Source of the DNA: Rubeoparvulum massiliense
GTDB taxonomy: Bacteria; Bacillota; Bacilli; Rubeoparvulales; Rubeoparvulaceae
Assembly: GCF_001049895.1 (NCBI RefSeq)
Contig: NZ_CVPE01000004.1
Location: 248,001 to 312,000, forward strand
Length of the DNA: 64,000 bases
Direction: 5' to 3'
In this document: piece after piece, positions 1 through 64,000 of the stretch
How the letters are laid out: each line of letters begins with the position of its first letter
How positions within the stretch are numbered: the stretch's first letter is position 1
Made by a program: the position numbers and the translations under genes
Notes under the pieces: model-generated
Seen by the model: only the letters and a program-made list of their open reading frames with translations
Told to the model about the DNA's origin: nothing
The model's database searches: none

Positions 1-1969
1 AATCCACAACATTGCGTACTGTACCCTGTAGCTCCATCCCAATGGTCAGATCCTCCAGATTGAGAACATCCTGACGCAGTAGAGGCTGAGGTAATTCATC
101 GCGAGGGTCCCGTTGTGGCCGAATTAACGCATCAACAATATCTCGCAAGGTGTGAATTCCTACCTGATGAGAACTGGAAAATTGCTCCCAATCCATCTCC
201 TTCAGCTGTTGCTTTAATTCATCCGTCCCTAACGAGCTACGATCCTTATGGATACTAGCTAGAATTTCTGCTGCAATGGGATAGGACTCTGGATGTATGG
301 GAGTAGCATCAAATGGCTCCCGTCCATGAAGAATCCGTAAAAATCCCACCGCTTGTTCATATGTTTTCGGACCTAAACGAGGTACCTTCAGTAATTCCTT
401 CCGCTCCTGAAACGGACCATTCTCGTCACGATAGGTCACAATATTATTAGCCACACTGGTAGAAATACCTGCCACGTATTGGAGTAGCGATGAAGAGGCG
501 GTATTCAAATTGACACCCACATAGTTCACCACTGATTCCACGACTTGGAGCAGGCTCTCTTGGAGACGACTCGGTGTAACGTCATGCTGATATTGCCCGA
601 CGCCAATCGCCTTCGGCTCGATTTTAACCAATTCCGCCAAGGGATCTTGAACACGCCTTGCGATGGAAGCAGCGCTACGTTCTGATACATCGAGATCGGG
701 AAACTCCACCTTCGCTAATGGCGATGCCGAATAGACACTGGCTCCCGCTTCATTGACAATCACATAGGAGATGGGAAGATGATCCTCACGGATCACCTGC
801 GCCACGAACTGCTCGGTCTCCCGTGATGCCGTCCCATTACCAATGGCTAATAACTGCGCATCATAGGTATGAATGAGATGGAGTAAGCGTTCTTTCGCCT
901 CTGCCACACGGAAATGGGGTGCAGTTGGATAGATGACATCCACTGCTAACAGCTTACCGGTCTCATCTACCATGGCCAGCTTACACCCCGTCCGAAAGGC
1001 TGGGTCCACCCCGAGGATTCGTCTTCGACGCAATGGTGGTTGTAACAGCAGGGAACGTAGATTCTTACTGAATACTTGAATCGCCTGCTCTTCTGCAGCA
1101 TCGGTTAAACGATTACGAATATCTCGTTCAATGGCGGGAGCGATTAGGCGCTTATATGCATCCTTCATGGCTGCTTCTACTAGATCTGCAACAGGTGATG
1201 TACGATAAAGGAAGCGTCGCTGCATATCGGTCATAATCGTCTCAATGGGTGCATCAATGGTGACGCGCAGGATCTCTTCCTTTTCGCCGCGATTGATAGC
1301 AAGAATACGATGAGGAACAATCTTAGCGATGCCCTCTTCATATTCATAGTACATCTGATAGACTCGACCTTCCTCTTCCTTCTTCTGCTCTGTACGAATC
1401 TTTCCTTTATTCCAGGTAACCTCTCGGATCCATTGACGCACTTCAGCATCTTCAGCGATCCACTCTGCGATGATATCTTGAGCTCCTGCAATGGCTTCTT
1501 CTACGGTAGGAAGCTGCTCTGAAAGAATCTGTTCAGCTCCATGAGGGAGGGGATTCTCTAAAGGCAAAGCAAACAACTGCTTCGCTAAGGGCTCACAACC
1601 CTTCTCCTTGGCCACACTAGCTCTTGTTTTCCGTTTTGGACGATAAGGTAGATAGAGGTCCTCAACCTCCTGAAGCTTCACTGCATCTTCAATTTTCTTC
1701 TGTAACTCTGCTGATAGCTTTCCTTGTTCCTCAATGGAGGCTAGTACTTCCGTCTTTCTCTCTGCTAATTTCTTTAGATATTCATAGCGATCGGCTACAG
1801 TTCGAATGATTGTTTCATCTAAATTTCCTGTCATTTCCTTCCGATAACGAGCAATAAATGGGATGGTATTTCCCTCTACCAGTAATTCTACTGTTGCTTT
1901 GACTCGTTGTTCAGGCAACTGTAGCTCCTTGGCAATCCAATGAATATGACGTTCCATCTCTTTCTCCAT
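1..1969 (-). CDS. tex: Tex-family RNA-binding transcription accessory protein (3' end outside window)
   Basis: About 656 codons are present. The frame stays open to the left edge, so the C-terminus is missing. The N-terminus has the typical Tex block ending in NTIPFIARYRKE. Near residue 317 is the YqgF/RuvC-like block with LGVDPAFRTGCKLA. Around residues 480-510 is the helix-hairpin-helix region with VNYVGVNLNTASSSLLQYVAGI-type sequence. The last visible residues (near 640) begin the S1 RNA-binding domain. Tex proteins bind nucleic acid and are usually somewhat over 700 residues, so most of the S1 domain lies outside. An in-frame ATG four codons downstream (1957) is an alternative start. In B. 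subtilis the orthologue (ydcI) lies downstream of sigB, and it does here too. Confidence 0.93.
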   Translation of the reverse strand, partial: MEKEMERHIHWIAKELQLPEQRVKATVELLVEGNTIPFIARYRKEMTGNLDETIIRTVADRYEYLKKLAERKTEVLASIEEQGKLSAELQKKIEDAVKLQEVEDLYLPYRPKRKTRASVAKEKGCEPLAKQLFALPLENPLPHGAEQILSEQLPTVEEAIAGAQDIIAEWIAEDAEVRQWIREVTWNKGKIRTEQKKEEEGRVYQMYYEYEEGIAKIVPHRILAINRGEKEEILRVTIDAPIETIMTDMQRRFLYRTSPVADLVEAAMKDAYKRLIAPAIERDIRNRLTDAAEEQAIQVFSKNLRSLLLQPPLRRRRILGVDPAFRTGCKLAMVDETGKLLAVDVIYPTAPHFRVAEAKERLLHLIHTYDAQLLAIGNGTASRETEQFVAQVIREDHLPISYVIVNEAGASVYSASPLAKVEFPDLDVSERSAASIARRVQDPLAELVKIEPKAIGVGQYQHDVTPSRLQESLLQVVESVVNYVGVNLNTASSSLLQYVAGISTSVANNIVTYRDENGPFQERKELLKVPRLGPKTYEQAVGFLRILHGREPFDATPIHPESYPIAAEILASIHKDRSSLGTDELKQQLKEMDWEQFSSSHQVGIHTLRDIVDALIRPQRDPRDELPQPLLRQDVLNLEDLTIGMELQGTVRNVVD

Positions 1970-2040
1970 ATGTAACCGTCCCTTTCCCTTTGGATTCGTG
2001 GATGATCTTCCCTATTATAACAAAGATTATGTCAAGAAAA

Positions 2041-2062
2041 AAAAGACCCTTTCTGGTCTTTT
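2041..2062 (-). terminator. Rho-independent terminator after sigB-like gene
   Basis: An 8-bp stem (AAAAGACC / GGTCTTTT) with a CTTTCT loop lies 8 bp past the sigma gene stop. Read on the minus strand it is followed by a run of T, as expected for an intrinsic terminator. Confidence 0.8.
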
Positions 2063-2069
2063 TTCCTCT

Positions 2070-2858
2070 CTATCTTCCTAAACTCTTCCGATATGCCTTC
2101 ACCATCTCCTGTAGCTTGGTAATGGCTCTCCTTTGAATACGTGAGATCTGCATTTGCGAGAGTCCTAAAAGCGTTGCTACTTCCTTTTGACTCTGCTGTT
2201 TAATGTAGATATTCAGTATCACATGCTGCTCTTCTTCCGTAAAGGATTGAAGGGCTCGCTCTAAGGTAAGACGAATCTCCACCTCATCAAACCCTTCATC
2301 CTCCTCCCCTAGCACATCGAGAATGGAGGCCACATGCTCATCGGAGAGAGACAACGGCTGATCAATGGAAAGTGGATGATAATTTTGAATTGCCTCTAGG
2401 GCATTGATAATCTCCTCTTCTGAAACATTTAGCATCCCAGCTAGTTGATCTGTGGTAGGCATCGCTTCCTGTTTAGCAATATACTCCTCCATCACCCTGC
2501 GCATCTGCTGGCTTACAAGCTTGGTCTTGCGGGGGACATGTAAAAGCCAGGTTTTGTCGCGTTTATATCGTTTTATCTCCCCATCAATGGTGGGAATAGC
2601 ATAGGCAGCAAAGGAAGTTCCGCGTTCTGGGTCAAATCTTTGGATCGCAAGAATTAATGCCAACATCCCAACTTGGTAAAGATCCTCTGTCTCTCCTGGA
2701 ACTGCAGCTCCTTTATGCACCAGCTTCCACACAAGGGGGGTACAGGATTGTACGATCTCCTCTAGTAGTACTGGAGAGTTATTCCTTTGACACTGTTCAA
2801 TCTTCTCCTCCAGCTTTTTCTCTTCTTGATATATTGCTGTGTTATTTGGCTTATCCAT
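2070..2858 (-). CDS. sigB: SigB-type alternative sigma factor
   Basis: A 262-residue sigma-70 family protein without region 1. Region 2 carries DLYQVGMLALILAIQRFD (about 59-76), then FAAYAIPTIDGEIKR and DKTWLLHVPR (about 83-110). Region 4 ends in a helix-turn-helix (SQKEVATLLGLSQMQISRIQRR). The DKTW..HVPR and LSIDQ segments match SigB, the general stress sigma factor, better than the sporulation factor SigF. The ATG at 2858 was chosen because AAGGTGG stands 5 bp upstream; a GTG three codons earlier overlaps that site. SigB is normally held by the anti-sigma factor RsbW and released by RsbV, but no rsb gene is next to it here. It sits between tex and the mazEF-alr block as in B. subtilis. Assignment to SigB is by sequence and position; its regulon cannot be seen. 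Confidence 0.82.
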   Translation of the reverse strand: MDKPNNTAIYQEEKKLEEKIEQCQRNNSPVLLEEIVQSCTPLVWKLVHKGAAVPGETEDLYQVGMLALILAIQRFDPERGTSFAAYAIPTIDGEIKRYKRDKTWLLHVPRKTKLVSQQMRRVMEEYIAKQEAMPTTDQLAGMLNVSEEEIINALEAIQNYHPLSIDQPLSLSDEHVASILDVLGEEDEGFDEVEIRLTLERALQSFTEEEQHVILNIYIKQQSQKEVATLLGLSQMQISRIQRRAITKLQEMVKAYRKSLGR

Positions 2859-2979
2859 TATTCCCACCTTATTCTAATCATGAGCTTTGGCGTTTCAACT
2901 TTATCTTTCTTTTTCTTTCTGTTGTCTGTGATATCCTTCTATGATCTTTTTAAAATTGGTACGTATTTGTTGCAACTGG

Positions 2980-4014
2980 TCATTTCCCATCACGTTCCGA
3001 AAATAAGGACTCCACATGCATCGTGATATCATAAGGTCCAAATTCCCGATTTGCCAATGCTGTTACCTCAATTTGTGCCTCAGGGTAGTAGGATGACATG
3101 AATCGAATTCCAGGGTCCATACCGGTGAGGAAGTATTTCCAAACCTTCTCATCCTTTTTCCGAATCCATATACCATAGCCGTAGTAAAACTCTCCATCAT
3201 CATGGATCTGTGGTGTTAATAGTTTAGTGGTCACTTTCTCACTTAACAATTTACAATGAATTAGTCCCTGCCACAGCTTACTCATATCATCCACAGTCAT
3301 AAATACCCCACCATCCGGTCCGCCAACTACTGGAATGGAATAGATATTTGTCTTCAAGGTTCCTGCCTCATCTTCCAGATAACCGTATGCACAATTCCCA
3401 GGTAGTTGATCCAGAACAAAATAGCCAGAATCCTTCATTTCCAGCGGATCAAAGATCTTCTGTTGAACAAAGTCTACAAAGGGTATTTTTGCTACATGTT
3501 CAATAACGAGGCCCAATACAATAAACGCTCCATTGTTATAGTAGAATTTCTCCCCAGGTGCAAACATCATTTTAGACTGCTGAAACATGGGGAGAAAATC
3601 CTTCGGTTCCCTGAGGAGATACATAGGATTATGGATCCATAATTCACTGAAGTCATCCATGGTTTCTTCATCAAAATAATCAGGAATTCCTGAGGAATGC
3701 GTTAATAAATGATGAATGGTAACCTGGGAATCAAAATTGGGAAAATCGATGGGGAGGCAATCTTTTAATAATGTACCAAAATCGATCAGACCTTCATCTA
3801 CCAATTTACATATTCCAATCGCTGTTAGTAATTTTGCTCCTGAAGCAATTCCAAAGCGTGTATGTACGTTGTTCTTGATGCTATTCCGAATATCTGCATA
3901 TCCGAAGGCATCTTTCAAAATCACTTCATCTCGCTCTTTGATTTGAACAGCACCAGAAAAATTCTCCAAGCTCTTCATTTTTTCTTCAAGCTGCTCTATT
4001 TTATCCACCAGCAT
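2980..4014 (-). CDS. Serine hydrolase of the beta-lactamase/penicillin-binding fold (class C-like)
   Basis: A 344-residue protein of the beta-lactamase-like serine hydrolase family. The nucleophile motif SxxK is visible as SGAK (58-61), preceded by RFGIA. The second motif YxN lies in KFYYNNGAF (about 158-161). The family blocks HHLLTHSSGIPDY (101-113) and PVVGGPDGGVFMTVDDM are also present. No signal peptide or membrane segment is seen, so it is likely cytoplasmic. Substrates of this family range from peptides to esters and cannot be told from sequence. A GAGGAGG ribosome site precedes the ATG. It sits where the rsb genes lie in B. subtilis, just downstream of a 48-codon ORF and a gene-free stretch with insertion-element features, so it may have arrived by rearrangement. 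Confidence 0.8.
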   Translation of the reverse strand: MLVDKIEQLEEKMKSLENFSGAVQIKERDEVILKDAFGYADIRNSIKNNVHTRFGIASGAKLLTAIGICKLVDEGLIDFGTLLKDCLPIDFPNFDSQVTIHHLLTHSSGIPDYFDEETMDDFSELWIHNPMYLLREPKDFLPMFQQSKMMFAPGEKFYYNNGAFIVLGLVIEHVAKIPFVDFVQQKIFDPLEMKDSGYFVLDQLPGNCAYGYLEDEAGTLKTNIYSIPVVGGPDGGVFMTVDDMSKLWQGLIHCKLLSEKVTTKLLTPQIHDDGEFYYGYGIWIRKKDEKVWKYFLTGMDPGIRFMSSYYPEAQIEVTALANREFGPYDITMHVESLFSERDGK

Positions 4015-4034
4015 TGTTCTTCCTCCTCTTTCCC

Positions 4035-4181
4035 TTAGTGAATCGATAACTGCTTCGTTGGATCATTTCGATTCTTGAGATAATAACGGATTAATTGTGG
4101 CAACACATCTTTGAGATCTGGGCAAGTAATATGACTTTTACTCCTATTTCGATACAAACAATCAATTTCCTTTTTTATCAT
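4035..4181 (-). CDS. Small ORF of 48 codons, perhaps a gene remnant
   Basis: An open frame ATG to TAA encoding 48 residues, including the segment ITCPDLKDVLPQLIRYYL. Its stop codon lies 20 bp before the start of the serine hydrolase, and the hydrolase ribosome site fills the gap. Composition looks protein-like, but there is no convincing ribosome binding site and I recognise no family. Its start abuts the structured gene-free stretch at 4200-4640. It is therefore either a small gene or the C-terminal stub of a longer gene cut by insertion or deletion. Confidence 0.35.
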   Translation of the reverse strand: MIKKEIDCLYRNRSKSHITCPDLKDVLPQLIRYYLKNRNDPTKQLSIH

Positions 4182-4204
4182 TCATTACCGATTTTCCGAA
4201 CGAG

Positions 4205-4250
4205 AAAGCCCATGCAGGGCGTAGCCCGTCTTTAGACATGGGATGAAAGC
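4205..4250 (+). ncRNA. Stem-loop end resembling an IS605-type omega-RNA scaffold end (copy 1)
   Basis: CCCATG (4209-4214) pairs with CATGGG (4237-4242). Inside it GGGC/GCCC and GTC-TTTA-GAC can also form, and GGGATGAAAG follows. The order of elements (CCCA, GGGC, a TTTA loop, TGGGA) is the same as in the better match at 4583-4625. Such folded ends are typical of IS200/IS605-family elements carrying tnpB. No tnpA or tnpB frame is present. Confidence 0.4.
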
Positions 4251-4494
4251 GAGGTCAGACAAGGGGTAGCTTATGGCTACCATAATTGTCTGAATTGTAC
4301 TATAATTTGCTTATAGACAAGTACAAGTCTCTAACACAACCTCGTTCTTTGAAAATTGGATATCGTATAAGGTTCGATCGCCTAATACATGCGATCGGTA
4401 AAACGATATGTGTCGTCAAGAACAAGACGCTAAAACACCACGAACGAAAAAACTGTACGCGATGGTCATAGTAGCGTAGCCATATCTGCTATAT

Positions 4495-4625
4495 GCACTG
4501 GATATGGAGGGGTGATGAGACACCCTCATCTTGCAGGCTGTTCAAAACAGAAATGGACTGAGAACGCAAAGCCATGCAGGAATCCCACCCGTCAGGGCTT
4601 GCGACTTTAGTCGTGGGAGTCTCAA
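4495..4625 (+). ncRNA. Putative TnpB-type omega-RNA (guide RNA scaffold) relic
   Basis: The 3' part reads CCCAC (4584) then GCGACTTTAGTCGTGGGAG (4601-4619) then TCTCAA. This strongly recalls the omega-RNA 3' end of ISDra2-type TnpB elements as I remember it (a GCGACTTTAGTCGTG hairpin, then GAG and TCAA before the guide). CCCAC pairs with GTGGG and CGAC-TTTA-GTCG is the terminal hairpin. Two more hairpins lie upstream (GATGAG/CTCATC, CTGT/ACAG). If functional, the guide would begin at about 4626 (GAATGATGATTGCCGC). No tnpB gene is present in the window. Confidence 0.5.
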
Positions 4626-4661
4626 GAATGATGATTGCCGCATAGTGCGTTAAAAAGTAAA

Positions 4662-4683
4662 AAAGCTGTCCTTGGACAGCTTT
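4662..4683 (-). terminator. Terminator of the alr-mazEF region
   Basis: A perfect 10-bp stem (AAAGCTGTCC / GGACAGCTTT) lies 12 bp past the mazF stop. On the minus strand it runs into TTTTTTACTTTTT. Confidence 0.85.
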
Positions 4684-4694
4684 CACACACATTA

Positions 4695-5051
4695 TTAAAA
4701 TTCGATGAGTCCCAGACTGATCTGAATAGCATCATCTACTTTTTTCATCATTTCCTCATCTAGGTGGGTAATCTTATCGGTTAATCGAGACTTATCAATG
4801 GTTCGAATCTGCTCTAATAATATTACGGAATCACGATCAAATCCATATATTGCAGCATCAATCTCTACATGAGTGGGTAGCTTCGCCTTCTGAATCTGTG
4901 CTGTAATGGCTGCTACAATCACGGTAGGGCTGAAGCGGTTTCCTATATTGTTCTGAATGATTAAAACCGGCCTTACTCCACCCTGCTCCGAACCGACTAC
5001 AGGGGATAGATCGGCAAAATACACATCACCACGTTTTACGATAAATGACAA
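4695..5051 (-). CDS. mazF: MazF/EndoA-type mRNA interferase toxin
   Basis: A 118-residue toxin of the MazF/PemK family, very close to B. subtilis EndoA (NdoA). The hallmark blocks [32 protein letters not shown] and [25 protein letters not shown] are present. The family cuts single-stranded mRNA at short specific sites and is held inactive by the upstream antitoxin. The start is a TTG at 5051, right after the mazE stop; no in-frame ATG fits, since the ATG overlapping the mazE stop is in another frame. A weak start is common for toxins in such pairs. It forms a two-gene operon with mazE, 3 bp apart, and a terminator follows. Confidence 0.95.
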
Positions 5052-5054
5052 TCA

Positions 5055-5330
5055 TTACACCCCGCTAACTAAGCGGCCCAGTGTATGCTCTGCTTCTTGT
5101 TCTGCTGTAAATGCCTCGGAGGCCATGTGAAGGTTAATTTTTGCCATTTCCATATAACCTTGCTGCATATTTTCTCGTATCTGGCGTTTTTTACGTTCCT
5201 TCACATACATTCTCATAGCCTGGCGGATAAATTCACTTCGATTGGAACGATCCTGGCGTACGAATCCATCAACTTCACTTAGTAAATTCTGGGGTATGCT
5301 AATCACGATTCGTTTTGTCTCTTGTGCCAC
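5055..5330 (-). CDS. mazE: MazE/EndoAI-type antitoxin with ribbon-helix-helix DNA-binding domain
   Basis: A 91-residue protein. The N-terminal half (about 5-48) is a ribbon-helix-helix domain: KRIVISIPQNLLSEVDGFV forms the strand and first helix, and NRSEFIRQAMRMYVKERKK the second. The C-terminal tail wraps the toxin in this family. It neutralises MazF and usually represses its own operon. The start is a GTG at 5330 with GGAGGTG 7 bp upstream. Its order after alr is the same as in B. subtilis (alr-ndoAI-ndoA). A separate promoter is visible just upstream. Confidence 0.93.
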   Translation of the reverse strand: MAQETKRIVISIPQNLLSEVDGFVRQDRSNRSEFIRQAMRMYVKERKKRQIRENMQQGYMEMAKINLHMASEAFTAEQEAEHTLGRLVSGV

Positions 5331-5386
5331 GAGTCAACACCTCCAGCGACATGCACCGATAATATTCTTCGTACCTAATCTACATA

Positions 5387-5415
5387 ATAATACCATTATG
5401 TCGTAACAATTGCAA
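5387..5415 (-). promoter_or_regulatory. Vegetative promoter for mazEF
   Basis: On the minus strand TTGCAA (5415-5410) and TATTAT (5392-5387) are separated by exactly 17 bp, a good sigma-A match. The -10 lies 57 bp before the mazE start, so the pair can be transcribed apart from alr. Confidence 0.6.
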
Positions 5416-5499
5416 AAATATACTATTTTCTATTAGTGTAGCATGAATCCGCTAAATCATTTATTATTTCGACCTTTTATGTCGCAATCCCTTCAATAA

Positions 5500-6666
5500 T
5501 TATAAGTAATAATTAACAGTAGACGTACTGTTACCATCCAAATATTTTCGTGGAACACGCTTACTTAACTGGCAAGCTATTTCATAGCTTATTGTACCCA
5601 CTTTTGCAGCAATTTCTTCAAGTCGAATCTCCTCAGTACCTTGTTTACCATAAAGTACCACTTCATCATCTAATGCCACATTTGGGAGATGGGAAACATT
5701 CACCATCATTTGATCCATACAGACTGTTCCTACTACAGGACAGCGAACGCCACAGATTAAGACTTCACCCTTATTGGATAAAAGTCTACTATAACCATCG
5801 GCATAACCTACTGGAATCGTGGCAATCCGCTCCGTTGTGGAGGAGACATAGGTTGAGCCATAGCTAATGGGTTCTCCGGCTTGGACAGTCTTGATATGAC
5901 TGATCTTACTTTTAAAGGAGAGAACCTGTTGTAAATCAGGATAAAGTGCTTGCATAGAAGGTGATGGATAAAGTCCATACATAACAATACCAACTCGTAC
6001 CATATCCAGATGCGCCACAGGAAACTGCTGAATGGCTGCGCTGTTAGCTGCATGTAAGATAGGGAAACCAGCTTTTTTCTCAATTTTGGCTGTGGCTTGC
6101 TGAAAACGATCCCATTGAAGCTGGGTGGCTGTCATATCTACTTGGTCCGCATTGGCAAAATGAGTAAAGACACCTTCTAGCATCAACCAGGGGCTCTTTT
6201 GAATAGATTGAACAAATCGTACCACATTTTCTGGTTGAGGAGGGATACCAATTCTTCCCATTCCTGAGTCAATCTTCAGATGAAGACGTGCTACTTTTCC
6301 TTCCTGCTTAGCAATTTTCTCGATAATGGGCAGCTCTTCTTCATGAAAAATAGTGAGGGAAATTTGATGATGGATGGCTTCTTTGATATAACGTGGATGG
6401 GTATAGCCCAAGACCAAGATTGGTACATCTGGGTAAATACTACGGAGATGCAAGCCCTCGTCCAATAAAGCTACACCCAAGAAGTTTGCGCCCTCTGCTA
6501 ACGCGATTTTTGCGACAAACTGATCCCCATGTCCGTATCCATCTGCTTTTACAATGGCCATAAAACGTGTATTTGCTGAAAACTGTTTTTTCACACATCT
6601 CAGATTGTGACGCAGGGCATCTAAATCAACCTCTACCCATGTATCGCGATAAAAAACCTCTTCCAT
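5500..6666 (-). CDS. alr: Alanine racemase
   Basis: A 388-residue PLP enzyme that interconverts L- and D-alanine for peptidoglycan. The PLP lysine is K40 in FMAIVKADGYGHG. The catalytic tyrosine from the other monomer is Y269 in GEPISYGSTYVSS. VGTVCMDQMMVNV and the C-terminal beta-domain are intact, and the length is normal. The ATG follows AGGAGAG. It lies in the conserved block acpS-nnr-ydcC-alr-mazEF and is presumably transcribed from upstream, with mazEF having an extra promoter in the 169-bp gap. Confidence 0.97.
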   Translation of the reverse strand: MEEVFYRDTWVEVDLDALRHNLRCVKKQFSANTRFMAIVKADGYGHGDQFVAKIALAEGANFLGVALLDEGLHLRSIYPDVPILVLGYTHPRYIKEAIHHQISLTIFHEEELPIIEKIAKQEGKVARLHLKIDSGMGRIGIPPQPENVVRFVQSIQKSPWLMLEGVFTHFANADQVDMTATQLQWDRFQQATAKIEKKAGFPILHAANSAAIQQFPVAHLDMVRVGIVMYGLYPSPSMQALYPDLQQVLSFKSKISHIKTVQAGEPISYGSTYVSSTTERIATIPVGYADGYSRLLSNKGEVLICGVRCPVVGTVCMDQMMVNVSHLPNVALDDEVVLYGKQGTEEIRLEEIAAKVGTISYEIACQLSKRVPRKYLDGNSTSTVNYYL

Positions 6667-6723
6667 TCTACTCTCCTGCCTTTATTTTCAACCTAGCTTG
6701 CTCTTGCCAGTGGCTACCACTAG

Positions 6724-7164
6724 CTATTTATGTTTTTTCAAATGACGAATACGCCATAGCTCCTGATTAAGCACTTCTAAGAATTGATCAGAAACCATTA
6801 GCGGCTTTTTCTTTCCATTTAAATAATACATATAACGTAAGTCGTAGGATGGGCTGATATTGGCCAGTGGAACCATTTGCTCCTTCTGTCCTACAGATAT
6901 CCACAGTTCTGTTTTCGTTAAGGTGTAAGTAGGATGAAGCAGCGCTTGATAAATAAAAGGGGAGCCTCCTACAACCAACGCAGCGATGGCAACCGCTGAT
7001 AATTTAAACTGCAGGTTATTTTCACCAATCATATAAAAGGCAATAATAATACCAAGAATAAATATGACTGTCTCTAAAATCCGGTACGCCATCCCCTTGC
7101 GGAACAATAGCGTTTTATAGGAAGAGACTTCTTTGATTATGATCTCATGCGACTTCAAATCCAT
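6724..7164 (-). CDS. Small membrane protein, PH-domain-like
   Basis: A 146-residue protein with two predicted membrane helices (about 29-47 and 55-74). A short cytoplasmic-type beta-rich tail follows, with TYTLTKTELWISV and VPLANISPSYDLR. This layout recalls the bacterial PH-like membrane proteins of the YdbT/YcxB kind, but I cannot assign a named family. It lies 57 bp upstream of alr, on the same strand. It is not part of the B. subtilis version of this block. Confidence 0.7.
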   Translation of the reverse strand: MDLKSHEIIIKEVSSYKTLLFRKGMAYRILETVIFILGIIIAFYMIGENNLQFKLSAVAIAALVVGGSPFIYQALLHPTYTLTKTELWISVGQKEQMVPLANISPSYDLRYMYYLNGKKKPLMVSDQFLEVLNQELWRIRHLKKHK

Positions 7165-7290
7165 TGGTCTCGCCCTTTCAAAAATCAGTTCACTGTCTAT
7201 AACACAATAATACTAGACTCTCTACATTTTACTGTCAACCTAACATATATGGTATGCAAAAAGAACTTTTCTTGTCAGTAAAGTAGATTG

Positions 7291-7322
7291 GGTTCAGGTA
7301 GAGATTGCTCTCCACCTGAACC
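7291..7322 (-). terminator. Weak hairpin after the ydcC-like gene
   Basis: GGTTCAGGT (7291-7299) pairs with ACCTGAACC (7314-7322), with GAG/CTC pairing in the interior. There is no good T run on the minus strand, so it may be an attenuator or RNA-stabilising hairpin rather than an efficient terminator. Confidence 0.45.
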
Positions 7323-7342
7323 TGTTATTCCTACAGATTGGA

Positions 7343-8350
7343 TTACTTACTGCTAATCTGTCCTAGCAACGACTGGGCAACCAACAGCATTTCTTGCTCT
7401 GGCAGTGTACCCGATAATAAATAATCCACACCATTATCGGTCCAATGTAATGACTTTTGAGCCGTGCCTGTCATTACACCAATGGTACTTCCAAGATCCA
7501 CTGGAGTGCCATAGAAAGTACTTGCTTGCAACGCTTGTGGACGTTCCTCAGTGACAACAAATTGATAAGTACCACCATATTTTAAAACAAAAACATCACC
7601 CTCTGCCCGTTCAACCTGCTCCACTCCTAAGAGTTCAACACCATCAGGAAGATAGGAAGGGTGAATTACACCCATCATGGGTTGGGCATTTTGTATGTGT
7701 CCTGTACTATTCATGGACTGTTGCTGCATATTTTTCTCTTTACTAAAGGCATCCTCTGGGAAAGTAGGATTTAACTGTACATCATTAAACTTTAAAACCA
7801 CTAACTGATTCCCTTCTGCGTCAAAGATCTCTGCTTGAAGGGGCATCATCTCCTTTGAAAAAGCGATCTGTTGGGCCACCATCGATTGGTTACGATAGTT
7901 CCCCTTCACTTTAAAGACATAGCCCTCTTCTGTACTCTCCATCATGCGCCCTTCATCTTGAATTAGCGCGTTCACAATGGATTCTAGTAAGTATGGCTGT
8001 TCATGATTCTTAGGCCAGTCACTTTGAAAGCGAAAGCTCTTATTAAGACTTGGTGTTAACACAAAGACACCATCATCATTACGAAGGATCATTTGGGAAA
8101 CGCTCTGATTCGCATTCTCCATGGTAACACGATAATAATGGGGACGTTTATGCCATACCTGTACATCATATTGCACAGGTGTTTTTCCAGTATGAATCGT
8201 CATTGTTCCGCTTATTTTATACCCTGAAAGCGATTCACTCTTCTTCTGGATTGCCCCTAATACTTCATTCATGCTCATCTCACTGCTACAGCCTACCATC
8301 ATGATGACAGGAAATAGCATGATACAAAGAACGATGATCCATCGTTTCAC
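7343..8350 (-). CDS. ydcC: YdcC-like LolA-fold lipoprotein
   Basis: A 335-residue lipoprotein. The signal peptide ends in the lipobox MVGC, with C21 as the lipid-modified residue. The mature part has repeated beta-strand segments (GYKISGTMTIHTGKTPVQYDV, PHYYRVTMEN, VFVLTPSLNKSFRF) typical of LolA/LppX-like outer-surface proteins such as B. subtilis YdcC, whose gene is sporulation-associated. The start is a GTG with GAAGGGG 10 bp upstream. It lies between nnr and alr as in B. subtilis, which supports the name. The C-terminal 110 residues form a second beta-rich part. Confidence 0.82.
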   Translation of the reverse strand: MKRWIIVLCIMLFPVIMMVGCSSEMSMNEVLGAIQKKSESLSGYKISGTMTIHTGKTPVQYDVQVWHKRPHYYRVTMENANQSVSQMILRNDDGVFVLTPSLNKSFRFQSDWPKNHEQPYLLESIVNALIQDEGRMMESTEEGYVFKVKGNYRNQSMVAQQIAFSKEMMPLQAEIFDAEGNQLVVLKFNDVQLNPTFPEDAFSKEKNMQQQSMNSTGHIQNAQPMMGVIHPSYLPDGVELLGVEQVERAEGDVFVLKYGGTYQFVVTEERPQALQASTFYGTPVDLGSTIGVMTGTAQKSLHWTDNGVDYLLSGTLPEQEMLLVAQSLLGQISSK

Positions 8351-8413
8351 TTAAAATCAACCCCTTCGTCTATTGTTGACAAAGGAGGGAAAATGTCATT
8401 TCCTCGGAAATAA

Positions 8414-9958
8414 TTAAGCTGATGTGGACCGTATTGTCAAAACATGCTGGAGTACTCTAGGAATATGAGTGATCACGTCTGCTGGCAAGAGGCTATACGG
8501 ATCACCTGTATAAAGGTCAGCAATTAAACCGTGGAGATAGGTGCCTACTCGCGCTGCGTCACATAATGCAACACCTTGGGCAAGGAGAGCAGCAATCATT
8601 CCTGTTAAGATATCACCAGTACCTCCCTTGGCTAGCGCTGCATTGCCTGTTGGATTGCAATATACAGTACCATCAGGTGTAGCTATCAAGGTATGAAAGC
8701 CCTTCAGTACCACATGAACTCCCCACTTCGTGGCTAATTCGATAGCCAGTTCCCTGCGATGCTGCCGAACTTCCTCCTTCTTCACGTTACACAGTACTGC
8801 CATCTCTCCAGGATGAGGCGTCAGAATGATTCGTTCCCCGTGTTGAGTAAGCATTTGCGGGTGACGGGCAAGGAGCTTAAGAGCATCTGCATCGATTACA
8901 ACAGGTTGATGAGAACGATTTAGCAGCTGCTCTAACCAGCGCTCTCCACCATTCCACACCCCAATTCCAGGCCCAATTGCCAGAGCAGTATAGGGATCAA
9001 AATCTTGTTGTGCAGAGCTAGTGGTTGCAAAATGTGATTCTTCCTCCTCCCAAGGCCAGAGTAATGGTAAGCGAACCTGAGTAGCTAAGCCTTGAGCAAG
9101 TGAATAGGGAAGTCCAAGCGTTACCAGACCTGCTCCCATTCGATATGCTGCCTCCATGGCGTACTGCGGCGCGCCGGGCATCCACTGGGAACCGCCGATA
9201 ATGCAGAGATGTCCATAGCTTCCCTTATGACTCTCATTCTCTCGTACTGGTAATAAAGAAGCGATCATGGCAGTGGTTAACACTTGATTCTTCAGCCCCA
9301 ATTCCACTGCTGCACGAGGTGGAATTCCAATGGAGGCGACAATCACCTTCCCTACTTTACTAGTGGCTGGAGATAAGAGATGACACCACTTATAAGCCTC
9401 AAAGGTAACGGTCCAGGTAGCTTGAATCACATCTCCTGGTATTTCACCTTGATCAGCCAGCAATCCACTGGGGAGATCAATGGCAAGGATCGGAACCTGA
9501 CTCTCATTCATCAACTGAATCAGCCCTCGATACTCTTCATGAGGCGCACCCCTTAGTCCTGTCCCTAATAAGCCATCCACTAGTAGTTGAGCAGAAGCGA
9601 AAAGCCCCTCCGTCCTCTGTTCATCAAGCTCCTCACACTGCTGAACGAGTCCGTTCCAGCTTCGGTATGCTTGTAAGTGACGCTTACTATCCTGTGAACG
9701 CTTACTTTCAGTACCTGCCATCAGCAATGTCACCTGATAACCCCACTGCAGCAGATATCTCGCACAAACAATTGCATCTCCACCATTATTACCAGTACCC
9801 GCTACCACCACGATTGAGCTTTCTGGTTGAAATCGACTCTTAATCTCTTCAGCTACTCTTCTACCTGCATGATCCATTAACATAAACAGGGGTATTCCAG
9901 CATGTCGGCAGGCCCAATGGTCCATCTGGTGCGCTTCTTCTGCTGTCACTAGAAGCAT
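8414..9958 (-). CDS. nnr: Bifunctional NAD(P)H-hydrate epimerase / ADP-dependent dehydratase
   Basis: About 514 residues in two domains. The N-terminal YjeF epimerase domain (about 1-215) has VVAGTGNNGGDAIVCARYL. The C-terminal ribokinase-like dehydratase domain has KGSYGHLCIIGGSQWMPGA, ILTPHPGEMAVLC and GNAALAKGGTGDILTG. Together they repair hydrated NAD(P)H. The ATG at 9958 was chosen over one 14 codons upstream because AGGAGGG stands 6 bp before it. The gene follows acpS by 87 bp on the same strand. Both active regions look intact. Confidence 0.96.
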   Translation of the reverse strand: MLLVTAEEAHQMDHWACRHAGIPLFMLMDHAGRRVAEEIKSRFQPESSIVVVAGTGNNGGDAIVCARYLLQWGYQVTLLMAGTESKRSQDSKRHLQAYRSWNGLVQQCEELDEQRTEGLFASAQLLVDGLLGTGLRGAPHEEYRGLIQLMNESQVPILAIDLPSGLLADQGEIPGDVIQATWTVTFEAYKWCHLLSPATSKVGKVIVASIGIPPRAAVELGLKNQVLTTAMIASLLPVRENESHKGSYGHLCIIGGSQWMPGAPQYAMEAAYRMGAGLVTLGLPYSLAQGLATQVRLPLLWPWEEEESHFATTSSAQQDFDPYTALAIGPGIGVWNGGERWLEQLLNRSHQPVVIDADALKLLARHPQMLTQHGERIILTPHPGEMAVLCNVKKEEVRQHRRELAIELATKWGVHVVLKGFHTLIATPDGTVYCNPTGNAALAKGGTGDILTGMIAALLAQGVALCDAARVGTYLHGLIADLYTGDPYSLLPADVITHIPRVLQHVLTIRSTSA

Positions 9959-10045
9959 TTTTCTCCCTCCTACCGGTGATATCATCATATGTATGAACAT
10001 GTCCGGTTATGCAAGCAAGCATGTGTGGTTAAGATTGAATGGCAT

Positions 10046-10444
10046 TCAATACTTCCGTTCGATCAGTACTTGTGCAATGGCATCATGGCCCGTATGACTG
10101 ATGGAACACCATATGAATAGCTCCTCTGAAGTGAGTCCGCGAAGACGAGGATGCTTGGAAAATAGCTGTGGTAGTAGTAATACCTTGGGCTCTCCAGTTG
10201 GTTGCTTGATAATTTCGATGTCCTGCCAGGAAAGATATTGCCCTATCCCAGTTCCTAAGGCCTTGGAAACAGCCTCCTTCACAGCAAATCTACCTGCAAT
10301 AAACTCAATGCGTCGTTGCTGCTGCGTTGGAAGATCCGCTATTTCATTTCGTGTCAATATACGCTCAATAAAATGGGGATGATTATGAAGGGCAGACTCC
10401 ATCTTATTAAGTTCCACCATATCTACTCCAAGTCCAATAATCAT
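10046..10444 (-). CDS. acpS: Holo-[acyl-carrier-protein] synthase
   Basis: A 132-residue protein that transfers the phosphopantetheine arm from CoA to acyl carrier protein. The magnesium-binding aspartate is D8 in GLGVDMVEL, and E57 lies in GRFAVKEAVSKALGTG. ISHTGHDAIAQVLI near the C-terminus completes the fold. The ATG follows GAGGAG. It is the first gene of the acpS-nnr-ydcC-alr block. The sequence around 10200 (LSWQDIEIIKQPTGEPKV) is typical. Confidence 0.97.
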   Translation of the reverse strand: MIIGLGVDMVELNKMESALHNHPHFIERILTRNEIADLPTQQQRRIEFIAGRFAVKEAVSKALGTGIGQYLSWQDIEIIKQPTGEPKVLLLPQLFSKHPRLRGLTSEELFIWCSISHTGHDAIAQVLIERKY

Positions 10445-10490
10445 GACCGCACTCCTCTTATTTCCTCTTGTCCCTGATTATATCACAGTA

Positions 10491-10520
10491 CAACCCCCAC
10501 ATCCTATGACGTGGGGGTTG
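10491..10520 (-). terminator. Strong hairpin between the spore protein gene and acpS
   Basis: A perfect 10-bp stem CAACCCCCAC / GTGGGGGTTG with a 10-base loop. It lies 33 bp past the spore protein gene stop. There is no T run on either strand, so termination would be weak. Confidence 0.5.
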
Positions 10521-10552
10521 ATTGATCCTGTGAATTTACATGAAAATAATGA

Positions 10553-10726
10553 TTAAGATTCTGTGCGATTACGATCAGTTACATTACGATCAGTTACATT
10601 GCGATTATTAGTTGCTGGACGATTGGCATCCATTTCCGTGCCAAACTCTGTATTGTTTACTTTACTGTTTTGTTCTCTTACACGATTAATGTTGGTACCA
10701 GTCTTGGTGTAACGATTCTTATCCAT
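10553..10726 (-). CDS. Gamma-type small acid-soluble spore protein (SspE-like)
   Basis: A 57-residue gene. The segment NINRVREQNSKVNNTEFGTE matches the repeat unit of gamma-type SASP (xxQQVRKQNQxSxxxxxxFGTE), which serve as amino-acid stores in spores. Only one unit is present, against two or more in B. subtilis SspE. GGAGGTGA lies 6 bp before the ATG. The C-terminal part holds NVTDR twice from a 15-bp tandem DNA repeat. A sigma-G-like promoter lies upstream. The protein is rich in N, R and T and lacks Cys and Trp, as expected for the family. Confidence 0.75.
   Translation of the reverse strand: MDKNRYTKTGTNINRVREQNSKVNNTEFGTEMDANRPATNNRNVTDRNVTDRNRTES
10574..10603. repeat. 15-bp tandem duplication inside the spore protein gene
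   Basis: ACGATCAGTTACATT occurs twice head to tail (coordinates approximate to a few bases), giving the doubled NVTDR in the protein. It keeps the frame. Confidence 0.8.
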
Positions 10727-10745
10727 TGAATATCACCTCCATCAT

Positions 10746-10776
10746 TACTATGCGAAGGTATAAACCGAATCATACA
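10746..10776 (-). promoter_or_regulatory. Sigma-G/sigma-F-like promoter of the spore protein gene
   Basis: On the minus strand TGTATG (10776-10771) and CATAGTA (10752-10746) are 18 bp apart. This fits the sigma-G consensus (GHATR and CATnnTA). The leader would be short. Sigma-G control is expected for SASP genes. Confidence 0.5.
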
Positions 10777-11023
10777 TTTTCACCAATGGAAAAATCTTGT
10801 TTGGTCTTACCAGTACCTTCCTTCTTTCCTCTAAGGCGACTCTACATATGACTTCTGAGATAAAGATGGAAAACAATCCTGAAATTCCATGGCAAAAGTC
10901 GGAAGTAACTAGACAAATTCTGGCATAAATGATATATTATTAGCGTATAACACATCTTTAACTTAGAAAAAGAGTAAACTCCGGATCGAGGACCAATATC
11001 GTTATAGAAAGGATTCGCTGCGA

Positions 11024-11563
11024 ATGTATCAAGAAGATTTCCATATCTTATTTAACGCAGTCCATAGTGTTCATGGCGCTATATTACAAGATCTCGATGA
11101 AATTGCGAAGCAAACGAAGCTAAAAAGCGCATCCCATCTTCATATTTTGTTTATCGTGGTCACTTTTGAAACACCTGTCACACCAACACAAATTAGCCGC
11201 ATCATGAATCAACATTTCACAACGGTATTATTACAACTTCGATGGTTAGAAGAACATCAATATGTAGAAATCAGAAAAGGAACCAAGGATGGCCGTACCA
11301 ATGAAGTAATACCAACAACCAAAGGTGTCGAAAAAGTGAAACAACTCATCCTTTCCAATGCCGTAAACCTTCATTCCTATCGCTTGATTTATGAGTATCA
11401 AAAGCGGTATGGTAGAAAGTCCTTGCAGCATGGCATCCAGTTTCTACTAAACTATATGGAATTATTGCATAAGGATTCACAAACTAATTGGACCTACACT
11501 TCTTTGCAATATATACGAAGGCTTCTCGAAAATGAACAGCTTTCAACAGGAACAAACGAGTGA
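11024..11563 (+). CDS. MarR-family transcriptional regulator
   Basis: A 179-residue winged-helix protein. The helix-turn-helix covers TPTQISRIMNQHFTTVLLQLRWLEEHQYVEI (about 51-82), and the wing carries KDGRTNEVIPTTKG. The N-terminal dimer helix and a long C-terminal helical tail are visible. GAAAGGA precedes the ATG. MarR proteins bind short palindromes near or next to their own genes and release on binding small ligands. The two solute-binding protein genes just downstream on the same strand are the likely targets, and a palindrome lies before the first. The ligand is unknown. Confidence 0.85.
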   Translation: MYQEDFHILFNAVHSVHGAILQDLDEIAKQTKLKSASHLHILFIVVTFETPVTPTQISRIMNQHFTTVLLQLRWLEEHQYVEIRKGTKDGRTNEVIPTTKGVEKVKQLILSNAVNLHSYRLIYEYQKRYGRKSLQHGIQFLLNYMELLHKDSQTNWTYTSLQYIRRLLENEQLSTGTNE

Positions 11564-11590
11564 CCATCGTTCACTCGTTTGTATTTTTGC
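11554..11590 (+). terminator. Terminator after the MarR gene
   Basis: A perfect 10-bp stem AAACGAGTGA / TCACTCGTTT, overlapping the stop codon, is followed by GTATTTTTG. Confidence 0.8.
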
Positions 11591-11615
11591 AACCATTTTC
11601 CATATCCTCCCGTAT

Positions 11616-11639
11616 ATTACTTTAAAGGTAAAAAGTAAT
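11616..11639. promoter_or_regulatory. Palindrome before the first binding-protein gene, candidate MarR operator
   Basis: ATTACTTT and AAAGTAAT form a perfect 8-bp inverted repeat with an 8-bp spacer. It lies 42 bp before the TTG start at 11681. Size and place suit a MarR operator; that the adjacent regulator binds it is inference. Confidence 0.4.
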
Positions 11640-11680
11640 CTGACATCTTTCTTTACCAATATCAGGAAGGAGTGGCTCAT

Positions 11681-13147
11681 TTGAGATTGAGAAAGCTTAC
11701 ATTACTCGTTCTCGCTACATTGTTATTATTAACACCTTTAATCGGATGTAGCTCCAAAGAGAATACTACTGGTAATACAAGCACACCGGATACAGCAGCT
11801 AAAAAGGATGGAGAAGGCCGTACCCTTATTATCGCGACTGCCTTCCCCGAAGCCTTCGCCCGAGACCAGTTCGTCAACAAGTTTCTCATCAAGTATCCCG
11901 ATATCAATGTAGAGTTTATTGATTTTTCGGATAAGCTTATGAAATTGCAGCAAGAAATGATGAAGGTCCAAGCTGGCGAGGAGACCTCAACATCGACTTC
12001 TTACTATAAAATGTATGAAGAGGCTCTTCAGAGTGATCCAAGCCCCGACATCATCTTATTAAATGGGGATATCATTGGGCAATTGGTGGAAAAGGATCTT
12101 CTAATGCCGTTAGATCCATTATTAGAGCAGCATAACTTCAAGAAGGAACGCTACTACCCCAATGTACTTCAGCAGCTACAGCAGATGGGAAATGGAACCA
12201 TCTACGGATTAGTAACTGGCTTTAATAATCAAGCCATTTTTTATAATAAAACTTTGTTTGAGCAGACTAATCTCGAATTTCCCCAAGATGGTATGACCTG
12301 GAATGATCTTCAACAGCTAGCCATTCAAATGACCAATACAGATCAAGAGAAGCCAGTATACGGGTTCGACTATGGTCGTTTTATATACCAAGATAATCCC
12401 TTCATGTTCCTTGTTGATTATGCCCGGCCCTATGACATTAGCTTCATCGATCCAGTAGACCAAAAAATCGTCATGGATACAGAAACATGGAAAGAAATCT
12501 GGCAAGAGGTCGTAGATATGTTCCAGACAGGTGCTATTCCACCTCTAAAAGATGCAAATCTCGCTGAAGTCATGGCGAATCCTAATTCGGATGCCATGCT
12601 CTCCCCCTTCTATAAAGGGGAGGTTGCGATGACCACTGGCTATGCCATGGAGATCGAAATGATTAAAATGTTTAAGCAAATGTTTCCTAACGAAATGGAG
12701 AATCTAGAGTTTGATATTGTCACCTATCCTACTCATTCTAAGTTTCCCAATGTAGGAAGTGCTGTAATCTTTGCAAATCTCTATGCCATTCCTAAGGGGG
12801 CCAATAATCTTGATGAAGCGTGGACATTCCTTGAGTTTATTACGAGCCCTGAATACTTACAGCATCATAAGGATATGCTCGATCCATTGCCTGCTTTCCA
12901 AGATCAAGTGATCAATAATGACAAGATTCATATGGATGCTTTTTATAGCCTAGATACAGCACCCTACCAAAAGACCTTTGATGAATTACCTACCATTTTA
13001 GAGATCTACGAGGTGGGGAGCACCGAATTAAAAAAAGCGATCAAAAGCGAGATCAGCGTAGATGAGGCGATCGCCAATTTTCAAAGCAAAGCGCAGCCAC
13101 TATTAGAAGAAGGTCTCAAAAAATTAGAAGAAGATAAGAAAAAGTAA
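11681..13147 (+). CDS. Solute-binding lipoprotein of an ABC importer (family 1), copy 1
   Basis: About 488 residues. The lipoprotein signal ends in the lipobox PLIGC (C23) and a short Ser/Thr-rich linker follows. The mature part has the family-1 extracellular solute-binding fold: AFARDQFVNKFLIKYPDINVEF, DIILLNGDIIGQLVEKDLLMPLD, YALEF-type YARPYDISFIDP, and VGSAVIFANLYAIPKGANNLDEAWTFLEFI. The start is probably TTG at 11681, since AGGAAGGAG stands 8 bp upstream; a GTG three codons earlier overlaps that site. A close paralogue follows. No permease or ATPase gene is adjacent, so the partner is elsewhere or the protein senses rather than imports. The ligand cannot be predicted. Confidence 0.85.
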   Translation: MRLRKLTLLVLATLLLLTPLIGCSSKENTTGNTSTPDTAAKKDGEGRTLIIATAFPEAFARDQFVNKFLIKYPDINVEFIDFSDKLMKLQQEMMKVQAGEETSTSTSYYKMYEEALQSDPSPDIILLNGDIIGQLVEKDLLMPLDPLLEQHNFKKERYYPNVLQQLQQMGNGTIYGLVTGFNNQAIFYNKTLFEQTNLEFPQDGMTWNDLQQLAIQMTNTDQEKPVYGFDYGRFIYQDNPFMFLVDYARPYDISFIDPVDQKIVMDTETWKEIWQEVVDMFQTGAIPPLKDANLAEVMANPNSDAMLSPFYKGEVAMTTGYAMEIEMIKMFKQMFPNEMENLEFDIVTYPTHSKFPNVGSAVIFANLYAIPKGANNLDEAWTFLEFITSPEYLQHHKDMLDPLPAFQDQVINNDKIHMDAFYSLDTAPYQKTFDELPTILEIYEVGSTELKKAIKSEISVDEAIANFQSKAQPLLEEGLKKLEEDKKK

Positions 13148-13180
13148 TGGCACTCTGCTACCTATGGTTGTGTAAGAATT

Positions 13181-13207
13181 TAGGAGAAGGTTTCCTGCCT
13201 TCTCCTA
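13181..13207 (+). terminator. Terminator between the two binding-protein genes
   Basis: A perfect 10-bp stem TAGGAGAAGG / CCTTCTCCTA followed by TTATTATTGATTTTT. The two genes are therefore probably separate transcripts. A TATAAT at 13251 is a possible -10 for the second gene, without a clear -35. Confidence 0.7.
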
Positions 13208-13275
13208 TTATTATTGATTTTTATGCAACTATTACTCAAACCCATCCGTATATAATAGTGGATTTAGGAGGCAGA

Positions 13276-13288
13276 GGTTAATCTAACC
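13276..13288. promoter_or_regulatory. Short inverted repeat before the second binding-protein gene
   Basis: GGTTA-ATC-TAACC, a 5-bp inverted repeat, lies 20 bp downstream of a TATAAT box and 37 bp before the start at 13325. It may be an operator; it differs in sequence from the palindrome at 11616. Confidence 0.3.
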
Positions 13289-13324
13289 ATATACACTGTC
13301 ATTCTACGAAGAGGAGTGAAGAGC

Positions 13325-14797
13325 TTGAATCTAAAAAAAATTACATTATTGATGCTAGCAACCCTGCTTTTAATTACACCACTGGTTGGTTGTAATTCCA
13401 AAGATGATTCTGCTTCAACACCAGCCAATGAAACATCTACTTCAGGTGACCAAGCTTCGAATACATTAATCGTTGCTACAGCTTTTCCTGAAGCACTGGT
13501 TCGTGATCAAATCCTAAACAAATTCATCGTGAAATATCCTGAGATCGATGTACAAGTTGTGGACTTCTCCGCTAAGCTAATGAAAATACAACAGGAGATT
13601 TTAAATCCTAGTACAAATGATGATGGGAAAGAGACTCCTTCTTATGTCAAAATGTATGAAGAAGCCATTACGGGTAACCCTACACCTGATATCATTCTCT
13701 TAAACGGTGATATCATTAGTCAGTTGGTATCAAAAGATCTACTCATGCCCCTCGATCCATTAATGGAAAAGAATAAGTTTGATCAAAATCGTTACTATCC
13801 CAATGTGCTCCAACAGCTTAAAGACATGGGGAACGGTTCAATCTATGGTGTGGTTACTGGTTTTAATACCCAAGCTCTTTTCTATAACAAAGGCTTATTT
13901 GAAAAAGCCGGGATCGAGCCGCCACACGATGATATGACTTGGGAGCAAATTCAGGAGTTAGCCATTCAATTGACTAATTTAGAAGGAGAAAAACCGATCT
14001 ATGGCTTTGATTTTTCTCGTGCAGATGGCATCGGTAATCCATTCAGCTTTCTCCTAGATTATGCTCGACCTTACGATATCAGCTTTATCGATCCAGTTGA
14101 CCACAAAATTGTGATGGATACAGAAACCTGGAAACAAATCTGGCAGGATGTCGTAGATATGTTCCATGAAGGATATATCCCTCCTACGAAGGACATGAAA
14201 GATCTAGATTTAGCTGCAGCCCAACAAGATCCGATGTCAATGTTCCCAGGGTTTTATAAGGGGGAGGTAGCCATGGCTACAGGTTATGCCATGGAGGCCC
14301 AAATCTTAAACATGCTAAAAGAACAAGCTGGAAATGGTGCATTCGAAGAACTGAAGGATTTAGAATTTGATGTTGTTACCTATCCAACCCACACTTCCAT
14401 TCCTAATGTAGGAAGTGGTGTCTTCTCAACGAATATGTACGCGATTCCACAAGGTGCATCCAATGTGGATAACGCATGGAAGTTCTTGGAATTTATTACA
14501 AGTCCAGAGTACTTACAGCATAATAAGGACCTTTTTGATCCACTACCAGCCTTCCAAGATCAACAGCTTCAAACTGATAATATTAATTACGACGCATTTT
14601 ATCGTTTAGACTCCGCGCCTTATCAAAAAACATTTGATGAGTTGCCTACCATCTTCGAAATCTATGAAGCAGGTGGCGAAGAATTAAATAAGGCCATCCG
14701 TCATGAAATTACTGTTGATGAAGCCATCGCCAATTTCCAAAAACGTGCTCAACCTCTACTAGAAGAAGGCTTTGCTCAATTGGAAAAAGCTGAATAA
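13325..14797 (+). CDS. Solute-binding lipoprotein of an ABC importer (family 1), copy 2
   Basis: About 490 residues, similar along its whole length to the preceding protein (shared blocks ATAFPEA, RDQI/F, LNGDII, YARPYDISFIDPVD, FLEFITSPEYLQH, DELPTI). Its lipobox is PLVGC (C23). The TTG at 13325 has GAGGAG 8 bp upstream; again a GTG overlaps the ribosome site, the same start design as copy 1. The pair is clearly a tandem duplication that has since diverged, mostly in the N-terminal linker and around residues 280-300. No transport partner genes are adjacent, and a terminator follows. Confidence 0.85.
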   Translation: MNLKKITLLMLATLLLITPLVGCNSKDDSASTPANETSTSGDQASNTLIVATAFPEALVRDQILNKFIVKYPEIDVQVVDFSAKLMKIQQEILNPSTNDDGKETPSYVKMYEEAITGNPTPDIILLNGDIISQLVSKDLLMPLDPLMEKNKFDQNRYYPNVLQQLKDMGNGSIYGVVTGFNTQALFYNKGLFEKAGIEPPHDDMTWEQIQELAIQLTNLEGEKPIYGFDFSRADGIGNPFSFLLDYARPYDISFIDPVDHKIVMDTETWKQIWQDVVDMFHEGYIPPTKDMKDLDLAAAQQDPMSMFPGFYKGEVAMATGYAMEAQILNMLKEQAGNGAFEELKDLEFDVVTYPTHTSIPNVGSGVFSTNMYAIPQGASNVDNAWKFLEFITSPEYLQHNKDLFDPLPAFQDQQLQTDNINYDAFYRLDSAPYQKTFDELPTIFEIYEAGGEELNKAIRHEITVDEAIANFQKRAQPLLEEGFAQLEKAE

Positions 14798-14840
14798 AAC
14801 GGAAGAAGAATTCGTAGAAATTCCATTAAGATTTCAAACC

Positions 14841-14871
14841 AAAAGGAGAAGGTACTGAGCCTTCTCCTTTT
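14841..14871 (+). terminator. Terminator after binding-protein copy 2
   Basis: A perfect 12-bp stem AAAAGGAGAAGG / CCTTCTCCTTTT with loop TACTGAG. The stem core (GGAGAAGG) is the same as in the terminator after copy 1, so the duplication included the terminator. Confidence 0.85.
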
Positions 14872-14967
14872 AATAAGTTCATTTCTCCATTCCCAATTTT
14901 TAATATTGTGGTAAACTGATAGATGATATTTCAATTCGTACTATGTTTGATAAAGGTGTTGAGAACA

Positions 14968-15792
14968 ATGTTTCATTCGATGTTCACGATTACCCTAGCA
15001 GCAGTGATTTCTTTTCTGCTGTTACTAGGTATCGCTACTCGTCGTTCACCCTTCACCATTGTTTTCGGTGTGGTTCAACAATTGGTGAAACAGCGTTATA
15101 TCCTGTATTATCTATTGGCTACCCTTGGTATTCTGCTCTTAAACAAATGGGAGCTGCATATTGAGCAGCATACTCCCTTGACGAGCAATGATTTTACCTC
15201 TAGCTTTTATTTACTAGAGGGAGCCATTACAGGCTGGCTCCAACAAACCTTCCAGACTAGTGGGCTCACATACTTCTTCACTTTCATCTATGTGGTTCTT
15301 TTTCCTGCAATGATGGTTGCTGGATTGTTTATCTACATCTACCACCGACAGGATTACTTGGTTAAAGCCTTTTTCATTACCATTATGCTTAACTATGCCA
15401 TCGCTATTCCCTTCTACCTTTGGTTCCCGGTGAATGAAGTCTGGGTGATGCATCCTGATGTGCAGTTTCTTATTCCAGATGCTTATCCCTTATTTGAAAC
15501 AGAATATCGGCCCATGTCGGGCTTAGATAACTGTTTTCCTAGTCTGCATACATCACTCTCCATCTCCATCGCCTTGCTGGCAATCGCTTCAGGTCACCGG
15601 CTGTGGAAATGGATTAGTTCCATCATCGCCATTCTCGTGGTAATCTCCACGAACTATTTAGGCATTCATTGGCTCATCGATATTGCAGGTGGCTTCATCC
15701 TCGCTGGGATCGCTGCAATGACTGCATTACGCGTGGTTCATGCACCACAATCACAGCCTCAGGGAGTGCTAATACCTGAGCGCCATCGTTAA
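14968..15792 (+). CDS. PAP2-family membrane phosphatase / lipid phosphatase-like protein
   Basis: About 274 residues with several membrane helices. The PAP2 signature is seen as DNCFPSLHTSLS (PSLHTS) and, 40 residues later, STNYLGIHWLIDIAGG with the catalytic histidine and aspartate. It resembles the PAP2 branch related to inositol phosphorylceramide synthase. It probably dephosphorylates or transfers a lipid phosphate in the membrane. The ATG at 14968 was chosen because AAAGGTG stands 9 bp upstream; the ATG at 14923 lacks a ribosome site. It converges with the PerR-like gene. Confidence 0.8.
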   Translation: MFHSMFTITLAAVISFLLLLGIATRRSPFTIVFGVVQQLVKQRYILYYLLATLGILLLNKWELHIEQHTPLTSNDFTSSFYLLEGAITGWLQQTFQTSGLTYFFTFIYVVLFPAMMVAGLFIYIYHRQDYLVKAFFITIMLNYAIAIPFYLWFPVNEVWVMHPDVQFLIPDAYPLFETEYRPMSGLDNCFPSLHTSLSISIALLAIASGHRLWKWISSIIAILVVISTNYLGIHWLIDIAGGFILAGIAAMTALRVVHAPQSQPQGVLIPERHR

Positions 15793-15815
15793 GAATCATG
15801 TCCTCACTAAAAAGC

Positions 15816-16235
15816 TTATCGACAATTTGGACAGACTCCATGTAAGATAATCTCGACCTCCGTGGGCTTATACTTACTCCCACACTGGGGGTCGATTTTG
15901 ATCTGAACGTATTTCTCTTCTACATCAAGAAGCTGGTCACAGCGGACACAATGAAAGTGGGGATGCAGTTTCTCCACGATCTCAAAACGGGAGCGTTCGG
16001 ATAGTGGGTACTCACGGACAACGCCCAATTCCTTCAATGACTTCAATGTATTATATACCGTTGTAAAGGAGAGCGTTGGAAATTCCTTCTGCATAAATTT
16101 ATAGATTTCTTCTGCTGTAGGATGGCCCAAGCGTAGGAGTACATTAATAATGGCGATACGCTGAATTGTGACTCGCCCACCCTGTTCTTTAATTCGCTCG
16201 ATGGTATGTTCAAGCATGTGCTGTTTCATCTTCAT
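15816..16235 (-). CDS. perR: Fur-family regulator, PerR-like
   Basis: 139 residues. The winged helix (about 20-75) includes LSFTTVYNTLKSLKELG. Both zinc-binding CxxC pairs are present (C96/C99 and C135/C138). The regulatory-metal residues of B. subtilis PerR map as H38, E85, H91, H93 and D104. D104, which separates PerR from Fur and permits peroxide oxidation, is kept, while position 85 is Glu in place of Asp. A near-consensus Per box lies 52 bp upstream, supporting autorepression. It most likely senses peroxide and controls oxidative stress genes; Zur or Fur is less likely given D104 and the box. Confidence 0.8.
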   Translation of the reverse strand: MKMKQHMLEHTIERIKEQGGRVTIQRIAIINVLLRLGHPTAEEIYKFMQKEFPTLSFTTVYNTLKSLKELGVVREYPLSERSRFEIVEKLHPHFHCVRCDQLLDVEEKYVQIKIDPQCGSKYKPTEVEIILHGVCPNCR

Positions 16236-16286
16236 ACCCTCAATTCCCCTAATTGTTTTTATTATTATCTTTATTTTATACTCTAA

Positions 16287-16301
16287 TTAAAATTATTACA
16301 A
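16287..16301. promoter_or_regulatory. Per box upstream of the PerR-like gene
   Basis: TTAAAATTATTACAA matches the PerR box consensus TTATAATNATTATAA at all but two defined positions. It lies 52 bp before the perR start in AT-rich DNA, where autoregulation would act. Confidence 0.6.
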
Positions 16302-16312
16302 ATATAAACAAT

Positions 16313-17104
16313 TTATTCACCATTTCCTCCATCATTCTTAATAAACTGAATAATGGCTTGATTTGTTTCTGCTGCCCATTTTGTTGGGAGCTGATGCTTG
16401 GCTTCTGGGATAACCATCAGCTTACTATGGGGGATCTCCCGATGTAACAGTTCACCGTACCTTTGATAGCGATCATCTTTTCCTCCACATAATAAGAGAG
16501 TAGGAGAGGTCACTTCTTTAAGCCGAGCAAAGCAGTCATAAAATAGGCTATAACGATAATATTGTGCAATATTTTGTTGGTCTCCTTGTCTTGCTTCTTG
16601 GAAAAACCGCTTAAAAATCCAAGGTGAATCGTGATTTCCCCAGGCAATACTAGCTGCCAAGACTGGGAAAAGAGGACTATCTGCCATCCTAACCGCTAAT
16701 TGAATCTGCTGTCTTAAGCCACGATCATATACACCTGACATTCCACTTAGTAAAACAATTCCTCTACAACGTTCAGGCCTTGTAAGTGTAAACTCTAATG
16801 CAACACTGGTACCTGTTGAGTAGCCACAACAAAACACTTGATCAATCCCTAACGCATCCAATATTCGCTCCATATCTTGAACAATGAGCCCATAGGAGAT
16901 GGGCGTTGTGGATGCATCGCTTTGCCCATGGCCTCGGATATCGAAAAGAATGACTCGAAAATACTGGGATAAGCTGACCCACTGGTGATAAAAGTTGGAA
17001 CCAGTTAAGAGAGGGGGATGAATAAATATCAAAGGGATACCTGTACCTCTCTCCTGTACAAATACACGAATTCCTCCCACATCCACCCAGCCACTGTTTT
17101 GCAT
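16313..17104 (-). CDS. Alpha/beta-fold hydrolase
   Basis: 263 residues with the full catalytic set. The nucleophile is S96 in CCGYSTG. The acid is probably in LLCGGKDDRY (about 210), and the histidine is in PEAKHQLPTKW (about 243). The oxyanion block is IFIHPPLLTGSNFY and DIRGHGQSD follows. No signal peptide. Family members cleave esters or act on C-C or C-halogen bonds, and the substrate is open. AGGGG precedes the ATG. It ends just before the perR promoter region. Confidence 0.85.
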   Translation of the reverse strand: MQNSGWVDVGGIRVFVQERGTGIPLIFIHPPLLTGSNFYHQWVSLSQYFRVILFDIRGHGQSDASTTPISYGLIVQDMERILDALGIDQVFCCGYSTGTSVALEFTLTRPERCRGIVLLSGMSGVYDRGLRQQIQLAVRMADSPLFPVLAASIAWGNHDSPWIFKRFFQEARQGDQQNIAQYYRYSLFYDCFARLKEVTSPTLLLCGGKDDRYQRYGELLHREIPHSKLMVIPEAKHQLPTKWAAETNQAIIQFIKNDGGNGE

Positions 17105-17213
17105 ATAAGAATACCCCTTCCTGCTGAAATCGACTTGATTCAGATGAAGTCTTCCACTCCATCTATTCTCAGAGGTATTCTACGCCATCCTTCCTTCCTT
17201 CATACTGAGATGG

Positions 17214-17711
17214 TCACTTTACTTCAATGTGAAAAAATGCATATTGTATACGATCCGTATATGCTGATGAATCCCGTAATGGCCAGGGGTGAAGCCTACG
17301 ATTATAGGTGTGCATATTCATGAGTGGTTCCCCATTCCGATCCTTGGCTACAACAAGAGCTGTATGCTGCCAGCGCCCATCGCCATCAAAGTCATAGCAG
17401 ATTACATCCCCAGGCGAAAGGAATCTCGCTTCAGGAAGACGGGTTCCAGTTAAACCACGTTGGGAATTCTGTAGATACAATGTGAAGCTATGAGCAACAG
17501 ACCAACTATAGCTCCAATTGGGGGGGGATGAAAAATTGTACCACCAGCCTTGATTCCTTTGCCCCTGCCCTCTCATCGGCGCACCTCCAGCCCATAAGCA
17601 TTGTGAAATAAAATTGGTGCAGTCATCAAGAAATAATTCAAATTGTGGATTATGTCGATTCCACCAACGCTCAGCATATTGAATTGCTCCTTGTCGGTTA
17701 TAGGACATCAT
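17214..17711 (-). CDS. Amidase-domain protein (Amidase_6 type, cysteine-based)
   Basis: 165 residues. The fold resembles the Amidase_6 proteins of spore formers (B. subtilis YhbB C-terminal domain). The nucleophile is probably the Cys in LDDCTNFISQCLWAGGAPM (about residue 31). The histidine lies in DGRWQHTALVVAKDR, preceded by SPGDVICYDFDGD. Here the domain stands alone without signal peptide or wall-binding repeats. It may act on cell wall peptides in the mother cell or forespore, but that is inference. Two ATG codons stand in tandem after GGGGG. Confidence 0.8.
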   Translation of the reverse strand: MMSYNRQGAIQYAERWWNRHNPQFELFLDDCTNFISQCLWAGGAPMRGQGQRNQGWWYNFSSPPNWSYSWSVAHSFTLYLQNSQRGLTGTRLPEARFLSPGDVICYDFDGDGRWQHTALVVAKDRNGEPLMNMHTYNRRLHPWPLRDSSAYTDRIQYAFFHIEVK

Positions 17712-17771
17712 CGAGCCCCCTTTCCCAATCTTGTTTCACCATATGCAACAATCACCATTTCATTGCAAGAA

Positions 17772-17795
17772 AAAAGTAGCCATATGGCTACTTTT
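17772..17795 (-). terminator. Terminator after the LiaF-like gene
   Basis: A perfect 24-bp palindrome AAAAGTAGCCAT / ATGGCTACTTTT. On the minus strand it ends in TTTTTTC. Confidence 0.85.
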
Positions 17796-17826
17796 AAAGT
17801 GAGAATGATTGGTAAGGTTTTGGAGA

Positions 17827-18717
17827 TTAATAATAATTAAGCTTAATGTTACTGACTCCCATACTTAGCTTAATGGTGAATCGTGTCGTCGCATTAGGAT
17901 ACTCACGATTTTCATAGTATGATCCGTCTTTAATGAATCCTTGATCAACAAAGTTATTATCAGATAGTCCGCTATCGTTATCGATTCTTACACCTGCACC
18001 TCGAGGTAGATAGATGTCTAGATCAGAGACCCCTGCATCTACAGAGACCTTCGTCTCCAGTCCAAAATTCCCTAATCGGATTAATAGATCACTGGCACCA
18101 GACTTTACCACAATGCTACGAACAGGTACATCTGCGAATTCCAGGTCGACGTCAGATGCGCCCGTATCCACTTCCACGTCCCAAATTAAATGAGGAGAAA
18201 GCTGGATATCCTGCTGGTTTTTCAGCTTATTTTGAAACCAATTGGTGATAGAGAAGCTTTGCTGCTTCCAATCCACCCTAATCCGATTCTTCTGCTCTTC
18301 CAGCGTTGCAGTAACAGGTATGCCGCCATATGTCCCTGTCAGCCATTGGGGCGGTGTTAGTTTTCCTGATCTTACTGTAAGATCGACGGCTCCACTGTCA
18401 ATACGGAGTGCCCCTTCCGTGATCTCTGTATGTGCTGTCTGGAATTGATAGGAGCCATCCTCATACTTAATAACAGGCTGTTGCAGTGTGATAATAAGAA
18501 TCACTCCACTATAGATGAGAATGACTGGTATTGGCCACCAATCAGGTAGGCGTCCAACGGCGCCTTTGAGAACCAGCGCCACACCAAAAATAATGATTAA
18601 GATGGGTAGCCATTTAAAAAAATGATATAGGTAATCCCAGCTACCTCCTCCTAAGTTCCCAACCAGCAGAACAATGCCCAATATTAATATGATTGTACCT
18701 ATGACACGCCTTGTCAT
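17827..18717 (-). CDS. LiaF/toast-rack-type membrane protein
   Basis: 296 residues. Three membrane helices (about 6-21, 36-51, 62-77) are followed by a repeated beta-strand domain with VDTGASDVDLEFADV, VKSGASDLLIRLG, VDAGVSDLDIYLP and DNDSGLSDNNF, typical of the LiaF C-terminal/toast-rack fold. LiaF-type proteins inhibit a cell-envelope stress sensor kinase. No liaRS pair is adjacent, so the role here may be as a general envelope protein. It is the only gene in its transcript, ending in a strong terminator. GAAAGGA precedes the ATG. Confidence 0.8.
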   Translation of the reverse strand: MTRRVIGTIILILGIVLLVGNLGGGSWDYLYHFFKWLPILIIIFGVALVLKGAVGRLPDWWPIPVILIYSGVILIITLQQPVIKYEDGSYQFQTAHTEITEGALRIDSGAVDLTVRSGKLTPPQWLTGTYGGIPVTATLEEQKNRIRVDWKQQSFSITNWFQNKLKNQQDIQLSPHLIWDVEVDTGASDVDLEFADVPVRSIVVKSGASDLLIRLGNFGLETKVSVDAGVSDLDIYLPRGAGVRIDNDSGLSDNNFVDQGFIKDGSYYENREYPNATTRFTIKLSMGVSNIKLNYY

Positions 18718-18890
18718 CTCTTTCTCTTCCTTTCGGTTTCTTCAACATGATATTACATGCCTGATGTCACAAAAATGAAAAGGTTTCCAATAATGCATAC
18801 GATTGAAATCGGGTATGATTATATTGATTCGACTATCTTCTTATAGATCCTGCATTTTTTTCAGAATGATTCTTGTTAGGAGGATTCCCG

Positions 18891-19835
18891 ATGAAGCAAT
18901 CATCTAAAATCGTCTTAATTGGCTGTGGAGCAGTAGGATCAACATTTGCCTACACACTGCTTGTTAAGGGACTCGTGAATGAGCTCGTGATTATCGATGC
19001 CAATCATGATAAGGCTGTAGGTGATGTGTTAGATCTAAATCATGGACTCTTATTAGCACAGCCCATGAAGATTACCGCGGGGGATTATTCAGACTGCCGC
19101 GGTGCTGACATCATCGTCATCTCTGCAGGAAGTGCCCAACGTCCAGGGGAAACACGAATTGATTTACTAAAGCGCAATGTGGCCATCTTTCGCCAAATCA
19201 TTGACCAAATCACTCAATATAACCGTGATGCTATTCTCCTCATCGCTACCAATCCAGTAGATATTCTCACCTATGTGACCTATCGACTCTCTGGATTCCC
19301 AGAATCTCGGGTTATTGGCTCTGGTACACTGCTGGACAGCTCACGCTTCCGCTATCTAGTAGCAGAGCAATTACAGATCGATCCTCGGAATGTCCATGGC
19401 TTAGTCATTGGAGAACATGGTGATTCTGAAGTGGCTGTCTGGAGCTCCGTGAATCTTCCGGGCCTTTCACTCCATGCTTTCGAGGACGATCCTCGGTGGG
19501 CAATCTCTACTGCTGAACGTAAACGAATTGAGGATGAGACTAGAAATGCAGCCTACCATATTATCGAGAAGAAAGGTGCTACATACTACGCCATTGCCCT
19601 TGCATTAGTGAAAATTTGTGAAGCGATCCTAAAGGATCAGCACTCCATTATTCCTGTCTCAGCTTACCTCCATGATTATCATGGTGTCTCTGACCTTTAT
19701 CTTGGCGTTCCGGCCATTGTCGGTCTTCATGGAATTGAAGAAGTGGTTCCCATGAATCTGCTTCCTGAAGAAAAGGCACAATTTCTCCAATCTGCAGAAA
19801 AACTTCATTCCCTTATTGAACAATTAGGGATATAG
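18891..19835 (+). CDS. ldh: L-lactate dehydrogenase
   Basis: 314 residues, NAD-dependent. It has the Rossmann motif GCGAVGS (11-17), the substrate loop AQRPGETR with Q83 and R89 (Q rather than R marks lactate over malate), the dinucleotide block IATNPVD, and the active histidine H176 in GEHGDSE. It reduces pyruvate to lactate and renews NAD in fermentation. The ATG at 18891 was preferred to a TTG six codons earlier, since AGGAGG stands 7 bp before it. It stands alone, 99 bp before the radical SAM gene on the same strand. Confidence 0.94.
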   Translation: MKQSSKIVLIGCGAVGSTFAYTLLVKGLVNELVIIDANHDKAVGDVLDLNHGLLLAQPMKITAGDYSDCRGADIIVISAGSAQRPGETRIDLLKRNVAIFRQIIDQITQYNRDAILLIATNPVDILTYVTYRLSGFPESRVIGSGTLLDSSRFRYLVAEQLQIDPRNVHGLVIGEHGDSEVAVWSSVNLPGLSLHAFEDDPRWAISTAERKRIEDETRNAAYHIIEKKGATYYAIALALVKICEAILKDQHSIIPVSAYLHDYHGVSDLYLGVPAIVGLHGIEEVVPMNLLPEEKAQFLQSAEKLHSLIEQLGI

Positions 19836-19934
19836 CTTGCATCTTTACAATTTCGACATTAATCTACTTGTAGAAGAACCTGTTGCTCCTTCATCCCCCC
19901 CATTTAATCTTGTCTATGAAAGGAGCAGCTGACC

Positions 19935-21260
19935 ATGTTAACTAAGCTCGATACAAAATCTATTTCAACTCTGACAAATCCTCAATTTCGGCGATATGCT
20001 GAGATCTATCAGGGTATCTATGCCCAATTTTGCCAACAGGTAGAAGCGATTGGGCTACCGATGGCTCCTTATATCGAGGCAGATGAAACATTAAAGTGTA
20101 AAAAACACCTTGAACAGCAAGGCGCTCTTCTCCGAAATGGGATGAAGAGTATTTATCTCAATCGAATTTCACCTGCATGTCAAGCCTGTAAGAAGGGTGT
20201 AGGAAGCTTTACGACCTTCATCTCATTAGCTTGTCACCGAAACTGTTATTTCTGCTTCAATCCCAATCAAGAAGATTATGAGTATCATCGTAAGCATAAA
20301 CAGGATGTGACTGCCCAGCTCGCACAATTGCTTGATGAAGGAGTACAAATCTCCCACCTCGCATTAACTGGTGGCGAGCCGCTTTTGCATCCCCATGATG
20401 TCATCAAATTCTTTCAATATGCTCATGACCATATACCTGTGACACATACCCGTCTTTATACCTCAGGTGATCAATTGAATGAGGAATTATTGAAGGAGCT
20501 ACAAGATGCTCATCTTCAAGAAATTCGCTTTAGCATTAAGATGGAGGACCCTACTTCCAAACGCAATGATACCTTGGATCGGATCACCCTTGCACAACAG
20601 TATATTCCAACTGTCATGGTAGAAATGCCTGTCATCCCCCAATATATTGAGGAGATGAAGGAACTTCTTCTCAAGCTCGATGCACTACAGATCTTTGGCA
20701 TCAATTTATTAGAGCTCTGTTTTCCCTTTCATAATGTACCCGTCTTTAAAGAGAAGGGTTTTCAGGTAAAGAATCCACCCTGTGAGATTCTATATAACTA
20801 TTGGTATGCTGGCGGTCTTCCTGTTGCAGGAAGTGAAGAAGCTGCTCTCTCCTTAATTCAATTTGCGATGGATCGTTCCTTACAATTGGGGATTCATTAC
20901 TGTTCCTTTGAGAACAAACTGACTGGACAGGTCTATCAACAAAATGCTCTATCACCTTACGAAGAACGATATACATTGTCTGATCGTGATTTTTTCCTGA
21001 AGTCTGCGAAGGTATTTGGAAGCGATGTTCCCCTCGTGTTATCTCGTTTAAAAGAGCATGGGCATGTCGACTATATTCAGAATGATGAATGGGATTATCT
21101 TGAGTTTTCCATTCGCTATATTCCTCTGCTTCAGGATCTTGATGTGGAGATTGGCATCTCCTCTTATATTAAAGAGATGCGTCCTGAAGGACCCTGCTTA
21201 CGTGAACTAAGTATTGACCTTACTCATCCAGCTTCCTTCAATTTGGAAGAGGATATATAA
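19935..21260 (+). CDS. Radical SAM protein of unknown function
   Basis: 441 residues. The radical SAM cluster motif is C100-x3-C104-x2-C107 (ACHRNCYFCFNPN). The SAM-binding block is LALTGGEPLLHPHD. A further cysteine pair C82/C85 (ACQACKKG) just upstream of the motif could bind a second cluster or zinc. No B12 or SPASM domain was recognised. GGAG precedes the ATG. It is downstream of ldh and converges with the dms operon. I do not know its substrate; the extra CxxC before the core is unusual and may mark an RNA- or peptide-modifying enzyme. Confidence 0.8.
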   Translation: MLTKLDTKSISTLTNPQFRRYAEIYQGIYAQFCQQVEAIGLPMAPYIEADETLKCKKHLEQQGALLRNGMKSIYLNRISPACQACKKGVGSFTTFISLACHRNCYFCFNPNQEDYEYHRKHKQDVTAQLAQLLDEGVQISHLALTGGEPLLHPHDVIKFFQYAHDHIPVTHTRLYTSGDQLNEELLKELQDAHLQEIRFSIKMEDPTSKRNDTLDRITLAQQYIPTVMVEMPVIPQYIEEMKELLLKLDALQIFGINLLELCFPFHNVPVFKEKGFQVKNPPCEILYNYWYAGGLPVAGSEEAALSLIQFAMDRSLQLGIHYCSFENKLTGQVYQQNALSPYEERYTLSDRDFFLKSAKVFGSDVPLVLSRLKEHGHVDYIQNDEWDYLEFSIRYIPLLQDLDVEIGISSYIKEMRPEGPCLRELSIDLTHPASFNLEEDI

Positions 21261-21290
21261 GGACATATGGCTTTTATATCGTTCTAACAG

Positions 21291-21323
21291 CAAAAGCGGT
21301 TCCCCAATAGGGAACCGCTTTTG
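21291..21323. terminator. Bidirectional terminator between radical SAM and dmsC
   Basis: A perfect 14-bp stem CAAAAGCGGTTCCC / GGGAACCGCTTTTG with loop CAATA lies between convergent genes, with T-rich ends on both strands. Confidence 0.85.
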
Positions 21324-21352
21324 GTTGATCATATCTATTGTAAAAAGGGGGG

Positions 21353-22219
21353 TTAACCAATCATGATGGAAATGCCAGAGGCATAGAACACATAACGACC
21401 AATAAACTCACCGACAATAACGCAGAGAAATGCTACATATAAAAGAGACTGAGCCTTGATCGGATTCTTCTTGACAAGGGTGTAGATACATAGGATGCTA
21501 CCAACCACCGTTAAGATCCAATGTAGGAACATTTGGAAGCTATAGCTATCCGATAGTAGCTGTAAGGAAGCTACTGCTGTTGTGCCTCCCTGGGAGAGGC
21601 TGGTTAAATAGATGGGGAGGTAGACTAATTGAATCAAGATAGCAATCAGTGAAATATAGCTCATTTTCTTGAGCAATACATGCACTTGTTGATCTGCATT
21701 TTCCTTCATTGCTCTAGTTACAAGCGCAATGGCTGCTAATGGTCCAAAAGTGAATGTAACACCATAATAGCAGATGAAGGTATTCAGATTGGACCATGCT
21801 GGTTTAACCGCTGCAGCATAAATGCTGGACATACTGTAGACGGCAATCAGTCCAACGATAGCTGTAATCAGCCCAATCATATGTCCCCCTTGACCTTTTT
21901 TATATAAGTACCAGCTCACCACTGTGAGGGCAAAGAAAAGACCAGCAAAGAGAATTTCACGGCTCAACCAAGAGGAGCCTAGATTACTAATGGCACGAAA
22001 TGCAATACCAGGAGAGCCTAAGTGGAAGATGGACAAAATTAAAGCGATGCCCATCACCGGCCATACCAGTAGAAATCCTTGATTCGTAAGTTGTGCTGCT
22101 AACGCTTTATTACCATGTTTATCTAGAAGATATCGAATGAGAAACAAGATGATAAAGGTGCCTACCGCTAATTGTGTAAATAGGGTAAACATCATCAACG
22201 GCCATTCTTCTCGGAACAT
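21353..22219 (-). CDS. dmsC: DMSO-reductase-type membrane anchor subunit (DmsC family)
   Basis: 288 residues, very hydrophobic with about eight membrane helices. The N-terminal stretch EEWPLMMFTLFTQLAVGTFIILF and the segment LGSPGIAFRAISNLGSSWLSREILF are typical of DmsC. It anchors the catalytic and Fe-S subunits at the membrane and takes electrons from menaquinol. It is the last gene of the torD-dmsA-dmsB-dmsC operon, 20 bp after dmsB, and the convergent terminator follows. GGAGGGAG precedes the start. Confidence 0.88.
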   Translation of the reverse strand: MFREEWPLMMFTLFTQLAVGTFIILFLIRYLLDKHGNKALAAQLTNQGFLLVWPVMGIALILSIFHLGSPGIAFRAISNLGSSWLSREILFAGLFFALTVVSWYLYKKGQGGHMIGLITAIVGLIAVYSMSSIYAAAVKPAWSNLNTFICYYGVTFTFGPLAAIALVTRAMKENADQQVHVLLKKMSYISLIAILIQLVYLPIYLTSLSQGGTTAVASLQLLSDSYSFQMFLHWILTVVGSILCIYTLVKKNPIKAQSLLYVAFLCVIVGEFIGRYVFYASGISIMIG

Positions 22220-22239
22220 TTTTCTCCCTCCTCTGTTTC

Positions 22240-22785
22240 CTATCGACGTTCTTTCATCCGAATCGTGATGGATGGATGTGTCATGCTAGAATCAGGCAGG
22301 TACTCAATATCTGCTTTTTCACCATACTTCTTCCGTAGTTCATCAATATCACCAAATTCGATGGCACGCATTACACAGGAGGCGACACAAGCTGGCTCTT
22401 CACCTTTTTCCAGTAAGTCTGCACATCCTGTACATTTTGCTACCTTCCCTGTCTCTTCAATATATTGCGGAGCACCATAAGGACAAGACCATACACACAT
22501 CCGGCAACCGATACATTTTGAATCATCATGGAGAACCAAGCCGTCTTCCGTCCGTTTATACATGGCGCCAGTTGGACAGTTTTTCACGCATTTTGGATCC
22601 TTACAATGATTACAGCTAATCGAGATGTGTTCGATGTAAGGGTGAGGATACCTGCCGCCTTCAAAATCATAGACACGGCGGAATAGTACGCCCACTTCTA
22701 GGTCATTCTTATCCTTACAGGCGATCTGGCAAGCCTTACAACCGATACAATTTTCCCAGTTATAATAAAAGCCCATTTGTCCCAT
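22240..22785 (-). CDS. dmsB: DMSO-reductase-type iron-sulfur subunit (DmsB family)
   Basis: 181 residues with four 4Fe-4S motifs: CIGCKACQIAC, CNHCKDPKCVKNC, CIGCRMCVWSC and CTGCADLLEKGEEPACVASC. It passes electrons from the membrane anchor to the molybdenum subunit. It has no signal of its own, so it is probably exported bound to DmsA. It lies 14 bp downstream of dmsA and 20 bp upstream of dmsC. Confidence 0.93.
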   Translation of the reverse strand: MGQMGFYYNWENCIGCKACQIACKDKNDLEVGVLFRRVYDFEGGRYPHPYIEHISISCNHCKDPKCVKNCPTGAMYKRTEDGLVLHDDSKCIGCRMCVWSCPYGAPQYIEETGKVAKCTGCADLLEKGEEPACVASCVMRAIEFGDIDELRKKYGEKADIEYLPDSSMTHPSITIRMKERR

Positions 22786-22799
22786 TACGTCTCACTCCT

Positions 22800-25388
22800 T
22801 TATTCAAAAATGATCCGTTGTGGCCTTTTTACGTCTTCTTCCAACGGCTTGCCAGTCCATTTTTCTACCTGTGCAATACACGAATTGTAACCATTCACAC
22901 CTTGCCCTGTTGGGCAGGCACCTACAATGTAGTTATCTGCACCAGCGTGATCAATGCCTGTTTTTTCATCCACATTCACCCAGGCTCCATGGGGGAGACC
23001 GACAATACCTGGCATTAAGCGTTCTGTTACCGTTGCAATACGCAGGGTCTTACCATGGGGGCTGGTGATTAACACCGTATCGCCACTCTTGATTCCCCGT
23101 TCCTTAGCATCTTTAGCGCTCAAGAAGACTGGATTGGGCCATGCTTCACGTAACCAAGTCACATTATCAAAGATCGAGTGAGAGCGACGAAGATAGTGAG
23201 GGTTGTATACTTGTAAAGGATATTCTCCCTTCACCTTGTTTTCCCAATCCGAGAATGTCGCTTGATAGCCTTCGATTGCAGGTGTATAGGTTGGAATAGG
23301 CTTAATCGTCCCCCAGCCATAGCCTTCTACAATATCTGCAAGGTTTTTGGAGTAGATCTCCATTTTACCTGTGGCGGTTGTACTCAATGGATTGGCTTCA
23401 GGGTCTTTACGGAAGGCTTCTTGAGCAATGTAGCCATAATGATCCCCAGGCTTCCGTGGAACTTGATACACCCCTGCTTCTTGGAACTCCTTCAAGGTAA
23501 TACGACCTTTTTGTGGTTTACCTTCCACGCCCCATTCCTGAATATCTTGAGGGGTAATGGTTATCAATGGCTCATAGTCCGTCCCTGCTTCATTGATGAC
23601 GGTGGTGGTAGCCAGTTTATTAAAGAGCTGTTGTTTTTCTGAGATGCCACCATACATTTTATCTGGATCAATACCCAGTCTTTTGCCTAGTTCAGAAACA
23701 ATGACCCAGTCTGGCTTCGATTCGTAGAGTGGTTCCGTCACTTTGGTATAGAAGAAGACCGCTTCACGGTTCCCGTGGAGGAGGCCACCTTCACGTTCCC
23801 ACTCCGTGGTAACTGGTAAAACTAGATCAGAATACTTGGCATTGGTGGTTAAGAACTGTGCATGGCTTACAACAAACTCCACTTTGCGATGAGCTTCAAT
23901 ACCCTTGGCCATGCCTTCAGTGGTTTGGAGGATTGCATTGTATCCGTGATAAATCATTTGGATATTAATGTCACGAATATCATCTTTACCTGCGGTGTAC
24001 TTCCCATCAAGGATTGCACTCCAAAGTTCACCATCATTGATGCTATCATCCACTGGATTAGGTGCTATTGGTGGTAATCCTCCACCGCCACGCTTCACGA
24101 GGCGATAGCCACCATTCCCTGTGGCATAGTGGGAACTGACACCAGTCATCCGACCTGGTTGTCCCATATGACCTGTCATCGCACCGAGCGTCATGAACAT
24201 TTGTGGGAGTGAATCACCATTTTGGATCCGAGCACAAGACCACCCTGTGAGTAGAGCAACACGATTGGTTGCACCCACCTCAACAGCCAATGAACGAATG
24301 CGGGCAGGATCAATCCCGCAGATCTCGGAAGCCCACTCTGGCGTCTTCGGGATCCCATCATAAGTTCCTAACACATAATCCTTGAAGTTATCTTTCTGAT
24401 CAGCACCCTCTGGCATATGATCTTGATCAAACCCAATGGTACAACGATTGAGGAAGTCCCAATCGATTAGAGGATTGAGAGCTGGATCATCCTCTTTAAT
24501 GAGGGTATAGGCCATTCCTAATAGCATGGCATGGTCAGTACCTGGGCGGATGGGAATCCATTCTGCTTCTAATAATTCGGCTGTATCGGTATAGGCAGGA
24601 TCAATACAGATAAATCGTGCTCCCGCCTTCTTTGCCTGTAAGAAATTATACGAAGGGCTACCGCCTGAGGACCATGCTGGATTCACACCCCACATCACAA
24701 CCAACTGCGAGTTACGAAGGTCTAGTCGGTCATTGGTACTATGGTCATCAAAACCATCTTGTAGTCCTACCGTAGGACCTGTTAGTAGCCAACTCCCCCA
24801 AGAAATAGTGTTCCAGTGATCGACAAACCCTCCGTAGAGATTAAGGGCACGATTTGCTTCGCCACCTGTTACAAGGATGGAACGATTACCATACTGTTCT
24901 TTAATCCGCTTGATTTCACTGGCTAAAATGTCTAGCGCCTCATCCCAAGAAATTCGTACCCATTCATCATGTCCACGTAATTCCTTATTGCCACCACCAG
25001 GTTCCCAATGCTTCCGTTTCATGGGGTACTTTAAGCGGTCTGCAGCAAACACTTGCTTCCGCTGTGCACGTCCCCGGACACAGGCACGTTGCTGTGGAAA
25101 ATCAGGGGAGTCTGGATGGGTATCATCGGTTTTTTGACGAATGACAACACCATCCATCACATACGCTTTGTTCAAGCAACGTCCACCACAATTATGCCAG
25201 CATGCAGCAGTGACCCATTTCCCTTCCTCTGCTTTTGACGTTGCTTCTTCAGCTAGGATCTGATCCACTTTTGTTAAGCCACCAGGCAATGTAGCCACTG
25301 TAGCTGTACCTGCTGCTGCAGCTGTTACGCCTAAAAACTTACGCCGACTTAATTGATACTCCTTCGCCTTATCAATCAAATTTGCCAT
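22800..25388 (-). CDS. dmsA: DMSO-reductase-type molybdopterin catalytic subunit (DmsA family), Tat-exported
   Basis: 862 residues. A Tat signal with SRRKFLG (twin Arg 15-16) is followed by an Ala-rich stretch. The N-terminal cluster motif is C63-x3-C67-x3-C71-x31-C103. The molybdenum ligand is probably a Ser in NTISWGSW (S196 or S199), as in DMSO and TMAO reductase branches. The molybdopterin-binding blocks LVVMWGVNPAWSSGG, PIRPGTDHAMLLGMA and GLPHGAWV are intact. It probably reduces DMSO, N-oxides or related sulfur compounds outside the cell; the exact substrate cannot be read. It lies 18 bp after its chaperone torD. The family call is secure, the substrate is not. Confidence 0.9.
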   Translation of the reverse strand: MANLIDKAKEYQLSRRKFLGVTAAAAGTATVATLPGGLTKVDQILAEEATSKAEEGKWVTAACWHNCGGRCLNKAYVMDGVVIRQKTDDTHPDSPDFPQQRACVRGRAQRKQVFAADRLKYPMKRKHWEPGGGNKELRGHDEWVRISWDEALDILASEIKRIKEQYGNRSILVTGGEANRALNLYGGFVDHWNTISWGSWLLTGPTVGLQDGFDDHSTNDRLDLRNSQLVVMWGVNPAWSSGGSPSYNFLQAKKAGARFICIDPAYTDTAELLEAEWIPIRPGTDHAMLLGMAYTLIKEDDPALNPLIDWDFLNRCTIGFDQDHMPEGADQKDNFKDYVLGTYDGIPKTPEWASEICGIDPARIRSLAVEVGATNRVALLTGWSCARIQNGDSLPQMFMTLGAMTGHMGQPGRMTGVSSHYATGNGGYRLVKRGGGGLPPIAPNPVDDSINDGELWSAILDGKYTAGKDDIRDINIQMIYHGYNAILQTTEGMAKGIEAHRKVEFVVSHAQFLTTNAKYSDLVLPVTTEWEREGGLLHGNREAVFFYTKVTEPLYESKPDWVIVSELGKRLGIDPDKMYGGISEKQQLFNKLATTTVINEAGTDYEPLITITPQDIQEWGVEGKPQKGRITLKEFQEAGVYQVPRKPGDHYGYIAQEAFRKDPEANPLSTTATGKMEIYSKNLADIVEGYGWGTIKPIPTYTPAIEGYQATFSDWENKVKGEYPLQVYNPHYLRRSHSIFDNVTWLREAWPNPVFLSAKDAKERGIKSGDTVLITSPHGKTLRIATVTERLMPGIVGLPHGAWVNVDEKTGIDHAGADNYIVGACPTGQGVNGYNSCIAQVEKWTGKPLEEDVKRPQRIIFE

Positions 25389-25406
25389 TGTTGTGTCACC
25401 TCCAAA

Positions 25407-26117
25407 TTAATTGGATCTCCGTTCTGTAGCTGCTAGTAGTTGTTGGAGTGCTTCTGTATCAAGAATGAGAAAACCATGAAGTAGTAAGGCAATTCCTTGG
25501 TAAAACTGTGTTTCTGCATTCTTGTACATCTTTTCACAAAAATGGGGGACCCATTTCAAGAGATGTTCATGAATAAAGCTCTGCAGATCATGTAAGAGTC
25601 TGACCAGTTTCTGTTGATCCCCAGCTTCGTTAGCTTGCCATGCTAGCACTGATAGCTGATACATGAAATCTAGCTCTAGACCGAGATGATCATCTGCTTC
25701 ATGGCCATAATGTTCAGGCAAAAGTTCGTATCGCAGATATGCTTGACGTACATCCAGCATCTCCTTCTGAAATAACAAACCCTCTTGACTCATATAAGCA
25801 GACTCCCATGGTGGTGCTGGAAGACGGTAAGGTCCTACAAACATTCTGGTGTAGTCCCAATGCAGATGCTCAAATGTTGCCTCCTTTAAGAGGTCATGCT
25901 CCTGCATAAAGCTCCTTACCTTCGTGATTCCTTCGGCAATCATGGCATTCTCTGCTTGAAACGGAAAAGTTGCCATCGAATCTTCCTTGACCAGCGATTG
26001 AAGTAATTCACGTGTAGGCTCCTGAATAAAGAGCTGACGCAGTAGATGATAAGCATCGATTCGTGTTTCTAGTAAGGGGACATAACTTTGGGACCCTACT
26101 TGGACTGTTTGTTGCAT
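25407..26117 (-). CDS. TorD/DmsD-type molybdoenzyme chaperone
   Basis: 236 residues, all-helical. The family block YTRMFVGPYRLPAPPWESAY is clear (about residues 97-118), as are the adjoining EGLLFQKEMLDVRQ and EADDHLGLELDFMYQLSVLA. These proteins bind the Tat signal and fold the molybdoenzyme before export. It is the first gene of the dms operon, directly before dmsA, so DmsA is the likely client. Confidence 0.88.
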   Translation of the reverse strand: MQQTVQVGSQSYVPLLETRIDAYHLLRQLFIQEPTRELLQSLVKEDSMATFPFQAENAMIAEGITKVRSFMQEHDLLKEATFEHLHWDYTRMFVGPYRLPAPPWESAYMSQEGLLFQKEMLDVRQAYLRYELLPEHYGHEADDHLGLELDFMYQLSVLAWQANEAGDQQKLVRLLHDLQSFIHEHLLKWVPHFCEKMYKNAETQFYQGIALLLHGFLILDTEALQQLLAATERRSN

Positions 26118-26318
26118 CTGATCAACTCCTTTCCTCTTCGGTTCAACAGAAAACCTCGACTACTATCTGGGTTCGCATTCTCACCCCTGTGTTAAAAGAA
26201 CCTGTTAGCTTAATGATTGAAATCACTTACAACTCCCCCCCATGGAAGTTGTCACCTACATTTTCTACTAGTTCAAGCATTCTGCCTTTATGCATTGATA
26301 CCAATTTCACATACTTAG

Positions 26319-26338
26319 ATTTGTGCATGAGCACAAAT
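26319..26338. promoter_or_regulatory. Perfect palindrome in the dms upstream region
   Basis: ATTTGTGC-ATGA-GCACAAAT, an 8-bp inverted repeat. It lies just upstream of the next hairpin and about 200 bp before the torD-dmsABC start. It could be an operator or a second hairpin of the terminator. The layout is not that of a normal Fnr or CRP site, since the spacer is 4 bp. Confidence 0.35.
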
Positions 26339-26368
26339 GAGCACCAGATCGTAGAGGATCTGGTGCTC
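26339..26368 (-). terminator. Terminator after the ferredoxin gene
   Basis: A perfect 12-bp stem GAGCACCAGATC / GATCTGGTGCTC. It stands 4 bp past the ferredoxin gene stop, with ATTTG as the weak tail on the minus strand. Confidence 0.65.
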
Positions 26369-26372
26369 GATT

Positions 26373-26936
26373 TCACTTCTTTGACTCATCATCTGAGTGT
26401 ATCTTTAACAAGAATTTCTTTCGCTGCTGAGCTGGGTAAAAACGAATGGATGGGCGAGTAAGACGGATATCCGGCATTCCTTCAATCCTATCAACTGTAT
26501 CGTCAGTTTGCTCATCATTCAGATCGATTAACTGAAGGGAACCAGTAGTGCATGCTTCTATGCACACAGGCAGTTCTCCCTGATCGATACGTTCTACACA
26601 TAAATTGCACTTGGTTACACGATTTTTCACTGGATCATATTGCGGTGCATGGTATGGACAAGCCGAGACACAGAGCATACACCCATTACATAGATCAGAA
26701 TTAATCAACACGATTCCATCATATCGTTTCACAAATGCTCGCTGTGGACAGACACGAAAGCATTCAGGATTCTCACAGTGATTACAGGAGAGGGAGAGAA
26801 ATGACCCATTCGCTAAGGGTGTAACCCGACGCCAACGAACCTCTGATGATGTCTGATTTTTATTATGACAAGCTAACTCACAGGCACGACATCCGATACA
26901 TGCGTCCTCATTAAATAGATATCCCCATTGCTTCAT
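26373..26936 (-). CDS. Four-cluster ferredoxin subunit of the second molybdoenzyme
   Basis: 187 residues with four 4Fe-4S cysteine sets: CIGCRACELAC, CNHCENPECFRVC, CNGCMLCVSAC and CNLCVERIDQGELPVCIEAC. This is the layout of DmsB-like electron transfer subunits. It overlaps the catalytic gene by 4 bp (ATGA), so they are translated together. No membrane anchor gene follows, so it may accept electrons from a soluble donor. Confidence 0.9.
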   Translation of the reverse strand: MKQWGYLFNEDACIGCRACELACHNKNQTSSEVRWRRVTPLANGSFLSLSCNHCENPECFRVCPQRAFVKRYDGIVLINSDLCNGCMLCVSACPYHAPQYDPVKNRVTKCNLCVERIDQGELPVCIEACTTGSLQLIDLNDEQTDDTVDRIEGMPDIRLTRPSIRFYPAQQRKKFLLKIHSDDESKK

Positions 26937-28990
26937 ACGGAGCTTCCTTCCTTAACCTTCTTCATCTCTACGAATAGGTCATAAAAATCACTACTATAAT
27001 CGAAGCGATTCCGTTGTCGCTCCTTACGTTTCCCTTCTCTCGATAATAACTGATTAATAGGATCCGCCCCTCCTTGTACAGTGACCAGAATGTCCTCAGG
27101 CAACATGGAATCAAGATGAACCACCCGCTGAACCATGCCAAGCTGATTGTATAGATTCACGAAATCCCCTTCCTGTAGACCTCTCCTTGCAGCTGTTTCC
27201 GGATGCATACGTACACGTTCATCATTCTCTTCTCGATGAAGCCATGGAAGGCGTTCATATTGGGAATGGCATTGGAGCAGGGATTGCGGCGTGAGAACTT
27301 GAAAGGGATACTCATGATCCCTGTAAGCTGGAAGATAGATCGGTAGAGCAGGTCTTCCCTTTCCTTTTGCACGTTCAGAGAATAAAGCAAAAGGGGGTAT
27401 CCCCTGCTCCATCAATCTCTTCTCATAGAGATCTTCCCGAAGATGTTGTGGTCCCTCTCGTAGCTCCTCCCATGAAGAGATTCCAAACAATTGGCAGATC
27501 TCTGGTGAAATGAGCTGATCCAACCAGTCTTTTGCCGTTAGATGAGACGGAAAATTAGAGAATCCTGGTGAAAGCTGATTCAGATACTGTGTCAATTCAC
27601 ATGTGATCTGTAGATCACTTTTGGCCTGAGCATAAGGTGGAATAGCAGGCTCATTTAGTCCGATCCAGTGATGCCAATACCCTACATTGCAGTCATACTC
27701 TTCGAAGTGTGTTGTTGCTGGCAAGACGATGTCTGAACGTTCAGCGGTCTGACTCATATAGAGATCCACCGTCACCACTAGCTCTAGCTGCTCCCATAAT
27801 CGAGCCAATTCATTTAGGTGCTGACCTTGTGACCATGGATTACGCAAGGCGATCCAGAGGAATTTCAGCGGTGGTTGCTGTAATGCCAACGCTTCTTTGG
27901 CGAAATGATTGATATCCAGGTAACGCATATTCTCCTTATCATCTAGGTTGGGAGTTGGATGATTCTTCAGTGGATTGGGAAACCAATCAATGATCGCTGC
28001 ATAATAGTAGAATTTACTCGCTTTTGGATGGAGTAGTTGGGCCAAGGAGTGGATGGCACGAACATTCTGTCCTCCATTGGCATGACGTTGGAGACCGAAT
28101 CCCACCCAGGTAGAGCATGGATGGCAATGAGCATAAAGATGAGCTAATTCTTTGATACCCTCAACAGGAACGCCTGTGATCTCCTCCGTCATCTCCATAC
28201 TCACTACTTCATCTAGGTAACGTGCCAGTGGATGCCAGCCATCGATGGATGCTAACCATTCTTCATCGAGGCTTCCTTGCTTCCAGAGAATTTTCAAAAT
28301 CATCAAGGCAAGAAGCCCATCGGTACCCGGTCGAATTTGTAAATAGAGATCTGCTTTGGCGGCTGTGGCTGTGTAGAGAGGATCAATTACCACAAGATAA
28401 GCACCACGGCTACGAGCCTCATAGACATATTTCATCTGCTGTACATTGGTATGGGCTGGATTACCACCCCAAATTACGATTAACTGATCAACTGCCATGA
28501 GCTCAGGATCTGGTGAATCAGCACGTCCTACCTGATCAATGAGCGCATTTCTCCCCGTTGCCAGGCAAACATTACCCTGTAGTTTCGTATGTGCCCCCAT
28601 ACTATTAAAAAGAGCTGGAATTGCGCCTTGGTGTAACTGACCTAGGTTACCGCAAAACATATCATAGCCCAACGCCTGGTTACTCCCATAGCGTTGAGAC
28701 AGTTCAAGGATCTTCTGGGCGATCCGTTCATACGCTTCTTCCCAGGAAATGGGCTCCCAGTTCCCTGATCCCCGTGGGGTTTGTAAGAGTGGCGTCTTTA
28801 AACGTTGTTCATTATAAACATATTGAGTGAAAGCAAATCCCTTGGCACATAGATGTCCCTGCGAGAAGCCGTGCTTCGGATCTCCCTCCACCTTGACTAA
28901 ACGACCACCTTGAACATAGGAGAGAATGCCACAGGTACCATAGCAGTTACGTGGACAGACATTACGCTTGATATGATCCAATTGTGTCAT
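26933..28990 (-). CDS. Cytoplasmic molybdopterin oxidoreductase (YoaE/BisC-like branch)
   Basis: 685 residues. It starts directly with the cluster motif C12-x3-C16-x3-C20-x27-C48, and there is no Tat signal, so it is cytoplasmic. Binding blocks LIVIWGGNPAHTNVQQ, QIRPGTDGLLALM and the C-terminal FQVLTPQSLLQCHSQ are present. The length and lack of a signal fit the branch that includes B. subtilis YoaE, whose function is unclear. A pair with the downstream ferredoxin (4-bp overlap) but no anchor makes a soluble two-subunit reductase likely. The gene lies 28 bp after a PucR-type regulator. The substrate cannot be predicted. Confidence 0.83.
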   Translation of the reverse strand: MTQLDHIKRNVCPRNCYGTCGILSYVQGGRLVKVEGDPKHGFSQGHLCAKGFAFTQYVYNEQRLKTPLLQTPRGSGNWEPISWEEAYERIAQKILELSQRYGSNQALGYDMFCGNLGQLHQGAIPALFNSMGAHTKLQGNVCLATGRNALIDQVGRADSPDPELMAVDQLIVIWGGNPAHTNVQQMKYVYEARSRGAYLVVIDPLYTATAAKADLYLQIRPGTDGLLALMILKILWKQGSLDEEWLASIDGWHPLARYLDEVVSMEMTEEITGVPVEGIKELAHLYAHCHPCSTWVGFGLQRHANGGQNVRAIHSLAQLLHPKASKFYYYAAIIDWFPNPLKNHPTPNLDDKENMRYLDINHFAKEALALQQPPLKFLWIALRNPWSQGQHLNELARLWEQLELVVTVDLYMSQTAERSDIVLPATTHFEEYDCNVGYWHHWIGLNEPAIPPYAQAKSDLQITCELTQYLNQLSPGFSNFPSHLTAKDWLDQLISPEICQLFGISSWEELREGPQHLREDLYEKRLMEQGIPPFALFSERAKGKGRPALPIYLPAYRDHEYPFQVLTPQSLLQCHSQYERLPWLHREENDERVRMHPETAARRGLQEGDFVNLYNQLGMVQRVVHLDSMLPEDILVTVQGGADPINQLLSREGKRKERQRNRFDYSSDFYDLFVEMKKVKEGSSV

Positions 28991-29018
28991 GGTGTAAACA
29001 CCTTCTTCCTAGGCCCTT

Positions 29019-30254
29019 CTATAACCGTTTAACACTCTGAATACGAAATGCGGTGACCAGATTTAGCTGTGTCTCAACCTCGGATAGTCTTACATCTAAG
29101 ATTTCTTCAATCCGATTCAGGCGATAGCGTAAGGTATTACGATGTAAGAAGAGCTGATTGGCTGTCTCTGTCATATCTCCATCATTGTTTAAATAGATCC
29201 GTAAGGTATTTACAAACTCCGTATCATGTTCTTGATCATATGTGATCAGTTCACCTAGTGTTTCGTCATAGAATTCCTTTAGCTCCTGAAGATCATGATT
29301 ATAAATGATCCGTGAGAAGCCTAATTCAATAAAATAGGCAAGCTGATTAGGGAGATTCATGATTTCGCAGAACTCTCGGGCCACCTTTGCTTCCTGAAAG
29401 CTTCGAAATAACTCCGCTGGTCGGTCATAATCCCGACCAATGCCAAACCAAATGGCCCGATTTGTTGCAATAAAAGGAGTCATTCGCTTCTGAATCGCCT
29501 GTATGAGTGTAGAAACTTTCTCTTTCTTCTCACGCATTTTTTTCCCTTGAATGGCCACAATGGCAATCACTGTGCCTCTTCTCTTCATTAGAATGGGAGA
29601 AACTCCAAAGTCAAGCAGGGCAATCTCAACCATATTGTACAGTTGAGCTACGAGTTGATTATCACGGGCTACATTTTGATAATGATCCACTTCCATAACC
29701 ATCACCGCATGGGGAGAAGCCAGAGCCCATCCCCACAGCTTCCCTCGAGCAATAATCTCTTCATTGCTTTTTAAATTGCTATATAGTAAATCAAAGAGAA
29801 ATGCTTCCTTGTATTGACGCTCCACTTGCTTCAGTTCATCCTGACGCTTATATTCTAGACCACAAAGTAAGGCTGCACTTTGACCTAGTGTAATAATTCC
29901 TTGGACAGGTTCATCAATTGCTTCGCCCATCTGCTCTACAGAGATAAGGAGTGACCCAACGCATTGATTATGAGCTGCGATCTCAAAGCGGTGAGCTCTA
30001 AAGTGAACCGATTCACAATCCACATCCCATTGAAGTGGATTAAGCTCATCGGGAGAAATTGTAACCGCATGTCCCTGTAAAGGCACTGTTGGGAAGACTG
30101 CTGATGCAAGAGCATGGTTCGTCAAATCAGTAATCATAATGGAACGCTGTGTATAGCCACTAAGGAAGTCAGCAATCCCTTGTAGACCCTTACCTGCTAA
30201 GAGTTGGACAATCAACTGCTCACAGCTACTTGGATGTATTTCTCCATTGATCAT
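29019..30254 (-). CDS. PucR/CdaR-type transcriptional regulator
   Basis: 411 residues. The C-terminal HTH of the PucR/CdaR family is clear: MTETANQLFLHRNTLRYRLNRIEEILDVRL (about 366-395). The middle is the GGDEF-like domain of the same family, and the N-terminal 150 residues form a ligand-sensing domain. It is the first gene of an operon with the molybdoenzyme and its ferredoxin (28 bp gap), so it probably controls them. Ligand unknown; family members sense purine catabolites or sugar diacids, and that need not apply here. Confidence 0.85.
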   Translation of the reverse strand: MINGEIHPSSCEQLIVQLLAGKGLQGIADFLSGYTQRSIMITDLTNHALASAVFPTVPLQGHAVTISPDELNPLQWDVDCESVHFRAHRFEIAAHNQCVGSLLISVEQMGEAIDEPVQGIITLGQSAALLCGLEYKRQDELKQVERQYKEAFLFDLLYSNLKSNEEIIARGKLWGWALASPHAVMVMEVDHYQNVARDNQLVAQLYNMVEIALLDFGVSPILMKRRGTVIAIVAIQGKKMREKKEKVSTLIQAIQKRMTPFIATNRAIWFGIGRDYDRPAELFRSFQEAKVAREFCEIMNLPNQLAYFIELGFSRIIYNHDLQELKEFYDETLGELITYDQEHDTEFVNTLRIYLNNDGDMTETANQLFLHRNTLRYRLNRIEEILDVRLSEVETQLNLVTAFRIQSVKRL

Positions 30255-30444
30255 GACTATCGTCCTTCCCCATATTATTAGATGCTTTCACCTATCCCTA
30301 TCATCATAGCACGCTCTACGTCAAAATATTGTATAAGAATCGTGATACTCTTGTAATCTCAGTACCACTGTAGCAGGTTGACATGGGAAGAACAATCTTC
30401 ATCGTTTAATTTCACGAAACCGTCACGATTGGTCGAGATCAGAA

Positions 30445-30479
30445 AAGGACCAGCTGGCTTTGATAAGCCGCCGGTCCTA
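30445..30479 (-). terminator. Terminator after the ttr operon
   Basis: AGGACC pairs with GGTCCT and GGCTT with AAGCC, forming a two-part stem. On the minus strand it ends with CCTTTTC. It lies just past the torD-like stop at 30488. Confidence 0.75.
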
Positions 30480-30487
30480 TCCATTCT

Positions 30488-31144
30488 CTACGCTAAATTT
30501 TGTCTCAATTCCTTATAATCTTCTTCGATAAACGATGGGATAAACGCTGCAATCTGTTGGACGAAGGGATGGGATTCTGCTGCTAACAGCTTCTCACAAA
30601 ACCTGGGAAGCCATGATTGAAGATACTGTTCAATAAACCGGACTTCAATCTGATAAATTTGTCGTAGGTACTCCCTATCACCAGTTTCATATCCTTCTTC
30701 TTCTGAAGCGATTAAGGATTGAATAAAACGGAACTGCATACTAAGATGGTCAGGCTGCTCTCCTCTCTCTACCGGAAGATAGAACTTCATCTGCTCATAG
30801 AGTTCAAGGAGAGAAAGCAATTCCTGCTTCGTCACCTCGTGCAGACTCCCTTGGGAAACACCTTCCCTCTGTGCAGACTGACGTCGATGATAGGATGCAT
30901 AGGGAGGAATATAATATGGACCAGGTACCATAAAGCGTTGCTCAAAGATAAAGGGGACCTGTTCATCATCATATTTTGATGCTAGCGTCTTAAACCATTG
31001 GATTTCTTCAGCGACAACTGCCAATTCCCGCTCCCACTGCTTCCATTCTCCGAGAAATAGATGAGCGAACATTTGGTAGATTATCTGTCTCCCTCGATTC
31101 AATTCTTCAAGGGGAAATTGCACTTTATCTTCTGCAATTTTCAC
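30488..31144 (-). CDS. TorD-like chaperone of the ttr operon
   Basis: 218 residues, helical. It has the family block QRFMVPGPYYIPPYASYHRR (about 67-86) and MQFRFIQSLIASEEEG. It starts with GTG after GGAGGTGATGAGAG. It lies 29 bp downstream of ttrA and is the last gene of that operon, so TtrA is its likely client. The family helps fold and export molybdoenzymes. It is only moderately like the torD gene at 25407, which fits a separate client for each. Confidence 0.84.
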   Translation of the reverse strand: MKIAEDKVQFPLEELNRGRQIIYQMFAHLFLGEWKQWERELAVVAEEIQWFKTLASKYDDEQVPFIFEQRFMVPGPYYIPPYASYHRRQSAQREGVSQGSLHEVTKQELLSLLELYEQMKFYLPVERGEQPDHLSMQFRFIQSLIASEEEGYETGDREYLRQIYQIEVRFIEQYLQSWLPRFCEKLLAAESHPFVQQIAAFIPSFIEEDYKELRQNLA

Positions 31145-31173
31145 CTCTCATCACCTCCATGCTTCCGATGTGT

Positions 31174-34100
31174 TTACGCCTTCGTAATCTCCACAAAGAG
31201 ATCCAATTGACCAGGGGCACCACCGATAAGATCCACGATGGTTCCATCTGTAAAGCTGGGATCAGGCATCAATAATTCATTAATGCGAAAGCCTGCTTCA
31301 CGACCTCCTGCGTACCCCGACTCCTCCTTCATTGGCTGATTCGTTCGGAATGGGATATGTCCATAGGTAGGCAATGACTTCATCTGCGCTCCGTCGATAC
31401 TAGGACGATTTACACCATAACCAGACTGTCCCATATTATAAGCGGATCCTACCACGCCTGGACGAATCCCTTCCGTGACAAGAATCGTTGCCAGAGCTGT
31501 ATGTCCATCAGCAATCACCTTTACCTGATCCCCCGTCTTTAGCTGGCGACTCTGAGCATCCAACGGATTGATCCAGAGATAATTATCTGCACGTACCTCC
31601 CGTAACCAGGCACTGCTTACAGTACGGGTAGTGCCCAAATTGCGTGACTTCCAATTGATAAATTGGAGAGGATATTTCGCTTGTACAGGATCGCCATTAT
31701 AGTATTGAATCTCTTCATGACGTGGGATCCCGTCGAAGAATTCTCCATGATAGCTATTACGCCCACCAGCTACACCCTCATCATAGAAATTGGCTTGCGC
31801 ATACAAGCCATATTTCACGTGTTCACCGCGGTACTCATCTCCTGAACCCTCAAAGCGGCCACCACGATTCAGAACAAAGAGCACCTTCCGCCATTCCTCT
31901 GGCTTTACCGCTTGCTGCCAACGCTCCACTACAAAATATTTACCTAAGGCTTTTTGCCGCGCTTTGATAAAGATCTCTACCTCTTGATCACTGGCATCGG
32001 GTACCGGTGTTTCATCAAAGGCAATATTGGCCACACGTTTTAAATAGTAATCTAACTCCTCATGGAGCGGACTACCATCAGGGAAGGCTTGCTCACCAAC
32101 ACCAGGCCACTTCATCCGTTTGCCAAGCTCAATCAAGACATTCTCAAAGGATAACACATCTGGATAGACGCGAGTAACTGGCTGAAAGACGCTGGCAAAC
32201 TTGGTTTTGATATTGGGATAAATAGCCTCCCATCCCCACCGCTCCAGGTAAGTCGTATCCGGTAAAATAAAGTCTGCATATTGCGAGGTATCACCAATCT
32301 GCACATCGGATGCCACTACCAAGGGTAGGATGGCTGGATCAGCGAGATATTTCGCTTGATTACGACCCAGTGGTGAAGATAAGACCGGTGACATCCGATG
32401 AATGAAGAGCGCCTTCAAGCCATAGGGATATCCCTCTGCAATGGATGGTAAAACCTCATAGACCGTATGCGCACCAAATTGGAACCAGGGGCGACGAGCA
32501 GGATAGCCATCGCGCTCAAACAGGGTGCTCTTCTCATATTTCGAGAGATAACGAGCCACATTGAGACCCCAGCCTGTGTTCGCATTGGGAACGCTTAGAA
32601 GATCATAACGTCCTTCTACCTCTTTATAGAAAGCGCCTGTAGTGATGTTGCCACCCTTCCAATCATAATTACCCAGTAGGTGATTGAGAATAGCGATGGC
32701 CCTTGAGGCATAATATCCGTTCCCATGCATAGCTGGCCCACGGTAGACCATGGTAGCTGCTCGTTTCCCATGGGAGGTGAACTCCTCCGCTAAGCGGATA
32801 ATCGTCTCTACATCAATGCCTGTAATGTCAGCATACTCTTCGAGCGTTTTCTCCATGACCCGTTCCTTATAGAGGGTAAAGGCAGATTTCACATGAATCT
32901 CCCCGATAATGGTATCTACCTCTAGCGTCCCTTCTTGAGCAAGATCATGGGGAACAGGTTGGCCATTCTCCAATACCACATACTGCTTATCAGTACCGAT
33001 ACCAAGATCACTGGCTCGTAGCTTGGGACGATTGGGCTTACTCACGTCTACTAAGAAGGTAGCATCGCTCCAGGTTGGCTCTCCATCTAGCTCTGCCGCT
33101 GCTTTGTTGGGATTGAGGAGATAGGTTAGATCATAGCGTTGATTCTCCACAATCCAGCGTCCCATGGCCAGCGCTAATGCTCCGTCCGTACCTGGTTTGA
33201 TCGGTACCCAATGGTCGGCTTTTTCTGCAGTCTTACTCATCCTTGGCTCAATCACCGCCATCTTCATTCCACGCTGTAATGCATTGGTAATCTGTGGTGC
33301 CAACCATGTGGGTCCTTTATTGGCGACCAATGGATTGGTGCCCCAGACGATCATGAATTGAATATGATCCAGATCAACATACTGTCGTTTTTTCTTCTTC
33401 TTCCCTTCATAGGAGCGCTGATTCCCCATGACACTGCTCATTCCACAGATTCCACCATGGTGAAAATAATTGGCGGTCCCCATGCTGTTCAGAAAGCGTT
33501 CAATAAAATCACGACGGTCCCCTGCCATAATCCCTATTTGATTGGACTTGGGGCCAAAATCAGGATGCTTCGTGTCAATTAACAGATCCTTATATTTCTG
33601 GTCAAAGGCTTCAAAGCTCATCTCACCAGCTTTTACCTTCGTCCAATCGTCCATCACTGGCTTTTCTGGTACATAAGCCCATATCTCCTTCAAGCCTGGT
33701 GTTCCTAATTCCGGATCGCCTTCAATGATCGCTTGATAGGCTTCTTCCCAGCTGATGGTCTTCCATTCACCGCTCCCCCGTTTTCCTACCCGCTTGAGCG
33801 GCTTTTTTACACGATAGGTATCATAGGCGATCTGAATTCCAGCTTGGCCCTTTAAGCAGGTACGACCTCCCCGTAAGCCATGGCTATCTCGGGCTACATC
33901 GCCTAATCCCTTCACCCCTTCATCCATGGGTGTTTCATAGGGGATGGGTCCGTAAGGCACGGTAGTAATAGGACTATACTGATTGCCTGAGATTTTTCGA
34001 ATCAAGGAGGTGTAAGGACCACTCTCTCCACCAGAGACAATATGAGTCTTAATGGTACAGTGGGTATTACATTGCTCACAGGTGGTGAAGATGACATCCT

Positions 34101-34269
34101 CTGCGGTATAATCCTGCGTAGCTGCTCCTACACCATGGGGAAGATCTCCCCAGACACCATTGATGGTTTGCTTAACAGGTCCCACAAATGCAGGGGCCAC
34201 CACGGCCACACCACCAATGGCACCTAATCCCTTTAAGAATCGGCGACGACTGATCCCCTTATTCTCCAT
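31174..34269 (-). CDS. ttrA: TtrA-type molybdopterin reductase (tetrathionate-like), Tat-exported
   Basis: About 1031 residues, close to the roughly 1020 of known TtrA. The Tat signal is ISRRRFLKGLGAIGG. The cluster motif is C64-x2-C67-x3-C71 with C138 far downstream, the long spacing seen in TtrA. A likely molybdenum ligand is C275 in HHGGICGMSS. The ATG at 34269 was chosen over the longer frame because GGAGGG stands 7 bp upstream. It overlaps the end of ttrC by 11 bp. Gene order B-C-A equals Salmonella ttrBCA. The same family also includes selenate and arsenate reductases of Gram-positives, so the substrate is likely but not proven to be tetrathionate. Confidence 0.72.
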   Translation of the reverse strand: MENKGISRRRFLKGLGAIGGVAVVAPAFVGPVKQTINGVWGDLPHGVGAATQDYTAEDVIFTTCEQCNTHCTIKTHIVSGGESGPYTSLIRKISGNQYSPITTVPYGPIPYETPMDEGVKGLGDVARDSHGLRGGRTCLKGQAGIQIAYDTYRVKKPLKRVGKRGSGEWKTISWEEAYQAIIEGDPELGTPGLKEIWAYVPEKPVMDDWTKVKAGEMSFEAFDQKYKDLLIDTKHPDFGPKSNQIGIMAGDRRDFIERFLNSMGTANYFHHGGICGMSSVMGNQRSYEGKKKKKRQYVDLDHIQFMIVWGTNPLVANKGPTWLAPQITNALQRGMKMAVIEPRMSKTAEKADHWVPIKPGTDGALALAMGRWIVENQRYDLTYLLNPNKAAAELDGEPTWSDATFLVDVSKPNRPKLRASDLGIGTDKQYVVLENGQPVPHDLAQEGTLEVDTIIGEIHVKSAFTLYKERVMEKTLEEYADITGIDVETIIRLAEEFTSHGKRAATMVYRGPAMHGNGYYASRAIAILNHLLGNYDWKGGNITTGAFYKEVEGRYDLLSVPNANTGWGLNVARYLSKYEKSTLFERDGYPARRPWFQFGAHTVYEVLPSIAEGYPYGLKALFIHRMSPVLSSPLGRNQAKYLADPAILPLVVASDVQIGDTSQYADFILPDTTYLERWGWEAIYPNIKTKFASVFQPVTRVYPDVLSFENVLIELGKRMKWPGVGEQAFPDGSPLHEELDYYLKRVANIAFDETPVPDASDQEVEIFIKARQKALGKYFVVERWQQAVKPEEWRKVLFVLNRGGRFEGSGDEYRGEHVKYGLYAQANFYDEGVAGGRNSYHGEFFDGIPRHEEIQYYNGDPVQAKYPLQFINWKSRNLGTTRTVSSAWLREVRADNYLWINPLDAQSRQLKTGDQVKVIADGHTALATILVTEGIRPGVVGSAYNMGQSGYGVNRPSIDGAQMKSLPTYGHIPFRTNQPMKEESGYAGGREAGFRINELLMPDPSFTDGTIVDLIGGAPGQLDLFVEITKA

Positions 34270-35533
34270 GCTGTAACCCTCCATTCTGTAGATTCTCATC
34301 ATCGATTGGTAAGATTTTTTCTCCGAAGGTATAGAGAAGTAAGCCAAAGGCGATGATCCCTATGGTGCTCATCCATTCGCTTAGAGTTGGATAATAATAC
34401 CCTGCAGGCAAGCCATCAAAGAGTGGAACGATGAGCGCAGGTACAACAATGTTAAAGCGTACCCCGATAATCCCAATTACAATGAGTATGGCTGCTGCTA
34501 ACATGGCATTCACCGATGTACGCGTTCGCCTCCAGAAGAAGAGAACGATGGGAATAAGTGAGCCTAAGAAGAGTTGAACTCCCCAGAATGACCAGGAGAA
34601 TGGACTAGCCATGGTAGTTCGTAAGGTGGCAAGATGCTCATGCTCTAAGCCATAGAAACCAACGAGATATTCAAAGAATTGTAGACCTAGGTCCACGATG
34701 AGGAAGGCGATCATCAAGGCAGAGAGCTTCTGCACCATCTTCTGATCGATGGACTTCCGTTGCGCTTTGCGCTTAATAATATACATGGCAAGCAAGAGTG
34801 CTGTTCCCGAGACCATGGCCGAGACAACGAAAATGATGGGGAACAATGCGGTATTCCAACCTACTCTGGCCTTCACCACCGCAAATAATGTCCCTGTTCC
34901 ACCATGTACTCCGAAGATAGCGAGTGGAATACCGATCATCCCCAAAATTTTCATCCAGAGATGGTCGCGTTTCTGGGTATAGGCTGAGATGACACTCTTT
35001 TTACTGGTGAGGAGACGGGCGATTTTCCCTTTAATCGTCTCTGATGTACGTAGTCTCACTAGGTCCTCACGCATGGCGATATAGAGCTCTACCGAGAGCA
35101 AAAGGACATAGACAATATAGAAGTGAACCTCCCAGGAAAGAATACTGGTTACATTCCAAAAGATGATTGCATTTAGTACTCGTTCAGGACGACCGAGATC
35201 CACGAAAACGAAGGTGCCTGCTACCACCATACAGATGATGGCTGTGAATAAGGCAGCCTTACCCACCTTCTCAAATTCTCTCATGTTAAACACATAGATA
35301 AGTGAAGAGAGTAGAAAAGAGCCAGCACTGAGCCCTACAAAGAAAATATAGAATGCGATCCACGCTCCCCATGGCATGGAACTGGTTAGATTGGTCACCT
35401 CTAAGCCACGAATGAGACGTTCTGCGATAAAATAGCCACCTGCAAGAAATAATAGGCTTAACGTGATGATCCACCCATTGAAGTTGGTCTGCTTCGATTT
35501 AATCAGCCGTTGACCTTGTAAAATCTCCTCCAT
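34259..35533 (-). CDS. ttrC: NrfD/PsrC-type membrane subunit (TtrC-like)
   Basis: 424 residues, with about nine to ten membrane helices. Segments like MPWGAWIAFYIFFVGLSAGS and FVDLGRPERVL are typical of NrfD/PsrC quinol-binding anchors. It takes electrons from menaquinol and passes them to TtrB. It lies 11 bp after ttrB, and its last codons overlap ttrA, indicating translational coupling. GGGGGGAG precedes the ATG. Confidence 0.85.
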   Translation of the reverse strand: MEEILQGQRLIKSKQTNFNGWIITLSLLFLAGGYFIAERLIRGLEVTNLTSSMPWGAWIAFYIFFVGLSAGSFLLSSLIYVFNMREFEKVGKAALFTAIICMVVAGTFVFVDLGRPERVLNAIIFWNVTSILSWEVHFYIVYVLLLSVELYIAMREDLVRLRTSETIKGKIARLLTSKKSVISAYTQKRDHLWMKILGMIGIPLAIFGVHGGTGTLFAVVKARVGWNTALFPIIFVVSAMVSGTALLLAMYIIKRKAQRKSIDQKMVQKLSALMIAFLIVDLGLQFFEYLVGFYGLEHEHLATLRTTMASPFSWSFWGVQLFLGSLIPIVLFFWRRTRTSVNAMLAAAILIVIGIIGVRFNIVVPALIVPLFDGLPAGYYYPTLSEWMSTIGIIAFGLLLYTFGEKILPIDDENLQNGGLQHGE

Positions 35534-35544
35534 GGTTCTCCCCC

Positions 35545-36192
35545 CTATTTTAGATAGATGACACTTGGCTGTGTCCCTAACTCTTCCTTCAAGCGAAATG
35601 CTCGTGGACTCGCAGCGAGCTTTGAAACAATGCTCTCCGGGTCATTGATATCCCCAAAGTAACGAGCATCCCCGATACAGGTCTCCACACAGGCTGGCTC
35701 CTCACCGCGTTCTAAGCGATGAAAGCAGAAATTACATTTTCGTACGGTACCAATGGGTGCCTTACCAGCCTTCCGTTCACCACGATCCTTTCCATACTCT
35801 GGACTGGTAATCTGATTGTAGCCAAGCATCTCATCTTCGTAGCTTTCGCCGAAGTCGAAGGATCTGGCTCCATAAGGACAAGCAACAATGCAATAGCGGC
35901 AGCCAATACAACGATCATTATCGATGGTGACGATTCCATTCTCCATTTTGTAGGTAGCTCGTGTTGGACAAACCTGAACGCATGCTGGCTTATCGCACTG
36001 CATGCAGGGACGAGGAATATTGACCCGTTTCACATTAGGAAATACACCTCGTTCCTCCTCCATGACAATGTTGTACGAAATACCTGGTGGTGTACGATTC
36101 TCCGCCTTACAAGAAACAGTACACGTATCACAACCTACACATTTCTGCAGATCGATGACCATAACCCATTTGGGACTCTGCTGTTTCGACAT
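35545..36192 (-). CDS. ttrB: Four-cluster ferredoxin subunit (TtrB-like)
   Basis: About 215 residues with four 4Fe-4S motifs: [35 protein letters not shown] and [20 protein letters not shown]. The ATG at 36192 has AGGAGGGG 6 bp upstream; a TTG two codons earlier is less likely. No signal peptide, so it is probably exported with TtrA. It is the first gene of the ttr operon and has a sigma-54 promoter upstream. Confidence 0.85.
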
Positions 36193-36300
36193 TGACAACC
36201 CCTCCTATCTGTTCATCTTCCCCACTTATTTGTGACGTTTTTGTGTCTTTTTTCACATTTTCTCGCTGAGAAATTAGGTGTTCCCTCACTATAAGAACAT

Positions 36301-36316
36301 TGCAAAGATCATGCCA
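36301..36316 (-). promoter_or_regulatory. Sigma-54 promoter (-24/-12) of the ttr operon
   Basis: On the minus strand TGGCAT-GATCT-TTGCA (36316-36301) matches TGGCAY-N5-TTGCA exactly, including the GG and GC 10 bp apart. Transcription should begin near 36289, about 95 bp before ttrB. The adjacent activator has the GAFTGA motif needed for sigma-54. Confidence 0.85.
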
Positions 36317-36364
36317 ACATTTTGGTCCCCATTTTCCTCGTTTTCGCGCCATGATCAAAAAAAA

Positions 36365-36395
36365 GAGTATGACAAAATGTCATACTCCCTGCCAA
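36365..36395 (-). terminator. Terminator of the sensor operon and possible activator site
   Basis: A perfect 10-bp stem GAGTATGACA / TGTCATACTC; on the minus strand T8 follows. It ends the sensor operon. The palindrome ATGACAAAATGTCAT also lies about 50-70 bp upstream of the -24 element, where an enhancer site of the activator would be placed. Confidence 0.8.
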
Positions 36396-36404
36396 ACTGT
36401 CAGA

Positions 36405-37760
36405 TCAGAATGAACTCCTTGATAGATCTTTTGGCTCCAAGCCATACTCTTCGATCTTTCGATAGAGATTCCGTACACTTATCTCTAATAGGGCAGCTGC
36501 CTTCGTCTTATTCCAATGACAGAAGTTCAGAACCTCTAGAATATGCTGCCGCTCCATCTCCTTCAGCGGTGTTAATGTTTTGCTAAAGAGTTCAGATGCT
36601 TGAGGAAAACCAAGATGCTCTGTCTCAATAAACCGTCCGGGACAGAGGATGATGCCCCGCTCAATCATATGCGAGAGCTCCCGTACATTACCAGGAAAGT
36701 CATAATGGAGTAAAGCTTGCTCTGCTTCCTTGCTTAGCTCCTTCTCCTCTTGGAACTGTATGCTTTTCTTCTGTAGGAAGTAATTACTTAGCGGTAAAAT
36801 ATCCTCTCTCCGTTCCCGAAGTGGTGGAATTCGCAGTTCGATTACATTCAGACGATAATAGAGATCGGCACGAAATTGACCTGCAGCGATCTTATCCTCC
36901 AGATTGGCATTGGTGGCTGCAATCACACGGACATCCACTTTCTTAATCCGTGTTCCACCCACAGGACGAAACTCCCCTGATTCAAGAAAGCGGAGTAATT
37001 TTACCTGTAATGCATAAGGCATATCCCCGATCTCATCCAATAGTAGCGTACCCTGATCCACGATCTCCACCAAGCCATGCTTCTCCTGGCTAGCCCCAGT
37101 GAAGGCTCCCTTGACATGGCCGAATAACTCACTCTCCAGTAATTGCTCAGGAAGGGCCCCCATATTGATGGGCATAAATGGTTGCGCCTCCCGATTACTA
37201 TGCTGATAGATATATTGAGCAATTAACTCTTTCCCTGTTCCACTTTCGCCGGTGATCAGAACAGGACTATTGGTGATAGCCACACGCTCCGCCTTCACTA
37301 ATAGTGATTTCATCTGTGGAGAGACGGCAATCAACGAGGTATCTGGTTGACGCTCGCGGAGGACAGCCTTGAGATGAAGATTTTCCCGATAAAGATGATA
37401 CTTCTCAGCAGCCTTACTTAATAGCACCTCTAATTCCTGTACTTGAATGGGTTTCGTAACATAATCATATGCACCTTTCTTCATGGCTTCGATGGCTGTC
37501 TCAATGGTTCCATGCCCTGTAATCATGATCACCTGTGTACCACTCTTCAGCTTCTCCACCTCTTCCAGAAGGGTGAGTCCATCCATTTGTGGCATTCTTA
37601 TGTCGCTCAAGACAACAGCAAACTCCCGCTCTGCCAAAAGAGCCAAGGCTTCCACACCATTTGCTGCAGTAAAGCATTGATAGTTTTTGCGCTGAAGACG
37701 TTGCGCGAGCATGGTTCTAAATTCTTCCTCATCATCAACGATCAAGATGGGTACCTGCAT
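36405..37760 (-). CDS. NtrC-family sigma-54 activator / response regulator
   Basis: About 451 residues in the full three-domain form. The receiver domain has D53 in VVLSDIRMPQMDG as phosphorylation site. The AAA+ domain has Walker A GESGTGKE (171-178) and the sigma-54 contact loop GAFTGA (218-223). The Fis-type HTH is KTKAAALLEISVRNLYRKIEEYG. It is the last gene of an operon with a kinase and binding protein and overlaps the kinase by 26 bp. The sigma-54 promoter before ttrB is the obvious target. The ATG at 37760 was chosen over one seven codons earlier for its AAGG site. Confidence 0.92.
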   Translation of the reverse strand: MQVPILIVDDEEEFRTMLAQRLQRKNYQCFTAANGVEALALLAEREFAVVLSDIRMPQMDGLTLLEEVEKLKSGTQVIMITGHGTIETAIEAMKKGAYDYVTKPIQVQELEVLLSKAAEKYHLYRENLHLKAVLRERQPDTSLIAVSPQMKSLLVKAERVAITNSPVLITGESGTGKELIAQYIYQHSNREAQPFMPINMGALPEQLLESELFGHVKGAFTGASQEKHGLVEIVDQGTLLLDEIGDMPYALQVKLLRFLESGEFRPVGGTRIKKVDVRVIAATNANLEDKIAAGQFRADLYYRLNVIELRIPPLRERREDILPLSNYFLQKKSIQFQEEKELSKEAEQALLHYDFPGNVRELSHMIERGIILCPGRFIETEHLGFPQASELFSKTLTPLKEMERQHILEVLNFCHWNKTKAAALLEISVRNLYRKIEEYGLEPKDLSRSSF

Positions 37761-39966
37761 CCAAACCTTCACTCCCTTCATCCTCTACACGTGGAAAAAG
37801 TAGGCTCACCGTGGTTCCTACATTGGGTTCACTCTGAACCTGTATGCTTCCACCCATTCGCTCCATAATTCCATAAGCAATATACATCCCAAGGCCAGTC
37901 CCTTCTCCCACTGGCTTTGTTGAATAGAATGGATCAAAGAGATAGGGGAGATCTTCCTCCGAAATTCCACAGCCATTATCTTGGATGTTAACTGCTAGCC
38001 ATTCTGGTGTTCGTGAAGAACTAATCACAATACAGCCCCCTACGGGAACTGCATCGATGGCATTGCTAATCAAATTGTGCAGAACCTGTTGAACCTCACT
38101 TCTGCTCGCTTCGAGGAGCTCATTGCCCTCCAGCTCCACAGACAGTTCAAGCTCCTTCTTTTTCATGGTATATCGCAAAAGCAAGAGCACATCATGAAGG
38201 GTATCCGTTAGTGAAAAGATCTCCTTCCCTTCATTATTCTTGCGCGAGAATTGCAGGAGATTATCGGTAATATTCTTGCAGCGATCAATCTGTTTCCTCA
38301 TCGTTTGGAGATAATGAAAAAGCTCTCCTTCTCGCTTCAGTACAGCCACATCCTCTTCCTGAATACGATCCAGTAAATCATCGGTATATAAAGCCAAGGT
38401 ATTTAAAGGATTATTAATCTCATGAGCCACACCAGAGGAGAGAAGTCCAACGGCAGATAGCTTGTCCGCTTGTCGCACCATCATCTCCATCTCCTTCTTG
38501 TTGGTAACGTCCTCCAATACTTCAAGGACAGGGACACGGTCAGCCGTCTGCGTAGATGATCCACCCTCTAATTGAAAGAGACGATGAGAGATGATACGTT
38601 TGCGTCCATGAATGATTTGCACCGATGTAATCTCCTCTTCCTTACCATCCTGCTGTAGTGAGCCCTGAAAGGGATAGATATGACAGATATCACGGATAGG
38701 ACAATTCATCCCCAGTCCTTGATGACAGGGCTGCCCAACCAGCTGAGTCGCTACTCCAAACCAACGTTCGATGGTCTTGTTCACCCAGATGATGTTTCGA
38801 TCCTCGTCGAAGAGAATTAGACCCATTCCTAAACCGCTTACCACTTGATCTAAGCGTTTCTTCTCTGCTTGAAGTGATTCGTTCTGCTTTCGGAGCTGAG
38901 CGGTCATCTGATTAAAGGACTCCACCAATCTGCCAATCTCGTCACGTTGTTCAATCTCTTCGATTTGATAGGTGTAATCGCCTGCCCGTACCCGTTGAAC
39001 CCCTTTTTCTAGCACCTCGATGGGTCGTGAAAAGCGATTCGCAAAGAAAAAGCTTAATGCAGCAACGAAAAAAGCGATTAAGACCGCCGACGATGTCAGG
39101 CTAAATTGTAGTCGCTCCACAGCCTCCATCTCTGCTGCTCTTGAATGCTCTACTACTACGATCCAATTGAGGTGGGGAATCTCGCGATAATAGGCCAGCT
39201 GTTCCTTACCATTTGTCGAATAGAGAGCCTTAAACATATCAGTACCTGCGATGGGTTCTGCCTTCTCTAACCAGTTGGCATACTGATTTTCCGTTGTCAC
39301 CTTCTCATATAAGAAACGCGTTTGATCACTATGAGCAAGCAACTTGCCATTGCCATCGAGCAGGTAGACAGAAGAATTGACCCCTGGTACGGGAACGGAG
39401 ATGGTATTCAATAGTTGGCGAATATTTATATTGATATCAATGGCAGCAACCACGGTTTGATCCGCTGCAAAGAGTGGTATGGCCATAGAAAAGAGGGGCT
39501 TCTGATATGGATTGATATAGACATCACCGTAGTAGATAGATCCTGCGACGAGCTGTTGCCACGCATCTGTTGTTAAGGGAGCGAAGTGCTCCAGTGTAGC
39601 TACTACATCCCAACGATCTACCGTTGCCTTAGCAAATCCCTGATCATTCAAATACGTGATCCGCTCAATCTGGGGAATCTGCGTCATGATAAAGGCGAGC
39701 CAATCCTCCTCCTGCCAGGTGGAGTACGGATGACTTCGGGTGATGGAAACAAGCTGGTCCATCATGCGTTCTAGCTCTAATTGAAGTTCTTGTGTAGCAC
39801 GCTCTAAACGGAGCTGATTCTTCTCGTCAATCTCTAGAATCAACTGCTCTTTACTCGAATTCGCGTTCCAGATTCCTAACAAGAGGAAGGGAACAATAGA
39901 CATGATGAGACCGAAAAGTAGGACACGAAAGCGAATCTTTTTCCACCAATAGGCTGGTCCCTTCAC
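37735..39966 (-). CDS. Sensor histidine kinase with dCache-like extracellular domain, HAMP and PAS
   Basis: 743 residues. Membrane helix about 13-33, an extracellular dCache-type domain about 34-285, second helix about 288-310, HAMP about 311-365, PAS about 375-485, then the kinase core. The phospho-accepting histidine is H515 in SSGVAHEINNPLN, and the ATPase domain has DNGCGI and GEGTGLGMYI. The PAS domain carries three cysteines (C414, C422, C428), a pattern that recalls redox-sensing PAS domains. It starts with GTG, directly after the stop of the binding-protein gene. It likely phosphorylates the NtrC-type regulator. The signal could be a sulfur oxyanion. Confidence 0.9.
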   Translation of the reverse strand: MKGPAYWWKKIRFRVLLFGLIMSIVPFLLLGIWNANSSKEQLILEIDEKNQLRLERATQELQLELERMMDQLVSITRSHPYSTWQEEDWLAFIMTQIPQIERITYLNDQGFAKATVDRWDVVATLEHFAPLTTDAWQQLVAGSIYYGDVYINPYQKPLFSMAIPLFAADQTVVAAIDININIRQLLNTISVPVPGVNSSVYLLDGNGKLLAHSDQTRFLYEKVTTENQYANWLEKAEPIAGTDMFKALYSTNGKEQLAYYREIPHLNWIVVVEHSRAAEMEAVERLQFSLTSSAVLIAFFVAALSFFFANRFSRPIEVLEKGVQRVRAGDYTYQIEEIEQRDEIGRLVESFNQMTAQLRKQNESLQAEKKRLDQVVSGLGMGLILFDEDRNIIWVNKTIERWFGVATQLVGQPCHQGLGMNCPIRDICHIYPFQGSLQQDGKEEEITSVQIIHGRKRIISHRLFQLEGGSSTQTADRVPVLEVLEDVTNKKEMEMMVRQADKLSAVGLLSSGVAHEINNPLNTLALYTDDLLDRIQEEDVAVLKREGELFHYLQTMRKQIDRCKNITDNLLQFSRKNNEGKEIFSLTDTLHDVLLLLRYTMKKKELELSVELEGNELLEASRSEVQQVLHNLISNAIDAVPVGGCIVISSSRTPEWLAVNIQDNGCGISEEDLPYLFDPFYSTKPVGEGTGLGMYIAYGIMERMGGSIQVQSEPNVGTTVSLLFPRVEDEGSEGLDAGTHLDR

Positions 39967-40959
39967 TTATCTCACCACCCCATCAAACCATAATCGCTCC
40001 TGCTCATCCAATTCCTTGCCGATGGAACGTAGGGATGTGATATTTCCTACGTACTGGACTTGATCCGGTAGCTCCCAAGGAATTTGGCTCACTTCTTGCC
40101 CATGTAGTATCTTCGCAGCCAGTCTGGCAGCTTGAAAACCTTGATCATAGAAGGAAGAACCATAGGCTGCAAATAACCCTGCTTCTACCTGCTTCGGATT
40201 GGCACCCATTACAAATAGATGATGCTTAATCCACTGTGGCATTAATTTTACAAGATTCTCCTCCAGTAGATAACTAGGTAAGGGAAATAAGGCAATCTGC
40301 CGCCCACTAGGCAAATTAGCTGTGAGCTGCTGCAGATCAGAAAATTGTCGTACCTCTTTAATTACTAAATGAAGGTTGAGCTTTCTCCCTTCTTCCTGCA
40401 CCTTCGCTAGATGAACCTTGCTAGGCGGCGCTAAAGGATCAACGATTACCCAGACTTCATCCAGATTAGGGTAGAGTCTAGCAGTTAATTCTAAGCGTTT
40501 CCCTAATAACTCATATTGGCCATTGGACACACCTGTTATGATGGCGTCGAGAGGCTTGACCAATCCCCATTCCTGCGGCGCTGCTACACCGATAAAAACG
40601 GTAGGAATGGTTTCATTTACCTCACGGATCGCCAGGGTTTCGATACCCCCCATCGTAACAATTAAATCAGGGGTGCTCTCAACGATTTGCATCGCCGTGC
40701 TTGCTAGCTCCACCTGTTCCGTTTGCGAGAGGCGATAGATTGTATACTGAACATTCTCTCCTTCCACCCAGCCATACTCTGTGAGAGCCTGGTGGAATCC
40801 AGCCCATTTCTCTTCTCGGCCTTCATCTACCATGAGAATGGCCACTTGTTTTAATACTATCTGTGATTCTGTCAGCATGGATGGACTAGTGAGCAAGAAG
40901 ATCCCGATTATTAAGAGTATACTAAGAGACAATTTCATTCGTCGCTTCAGAATCGCCAC
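39967..40959 (-). CDS. ABC-type substrate-binding protein (TrpX family), likely sensor partner
   Basis: 330 residues with an N-terminal hydrophobic signal segment (about 10-28). The rest shows two binding lobes: VAILMVDEGREEKWAGFHQALTEYGWVEGENVQ at the start and TMGGIETLAIREVNETIPTVFIGV. It belongs to the TrpX/ABC_sub_bind group. No ABC permease or ATPase genes follow. The kinase starts one base after its stop. It most likely binds the inducing ligand outside the cell and contacts the kinase, as in three-component systems. The start codon is uncertain (GTG at 40959, or the ATG seven codons later). Confidence 0.75.
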   Translation of the reverse strand: MAILKRRMKLSLSILLIIGIFLLTSPSMLTESQIVLKQVAILMVDEGREEKWAGFHQALTEYGWVEGENVQYTIYRLSQTEQVELASTAMQIVESTPDLIVTMGGIETLAIREVNETIPTVFIGVAAPQEWGLVKPLDAIITGVSNGQYELLGKRLELTARLYPNLDEVWVIVDPLAPPSKVHLAKVQEEGRKLNLHLVIKEVRQFSDLQQLTANLPSGRQIALFPLPSYLLEENLVKLMPQWIKHHLFVMGANPKQVEAGLFAAYGSSFYDQGFQAARLAAKILHGQEVSQIPWELPDQVQYVGNITSLRSIGKELDEQERLWFDGVVR

Positions 40960-40985
40960 CCCTTTTTATTCGCTTGTCTGATTCC

Positions 40986-40994
40986 ATCATAGCA
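40986..40994 (-). promoter_or_regulatory. Extended -10 promoter of the sensor operon
   Basis: TGCTATGAT on the minus strand is an extended -10 element; no clear -35 is seen. It lies 27 bp upstream of the binding-protein start. Confidence 0.35.
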
Positions 40995-41015
40995 AAAAAA
41001 TGTTATCTCTACGAC

Positions 41016-41043
41016 AAAACTCCTTCCACATGGAAGGAGTTTT
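41016..41043 (-). terminator. Terminator after the multi-cluster ferredoxin gene
   Basis: A perfect 12-bp stem AAAACTCCTTCC / GGAAGGAGTTTT with loop ACAT. It ends the ferredoxin transcript before the sensor operon promoter. Confidence 0.85.
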
Positions 41044-41069
41044 GATCATGACCATTCAATACCATTCAA

Positions 41070-41987
41070 TTAAAATAAGCTATTCCCACGTATGCCCACC
41101 ATCCGTTCACAGACAAAGCATTTCTCATTTTCTTCCTTCCAGCTATAGTAAGGAAGATGACAGGACGGACAACGATGTTGATATAGTTGGTGCTGAATTG
41201 TCTCTTTCTCTTTAATCAGTTCGTGAACATGTACTGCATCCTCTTGACAGATATCCTCGCAAAGATTACAGCCTACGCATTTCTCCTGATGGATCATCAG
41301 TTGATCCCCTTCAATTTGGAATACCTTCATGGCACAGGTACGAATACAGGACATACAAAGGATACAATGTTCAGGATCCATATTTACTTGATAAAACTGC
41401 CAGTCTGGAAATGCTCGATGTAAGGAGAACGCTTCATGATTAAACCGCCACTTTGCCGGAGTAACGGTGGATGCTAGCATATCTCGACTTTCTGCAGAAA
41501 AGAAGGAGAAGAGCTGCCGCCTGCTCATCACTACGTCCCGTTTATCAGGACGATGCTTCGTAATCGTAATAGGAGGTAACGCCATCTCATTCAGAATACG
41601 ATTCGCCTCCTTCATTTCTAGTTCCCAGCTCTCTGGAATAACCCCCTCTTCTTGATAGATGCTCTGTACACCCTTGTGATAATAATAGAGCAATTCTAAA
41701 TAGGTAGGGGTAAAGGTAGGCTCATAGAGGAGAATGCCTTCAATCACATCCCGTTTCGGGACATTCCCTTCAATGGCGTGTACTGGACAGGAAGGGATAC
41801 ACTGACCACAAGCTGTGCATTGCTCACTCTCAATCCTCATCTCTGTTTTCTCCAGTTTAATGGCCTCTTCTGGACATGCATGAAGACATTTCTCACAATG
41901 ACTAAATGGGCTTACTGTACGTAAACAAGAAGCGTTGATTGTAAAGGGCTCTGCTAAACTTTCCAACCAACTTCCCATGATCGACAT
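41070..41987 (-). CDS. Multi-cluster ferredoxin with C-terminal zinc ribbon
   Basis: 305 residues. Two N-terminal cluster motifs (C31-x2-C34-x3-C38 and C57-x2-C60-x2-C63-x3-C67). A middle segment of about 120 residues without cysteines separates them from two more (CILCMSCIRTC and CVGCNLCEDIC). A C-terminal CPSC...CFVC zinc-ribbon-like tail follows. The middle segment has no family that I recognise. It probably passes electrons among the molybdoenzymes or to a soluble partner. It is a single-gene transcript at the edge of the respiratory island, divergent from the sqr operon. Confidence 0.8.
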   Translation of the reverse strand: MSIMGSWLESLAEPFTINASCLRTVSPFSHCEKCLHACPEEAIKLEKTEMRIESEQCTACGQCIPSCPVHAIEGNVPKRDVIEGILLYEPTFTPTYLELLYYYHKGVQSIYQEEGVIPESWELEMKEANRILNEMALPPITITKHRPDKRDVVMSRRQLFSFFSAESRDMLASTVTPAKWRFNHEAFSLHRAFPDWQFYQVNMDPEHCILCMSCIRTCAMKVFQIEGDQLMIHQEKCVGCNLCEDICQEDAVHVHELIKEKETIQHQLYQHRCPSCHLPYYSWKEENEKCFVCERMVGIRGNSLF

Positions 41988-42154
41988 TTCTCTCCCACCT
42001 CTCCGTTATTTCCCCTATGACATCTCTTATCTTCTATTATTATATCCAATGATCCATTCAAGATCTGTTACCAAAGTTGAACAATTCGTTGCACTGAGCC
42101 ATTTTATAGCGCTCTCCAAATTTTATTCTATATGCTTGAGCATTTATGATAATA

Positions 42155-42193
42155 ATATAGTATTTATGGATAGTATTTTTACTGTATTAATAG
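42155..42193. repeat. Repeated ATAGTAT/AATAGTAT units before the sqr operon
   Basis: ATAGTAT occurs three times within about 40 bp (near 42157, 42170 and 42190) on the plus strand. The stretch is very AT-rich, so chance is possible; repeated units of this kind can be regulator sites. Confidence 0.35.
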
Positions 42194-42226
42194 TATAATC
42201 GTATTATAAGGGATCCCAAAGTACTA

Positions 42227-42243
42227 TTAATTATTCGAATTAA
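42227..42243. promoter_or_regulatory. Palindrome just upstream of sqr1, candidate operator
   Basis: TTAATT-ATTCG-AATTAA, a perfect 6-bp inverted repeat (7 bp counting the outer A/T). It lies 34 bp before the sqr1 start and downstream of a TATAAT at 42194-42199. An ArsR-type sulfide-responsive repressor could bind there, but this is inference. Confidence 0.4.
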
Positions 42244-42277
42244 TGATAAATATATTTTTAATGAGGGGGGTTTTACC

Positions 42278-43417
42278 ATGAGTAAAAGAATTGTTGTCTT
42301 AGGCGGTGGCTCTGGTGGTACTATGGTGGCCAACCGACTAGCACGTGAATTAGATCAACAGATTCGTGCAGGCGAAGTAGAACTACTTCAAATCGCCAAT
42401 ATGGAAAAGCATATCTATCAACCTGGTTATATCTTCATTACATTTAATGAACGTAAGCCAGAACACTTCGTTCGGCAACAAAAGCGTCTTGTCCATCGCA
42501 ATATCAAACTAGTGTTTGATAATATCACGAAGATTGATCCAGAGAAGAGCCTACTTATCTCTGCCGAGCATGAATATACCTATGATTATTTAGTCATCTC
42601 TACCGGTTCAGTACCCAACTTTAACAGTGTGCCTGGTCTTGCCAAAGCATCTCATAACTTCTACACCATGGATGGTGCTATTCGCTTACGTGACGCCTTA
42701 GATAAATTTGAAAAAGGGAAGGTTCTCATCACGGTGGATGTACCCCATAAATGTCCAGCTGCACCTGTGGAAATCACCTTGATGCTGGAAGATTATTTCC
42801 GTAAGAAAGGGATTCGTGAACAGGTTGAAATCGAATATGCTTATCCTGTAGAACGAGTCCATCTCCTTCCAACCACAGCAGTATGGATTCAAGATCAATT
42901 TGATAAGCGCGATATCCATTATGTCACCTCATTTAAGATGGCAAAAGTGGATCCAGACAAACAGATTGTTCATGGTAAGGATGGAAGCGAGCATCCTTAT
43001 GACCTACTCATCTCCATCCCCTCCCATACAGGTGCTCAAGTGATCCTTGATTCTAAACTAGGTGATAATAATGGCTTTATTCCTACGGATCGCTATACGT
43101 TAAAAATGGAAGGCTATGATAATGTGTATGTGGTTGGTGACGCAACCAATCTACCAATTAGTAAAGCAGGATCCACTGCCCACTATGAGAGTGAAACTGT
43201 TGTACCTAACATCGTTAGTCGGATCGAAGGACGGCCTGAATCGAAACGCTATAATGGAAAAGTAGCTTGCTTCTTAGAAAGTGGCATGGATGCTTCAAGT
43301 ATCATCAATTTTGACTATAATAATCCACCCTATCCGCTACCACCCTCTGAATTACTGCACTGGTTTAAAGCAGTCTATAATGAGGTGTATTGGTTAAATG
43401 CACGAGGGATCATGTAA
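42278..43417 (+). CDS. sqr: Sulfide:quinone oxidoreductase-type flavoprotein, copy 1
   Basis: 379 residues. FAD-binding motif VVLGGGSGGTMVANRLAR (about 6-23), second dinucleotide block YLVISTGSVPNF, and the C-terminal FAD block NVYVVGDATNLPISKAG. Two cysteines only, C159 (PHKCPAAP) and C331 (KVACFLESG), at the sites of the SQR redox pair. It oxidises sulfide to sulfane sulfur and passes electrons to quinone. GAGGGGGG precedes the ATG. It is followed by a DUF1641 gene at 13 bp and has a close paralogue at 44917. Confidence 0.88.
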   Translation: MSKRIVVLGGGSGGTMVANRLARELDQQIRAGEVELLQIANMEKHIYQPGYIFITFNERKPEHFVRQQKRLVHRNIKLVFDNITKIDPEKSLLISAEHEYTYDYLVISTGSVPNFNSVPGLAKASHNFYTMDGAIRLRDALDKFEKGKVLITVDVPHKCPAAPVEITLMLEDYFRKKGIREQVEIEYAYPVERVHLLPTTAVWIQDQFDKRDIHYVTSFKMAKVDPDKQIVHGKDGSEHPYDLLISIPSHTGAQVILDSKLGDNNGFIPTDRYTLKMEGYDNVYVVGDATNLPISKAGSTAHYESETVVPNIVSRIEGRPESKRYNGKVACFLESGMDASSIINFDYNNPPYPLPPSELLHWFKAVYNEVYWLNARGIM

Positions 43418-43430
43418 GGAGGTGGAGGAC

Positions 43431-43997
43431 ATGACCACAACAACTCCACAAGGAAATACTGCCACTCAAATGGAGAAGCTAAAAGACTTTACCGGTGCAG
43501 CCATGCAAGGACTGACCACAGATATGGTAAGTGAGCTTGCTGCAAAAGGCGTACGTGCTGTTGAGCTTCTTGATGAAATCGCACAGCCTGAAGTACTTGA
43601 TCTGATGCGTAAATTGCCAGAGATGACCGCTAGCCTAGAACGAAGCATGGAGCTCATCCAACGCGTTGAATCCAATGGTACTTTACATACCTTAATCGAG
43701 CTAGGCGAAATGGTAGGAACCATGCGTGCTTCCATGACTGCTCCCATGGTTACCGATCTCGTGGAAAAAGGTGTGAAAGGTATTGAGATGGCTGATGAGA
43801 TGTCACAGCAGCTCATACCATTACTAGAGCCCATGAATGACGCACTGCTAAAAACAGCTGGCGAATCAGTGAAACATCAGGCCCCCAGTAAAATGCAATT
43901 ATTACGTGCCATCTCTGATCCAGATGTACGGATTGGACTCAATTTTCTCCTTACCTTTACGAAGAACCTGGGCGAAGCATTGCGTACATCGAAGTAG
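43431..43997 (+). CDS. DUF1641 protein paired with SQR, copy 1
   Basis: About 188 residues. It has the DUF1641 repeat-like helices (LDEIAQPEVLDLMRKLPEMTASL and LIELGEMVGTMRASMTAPMVTDLVEKGVKG). The ATG at 43431 has GGAGGTGGAGG upstream. DUF1641 proteins often sit beside quinone-linked flavoproteins (B. subtilis YjlC next to Ndh), so it may place SQR on the membrane. The function is not known. Confidence 0.82.
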   Translation: MTTTTPQGNTATQMEKLKDFTGAAMQGLTTDMVSELAAKGVRAVELLDEIAQPEVLDLMRKLPEMTASLERSMELIQRVESNGTLHTLIELGEMVGTMRASMTAPMVTDLVEKGVKGIEMADEMSQQLIPLLEPMNDALLKTAGESVKHQAPSKMQLLRAISDPDVRIGLNFLLTFTKNLGEALRTSK

Positions 43998-44004
43998 ACA
44001 TAAT

Positions 44005-44045
44005 AAATAGCCGAACTTCCTTGTGGGAGTTCGGCTATTTTTGTT
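44005..44045 (+). terminator. Terminator after the first sqr pair
   Basis: A 16-bp stem (AAATAGCCGAACTTCC / GGGAGTTCGGCTATTT, one G-T pair) followed by TTGTT. It splits the cluster into two transcripts. Confidence 0.85.
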
Positions 44046-44210
44046 ATATTCACACGTTAGCGACAGAAGTCTAGTACATACCCCCACCAGTATACAAATT
44101 CTCCTCACTTCCGCCACCATTCATCCACAGATTTACCCTACCCCGTATGGTATTCTTAACTCAGAAGGGATCCCTCAAACAAGTACACGATGCTAAAGGA
44201 GGAACAATTC

Positions 44211-44612
44211 ATGTCAGAACAAGCTCCAGCAATGGCGATTATCTTAATGTCAGGTGATTTGGAAAAATTGCACGCAGGTGCACTCGTTGGTTCTGTTGCA
44301 GCCATGTCAGGAATGAAAGTTAGCATCTTTGTAACGATGAATGCCCTTGAAGCTTTCCTTAAAGAGAATGTAGAACAGCAAAACTTTACCGTAGGTACGG
44401 TAGGTACTGCTTTATTAGAAAAGAAGGTTCCTCTCTTTTATGACCTCCTTCGTGAAGGGAAAGAGATTGGCGACCTTAAGGTATATGGCTGCGCCATGGC
44501 CATGGATGTGAAAGAGTGGAAAAAAGAGGATATGGTTGACCTCTTTGACGATATCATCGGTGTGACAGCATTCCTTGGTTTAGCCCAAAACGCCCAAGTT
44601 GTTACGATGTAA
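44211..44612 (+). CDS. DsrE-family sulfur carrier protein
   Basis: About 133 residues of the DsrE/DsrEFH-like family. The block LHAGALVGSVAAMSGMKVSIFVTMNAL and the conserved Cys in LKVYGCAMAMD (about residue 100) are typical. It probably accepts persulfide sulfur and hands it to TusA. The ATG at 44211 has AAAGGAGG upstream. It is the first gene of the second transcript (dsrE-tusA-sqr2-DUF1641). Confidence 0.85.
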   Translation: MSEQAPAMAIILMSGDLEKLHAGALVGSVAAMSGMKVSIFVTMNALEAFLKENVEQQNFTVGTVGTALLEKKVPLFYDLLREGKEIGDLKVYGCAMAMDVKEWKKEDMVDLFDDIIGVTAFLGLAQNAQVVTM

Positions 44613-44634
44613 ATTGATGAAGGGGGAAATTAAA

Positions 44635-44874
44635 ATGGCACAAGTTGAAGTTCAAAAAAGTATTGATGCACGTGGTTCATTCTGTCCTGGTCCTCTCATG
44701 GAATTGATTAAAGCTGTTAAAAAAGCCAATGTAGGCGATATAATTGAAGTCCTCTCCAATGATAATGGCTCCGCAGTGGATATTCCTGAATGGGTCAGCA
44801 AAATGGGGCATGAATTAGTTTATAGTGAACCAGATGGTGACCATTATAAGATTGCCGTTCGTAAGCTTCATTAA
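44635..44874 (+). CDS. tusA: TusA-family sulfurtransferase
   Basis: 79 residues. The TusA signature is ARGSFCPGPLMELIKA with the persulfide Cys C17. It takes part in sulfur trafficking; here it sits between dsrE and sqr2, so it likely handles sulfane sulfur made by SQR. The ATG at 44635 has AAGGGGG upstream, and the gap from dsrE is 22 bp. Confidence 0.92.
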   Translation: MAQVEVQKSIDARGSFCPGPLMELIKAVKKANVGDIIEVLSNDNGSAVDIPEWVSKMGHELVYSEPDGDHYKIAVRKLH

Positions 44875-44916
44875 TTACTTCACGGTATATGGGATAGATA
44901 AAGGGAGGTTATACGA

Positions 44917-46056
44917 ATGCCAAAACGTGTAGTAGTCTTAGGTGGTGGTTCTGGTGGAACCATCGTTGCCAATCGTCTCGCTCGTCAATTAGATCAGCAG
45001 GTACGTGATGGTGACGTTGAGATCATTCAAATTGCCAATACAGAGAAACATATCTATCAACCAGGCTATCTATTTATCACCTTTAATGAACGGCAACCTG
45101 AACACTTTATTCGTAAGCAAGATCAGTTGGTTCACCGCAATGTAAAACTCATCTACGACAATGTGATGAAGATTGAACCAGAAAAAAATCTGCTGATTTC
45201 TAAGAAGAATCAATATCCTTACGATTATTTAGTCATCGCAACTGGTTCTGTACCGAACTTTGATAGCATTCCTGGCTTAGCGGAAGCCGCTTATGATTTC
45301 TATACGCTCGAGGGCTCCATCCGTCTCCGTGATGCCTTAGCCAAGATGGAAAAGGGTAAGATTCTTCTCACCATTGATGTTCCACATAAATGTCCTGCTG
45401 CACCCCTAGAAATCACCTTGATGCTCGATGACTACTTCCGTAAGCGTGGCATTCGGGATCAAATTGAATTGGTCTACACTTATCCCATTGGTCGTATTCA
45501 CTCGCTGCAGCCTATTGCTGACTGGGCAACGCCACAGTTTGAAAAGCGGAATATTCAATACGAAACCTTCTTCAATCTTGAACGCGTAGATCCTGAGAAA
45601 AAAGTTGCGATTACCATGGATGGTGATGAACATCATTACGACTTGCTCATCTCCGTACCAGCTCACCAAGGTGCACCTGTAATTATCAACTCCAAGCTTG
45701 GAGATGAGGATGGCTTTATTCCTACAGACCGCTACACCTTGAAGATGGAAGGCTCTAATAATATCTATGTGGTAGGTGATGCAACCAATCTACCAATCAG
45801 TAAGGCTGGCTCTACTGCTCACTATGAAAGTGAAGTGGTTGTTCCTAATATCGTTAGCAGCATCCTGGGTATCCCAGAAACCAAACGCTATAACGGGAAA
45901 GTAGCATGTTTCCTAGAAAACAGTCTAGAAGATGCGAGTATGATTACATTCGATTATAATCATCCTCCCCAACCAGCTCCCACCTCAGAGCTACTACACT
46001 GGTTTAAAGCAGTATATAACGAAGTGTACTGGCTAAATGCCCGAGGAATTCTGTAA
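44917..46056 (+). CDS. sqr: Sulfide:quinone oxidoreductase-type flavoprotein, copy 2
   Basis: 379 residues, the same length as copy 1 and closely similar along the whole sequence. It keeps both cysteines C159 and C331, the FAD motif VVLGGGSGGTIVANRLAR and the C-terminal block NIYVVGDATNLPISKAG. Main differences are in the middle lobe (about 185-240). A separate ribosome site GGGAGG precedes the ATG. It follows tusA at 42 bp and precedes its own DUF1641 gene at 13 bp, exactly as copy 1 does. Confidence 0.88.
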   Translation: MPKRVVVLGGGSGGTIVANRLARQLDQQVRDGDVEIIQIANTEKHIYQPGYLFITFNERQPEHFIRKQDQLVHRNVKLIYDNVMKIEPEKNLLISKKNQYPYDYLVIATGSVPNFDSIPGLAEAAYDFYTLEGSIRLRDALAKMEKGKILLTIDVPHKCPAAPLEITLMLDDYFRKRGIRDQIELVYTYPIGRIHSLQPIADWATPQFEKRNIQYETFFNLERVDPEKKVAITMDGDEHHYDLLISVPAHQGAPVIINSKLGDEDGFIPTDRYTLKMEGSNNIYVVGDATNLPISKAGSTAHYESEVVVPNIVSSILGIPETKRYNGKVACFLENSLEDASMITFDYNHPPQPAPTSELLHWFKAVYNEVYWLNARGIL

Positions 46057-46069
46057 GGAGGTACTTGGC

Positions 46070-46633
46070 ATGGCAAATCAAATCGAAGAGTCCAACCAGG
46101 CAGCTATGGAAAAATTAAAGGATTTCACAGGCGCCGCCATGCAAGGTCTCACAACAGATATGGTGAGTGACATGGCAGGGAAAGCTGTGAAGATGCTAGA
46201 GCTTCTTGATGAAGTAGCACAACCAGAAACCCTTGGAATGATGCGAAAATTACCTGAGATGAGCACAAGTCTCCAACGTAGCTTGGAGTTAATTCAACGG
46301 GTAGAATCCAACGGTACGCTACGTACCTTGATCGAATTGAGTGAAATGATCGGAACCATGAAGGCTTCCATGACAGGCCCGATGGTGACTGATATGGTAG
46401 AAAAAGGTGTAAAAGGATTGGAGATGGCTGATGAGATGTCACAAAAGCTCTCCCCTCTCCTTCAGCCGATGAATGAAGCATTGACCTTAACGGCTCAAGA
46501 ATCCCTCAATCAACAGCCGCCTAGCAAGATGCAATTGTTACGCTCATTCTCTGATCCCGATGTACGTGCTGGTCTTCAATTTCTGCTTACCTTTACAAAA
46601 AACCTTGGACATGCATTACAAACAACTCGCTAA
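46070..46633 (+). CDS. DUF1641 protein paired with SQR, copy 2
   Basis: About 187 residues and similar end to end to copy 1 (KLKDFTGAAMQGLTTDMVS, LRTLIELSEMIGTMKASMTGPM). The ATG at 46070 has AAGGAGG upstream. The 13-bp gap from sqr2 matches the first pair, so the unit sqr-DUF1641 was duplicated together. A strong terminator follows. Confidence 0.82.
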   Translation: MANQIEESNQAAMEKLKDFTGAAMQGLTTDMVSDMAGKAVKMLELLDEVAQPETLGMMRKLPEMSTSLQRSLELIQRVESNGTLRTLIELSEMIGTMKASMTGPMVTDMVEKGVKGLEMADEMSQKLSPLLQPMNEALTLTAQESLNQQPPSKMQLLRSFSDPDVRAGLQFLLTFTKNLGHALQTTR

Positions 46634-46669
46634 CCCCTTATCATAGATGCATAAATAAACCCCTTACAG

Positions 46670-46715
46670 AAATAGCACCTCATACTTCCATGATGGAAGT
46701 GAGGTGCTATTTTTG
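46670..46715 (+). terminator. Terminator of the sulfur cluster
   Basis: A long stem (AAATAGCACCTCA / TGAGGTGCTATTT with an ACTTCC/GGAAGT part) followed by a run of T. It could serve both strands. Confidence 0.85.
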
Positions 46716-46743
46716 GTTCAATCATTAGACGTGATTTCGATCA

Positions 46744-48087
46744 TTAGACGTGATGTTGATTCCATAAGCGTTCTGCCGTGACTGCCCAATGCTCTGCAAT
46801 CGGTTCGCACTTGCCTGTTAAGTCATCCACATCCTCTTCATCTAGAGGCTGAGTCGATATGGCTTCTGAGCGGTGAACCATCCGCTTTAGCGCCTGTGGA
46901 TTATCCAATAAGGGGCAAGGCTGAAGATGATTATGATTAAACGGTTGTTCAACATGATATTGCATAAAGAGTGGAGAACGAAGTGCCTCAAGAAGCGAGC
47001 TCTCGCGAATATTCACATTGGAATAATGGATGAACGCACAAGGCTCTACATCCCCATTGGCATTGATGTGTAGATATCGTCGCCCTCCAGCAATACAGCC
47101 ATCCACATATTCACCATCATTCCAGAAATCAATGATAAAGATAGGCTTAGTGCTCCGTAATTCCCGGACTCGATGATACATATACTCCCGCTGCTCTGGT
47201 GTTGCAACTAGATCCATCACAGCATCCTTCCCAATAGGCATATAGGTAAAATACCAGCCAAACATGCAACCCTTTTCCAGCATGAAATCAATATATTCTT
47301 CGGATGCAATGGTCTCTGCATTTTTCCTGTGATAGCAGGTAGAGAAGCCAAAGGGTGCTCCATGCTCACGAAGAATATCCATGGCTCGCATCACCTTTTG
47401 ATAGGTACCTACTCCCCGTCGCATATCGGTTTCTTTTTCAAACCCTTCCACGCTAATGGCAAGCATCATATTGCCTGCTCGCACCATCTCCTCAGCAAAT
47501 GCTTCATCTACCAGCGTCGCATTGGTAAAGGCTAGGAACATACAATCACTATGACGTTTTGCTATCTCGAGCAAATCATGTTTCCGTACGAGCGGCTCGC
47601 CACCGGAGAAAATATACATGTAGATGCCTAATTCTTCTCCTTCTTCAATAATACGTTCTAGTAATTGGTTGTCCATGGAGGCGTTCTTGTTATACTCAGC
47701 GGCCCAACAGCCAGTACAACGTAAGTTACAAGCGGCAGTAGGATCCATGAGAATAGCCCATGGAATATTGCATTGATATTTTTCCCGCATTCTCTCCTCC
47801 AACGGAATCCCCACAATTCCTGCATTCACCATGAAATTAATAAGAAACTTTTCCTGTACATGGGGATCCAGCTGGTTAAAAAAACGGTGAATATATTGAT
47901 TCCAATTACTTTCAGGATTGCTCCAGGTTTTACGAAACCACGCAACCTTTCGCTCATGATCCTCTTTCGTTACAAGATGTTCTGCCCAATCGATAAGATG
48001 TCCAAAGTTCGCTTCTGGATTTTTCTCAAGATGTCGTATACCTTCCTTCACCAACTGCTGGCTTACAAATTGCTTTGCCTTACCCAT
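46744..48087 (-). CDS. Radical SAM protein with SPASM-like C-terminus
   Basis: 447 residues. Core motif C-x3-C-x2-C as AACNLRCTGCWAAEYNK (about 120-135), then YIFSGGEPLVRKHDLL for SAM. The C-terminal part has several cysteines (VDGCIAGGRRYLHINANGDVEPCAFIHYS and QPCPLLD, GKCEPIA), suggesting extra clusters as in SPASM proteins. An N-terminal extension of about 110 residues is helical. No peptide substrate gene is near. It may modify a protein or metabolite; the substrate is unknown. GGAG precedes the ATG. Confidence 0.8.
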   Translation of the reverse strand: MGKAKQFVSQQLVKEGIRHLEKNPEANFGHLIDWAEHLVTKEDHERKVAWFRKTWSNPESNWNQYIHRFFNQLDPHVQEKFLINFMVNAGIVGIPLEERMREKYQCNIPWAILMDPTAACNLRCTGCWAAEYNKNASMDNQLLERIIEEGEELGIYMYIFSGGEPLVRKHDLLEIAKRHSDCMFLAFTNATLVDEAFAEEMVRAGNMMLAISVEGFEKETDMRRGVGTYQKVMRAMDILREHGAPFGFSTCYHRKNAETIASEEYIDFMLEKGCMFGWYFTYMPIGKDAVMDLVATPEQREYMYHRVRELRSTKPIFIIDFWNDGEYVDGCIAGGRRYLHINANGDVEPCAFIHYSNVNIRESSLLEALRSPLFMQYHVEQPFNHNHLQPCPLLDNPQALKRMVHRSEAISTQPLDEEDVDDLTGKCEPIAEHWAVTAERLWNQHHV

Positions 48088-48277
48088 TTCGAGTCATCTC
48101 CAATACAATGATTATCTACACAACGTTGAAATAGGACATTTAATTTTTGAACAAATTGTGAAAACGGATCAAAAGCACCGGTCAATATGCTAATATTTTA
48201 CATGCCAGGATAGTAAAGTATTTCCTGTACATAAAGGATTGAAGTGCTAGTAAACCCCAAGGAAAGGAGTTTATATC

Positions 48278-49762
48278 ATGTCTACTGAGCAACGAACTTC
48301 AAGCAACACACCTTTTAAACCGCTTTGGCTACTCATTGCAATCATCGTACTAGTTGGAATTCTTCTCCTTCCTACCCCAGCCGATCTTCCAGAGGCAGGT
48401 CATCGGGCATTGGCCATTCTTGGCTTCGCTGTGGTACTCTGGATGACGGAAGCTGTATCCTACCCTGTTAGTGCAGCCCTTCTCATCGGCCTCATCTCAC
48501 TCATCATCGGCTTAGGACCAAGCATTGAGGACCCTAGCCAAATCATGGAATCTAAAAAGGCATTGAAATGGGCTCTCGAAGGCTTTAGTAGCTCTGCTGT
48601 AGCTCTGGTGGCTGGCGCCCTCTTTCTAGCTGCTGCCATGCAGGTTACAGATCTTCATCGAAGGATCGCCTTATTGATTCTCTCCCGTGTGGGATCGAAG
48701 ACCAATCGTATTGTGATCGGGGCGATCTTAGTTAGTATTGTTCTCGCTTTCTTTGTCCCTAGTGCTACTGCCCGGGCAGGTGCCGTTGTTCCCATCTTAC
48801 TTGGAATGGTCACTGCCTTTGGCTTATCCAAAAATAGCCGCCTTGCCGCGCTCTTGGTCATCACAGCGGTGCAAGCCATCTCCATCTGGAATGTGGGGAT
48901 TAAAACCGCTGCCGCTCAAAACATGGTAGCCTTAGATCTCATTAGTAAGACTATGAATGTCTCCTTCACCTGGAGTGAATGGTTCATGTATGCTGCCCCT
49001 TGGTCTATATTGATGTCCATCATTCTCTATTTTGTTATGATGAAAACATTACCTCCTGAGGCCCATGAGATCACCAATGGTCAAGAGATGGTACGCCAAC
49101 AATTACAGGAGATGGGGCCGCTAAAAAATACGGAGATCCGCCTTATCATTGTCTCCCTGCTGCTCCTTTTCTTCTGGTCCACCGAAGGGATTCTTCACGA
49201 TCTCGACACTTCGACGACAACTTTAACCGCCATCGCCATTCTGCTTACACCAGGTATTGGCGTATTTAGTTGGAAAGAAGCAGAGGAAAAAATCCCCTGG
49301 GGAACCATCATCATGTTCGCTGTTGGTATCTCCATGGGAGGTATTTTGTTAAAGACTCAAGCTGCCGCATGGCTTGCTAATGGCTTCTTCAATCTGTTTG
49401 GTCTCAATGCCATGCCGATCTTATCTGTGATTGCCATTATCACCCTCTTTAATATTCTCATTCACCTTGGTTTTGCAAGCGCAACAAGCCTTGCATCCGT
49501 ACTCATTCCCATTGTAATTGCCATTGTAGGAGCTCTTGAGCATGAAGGCCTAAACACACCAGGAATGGTACTGCTGCAACAGTTTGTTATCAGCTTTGGC
49601 TTCATCCTTCCCATCAATGCACCACAAAACATGCTTGCCTACGGAACAGGATCCTTTACTGTTAAGCAGTTTGTCCGAACAGGAATACCCCTTACAATTA
49701 TTGCTTACCTAATGATTCTTCTCTTTAGTTCCACCTATTGGAAATGGGTAGGATTAATCTAA
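48278..49762 (+). CDS. DASS/SLC13-family sodium:anion symporter
   Basis: 494 residues and about twelve membrane helices. The family core is at FVPSATARAGAVVPILLGMVTAF and at INAPQNMLAYGTG near the end. The usual SNT motif reads PSATARAG here. Members carry dicarboxylates, sulfate or related anions with sodium. The place between the radical SAM gene and a DUF418 gene gives no hint of the anion. AAAGGAG precedes the ATG. Confidence 0.84.
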   Translation: MSTEQRTSSNTPFKPLWLLIAIIVLVGILLLPTPADLPEAGHRALAILGFAVVLWMTEAVSYPVSAALLIGLISLIIGLGPSIEDPSQIMESKKALKWALEGFSSSAVALVAGALFLAAAMQVTDLHRRIALLILSRVGSKTNRIVIGAILVSIVLAFFVPSATARAGAVVPILLGMVTAFGLSKNSRLAALLVITAVQAISIWNVGIKTAAAQNMVALDLISKTMNVSFTWSEWFMYAAPWSILMSIILYFVMMKTLPPEAHEITNGQEMVRQQLQEMGPLKNTEIRLIIVSLLLLFFWSTEGILHDLDTSTTTLTAIAILLTPGIGVFSWKEAEEKIPWGTIIMFAVGISMGGILLKTQAAAWLANGFFNLFGLNAMPILSVIAIITLFNILIHLGFASATSLASVLIPIVIAIVGALEHEGLNTPGMVLLQQFVISFGFILPINAPQNMLAYGTGSFTVKQFVRTGIPLTIIAYLMILLFSSTYWKWVGLI

Positions 49763-49773
49763 TGCATTGACAG

Positions 49774-49803
49774 CGCCATCCCCATGAGGATGGCGTTTTT
49801 TTA
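49774..49803 (+). terminator. Terminator after the anion symporter
   Basis: A perfect 8-bp stem CGCCATCC / GGATGGCG with T7 directly after it. Confidence 0.9.
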
Positions 49804-49903
49804 TGTGATTAAAGACAGAAGCCATCGTATAATAACAGTACCCATCTTTTTAGATGTATAACATACTTTTCATTAAACATATGACTTGGAAAGAAGGGCT
49901 CCC

Positions 49904-50992
49904 ATGCATCCACTTGCAAAGACACAGCCAATCTCTCAGCAAGAACGCCTTATCTCCATCGACATTATCCGAGGTATCGCTCTATTGGGGATCCTATTTG
50001 TCAACTTCCCGCAATATACGTCAATCTACAATCAAGCAGTTCCAGCCTTTTATACGGGAATCGACAGTTATCTTCGACTCTTCTATGATCTCTTTGTTCA
50101 AACCAAGTTCTACACTATCTTCTCCTTTTTATTTGGCTGGGGCTTTTTCATTTTTATGAAACGAGCCGAACAACGCCAGGATCGGATCTACCTTCGCTTT
50201 TCTAGAAGAATGATCGTCCTGCTCCTCATCGGTTTACTTCATGAACATTTTTGGTTTGGTGATATTCTCCATGATTATGCCTTATTAGGCCTTGGACTGT
50301 TTCTTTTTTATCGTATTCCTGCTGAACTAACAGCTAGATGGGCACTCTTTATCTCGAGCCTTTTTATAGGAGGACAAGTTTTCAACTTATTAGCGGTGTT
50401 CTCTGATCAGAATAATCCCTTTCCTTGGTTGGGTGCCCCAGAGGTCTCGATCCTTGCCATGTTTCTATGGGGGATGGCTACGGGAAAGGCCCTGATCTTC
50501 GAAAGGGTGGAGATATGGATGCAATTCCTACGTAAGGTTCAATTAGGGGGGCTCCTTCTTACCATACCTGGATGGGTAGGAATCCTATATCTCTTTAATC
50601 AACCCGCCTCTATTCTGAATGACTATCTTCGCTATCTCTATGTCAACTTAACAGCCATTCCATTGGCTCTATGTTACCTCGCCACGTTAACGAAATTACT
50701 AACTCATCCCAACTTTTTTAAGCTGCTCCGTCCTGTTGGTTATGTAGGTCAGATGGCGTTAACCAACTACTTAATCCAAACAGTCATAGGCATGAGCTTG
50801 GTGCAGCTCCTTCACTTTCAAGATGAGATCCCTTTATCCAGTACATTTCTACTTACTTGGGTTATCTTCTCCGTACAGGTACTAATTAGTCGAAGCTGGC
50901 TAAAGAAACATCGCTATGGACCGTTGGAATATCTCTGGCGCTCCTTAACCTATGGAAGACTTCAACCCAACTCCCATCGATCCAATGCCTAA
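49904..50992 (+). CDS. DUF418-family membrane protein (YeiB-like)
   Basis: About 362 residues with about ten membrane helices. It starts with the family block RLISIDIIRGIALLGILFVNFPQ. The C-terminal block LRPVGYVGQMALTNYLIQTVIG is the DUF418 signature. Related proteins are thought to be transport or acyltransferase-like, and the function is unknown. The ATG at 49904 has AAGGG upstream; a TTG six codons earlier is an alternative. Confidence 0.85.
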   Translation: MHPLAKTQPISQQERLISIDIIRGIALLGILFVNFPQYTSIYNQAVPAFYTGIDSYLRLFYDLFVQTKFYTIFSFLFGWGFFIFMKRAEQRQDRIYLRFSRRMIVLLLIGLLHEHFWFGDILHDYALLGLGLFLFYRIPAELTARWALFISSLFIGGQVFNLLAVFSDQNNPFPWLGAPEVSILAMFLWGMATGKALIFERVEIWMQFLRKVQLGGLLLTIPGWVGILYLFNQPASILNDYLRYLYVNLTAIPLALCYLATLTKLLTHPNFFKLLRPVGYVGQMALTNYLIQTVIGMSLVQLLHFQDEIPLSSTFLLTWVIFSVQVLISRSWLKKHRYGPLEYLWRSLTYGRLQPNSHRSNA

Positions 50993-51000
50993 AAATAAAC

Positions 51001-51038
51001 GCCAGCAAGTGGACGTTCCCACCTGCTGGCATTTTTTT
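51001..51038 (+). terminator. Terminator between DUF418 gene and chemoreceptor
   Basis: GCCAGCA pairs with TGCTGGC with GTGG/CCAC inside, and T7 follows. It is placed between convergent genes. Confidence 0.85.
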
Positions 51039-51081
51039 AGTATAACCGTAGATTCGTTCTTGACTGAAGATAAACGATCGA

Positions 51082-53127
51082 TTAGTTCTTCGTTTTGAAA
51101 TGACCCATTACATCAGTAAGGGTATTGGATGCCTCATCTAGCTGACGAGCATAGACAGAAACCTGCTCGATCTGTTGCAGCTGTTCTTGTGCAGATGCAG
51201 AGACCTCCTCTGTTGCTGCCGAGTTCTCTTCTGCGCTGGCTGAGATCTGTTGGATAACATCGAGAATATGATTTTTGCGCTCCTCTACTTCTCCACCTAG
51301 TGCTGCCAGTTGCTCCACTTGAACACTCAGTTCTTGGACAGTCTGTGTAATATGACCAAAGGTCTTGCCTGTTTCCTGAACCGCCTCACCATTTCGTACC
51401 ACAGCCTCTTGGCTTTCAGTAAATACTTTCACAGCCTCCTGTGCTTTGCTCTGGATCTGAGCAATTTTCTCATGGATCCCTTCTGTTGCTTTTGCTGTTT
51501 GTTCAGAGAGCGCGCGAATTTCATGGGCTACGATAGCGAAGCCACTTCCTGCTTCACCCACCCGTGCTGCCTCAATGGAAGCATTGAGAGAGAGAAGATT
51601 GGTTTGGCTTGTAATCTGATTAATAACATCAATAATTCCAGAGATCGCCTGACTGCTCTGTTCTACCTCTTGAATGATCACGCCAATGGCCTCGGTGGCT
51701 TGCTGATTGGCATTAAACCAATGTTGAAGTTCATCAATGGTAGCCATCCCTGTATTGCTAAGTTCTGCAGTCTTGATGGTGCTATCACTGATATGGTCAA
51801 TGGTTCCTCCCATGATTTCTAAACGCTCTGCCATCTCTTGAATCTGCAATGCTCCCTGCTCAGTGGTGGTAGCCTGCATTTCTGTAGCCTTGGCAATCTC
51901 TTGGATGACCTGCGTCACCTCTTGTGTTGATTGGACTGTTTTTTGAGCAATCTGATCCAATTCTTCTGATGAGCGACTCACTTGATCTGCTGATTGAGAG
52001 ACCACTTGTGCAGTATTATTTAAGCCTTGTGTCATGGTATTGAGAGCAACAGCTAATTGTCCCACCTCATCAGCACGATCAAGCTGAATCTCCCTAGTCA
52101 GGTCCCCTTCAGCAACCTTTTCTAATTCGCCTAACATCGTTGGAATCACTCGTAAGGTTTTCTTTAAGTAAATGAAGACTAAACCGATTAAAGCAAGAAT
52201 CCCACCCAAGAAGTATAACAGAGTCATCTTCGTAAAGGACTGTAAGCCTGTGAGTGCTTCAGATGACTTAATTAAGCCACCCACTGACCATTTTGCAACT
52301 GACACAGGTGCATAGCCAATATACATCTCTTCTCCATCTACTTGAACCGTTTCAAGTCCTGATTCAAGGTTTAGCATCTTCGCTTGTTGTTTACCTAGAT
52401 CGACGTTGACCTCGCCTAATTCTGCTAGAATATACTCTTCATTGGGATGGTAGATTAGCTTTCCATTCTCACCTAATAAGAAGGCATAGCCCGTATCCCC
52501 AAGATCATGGCTATTCATAATCTCTGGGATGGCATCTAATTTAATGTCGATGGCAACGAAGCCCAATAATTTGCCTTCTTCTCGTACCGCTTCGACCACG
52601 GTAACCACGAGCTTCCCTGTACTCTTGGCGATATATGCATCGGTAAATGCATAAGTATCACTTTTTACAGCTAATTGATACCAGGGACGAGTATGAATAT
52701 CATAATCTGGCTTCGTTAAATATTGATCATTTCCAATATTATAATTTCCCTTTTCACTCGCGATGAACACTAAGGAGATAGCAGGATTAAGTCCCTTAAT
52801 TTCATCCAGTGTCTTTTGAACATTTATATAATGTGGATTACTATGTGCCTCTTCTCTCGAATTGATCGTCCGTAGATAATTACGAATATCTTGATTGGTG
52901 TTCATCGCTTGAACGAGTGCTGTCTGCTCACGAAAAAAAGCATCCACTTGATCTGCGATAGAGGAACTCTTTAGCTCAAGTCCCTGCTCAATCTCTTCAG
53001 AAAGTGAGCGCTTCATATGTTGATACTGTAACAATGAAATTGAAGTAAAAATAATAACAGAAATGATGGACATCCAAATTGCAATTTTAGTAGAAAGACT
53101 TTGCATCCCTTTTCGATTGTTGGACAA
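51082..53127 (-). CDS. Methyl-accepting chemotaxis protein with dCache domain
   Basis: 681 residues. Membrane helix about 12-32, extracellular dCache-type sensor about 35-295 (blocks [22 protein letters not shown] and [24 protein letters not shown]), second helix about 302-322, HAMP, then the long signalling coiled coil with the hairpin tip [37 protein letters not shown]. It signals to the flagellar motor through CheA. A TTG start at 53127 is used, with GGGGGGAAG upstream. The ligand is unknown; dCache domains of this kind often bind amino acids. Confidence 0.93.
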
Positions 53128-53252
53128 AGAACTTCCCCCCTAGCTCCTATTGCGAATCAATTCCTTCTACCTCCTATTATCCCTGTTAAAACATAACTGT
53201 TACAATACTTTCCTTCCAACATTTATGTTACAGTTAACAATCATTCTTATAA

Positions 53253-53290
53253 GAGAAAAAAACATGGACACAGCAAATGTGTCCATGTTT
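53253..53290 (-). terminator. Terminator after the MFS exporter
   Basis: A perfect 13-bp stem AAACATGGACACA / TGTGTCCATGTTT, with T7 on the minus strand. It lies 100 bp past the exporter gene. Confidence 0.85.
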
Positions 53291-53389
53291 GGAAGATACT
53301 TCAGATCATTTTTAAGATGGGTTTGCTCCCCTTCATACTAGGGATAACCACCAGAAGCTTCCCTACATCGGTCAGCGATTCCAATGGTG

Positions 53390-54994
53390 CTAACTACGTT
53401 GCTCCTCCCCATCAGCAACTTGGAGATGCTCCTCCCTTTTTGTTCGCAAGGGAATCTCCTGTAAGGCAAAGGTAAGGAGAAATGCTCCAGCAATCAGAAG
53501 AGAACCTGTGAGGAAGACTTGGGAAAGTGAAACGCTAAAAGCCTCCCGTATCATTTCGATCCATGAAAGCAACTGCTCTCGCTCAGTGTTGGGAAGCCCT
53601 TGCTGCAGGAGGGTTAGCTGTTCAGGATTCATTAGAACCTGCGGGTTATCAAGTTGAAGTTGCTCCCCATTAGGAAGACTCCATTCATGGATGTCTATAC
53701 TGAGGGTAGATACTCTTGAAGCGATCTCTGTCCCCATCCGATAGCTTAATATCGTTCCAAATGCAGAAACACCAATGGTACCTCCTAATTGACGAAAGAG
53801 CTGAGCAGAAGCAGTTCCTACTCCCATCAATTGCGGACTGACTGCATTCTGGACCGTTAATACAAAGATGGGGAATGCCATTCCCAGGCCCATACCCGCT
53901 ACAAGCATATTCATAACCAGAACCCAACTGGCTGTCTGAATACCCATCTGAGCAAGGGAGTACATGCCGATGGACATAATCGCTAATCCTATAAATGCCA
54001 GCATCTTATATTTCCCTGTACGCGTAATCAGATTGCCTGCTAATGTGCTAGCAAGTACCATGCTCAATGTCATAGGCATCATTAAAAATCCAGAGGTGGT
54101 TGCTGATTTTCCCAGTACCCCTTGAATATAGAATGGGATATAGATGGTGGCACCAAACATCCCTGCTCCAATGATGAAGCCAATCACATTAGAAATCGTA
54201 AAGATCCGGATACGAAATAGGCTGAGAGGAAGCACTGGATTGATCGCTTTGTTCTCTACGAGGAGGAAAAAAAGTAAAGCGAGCAAGGAGGTGCTAAATA
54301 GTAAAAGAATCTGCCAGGAAGACCAAGCATACTGCTTACCAGCCCAAGAGAAGGCTAAAAGTAGAGGAACAAGGGTGAACGTGATCAAGAGTGAGCCCCA
54401 ATAATCAATGGCTGCCTTCGGCTTCTTCTTCGGGGTTGGAAAAAGCCGCCAAATGAAATAAAAAGCGATAAAACCGAAGGGCAAAAAAACCCAGAACACC
54501 CACCGCCACTGGGCATGATCAACGATCAAGCCCCCGAGGGTGGGTCCAATCAGACTAGCAATACCAAAGACGCTACTCATGAGCCCTTGCCAACGTCCCC
54601 GCTCCCGTGGTGAAAAGAGATCACCTACGGCAGCAAAGGCTGTAGACATGATCATACCAGCGCCTGTTCCTTGAATGGCACGAAACAGGATCAATTGAAT
54701 GATATGGGTGGACATCCCAGATAATAAGGAACCTATCATAAAAATAAAAATGCCAATTAAGATAAAACGCTTTCTCCCATACATATCAGAGAGTCTGCCT
54801 ACAAGAATGGCTGTGACGCTGGTGGAAAGCATATAGATCGTAAAGACCCAGTTAAAATAATTCATTCCTCCCAATTGGCTTACGATACGTGGAAGCGCTG
54901 TACCTACAATGGTTTGATTCAAGGCAGCAAAGAGCATTGCACTCATGATAGCAAGCATAATCATAATCCGCTCTCGCTGGGAAATTGACTCCAT
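53390..54994 (-). CDS. MFS drug exporter, DHA2 (14-helix) family
   Basis: 534 residues with about fourteen membrane helices. The family motifs are ILVGRLSDMYGRKRFI (motif A), LILFRAIQGTGAGMIMST and PTLGGLIVDHAQWRWVFWV. Proton-driven export of drugs or other small molecules is likely. GGGGGG precedes the ATG. No regulator gene is adjacent. Confidence 0.93.
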   Translation of the reverse strand: MESISQRERIMIMLAIMSAMLFAALNQTIVGTALPRIVSQLGGMNYFNWVFTIYMLSTSVTAILVGRLSDMYGRKRFILIGIFIFMIGSLLSGMSTHIIQLILFRAIQGTGAGMIMSTAFAAVGDLFSPRERGRWQGLMSSVFGIASLIGPTLGGLIVDHAQWRWVFWVFLPFGFIAFYFIWRLFPTPKKKPKAAIDYWGSLLITFTLVPLLLAFSWAGKQYAWSSWQILLLFSTSLLALLFFLLVENKAINPVLPLSLFRIRIFTISNVIGFIIGAGMFGATIYIPFYIQGVLGKSATTSGFLMMPMTLSMVLASTLAGNLITRTGKYKMLAFIGLAIMSIGMYSLAQMGIQTASWVLVMNMLVAGMGLGMAFPIFVLTVQNAVSPQLMGVGTASAQLFRQLGGTIGVSAFGTILSYRMGTEIASRVSTLSIDIHEWSLPNGEQLQLDNPQVLMNPEQLTLLQQGLPNTEREQLLSWIEMIREAFSVSLSQVFLTGSLLIAGAFLLTFALQEIPLRTKREEHLQVADGEEQRS

Positions 54995-55124
54995 ATCATC
55001 CCCCCTCTTTTTCTCTAACAGACATCAGCATATTGTGTATCAATCTTCTAAGCTTAGTTCCATTATTGGGTATTGATGACATTATACCGAAAATGTTTGA
55101 GCTCGACTATCCCGACTATAATGA

Positions 55125-56462
55125 TCATCCGATGAGAATCTTCTCTTCAGCATAGCGAATTTTGGCTTTGCTTCGTTTCAGTGCAAGGGCATATGCCAAG
55201 GTTAATGGACCTAATCTGCCAATATACATGCAGACGATAATGAGCCCCTTCCCCATGGATGAAAGATCCGGAGTTAGTCCCATGGTTAGCCCTACCGTGC
55301 CAAAGGCCGATGTAACCTCAAACAAGATCTCAAGAAAATCTCTCTGTAAAGCATGCTCTGTGATCGTTAATAAGAGGCTGATTCCTAGCACTACCGTAGT
55401 CGAGATGATGATTACCGCAACCGCACGCAAGATTAAATCATGAGCAATACGGCGCTGAAAAACATGAACTTCACTCTCTCCTCGTGCTACTGATAAGACG
55501 GTAAAAAGTAAAATAAAAAAGGTACTCACCTTAATTCCACCGCCTGTGGACCCTGATGAGGCTCCAATAAACATGAGGAAGACCATGGTAAGTTGGGTTG
55601 GTGCTAACATACTGCTGATATCTATGGTGTTAAAGCCTGCTGTTCGCGTTACAACTCCTTGAAAATAGGCACCCCATAGCTTTCCATCCCACGTAAGTGC
55701 CCCCAAGGTCTTGGGATTATGAAATTCAAAGAGATAGACCACTAATGTTCCCAAGATCATTAATAATAGTGTGCCTACCAAGGTGATCTTGCTATGAAGG
55801 GAGTAACGTTGCCAACGATCCTTGTAAAAGATGTCCAACAGTACAATGAAACCAATTCCGCCAATAATAAATAGACTAGTAATGACCAGATTGACCACAG
55901 GGTCATTTACATAATCCATTAGATTATTGGACCAGAGCGAAAAACCTGCATTATTAAAGGCAGAAATGGCATGAAACAAGGCATAGTAAGCTGCCTTAAA
56001 TAAGCCTAGCTCAGCGCTCCAACGTAATGTAAGAATAACTGCTGCTATCGCCTCAAAAGCTAAGGTTACATAAAAGATCCACTTTACCAGGCGTACTAAT
56101 CCTCCATAGGACTCCGCCCTGGTTGACTCTTGTATTAGAATGCGTTGATGGAAGCCAATCTTCTTTCCTAATGCGATAGCAAACATCACACTAAAGGTCA
56201 TAAAGCCTAATCCACCCACTTGGATCAGTAGCAAGATAATCATCTGTCCGAACCATGAAAAGTCATGACCTGTGTCCAATACCGTTAATCCTGTTACACA
56301 GACTGCCGAGGTCGCTGTAAACAAAGCATCGATAAAATCAATAGTATTACCTGATGAGGTTGCCCATGTGGTAGATAAAAGAATTGCGCCGATTAAAATG
56401 ATGATTGCAAAGCCGATGAGCATCCACTGTGGTGGTGTGATACTTTCCTTTTTACTCCACAT
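55125..56462 (-). CDS. KtrB/TrkH-type potassium (sodium-coupled) uptake subunit
   Basis: About 445 residues with eight to ten membrane helices. The selectivity loops are DALFTATSAVCVTGLTVLD (first), NAGFSLWSNN (second), TAGFNTIDISS (third) and FEVTSAFGTVGLTMGLTPD (fourth). It forms the membrane pore and works with a KtrA/KtrC-type RCK protein, which is not in this window. KtrB versus KtrD cannot be settled. The ATG at 56462 was chosen for the GGGGTGG before it. Confidence 0.9.
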   Translation of the reverse strand: MWSKKESITPPQWMLIGFAIIILIGAILLSTTWATSSGNTIDFIDALFTATSAVCVTGLTVLDTGHDFSWFGQMIILLLIQVGGLGFMTFSVMFAIALGKKIGFHQRILIQESTRAESYGGLVRLVKWIFYVTLAFEAIAAVILTLRWSAELGLFKAAYYALFHAISAFNNAGFSLWSNNLMDYVNDPVVNLVITSLFIIGGIGFIVLLDIFYKDRWQRYSLHSKITLVGTLLLMILGTLVVYLFEFHNPKTLGALTWDGKLWGAYFQGVVTRTAGFNTIDISSMLAPTQLTMVFLMFIGASSGSTGGGIKVSTFFILLFTVLSVARGESEVHVFQRRIAHDLILRAVAVIIISTTVVLGISLLLTITEHALQRDFLEILFEVTSAFGTVGLTMGLTPDLSSMGKGLIIVCMYIGRLGPLTLAYALALKRSKAKIRYAEEKILIG

Positions 56463-56585
56463 GCTTCCACCCCATTCCTTTCCTCGATTCCACATATTAT
56501 TCCCGTTCAGCCACGCGGATAAACGATGAAGAAGGCATTACGAGGAGATAGGCTGAATGGAAGGATCGACGATCTAAGTGAAAAA

Positions 56586-56615
56586 AATCGTAGTGCAGAT
56601 GTCCGCACTACGATT
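56586..56615 (-). terminator. Terminator of the glycerol-3-phosphate operon
   Basis: A perfect 11-bp stem AATCGTAGTGC / GCACTACGATT and T7 on the minus strand, 57 bp past glpK. Confidence 0.88.
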
Positions 56616-56672
56616 GAACCCCATTCATTATAAGAGTGATTCATAACTAATGGTAGCAGAAAGGATAAGGAT

Positions 56673-58181
<1,509 letters not shown>

Positions 58182-58191
58182 CTACTGAGCA

Positions 58192-58929
58192 TCATTTATT
58201 ATACGAGCGTTTAATCTCAAGTGCTTTCCCTGGATAGTCTGTGATAATGGCACTGATCTTTTGCTGAAATAGCTGCTTCATATGCTCCTCATGATTGACT
58301 GTAAAGGGGCGAACAGCCATCCCCTGCTGTAATGCTTCTATGCCAATGGGAGAGAATGCGATGGGATAATAACAATGCAGAGCTGAAGCACCGAGTCGCT
58401 TCGCATACTCCCATGGCTCAAACAGCCCCTCCATAAACAGAATACCCGTCTCCATCTCTGGAGCTAGCTGCTTTGTTTTGACCAAGCTATAGTGATTAAA
58501 GGAAGAGAGAATCACCCGATCCTCCAGCTGATGCTGACGGACAAGCTGAATCACCTGATCTTCAATCCCTTCATATTGGATATGATCTGTCTTCAATTCG
58601 ATATTTACTTGTAGTGGCGTCTCACGAATCAACGTGAATACCTCTTCTAGCGTAGGAATGGTTTCCTGTTCATAGCTAGGGTGGAACCACGAGCCTGCAT
58701 CCAACTGTTTTAACTCCTGCAATGAATGATCCTTTACAAAGCCCGTTCCATTGGTGGTTCGATCCACCTTCTCATCATGAATGACCACCACTTGCTTATC
58801 ACGAGTTAAGTGAACATCCAGTTCAATCCCATCAGCACCCAGTCTAACAGCTTCTCTGAAGGCAGCCATCGTATTCTCAGGATGCGTTCCCTTACTCCCA
58901 CGATGAGCGAAAATTTTTGCTTGATCCAT
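58192..58929 (-). CDS. ugpQ: Glycerophosphodiester phosphodiesterase
   Basis: About 245 residues, GDPD TIM barrel. Catalytic blocks IFAHRGSKGTHPENT (His and Glu) and DGIELDVHLTRDKQVVVIHDE are intact, and no signal peptide is seen, so it is cytoplasmic. It cuts glycerophosphodiesters to glycerol-3-phosphate and an alcohol. The ATG at 58929 was chosen, since GAGGTGG lies 7 bp before it. It lies 43 bp after ugpB. Confidence 0.93.
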   Translation of the reverse strand: MDQAKIFAHRGSKGTHPENTMAAFREAVRLGADGIELDVHLTRDKQVVVIHDEKVDRTTNGTGFVKDHSLQELKQLDAGSWFHPSYEQETIPTLEEVFTLIRETPLQVNIELKTDHIQYEGIEDQVIQLVRQHQLEDRVILSSFNHYSLVKTKQLAPEMETGILFMEGLFEPWEYAKRLGASALHCYYPIAFSPIGIEALQQGMAVRPFTVNHEEHMKQLFQQKISAIITDYPGKALEIKRSYNK

Positions 58930-58972
58930 TTTCATTCCACCTCGCGTGATCCTTCATCACATGAATCCTTAC

Positions 58973-60328
58973 TTATTTCGCTATGCGATTGGCTGTCTCA
59001 ATAATACGATTAGTTTCTTCCGCTGCACGGTTTAATGCTTCCTGTGGATCCATACCACCATAGAGATTCTCCAGTGCCGTGACCACCTGCTGACGTGATT
59101 CAGGAAAGACAGAAATCAGTGCTCCCTGCGTGGCATAGGATGGCTTCGTCGATTGTAATTGATCCACCGTCACCTTTAATTGGGGATATTGCTCCCATTG
59201 TTCCTTGACGAGATCTTGCTCATACGCTTCGGGATTGATGGCGAAATAGCCTGTACTCACATGCCATTTCGCCTGAATCTCTGGTGTGGTGAGGAATTTC
59301 ATAAACTCCCAAGCCCCTGCTTGCTGTTCTTCTGAGATCCCTTTCGACATCCAGAGCGAAGCACCTCCTATGATTACACCTTGGGGTTCGAGCCCATCAG
59401 GATGAGGGATGAAGGCTACCCCAACATCAAAGCTTGCATTATCAATGGTCCCACGGGTCCCTGCAGATGAATCCATATACATGGCCACCTTTTCTGATTG
59501 AAAAGCTGCACGAATATCATCCCAATTGGTACCGAAATTGCCGAAGGTACCTGCCTTATTCATTTCATCAAGGAAGCGGAAGATACGTAGGCCTTCCTCT
59601 CCATTAAAGACTGCCTCAGTCGCGGTGACACTCCGACCATTATCATTATTCACATAATGACCACCCTGGGTCGCCAGTAGCTGTTCGAAGAACCAACCAT
59701 AGGTAAGCATGGAAAAGCCATATCTTTCGGTGACATTACCATTCTTCTTCGTCAGCTGAGCTGCCACCTCCTGGATTTCTGAATAGGTTCGAGGCGGATT
59801 CTCAGGATCTAGCCCTGCATCACGAAAAGCATCTTTATTATAGATCAAGACCGGTGTCGATGAGTTAAATGGCATGGAATATAATTTCCCATCAATGGAG
59901 TAGTAGGAGATAATATTAGATTCTAACTGGGAAAGATCATAGCCATCCTTTTCAATAAAGGTATGGATGGGCTCAATGAAACCACTATCAATCATAAACT
60001 TCGTCCCAATCTCAAAGGTTTGAATAATCGTAGGAGCATCCTTCGTTCCTCCTACAGGTCGGAACTTCGTTAATGCCTCATCATATGATCCTTGGAAGAT
60101 GGGTTCAACAAACACCTTATTCTGTGACTGATTGAACTCATTTACAACACTCTCCAAAGAATCCTTGGCATTACCGCCCATGGCATGCCAGAAGGTCACC
60201 TTTACCTTCCCATCGCTGGTTTTCTCTGTCGATGCTGTACCCTCCTTACTACTGCATGCAACCAAACTCCATGTTAAGAGGATGGTTAACATGATTACAC
60301 TTCCCATCCGTAAATAGCGCTTTAACAT
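58973..60328 (-). CDS. ugpB: Glycerol-3-phosphate ABC binding lipoprotein
   Basis: 451 residues. The lipobox is SLVACSS (C25). The mature part is a family-1 binding protein with typical UgpB features (KVTFWHAMGGNAKDSLESVVNEFNQSQ, SMPFNSSTPVLIYNKDAF). It delivers glycerol-3-phosphate or glycerophosphodiesters to UgpAE. GAGGAG precedes the ATG. It lies 33 bp after ugpE. Confidence 0.92.
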   Translation of the reverse strand: MLKRYLRMGSVIMLTILLTWSLVACSSKEGTASTEKTSDGKVKVTFWHAMGGNAKDSLESVVNEFNQSQNKVFVEPIFQGSYDEALTKFRPVGGTKDAPTIIQTFEIGTKFMIDSGFIEPIHTFIEKDGYDLSQLESNIISYYSIDGKLYSMPFNSSTPVLIYNKDAFRDAGLDPENPPRTYSEIQEVAAQLTKKNGNVTERYGFSMLTYGWFFEQLLATQGGHYVNNDNGRSVTATEAVFNGEEGLRIFRFLDEMNKAGTFGNFGTNWDDIRAAFQSEKVAMYMDSSAGTRGTIDNASFDVGVAFIPHPDGLEPQGVIIGGASLWMSKGISEEQQAGAWEFMKFLTTPEIQAKWHVSTGYFAINPEAYEQDLVKEQWEQYPQLKVTVDQLQSTKPSYATQGALISVFPESRQQVVTALENLYGGMDPQEALNRAAEETNRIIETANRIAK

Positions 60329-60361
60329 CGTTTCTCACTCCTCACCATCACTTTTCATGCT

Positions 60362-61177
60362 TTATTTAATTGCTCCTTGCGTTAAGCCTTTTTGAAGTTG
60401 CTTTTGCCCTGCAAAAAGTAAGAGTAAAGACGGGATCACAACAACAATTGCTCCAGCCATCACCACCCCCCAAGCGGTACTTATTTCTTGACTCTGCATC
60501 TGCTTAAGACCAATCTGTACTGTTCGTACAGCCTTTTCATCATTGGTCACTAGCAAAGGCCATAGATACATATTCCATGTCGTTAGAAAAGCATAAGCAC
60601 CTAAGGTGACGAAGCTGATTCGAGAGACAGGAACCACCACGCGAAGATAGATTTGGAAGCGATTCAAGCCTTCCATCTGGGCAGCTTCAATCAGCTCATA
60701 GGGAATGGTTTTAAAGTGCTGACGCAATAAGAAGGTGCCAAATGCCGTGGCGAAGAAGGGTATGGTCAATGCTGGTAAACGATCGATCCAATCGAGCTGT
60801 TGAATGGTTAGGTAGTTGGGAATCATCGTAGCTTCCCAAGGGATCATCATCGTAGAGATGAAGAGAAAGAAGAGAAAATTCCTTCCCTTGAACTGAATAA
60901 AGACAAAGGCATAGGCTGCTAAGCTTGCAATCACTAATTGACCGATCATAACCAAGAAGGAGACTTGGAAGCTGTTCCAGAGATAACGCAGCAAGGGTAC
61001 GCTCATGAAGGCTTGCACATAGTTATCCAATTTCCATGAATTAGGAATGAAAGTCCCACGCAAAATCTCTGCCCCATCCATGAAGCTAATCATCGATGCA
61101 ACGATGATGGGAAAGAAAAGGATGAGTGCTGAGATGGTTAATAAACCATAGTATAAAACCTTTTTGAAGGGACTCAT
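60362..61177 (-). CDS. ugpE: Glycerol-3-phosphate ABC permease
   Basis: 271 residues with six membrane helices. The ATPase-contact loop is LIEAAQMEGLNRFQIYLRVVVP. It pairs with UgpA to form the import channel. Its ATG overlaps the ugpA stop by 4 bp. Confidence 0.93.
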   Translation of the reverse strand: MSPFKKVLYYGLLTISALILFFPIIVASMISFMDGAEILRGTFIPNSWKLDNYVQAFMSVPLLRYLWNSFQVSFLVMIGQLVIASLAAYAFVFIQFKGRNFLFFLFISTMMIPWEATMIPNYLTIQQLDWIDRLPALTIPFFATAFGTFLLRQHFKTIPYELIEAAQMEGLNRFQIYLRVVVPVSRISFVTLGAYAFLTTWNMYLWPLLVTNDEKAVRTVQIGLKQMQSQEISTAWGVVMAGAIVVVIPSLLLLFAGQKQLQKGLTQGAIK

Positions 61178-62112
61178 TGATAATGCACCCTTTTCTCACC
61201 CAGTTTGAATTGGAGGATGGTCACCACAAGGATACATAGAAAGAGGAGTACGGCCTGTGCACTGGCTGTCCCAAACTGGTAGTTGATAAAGGCATCACGA
61301 TAAATGGAATAGACGATTACATTGGTGGCATTGGAAGGACCACCCTTCGTTAAAATATCCACTTGTCCAAACGTTTGAAAGGAATTGATTAAGGTGATGG
61401 TCATTACAAAGAACAGGGTAGGCGAGAGCATTGGCAAGGTGATCCGCCGTAACTGATACCAGTAGTTAGCACCATCAATCCGAGCACTCTCATAGAGATG
61501 CTCATCAATATTCTGTAGTCCTCCCAATAAAATTAAGAAGGTAAAGCCCGTGTTCATCCAGATCGTAATAATAGCAATTGAGATCAATGCCCAAGTGGGA
61601 TCGAGCAACCATTCGATCTGCTCTAGTCCGAACAAGGCAAGGAGACGGTTTAGTACACCGATGCTTGGATGGAAAAAGAAAAGCCAGATCACCGATGAGG
61701 CGGCTACTGAGATCCCCATGGTGGAGGAGAAGATGGTTCGGAAAAAGCCAATTCCCTTCAGCTTCTCATTGGCTAATAAGGCGAGATATAAGGCCAGCAT
61801 CACACTGGATGGTACCGTATAAATGACAAAGAGAAAGGTTGCCTGAACACTTTTGGCAAAACTTTCCGATGTCAATAGATATGTATAGTTCTCTAAACCA
61901 ACAAAGAGCGCGGGATCACCTCGTTGGTCGGTTAAGAAAAAGCTTAAGTAGATGGTCTTCACCATGGGATAAAAGACAAAGATGGTGAAGAGAATGATGG
62001 ATGGTAAAAGATAGAGTAGGGCAACGCGTAGTCCCACTGTTCTCTTCCACCAATTCAGTTGAGAACGTTGCTTCAGCTCAAGCTGAGGTTGAAATTGAGC
62101 ATGATGATTCAT
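61174..62112 (-). CDS. ugpA: Glycerol-3-phosphate ABC permease
   Basis: 312 residues with six membrane helices and the EAA-type loop ESARIDGANYWYQLRRITLPM. An N-terminal cytoplasmic extension of about 25 residues precedes the first helix. Its ATG overlaps the ugpC stop by 4 bp. It forms the import channel with UgpE. Confidence 0.93.
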   Translation of the reverse strand: MNHHAQFQPQLELKQRSQLNWWKRTVGLRVALLYLLPSIILFTIFVFYPMVKTIYLSFFLTDQRGDPALFVGLENYTYLLTSESFAKSVQATFLFVIYTVPSSVMLALYLALLANEKLKGIGFFRTIFSSTMGISVAASSVIWLFFFHPSIGVLNRLLALFGLEQIEWLLDPTWALISIAIITIWMNTGFTFLILLGGLQNIDEHLYESARIDGANYWYQLRRITLPMLSPTLFFVMTITLINSFQTFGQVDILTKGGPSNATNVIVYSIYRDAFINYQFGTASAQAVLLFLCILVVTILQFKLGEKRVHYQ

Positions 62113-63248
62113 GCCATCACCTCATCTGCAAGTAAGGTCCGTTCACCATTAGCTGGCGCCTTTAGTAGCTTGCCCGTCTCGCCATGAAAGAGACAGAGTG
62201 CCTGATAATCCAAACGGATCGGGAGCTGATCCCCAACTTGAACACGCCATTGCCCACTCCACTTTGCATGCCAAGCCTGCCCTTGTACCTGGAATGTCGC
62301 AATGGTCTCATGACCTAAAACCTCAACATTGATAATCTCTACAGTGCTCTGATTGACTCCAATGCCCTGGCCTGACCCCTCAGCCGGTTGAATCAATTCA
62401 GGTCGGACACCAACGATGATCTTCTCGCCATCTCGAAGGGGAAGAGATGAGGATGCAGGGACAGGAATCGAAGAAAGCCCTTCGAGCTGAATGGAGCCCT
62501 GCTGAGACCAGTAGGCTTCAGCTAGATTCATCGGTGGTGAACCAATAAAAGTGGCAACAAATGGGTTGGCTGGCTGATTGTAAATCTCCAGTGGTGTGCC
62601 TATCTGTTGTACTATGCCATGATCCAATATCATCATGCGATCGCCCATGGTCATAGCCTCGATCTGATCGTGGGTCACATAGATCATGGTGATCCCTAAA
62701 CGCCGTTGAATCTGACGAATTTCTGAGCGCATATAGGCACGTAGCTTCGCATCCAAATTGGATAATGGCTCATCCATTAAGCAGATAGGGGACTCATTCA
62801 CAATGGCACGAGCAAGCGCCACCCGCTGCCGTTGCCCACCTGAAAGCTCACGAGGCTTTCGCTTTAAATAAGGCATAAGGCCAAGCATCTCTGCCACATC
62901 AAAGCAGCGCTTCTTCCGCTCTACCTTCGGCACCTTCCGAACCTTTAACCCAAAAACAATATTCTCCTCCACTGTAAGATGAGGATAGAGTGCATAGTTT
63001 TGAAAAACCATGGAGATCTCTCGTTTACTGGGGTGTAGCTGGGTTGCCAAAGTATTCCCGATATATAATTCACCAGATGTAATCTCCTCTAACCCTGCAA
63101 TCATTCGAAGCATGGTGCTCTTCCCACAGCCCGAAGGACCAACTAGAACAAAAAACTCGCCTGGCTCAATGGTGACATTCACATTTTGAATGACGGTTGT
63201 TTTTTGATCATATGACTTGGAAATATCCCTTAGTTCTACTTGTTTCAC
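62109..63248 (-). CDS. ugpC: Glycerol-3-phosphate ABC ATPase
   Basis: About 379 residues. Walker [10 protein letters not shown] (about 38-46), signature [14 protein letters not shown], Walker [13 protein letters not shown], and a C-terminal TOBE-type domain. It belongs to the UgpC/MsmX/MalK group, so the call rests on the operon. The GTG at 63248 was chosen: GAGGGGG stands 9 bp upstream and the protein then starts [14 protein letters not shown] as in relatives. It is the first gene of the operon. Confidence 0.92.
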
Positions 63249-63315
63249 GCTAGATATCCCCCTCACCATTACTTTCTCTGCTCCAGTTGGAACATCTCTC
63301 ATCTTACGATAACTT

Positions 63316-63354
63316 ATTCAATTCCATGTCAATTTATTGTAAAAATATTTATAA
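63316..63354 (-). promoter_or_regulatory. PhoP-box-like direct repeats before ugpC
   Basis: On the minus strand four hexamers TTATAA, TTTACA, TTGACA and TTGAAT follow each other at exactly 11-bp spacing. The second is a perfect match and the third a near match to the B. subtilis PhoP repeat TT(A/C/T)A(C/T)A. This suggests induction of the operon by phosphate starvation. Confidence 0.6.
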
Positions 63355-63362
63355 TTTTGCTT

Positions 63363-64000
63363 TCATTCCCGTTCCTTTCCACTATAGGAGAGGATGGGCA
63401 TCTCACATTCTACATGCTTGACCCCTGCAACCATCTTTAATTGTGCAGTAACATTGGCCCAATCGAAACGGGCACTATAACGCCCTCGAATACCCACACC
63501 AAGCCGCCCTTCTTCAAGTAGATCATGATCGGAAACCGTCAAGTGCTGAACATCCATCCCATGCTCCCTGACAATCTTTAAGATTTGATGGATGAGACCC
63601 GGTCGATCATCCATCACTATCCAGAGCTCACTAAGCTTCTTCGGAACTAAGAAGCGCCCTTCAATCTCCCCGAGAATACTTACACTAAACAAGACCAAGA
63701 GCGTTGTGACAATGGCAGGTGTATAATAGCCAGCCCCTACACATAAGCCGATGGCAGCTACTACCCAAAGCATAGCTGCTGTGGTTAGGCCAGTAACGAT
63801 GTGATTGGCTTGTCGGAGAATGGCACCTGCCCCTAAGAATCCAATCCCACTGATTACACCATGAGCCAGTCGTGTTGGATCAAAGCGAGCATTGGGATGG
63901 TTCTCCACATCAAGAAAGCCATAGGTGGATAGCATCATCACCAAGGCAGAACCTACTGAAACCAGTAAATTGGTTTTCAAACCAGCTTGCTTATTCCGAA
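63363..64000 (-). CDS. MgtC/SapB-family membrane protein (5' end outside window)
   Basis: At least 212 codons; the frame stays open to the right edge. The part before 63980 reads RNKQAGLKTNLLV, the usual MgtC block following the missing N-terminus. The rest includes membrane helices, ISGIGFLGAGAIL and TGLTTAAMLWVVAAIGLCVGAG, and an ACT-like C-terminal domain (DRPGLIHQILKIVREHGMDVQHL). The family is linked to magnesium homeostasis or membrane stress. It ends just before the ugp promoter region. Confidence 0.9.
   Translation of the reverse strand, partial: RNKQAGLKTNLLVSVGSALVMMLSTYGFLDVENHPNARFDPTRLAHGVISGIGFLGAGAILRQANHIVTGLTTAAMLWVVAAIGLCVGAGYYTPAIVTTLLVLFSVSILGEIEGRFLVPKKLSELWIVMDDRPGLIHQILKIVREHGMDVQHLTVSDHDLLEEGRLGVGIRGRYSARFDWANVTAQLKMVAGVKHVECEMPILSYSGKERE

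Follow-up and report, generated by a model that had tools for sequence, protein, structure and literature searches.

A predicted sigma-54 enhancer within the terminator hairpin upstream of an SrdBCA-type reductase operon in Rubeoparvulum massiliense

The reductase locus and its regulatory genes

The window, i.e., the whole 64 kb stretch of Rubeoparvulum massiliense DNA analyzed here, carries on its minus strand, in this order, genes for a binding protein, a kinase and a regulator, a terminator hairpin, a sigma-54 element, the reductase genes B, C and A, and a gene for a TorD chaperone. The first gene encodes, according to Pfam, an extracytoplasmic substrate-binding protein (PF04392; 39967–40959), which is kept beside the kinase in nearly all relatives and is probably the ligand sensor of a three-component system. 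It is followed by a dCache-HAMP-PAS sensor histidine kinase, likewise assigned by Pfam (37735–39966), and by an NtrC-type response regulator (36405–37781), the presumed activator, in which Pfam recognizes a receiver domain, an AAA domain (PF00158 at 2.4e-69) and a Fis HTH. The GAFTGA motif that had been claimed for this neighboring protein is indeed seen in its translation and, with the AAA domain, marks it as an activator.

The reductase operon itself, from the B gene to the TorD chaperone gene, spans 36198–30488 on the minus strand. It encodes an SrdB-type iron-sulfur subunit as its first gene product (35545–36198, with an alternative start possible at ATG 36192), an SrdC-type NrfD membrane subunit (34259–35533, assigned by Pfam and by comparison with relatives), an SrdA-type molybdopterin catalytic subunit with a Tat signal and the Mo-ligand Cys301 (31174–34347), and a TorD-like chaperone (30488–31144, from profile and Pfam matches). 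In the Bacillaceae srd loci (L072–L110), SrdB possesses an N-terminal extension of about 80 residues that is missing in the window, whose A subunit matches its counterpart in L222 at 70%. The leader of the operon (36229–36268) contains TTGTGTCTTTTTTCACAT, which bears a loose likeness to a Rex or CRP/FNR-type palindrome. In addition, sulfur transfer genes adjoin the operon: a duplicated module of a type III sulfide:quinone reductase-like and a DUF1641-like protein occupies 42278–46633, with DsrE-like and TusA proteins encoded between its two copies.

The best matches of the B subunit lie in Bacillaceae and include Mesobacillus (Bacillus) selenatarsenatis SF-1 (82%), whose SrdBCA was reportedly described as a respiratory selenate reductase by Kuroda et al. 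in 2011. The selenate reductase SrdBCA belongs to this strain (PMC4319585), and from the organism together with the B-C-A gene order it follows that the SF-1 locus compared here is the published srdBCA operon. In published trees, TtrA, SrdA and an archaeal arsenate reductase share one clade, which holds tetrathionate and arsenate reductases too (PMC10100899, PMC7331816). The TtrA equivalog score was 466 bits for the window protein and 488 for the SF-1 A protein, against a cut-off of 1750, and the locus has an NtrC-type regulator rather than a TtrR-type one acting beside a -35 box. Since the operon is close kin of the SF-1 operon, with the same B-C-A order, and the TtrA scores fall far below the cut-off, it is named SrdBCA-type here. 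By sequence relationship we place it within the TtrA/SrdA clade, with selenate as a possible substrate. The "tetrathionate-type reductase" of the original prediction consequently holds at the level of the clade, but not in the sense of TtrBCA.

The genome encodes a second TtrA/SrdA-like molybdopterin subunit, 33–36% identical (C5:107463–110549; L161:3964–7050, minus strand). At the precise codon for the Mo-ligand cysteine (Cys301 in the window protein), its gene reads TGA in frame (HGFSUGG), and SelB (C6:408097) and tRNA-Sec (C6:414170) are present in the genome. It appears that this subunit contains selenocysteine, although only Cys is tabulated in the literature for its clade. The second reductase comes with its own sigma-54 activator gene, and a one-mismatch -24/-12 site is situated between the two, right after a T tract (C5:110768–111833, L161).

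The sigma-54 promoter and the predicted activator sites

The -24/-12 element of the reductase operon, TTGGCATGATCTTTGCA (36301–36317, minus strand), lies about 100 bp upstream of the B gene. Its GG and GC are 10 bases apart (GG-N10-GC), as the fixed spacing of a sigma-54 promoter demands, it agrees with 13 of the 14 consensus positions, and it is the only site with at least 12 matches in the 64 kb window. The promoter proposed before "ttrB" is thus present, but calling it perfect was slightly too strong, as it reads TGGCAT in place of TGGCAC. Exact matches to TGGCAYRNNNNTTGCW occur seven times in the 2.84 Mb genome, the reductase-operon promoter included, and three of these (this promoter, C5:442 kb and C6:638 kb) are found directly behind an activator gene. 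The genome also encodes RpoN (C5:134585) and five full sigma-54 activators. In the promoters of the relatives (n = 55, a few duplicate loci included), the GG, A and GC positions are invariant, of which the search had prescribed GG and GC but left A free.

Two predicted activator (enhancer) sites were located upstream of this promoter. Site 1, TGACAAAATGTCA (36370–36382), is situated inside the terminator stem and is the only exact match in the genome; an identical 13-mer precedes the corresponding promoter in L103, L108, L073, L240, L244 and L246. Site 2, TGCCAAACTGTCA (36390–36402), is a degenerate second copy that was absent from the original prediction and lies 20 bp from site 1, just past the stop codon of the activator gene. 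TGNCANNNTGNCA has no further match in the window, and nowhere else in the genome do two such matches fall within 30 bp. Measured from the first base of the -24 box, the centers of the two sites lie 59 and 79 bp further upstream, at approximately -86 and -106 relative to the expected start. With a weight matrix built from the relatives, the window left out, site 1 ranked first in the 64 kb (23.6) and site 2 second (14.2), followed by a match of 7.7. The best scores of 20 random windows ranged from 7.8 to 22.5; site 1 exceeds all 20 of them, and the score of site 2 alone could be due to chance, since random windows reach 22.5. Tandem copies 20–34 bp apart are present in most relatives, and the comparison supports a tandem of two predicted sites as the enhancer.

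No long perfect palindrome was found in the 420 bp examined for each of the C5/C6 activator/promoter pairs and for the activator beside the second MopB reductase. A cluster of TGACA-N3-TGTCA sequences at C6:583–584 kb was considered as a further regulon and rejected, owing to its position around a TetR gene and an ABC transporter. This region (C6:583304–584162, L062), beside a CRISPR locus, contains three such palindromes, which are probably TetR operators that resemble the activator motif.

Across the relatives, the motif is concentrated in front of the srd promoter. In the 260 bp before the sigma-54 element, a region set by the position of the promoter and not by the motif, 53 copies of TGNCANNNTGNCA were counted in 28 relatives (7.3 per kb), although many of these 28 loci are closely related and their copies are not independent. 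Elsewhere in the loci of the same relatives, only 12 copies occur in 427 kb (0.028 per kb). Furthermore, the regulator orthologue (cut-off E ≤ 1e-80 in the genomes), the sigma-54 element and the sites are all missing together in L086, L088, L090, L091, L095, L099 and L102. L075 and L107 keep the motif and the promoter; both genomes encode the regulator, which the first test did not place next to srdB, although in L075 it is located upstream, separated by a short gap. L093 and L096 encode a 42–43% identical regulator-like protein, which we read as a paralogue, and have no sites. The recognition helix of the orthologues ends in a near-invariant SVRNLYRK. Sigma-54 control by the adjacent activator, as originally proposed, is supported by these relatives, in that genomes without the activator are also without the motif and the promoter.

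The terminator hairpin and its overlap with site 1

Directly behind the regulator gene, AGGGAGTATGACATTTTGTCATACTC followed by T8 forms the hairpin of a predicted intrinsic terminator of the activator operon that is built on site 1 (36362–36390, minus strand; T tract at 36361–36354). It has a stem of 13 pairs, a folding energy of -15.3 kcal/mol (z -5.1) and begins 15 bp after the stop codon. Further regulator loci were sought in 800 more genomes of the class and phylum, and a site with at least 7 of the 8 defined positions inside a terminator-like hairpin was uniformly classified as fused; variant sites with 7/8 positions occur in L222, L224 and L260. By this rule, sites occur inside 12 of the 51 terminator-like hairpins that lie within 330 bp ahead of the promoter, versus 4 of 357 elsewhere.

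The sites form the terminator in the window, in its nearest relative, in Carboxydothermus and in others, and they do so by two constructions. A single site makes up the whole hairpin in the window, L222, L227 and L239, and two sites are paired as the arms of the stem in L103, L240, L241, L242, L244, L246 and L224. When the fused label was placed on the regulator tree, six changes were needed, five of which are forced by well supported branches. A terminator that is also a predicted enhancer looks to have arisen repeatedly, and such dual use, which the original prediction considered unusual, is not a single oddity. As several lineages show the same overlap, a genuine design that has come about repeatedly seems more plausible than an accidental palindrome. 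The proximal site is mostly 100–190 bp from the promoter in the separate Bacillaceae cases versus 50–75 bp in most fused ones, from which we infer that the fused layout is a compaction of the more common order sites-terminator-promoter.

It is conceivable, if improbable, that the palindrome serves as the enhancer only and that no termination takes place in the cell, so that transcription of the regulator gene continues into the reductase operon. Palindromic operators form RNA hairpins by themselves, and as a palindromic operator followed by T's automatically yields a terminator-like hairpin, part of the observed overlap may be a by-product. Moreover, no terminator was found in the hairpin scan for some relatives (L251, L257). 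Against this explanation stand the T tract and the presence of another terminator at the same place in most unfused relatives. In addition, the flanks that lengthen the stem are complementary and vary in sequence from relative to relative (GAGTA/TACTC, CCCC/GGGG, ATCCA/TGGAT, AACCA/TGGTT). In the six two-site hairpins, the stem is paired in 98.8% of cells, and three outer stem pairs beyond the protein cores show changes in both partners. Whereas pairing within the cores follows from their palindromic sequence, selection on the RNA is evidenced by the changing outer pairs, albeit in a small sample.

The reverse explanation, in which the palindrome is a terminator only, the activator binds elsewhere and the enhancer match is coincidental, agrees with the strong hairpin and the T8 that follows it, but we regard it as very improbable. 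The identical 13-mer precedes the same promoter in relatives with a different terminator hairpin, a second copy stands in tandem, and the motif is missing together with the activator. The comparison of relatives with different terminators, which the original prediction had called for, showed that the palindrome is kept there: the sites lie outside the terminator in L083, L089, L108, L072, L100, L104 and others, where a different hairpin between the sites and the promoter forms the terminator. As the sites are kept outside terminators in most relatives, the motif is conserved without a terminator function. The idea of a terminator palindrome that doubles as an enhancer is thus supported, with a motif that tracks the activator and stems that covary outside the cores. 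Finally, a sigma-A promoter (TTGGCA-18-TATAGT), which overlaps the -24/-12 element and, at 10/12, is the best match of the sigma-A scan, could drive the operon with the regulator as a classical activator, but this is extremely unlikely, since such sites are no more frequent than by chance (16 observed versus 14.5 expected) and just 8 of the 55 relatives match its -10 with a score of at least 5/6, whereas the -24/-12 element is kept.

Proposed mechanism, signal and comparison with known systems

Taken from the DNA and its relatives, the most probable reading, which we hold with considerable confidence, is that the NtrC-type regulator acts via two sites to drive the sigma-54 srd promoter and that the proximal site doubles as the terminator. 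The binding protein and the dCache kinase would sense an oxyanion, presumably tetrathionate, thiosulfate or selenate, and the kinase would then phosphorylate the regulator. Dimers of the regulator may bind the two tandem TGNCAAAATGNCA-type sites, which have a spacing of 20 bp and precede the start by about 85 and 105 bp; the bound regulator would activate the sigma-54 promoter of the SrdBCA-type operon by looping. The proximal site, being the terminator stem, would also end the message of the binding protein, kinase and regulator. Activator transcription would hence stop inside its own enhancer instead of running through the sigma-54 promoter. That the fusion is itself regulatory, either because the bound activator alters the termination of its own operon (roadblock or read-through) or because incoming transcription clears the enhancer, seems rather unlikely. 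If true, the synthesis of the activator and the occupancy of its enhancer would be linked by an inbuilt feedback, a solution at which evolution has arrived several times.

In a search of open-access papers, which covers little of the subscription literature, neither sigma-54 control of srdBCA nor a terminator doubling as a sigma-54 enhancer was encountered. The locus is an experimentally accessible example of a single palindrome that is both predicted protein-binding DNA and predicted terminator RNA, an arrangement that has evolved repeatedly. It also allows a likely regulator, binding motif and promoter to be named for SrdBCA-type selenate/tetrathionate respiration, and for TsdA, across Bacillota.

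With regard to the signal, the next gene after the regulator relatives in other families encodes a TsdA-type dihaem cytochrome (L224, L226, L227, L229, L231, L235 and L236), that of L226 matching a solved thiosulfate dehydrogenase at E 1.9e-52. In L224–L236, the binding motif and the sigma-54 promoter recur together with this three-component family, whose genes precede those of the cytochromes. A TsdA search of the R. massiliense genome gave no match, and its control likewise gave none, so that this negative carries little weight. In Vibrio parahaemolyticus, tetrathionate acts through TtrRS on ttrBCA and tsdBA jointly (PMC11293645), so that tsdBA belongs to the TtrRS regulon just as tsdA adjoins the sister regulators of the window. 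Given these sister regulators and the Vibrio parallel, tetrathionate or thiosulfate, besides selenate, is a likely signal by analogy.

The TtrRS-TtrBCA systems of Salmonella and V. parahaemolyticus resemble the window in that a two-component system controls a molybdoenzyme of the TtrA/SrdA clade whose genes are ordered BCA. However, TtrR binds GTGG-N4-CCAC directly before the -35 box (PMC11293645), whereas the window has an NtrC-type regulator, to which TtrRS is unrelated, with tandem distant sites and a sigma-54 promoter. Sigma-54 two-component control of thiosulfate/tetrathionate genes is described for TspSR and TcsSR of Acidithiobacillus, where TspR acts from the palindromic site TGTCCCAAATGGGACA (PMC6335251). 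Unlike the window, these systems are proteobacterial and serve oxidation pathways, and the parts of that report available to us do not mention a terminator fusion. Another close known counterpart is the SF-1 locus, which has the same gene order B-C-A plus TorD, 82, 69 and 58% identity in B, C and A, respectively, and the same set of binding protein, kinase, regulator and sigma-54 promoter with two sites. In contrast to the window, an unrelated gene and tatA, the latter directly before srdB, lie between its regulator and srdB, the two sites are 34 bp apart, and a separate terminator is situated between the sites and the promoter.
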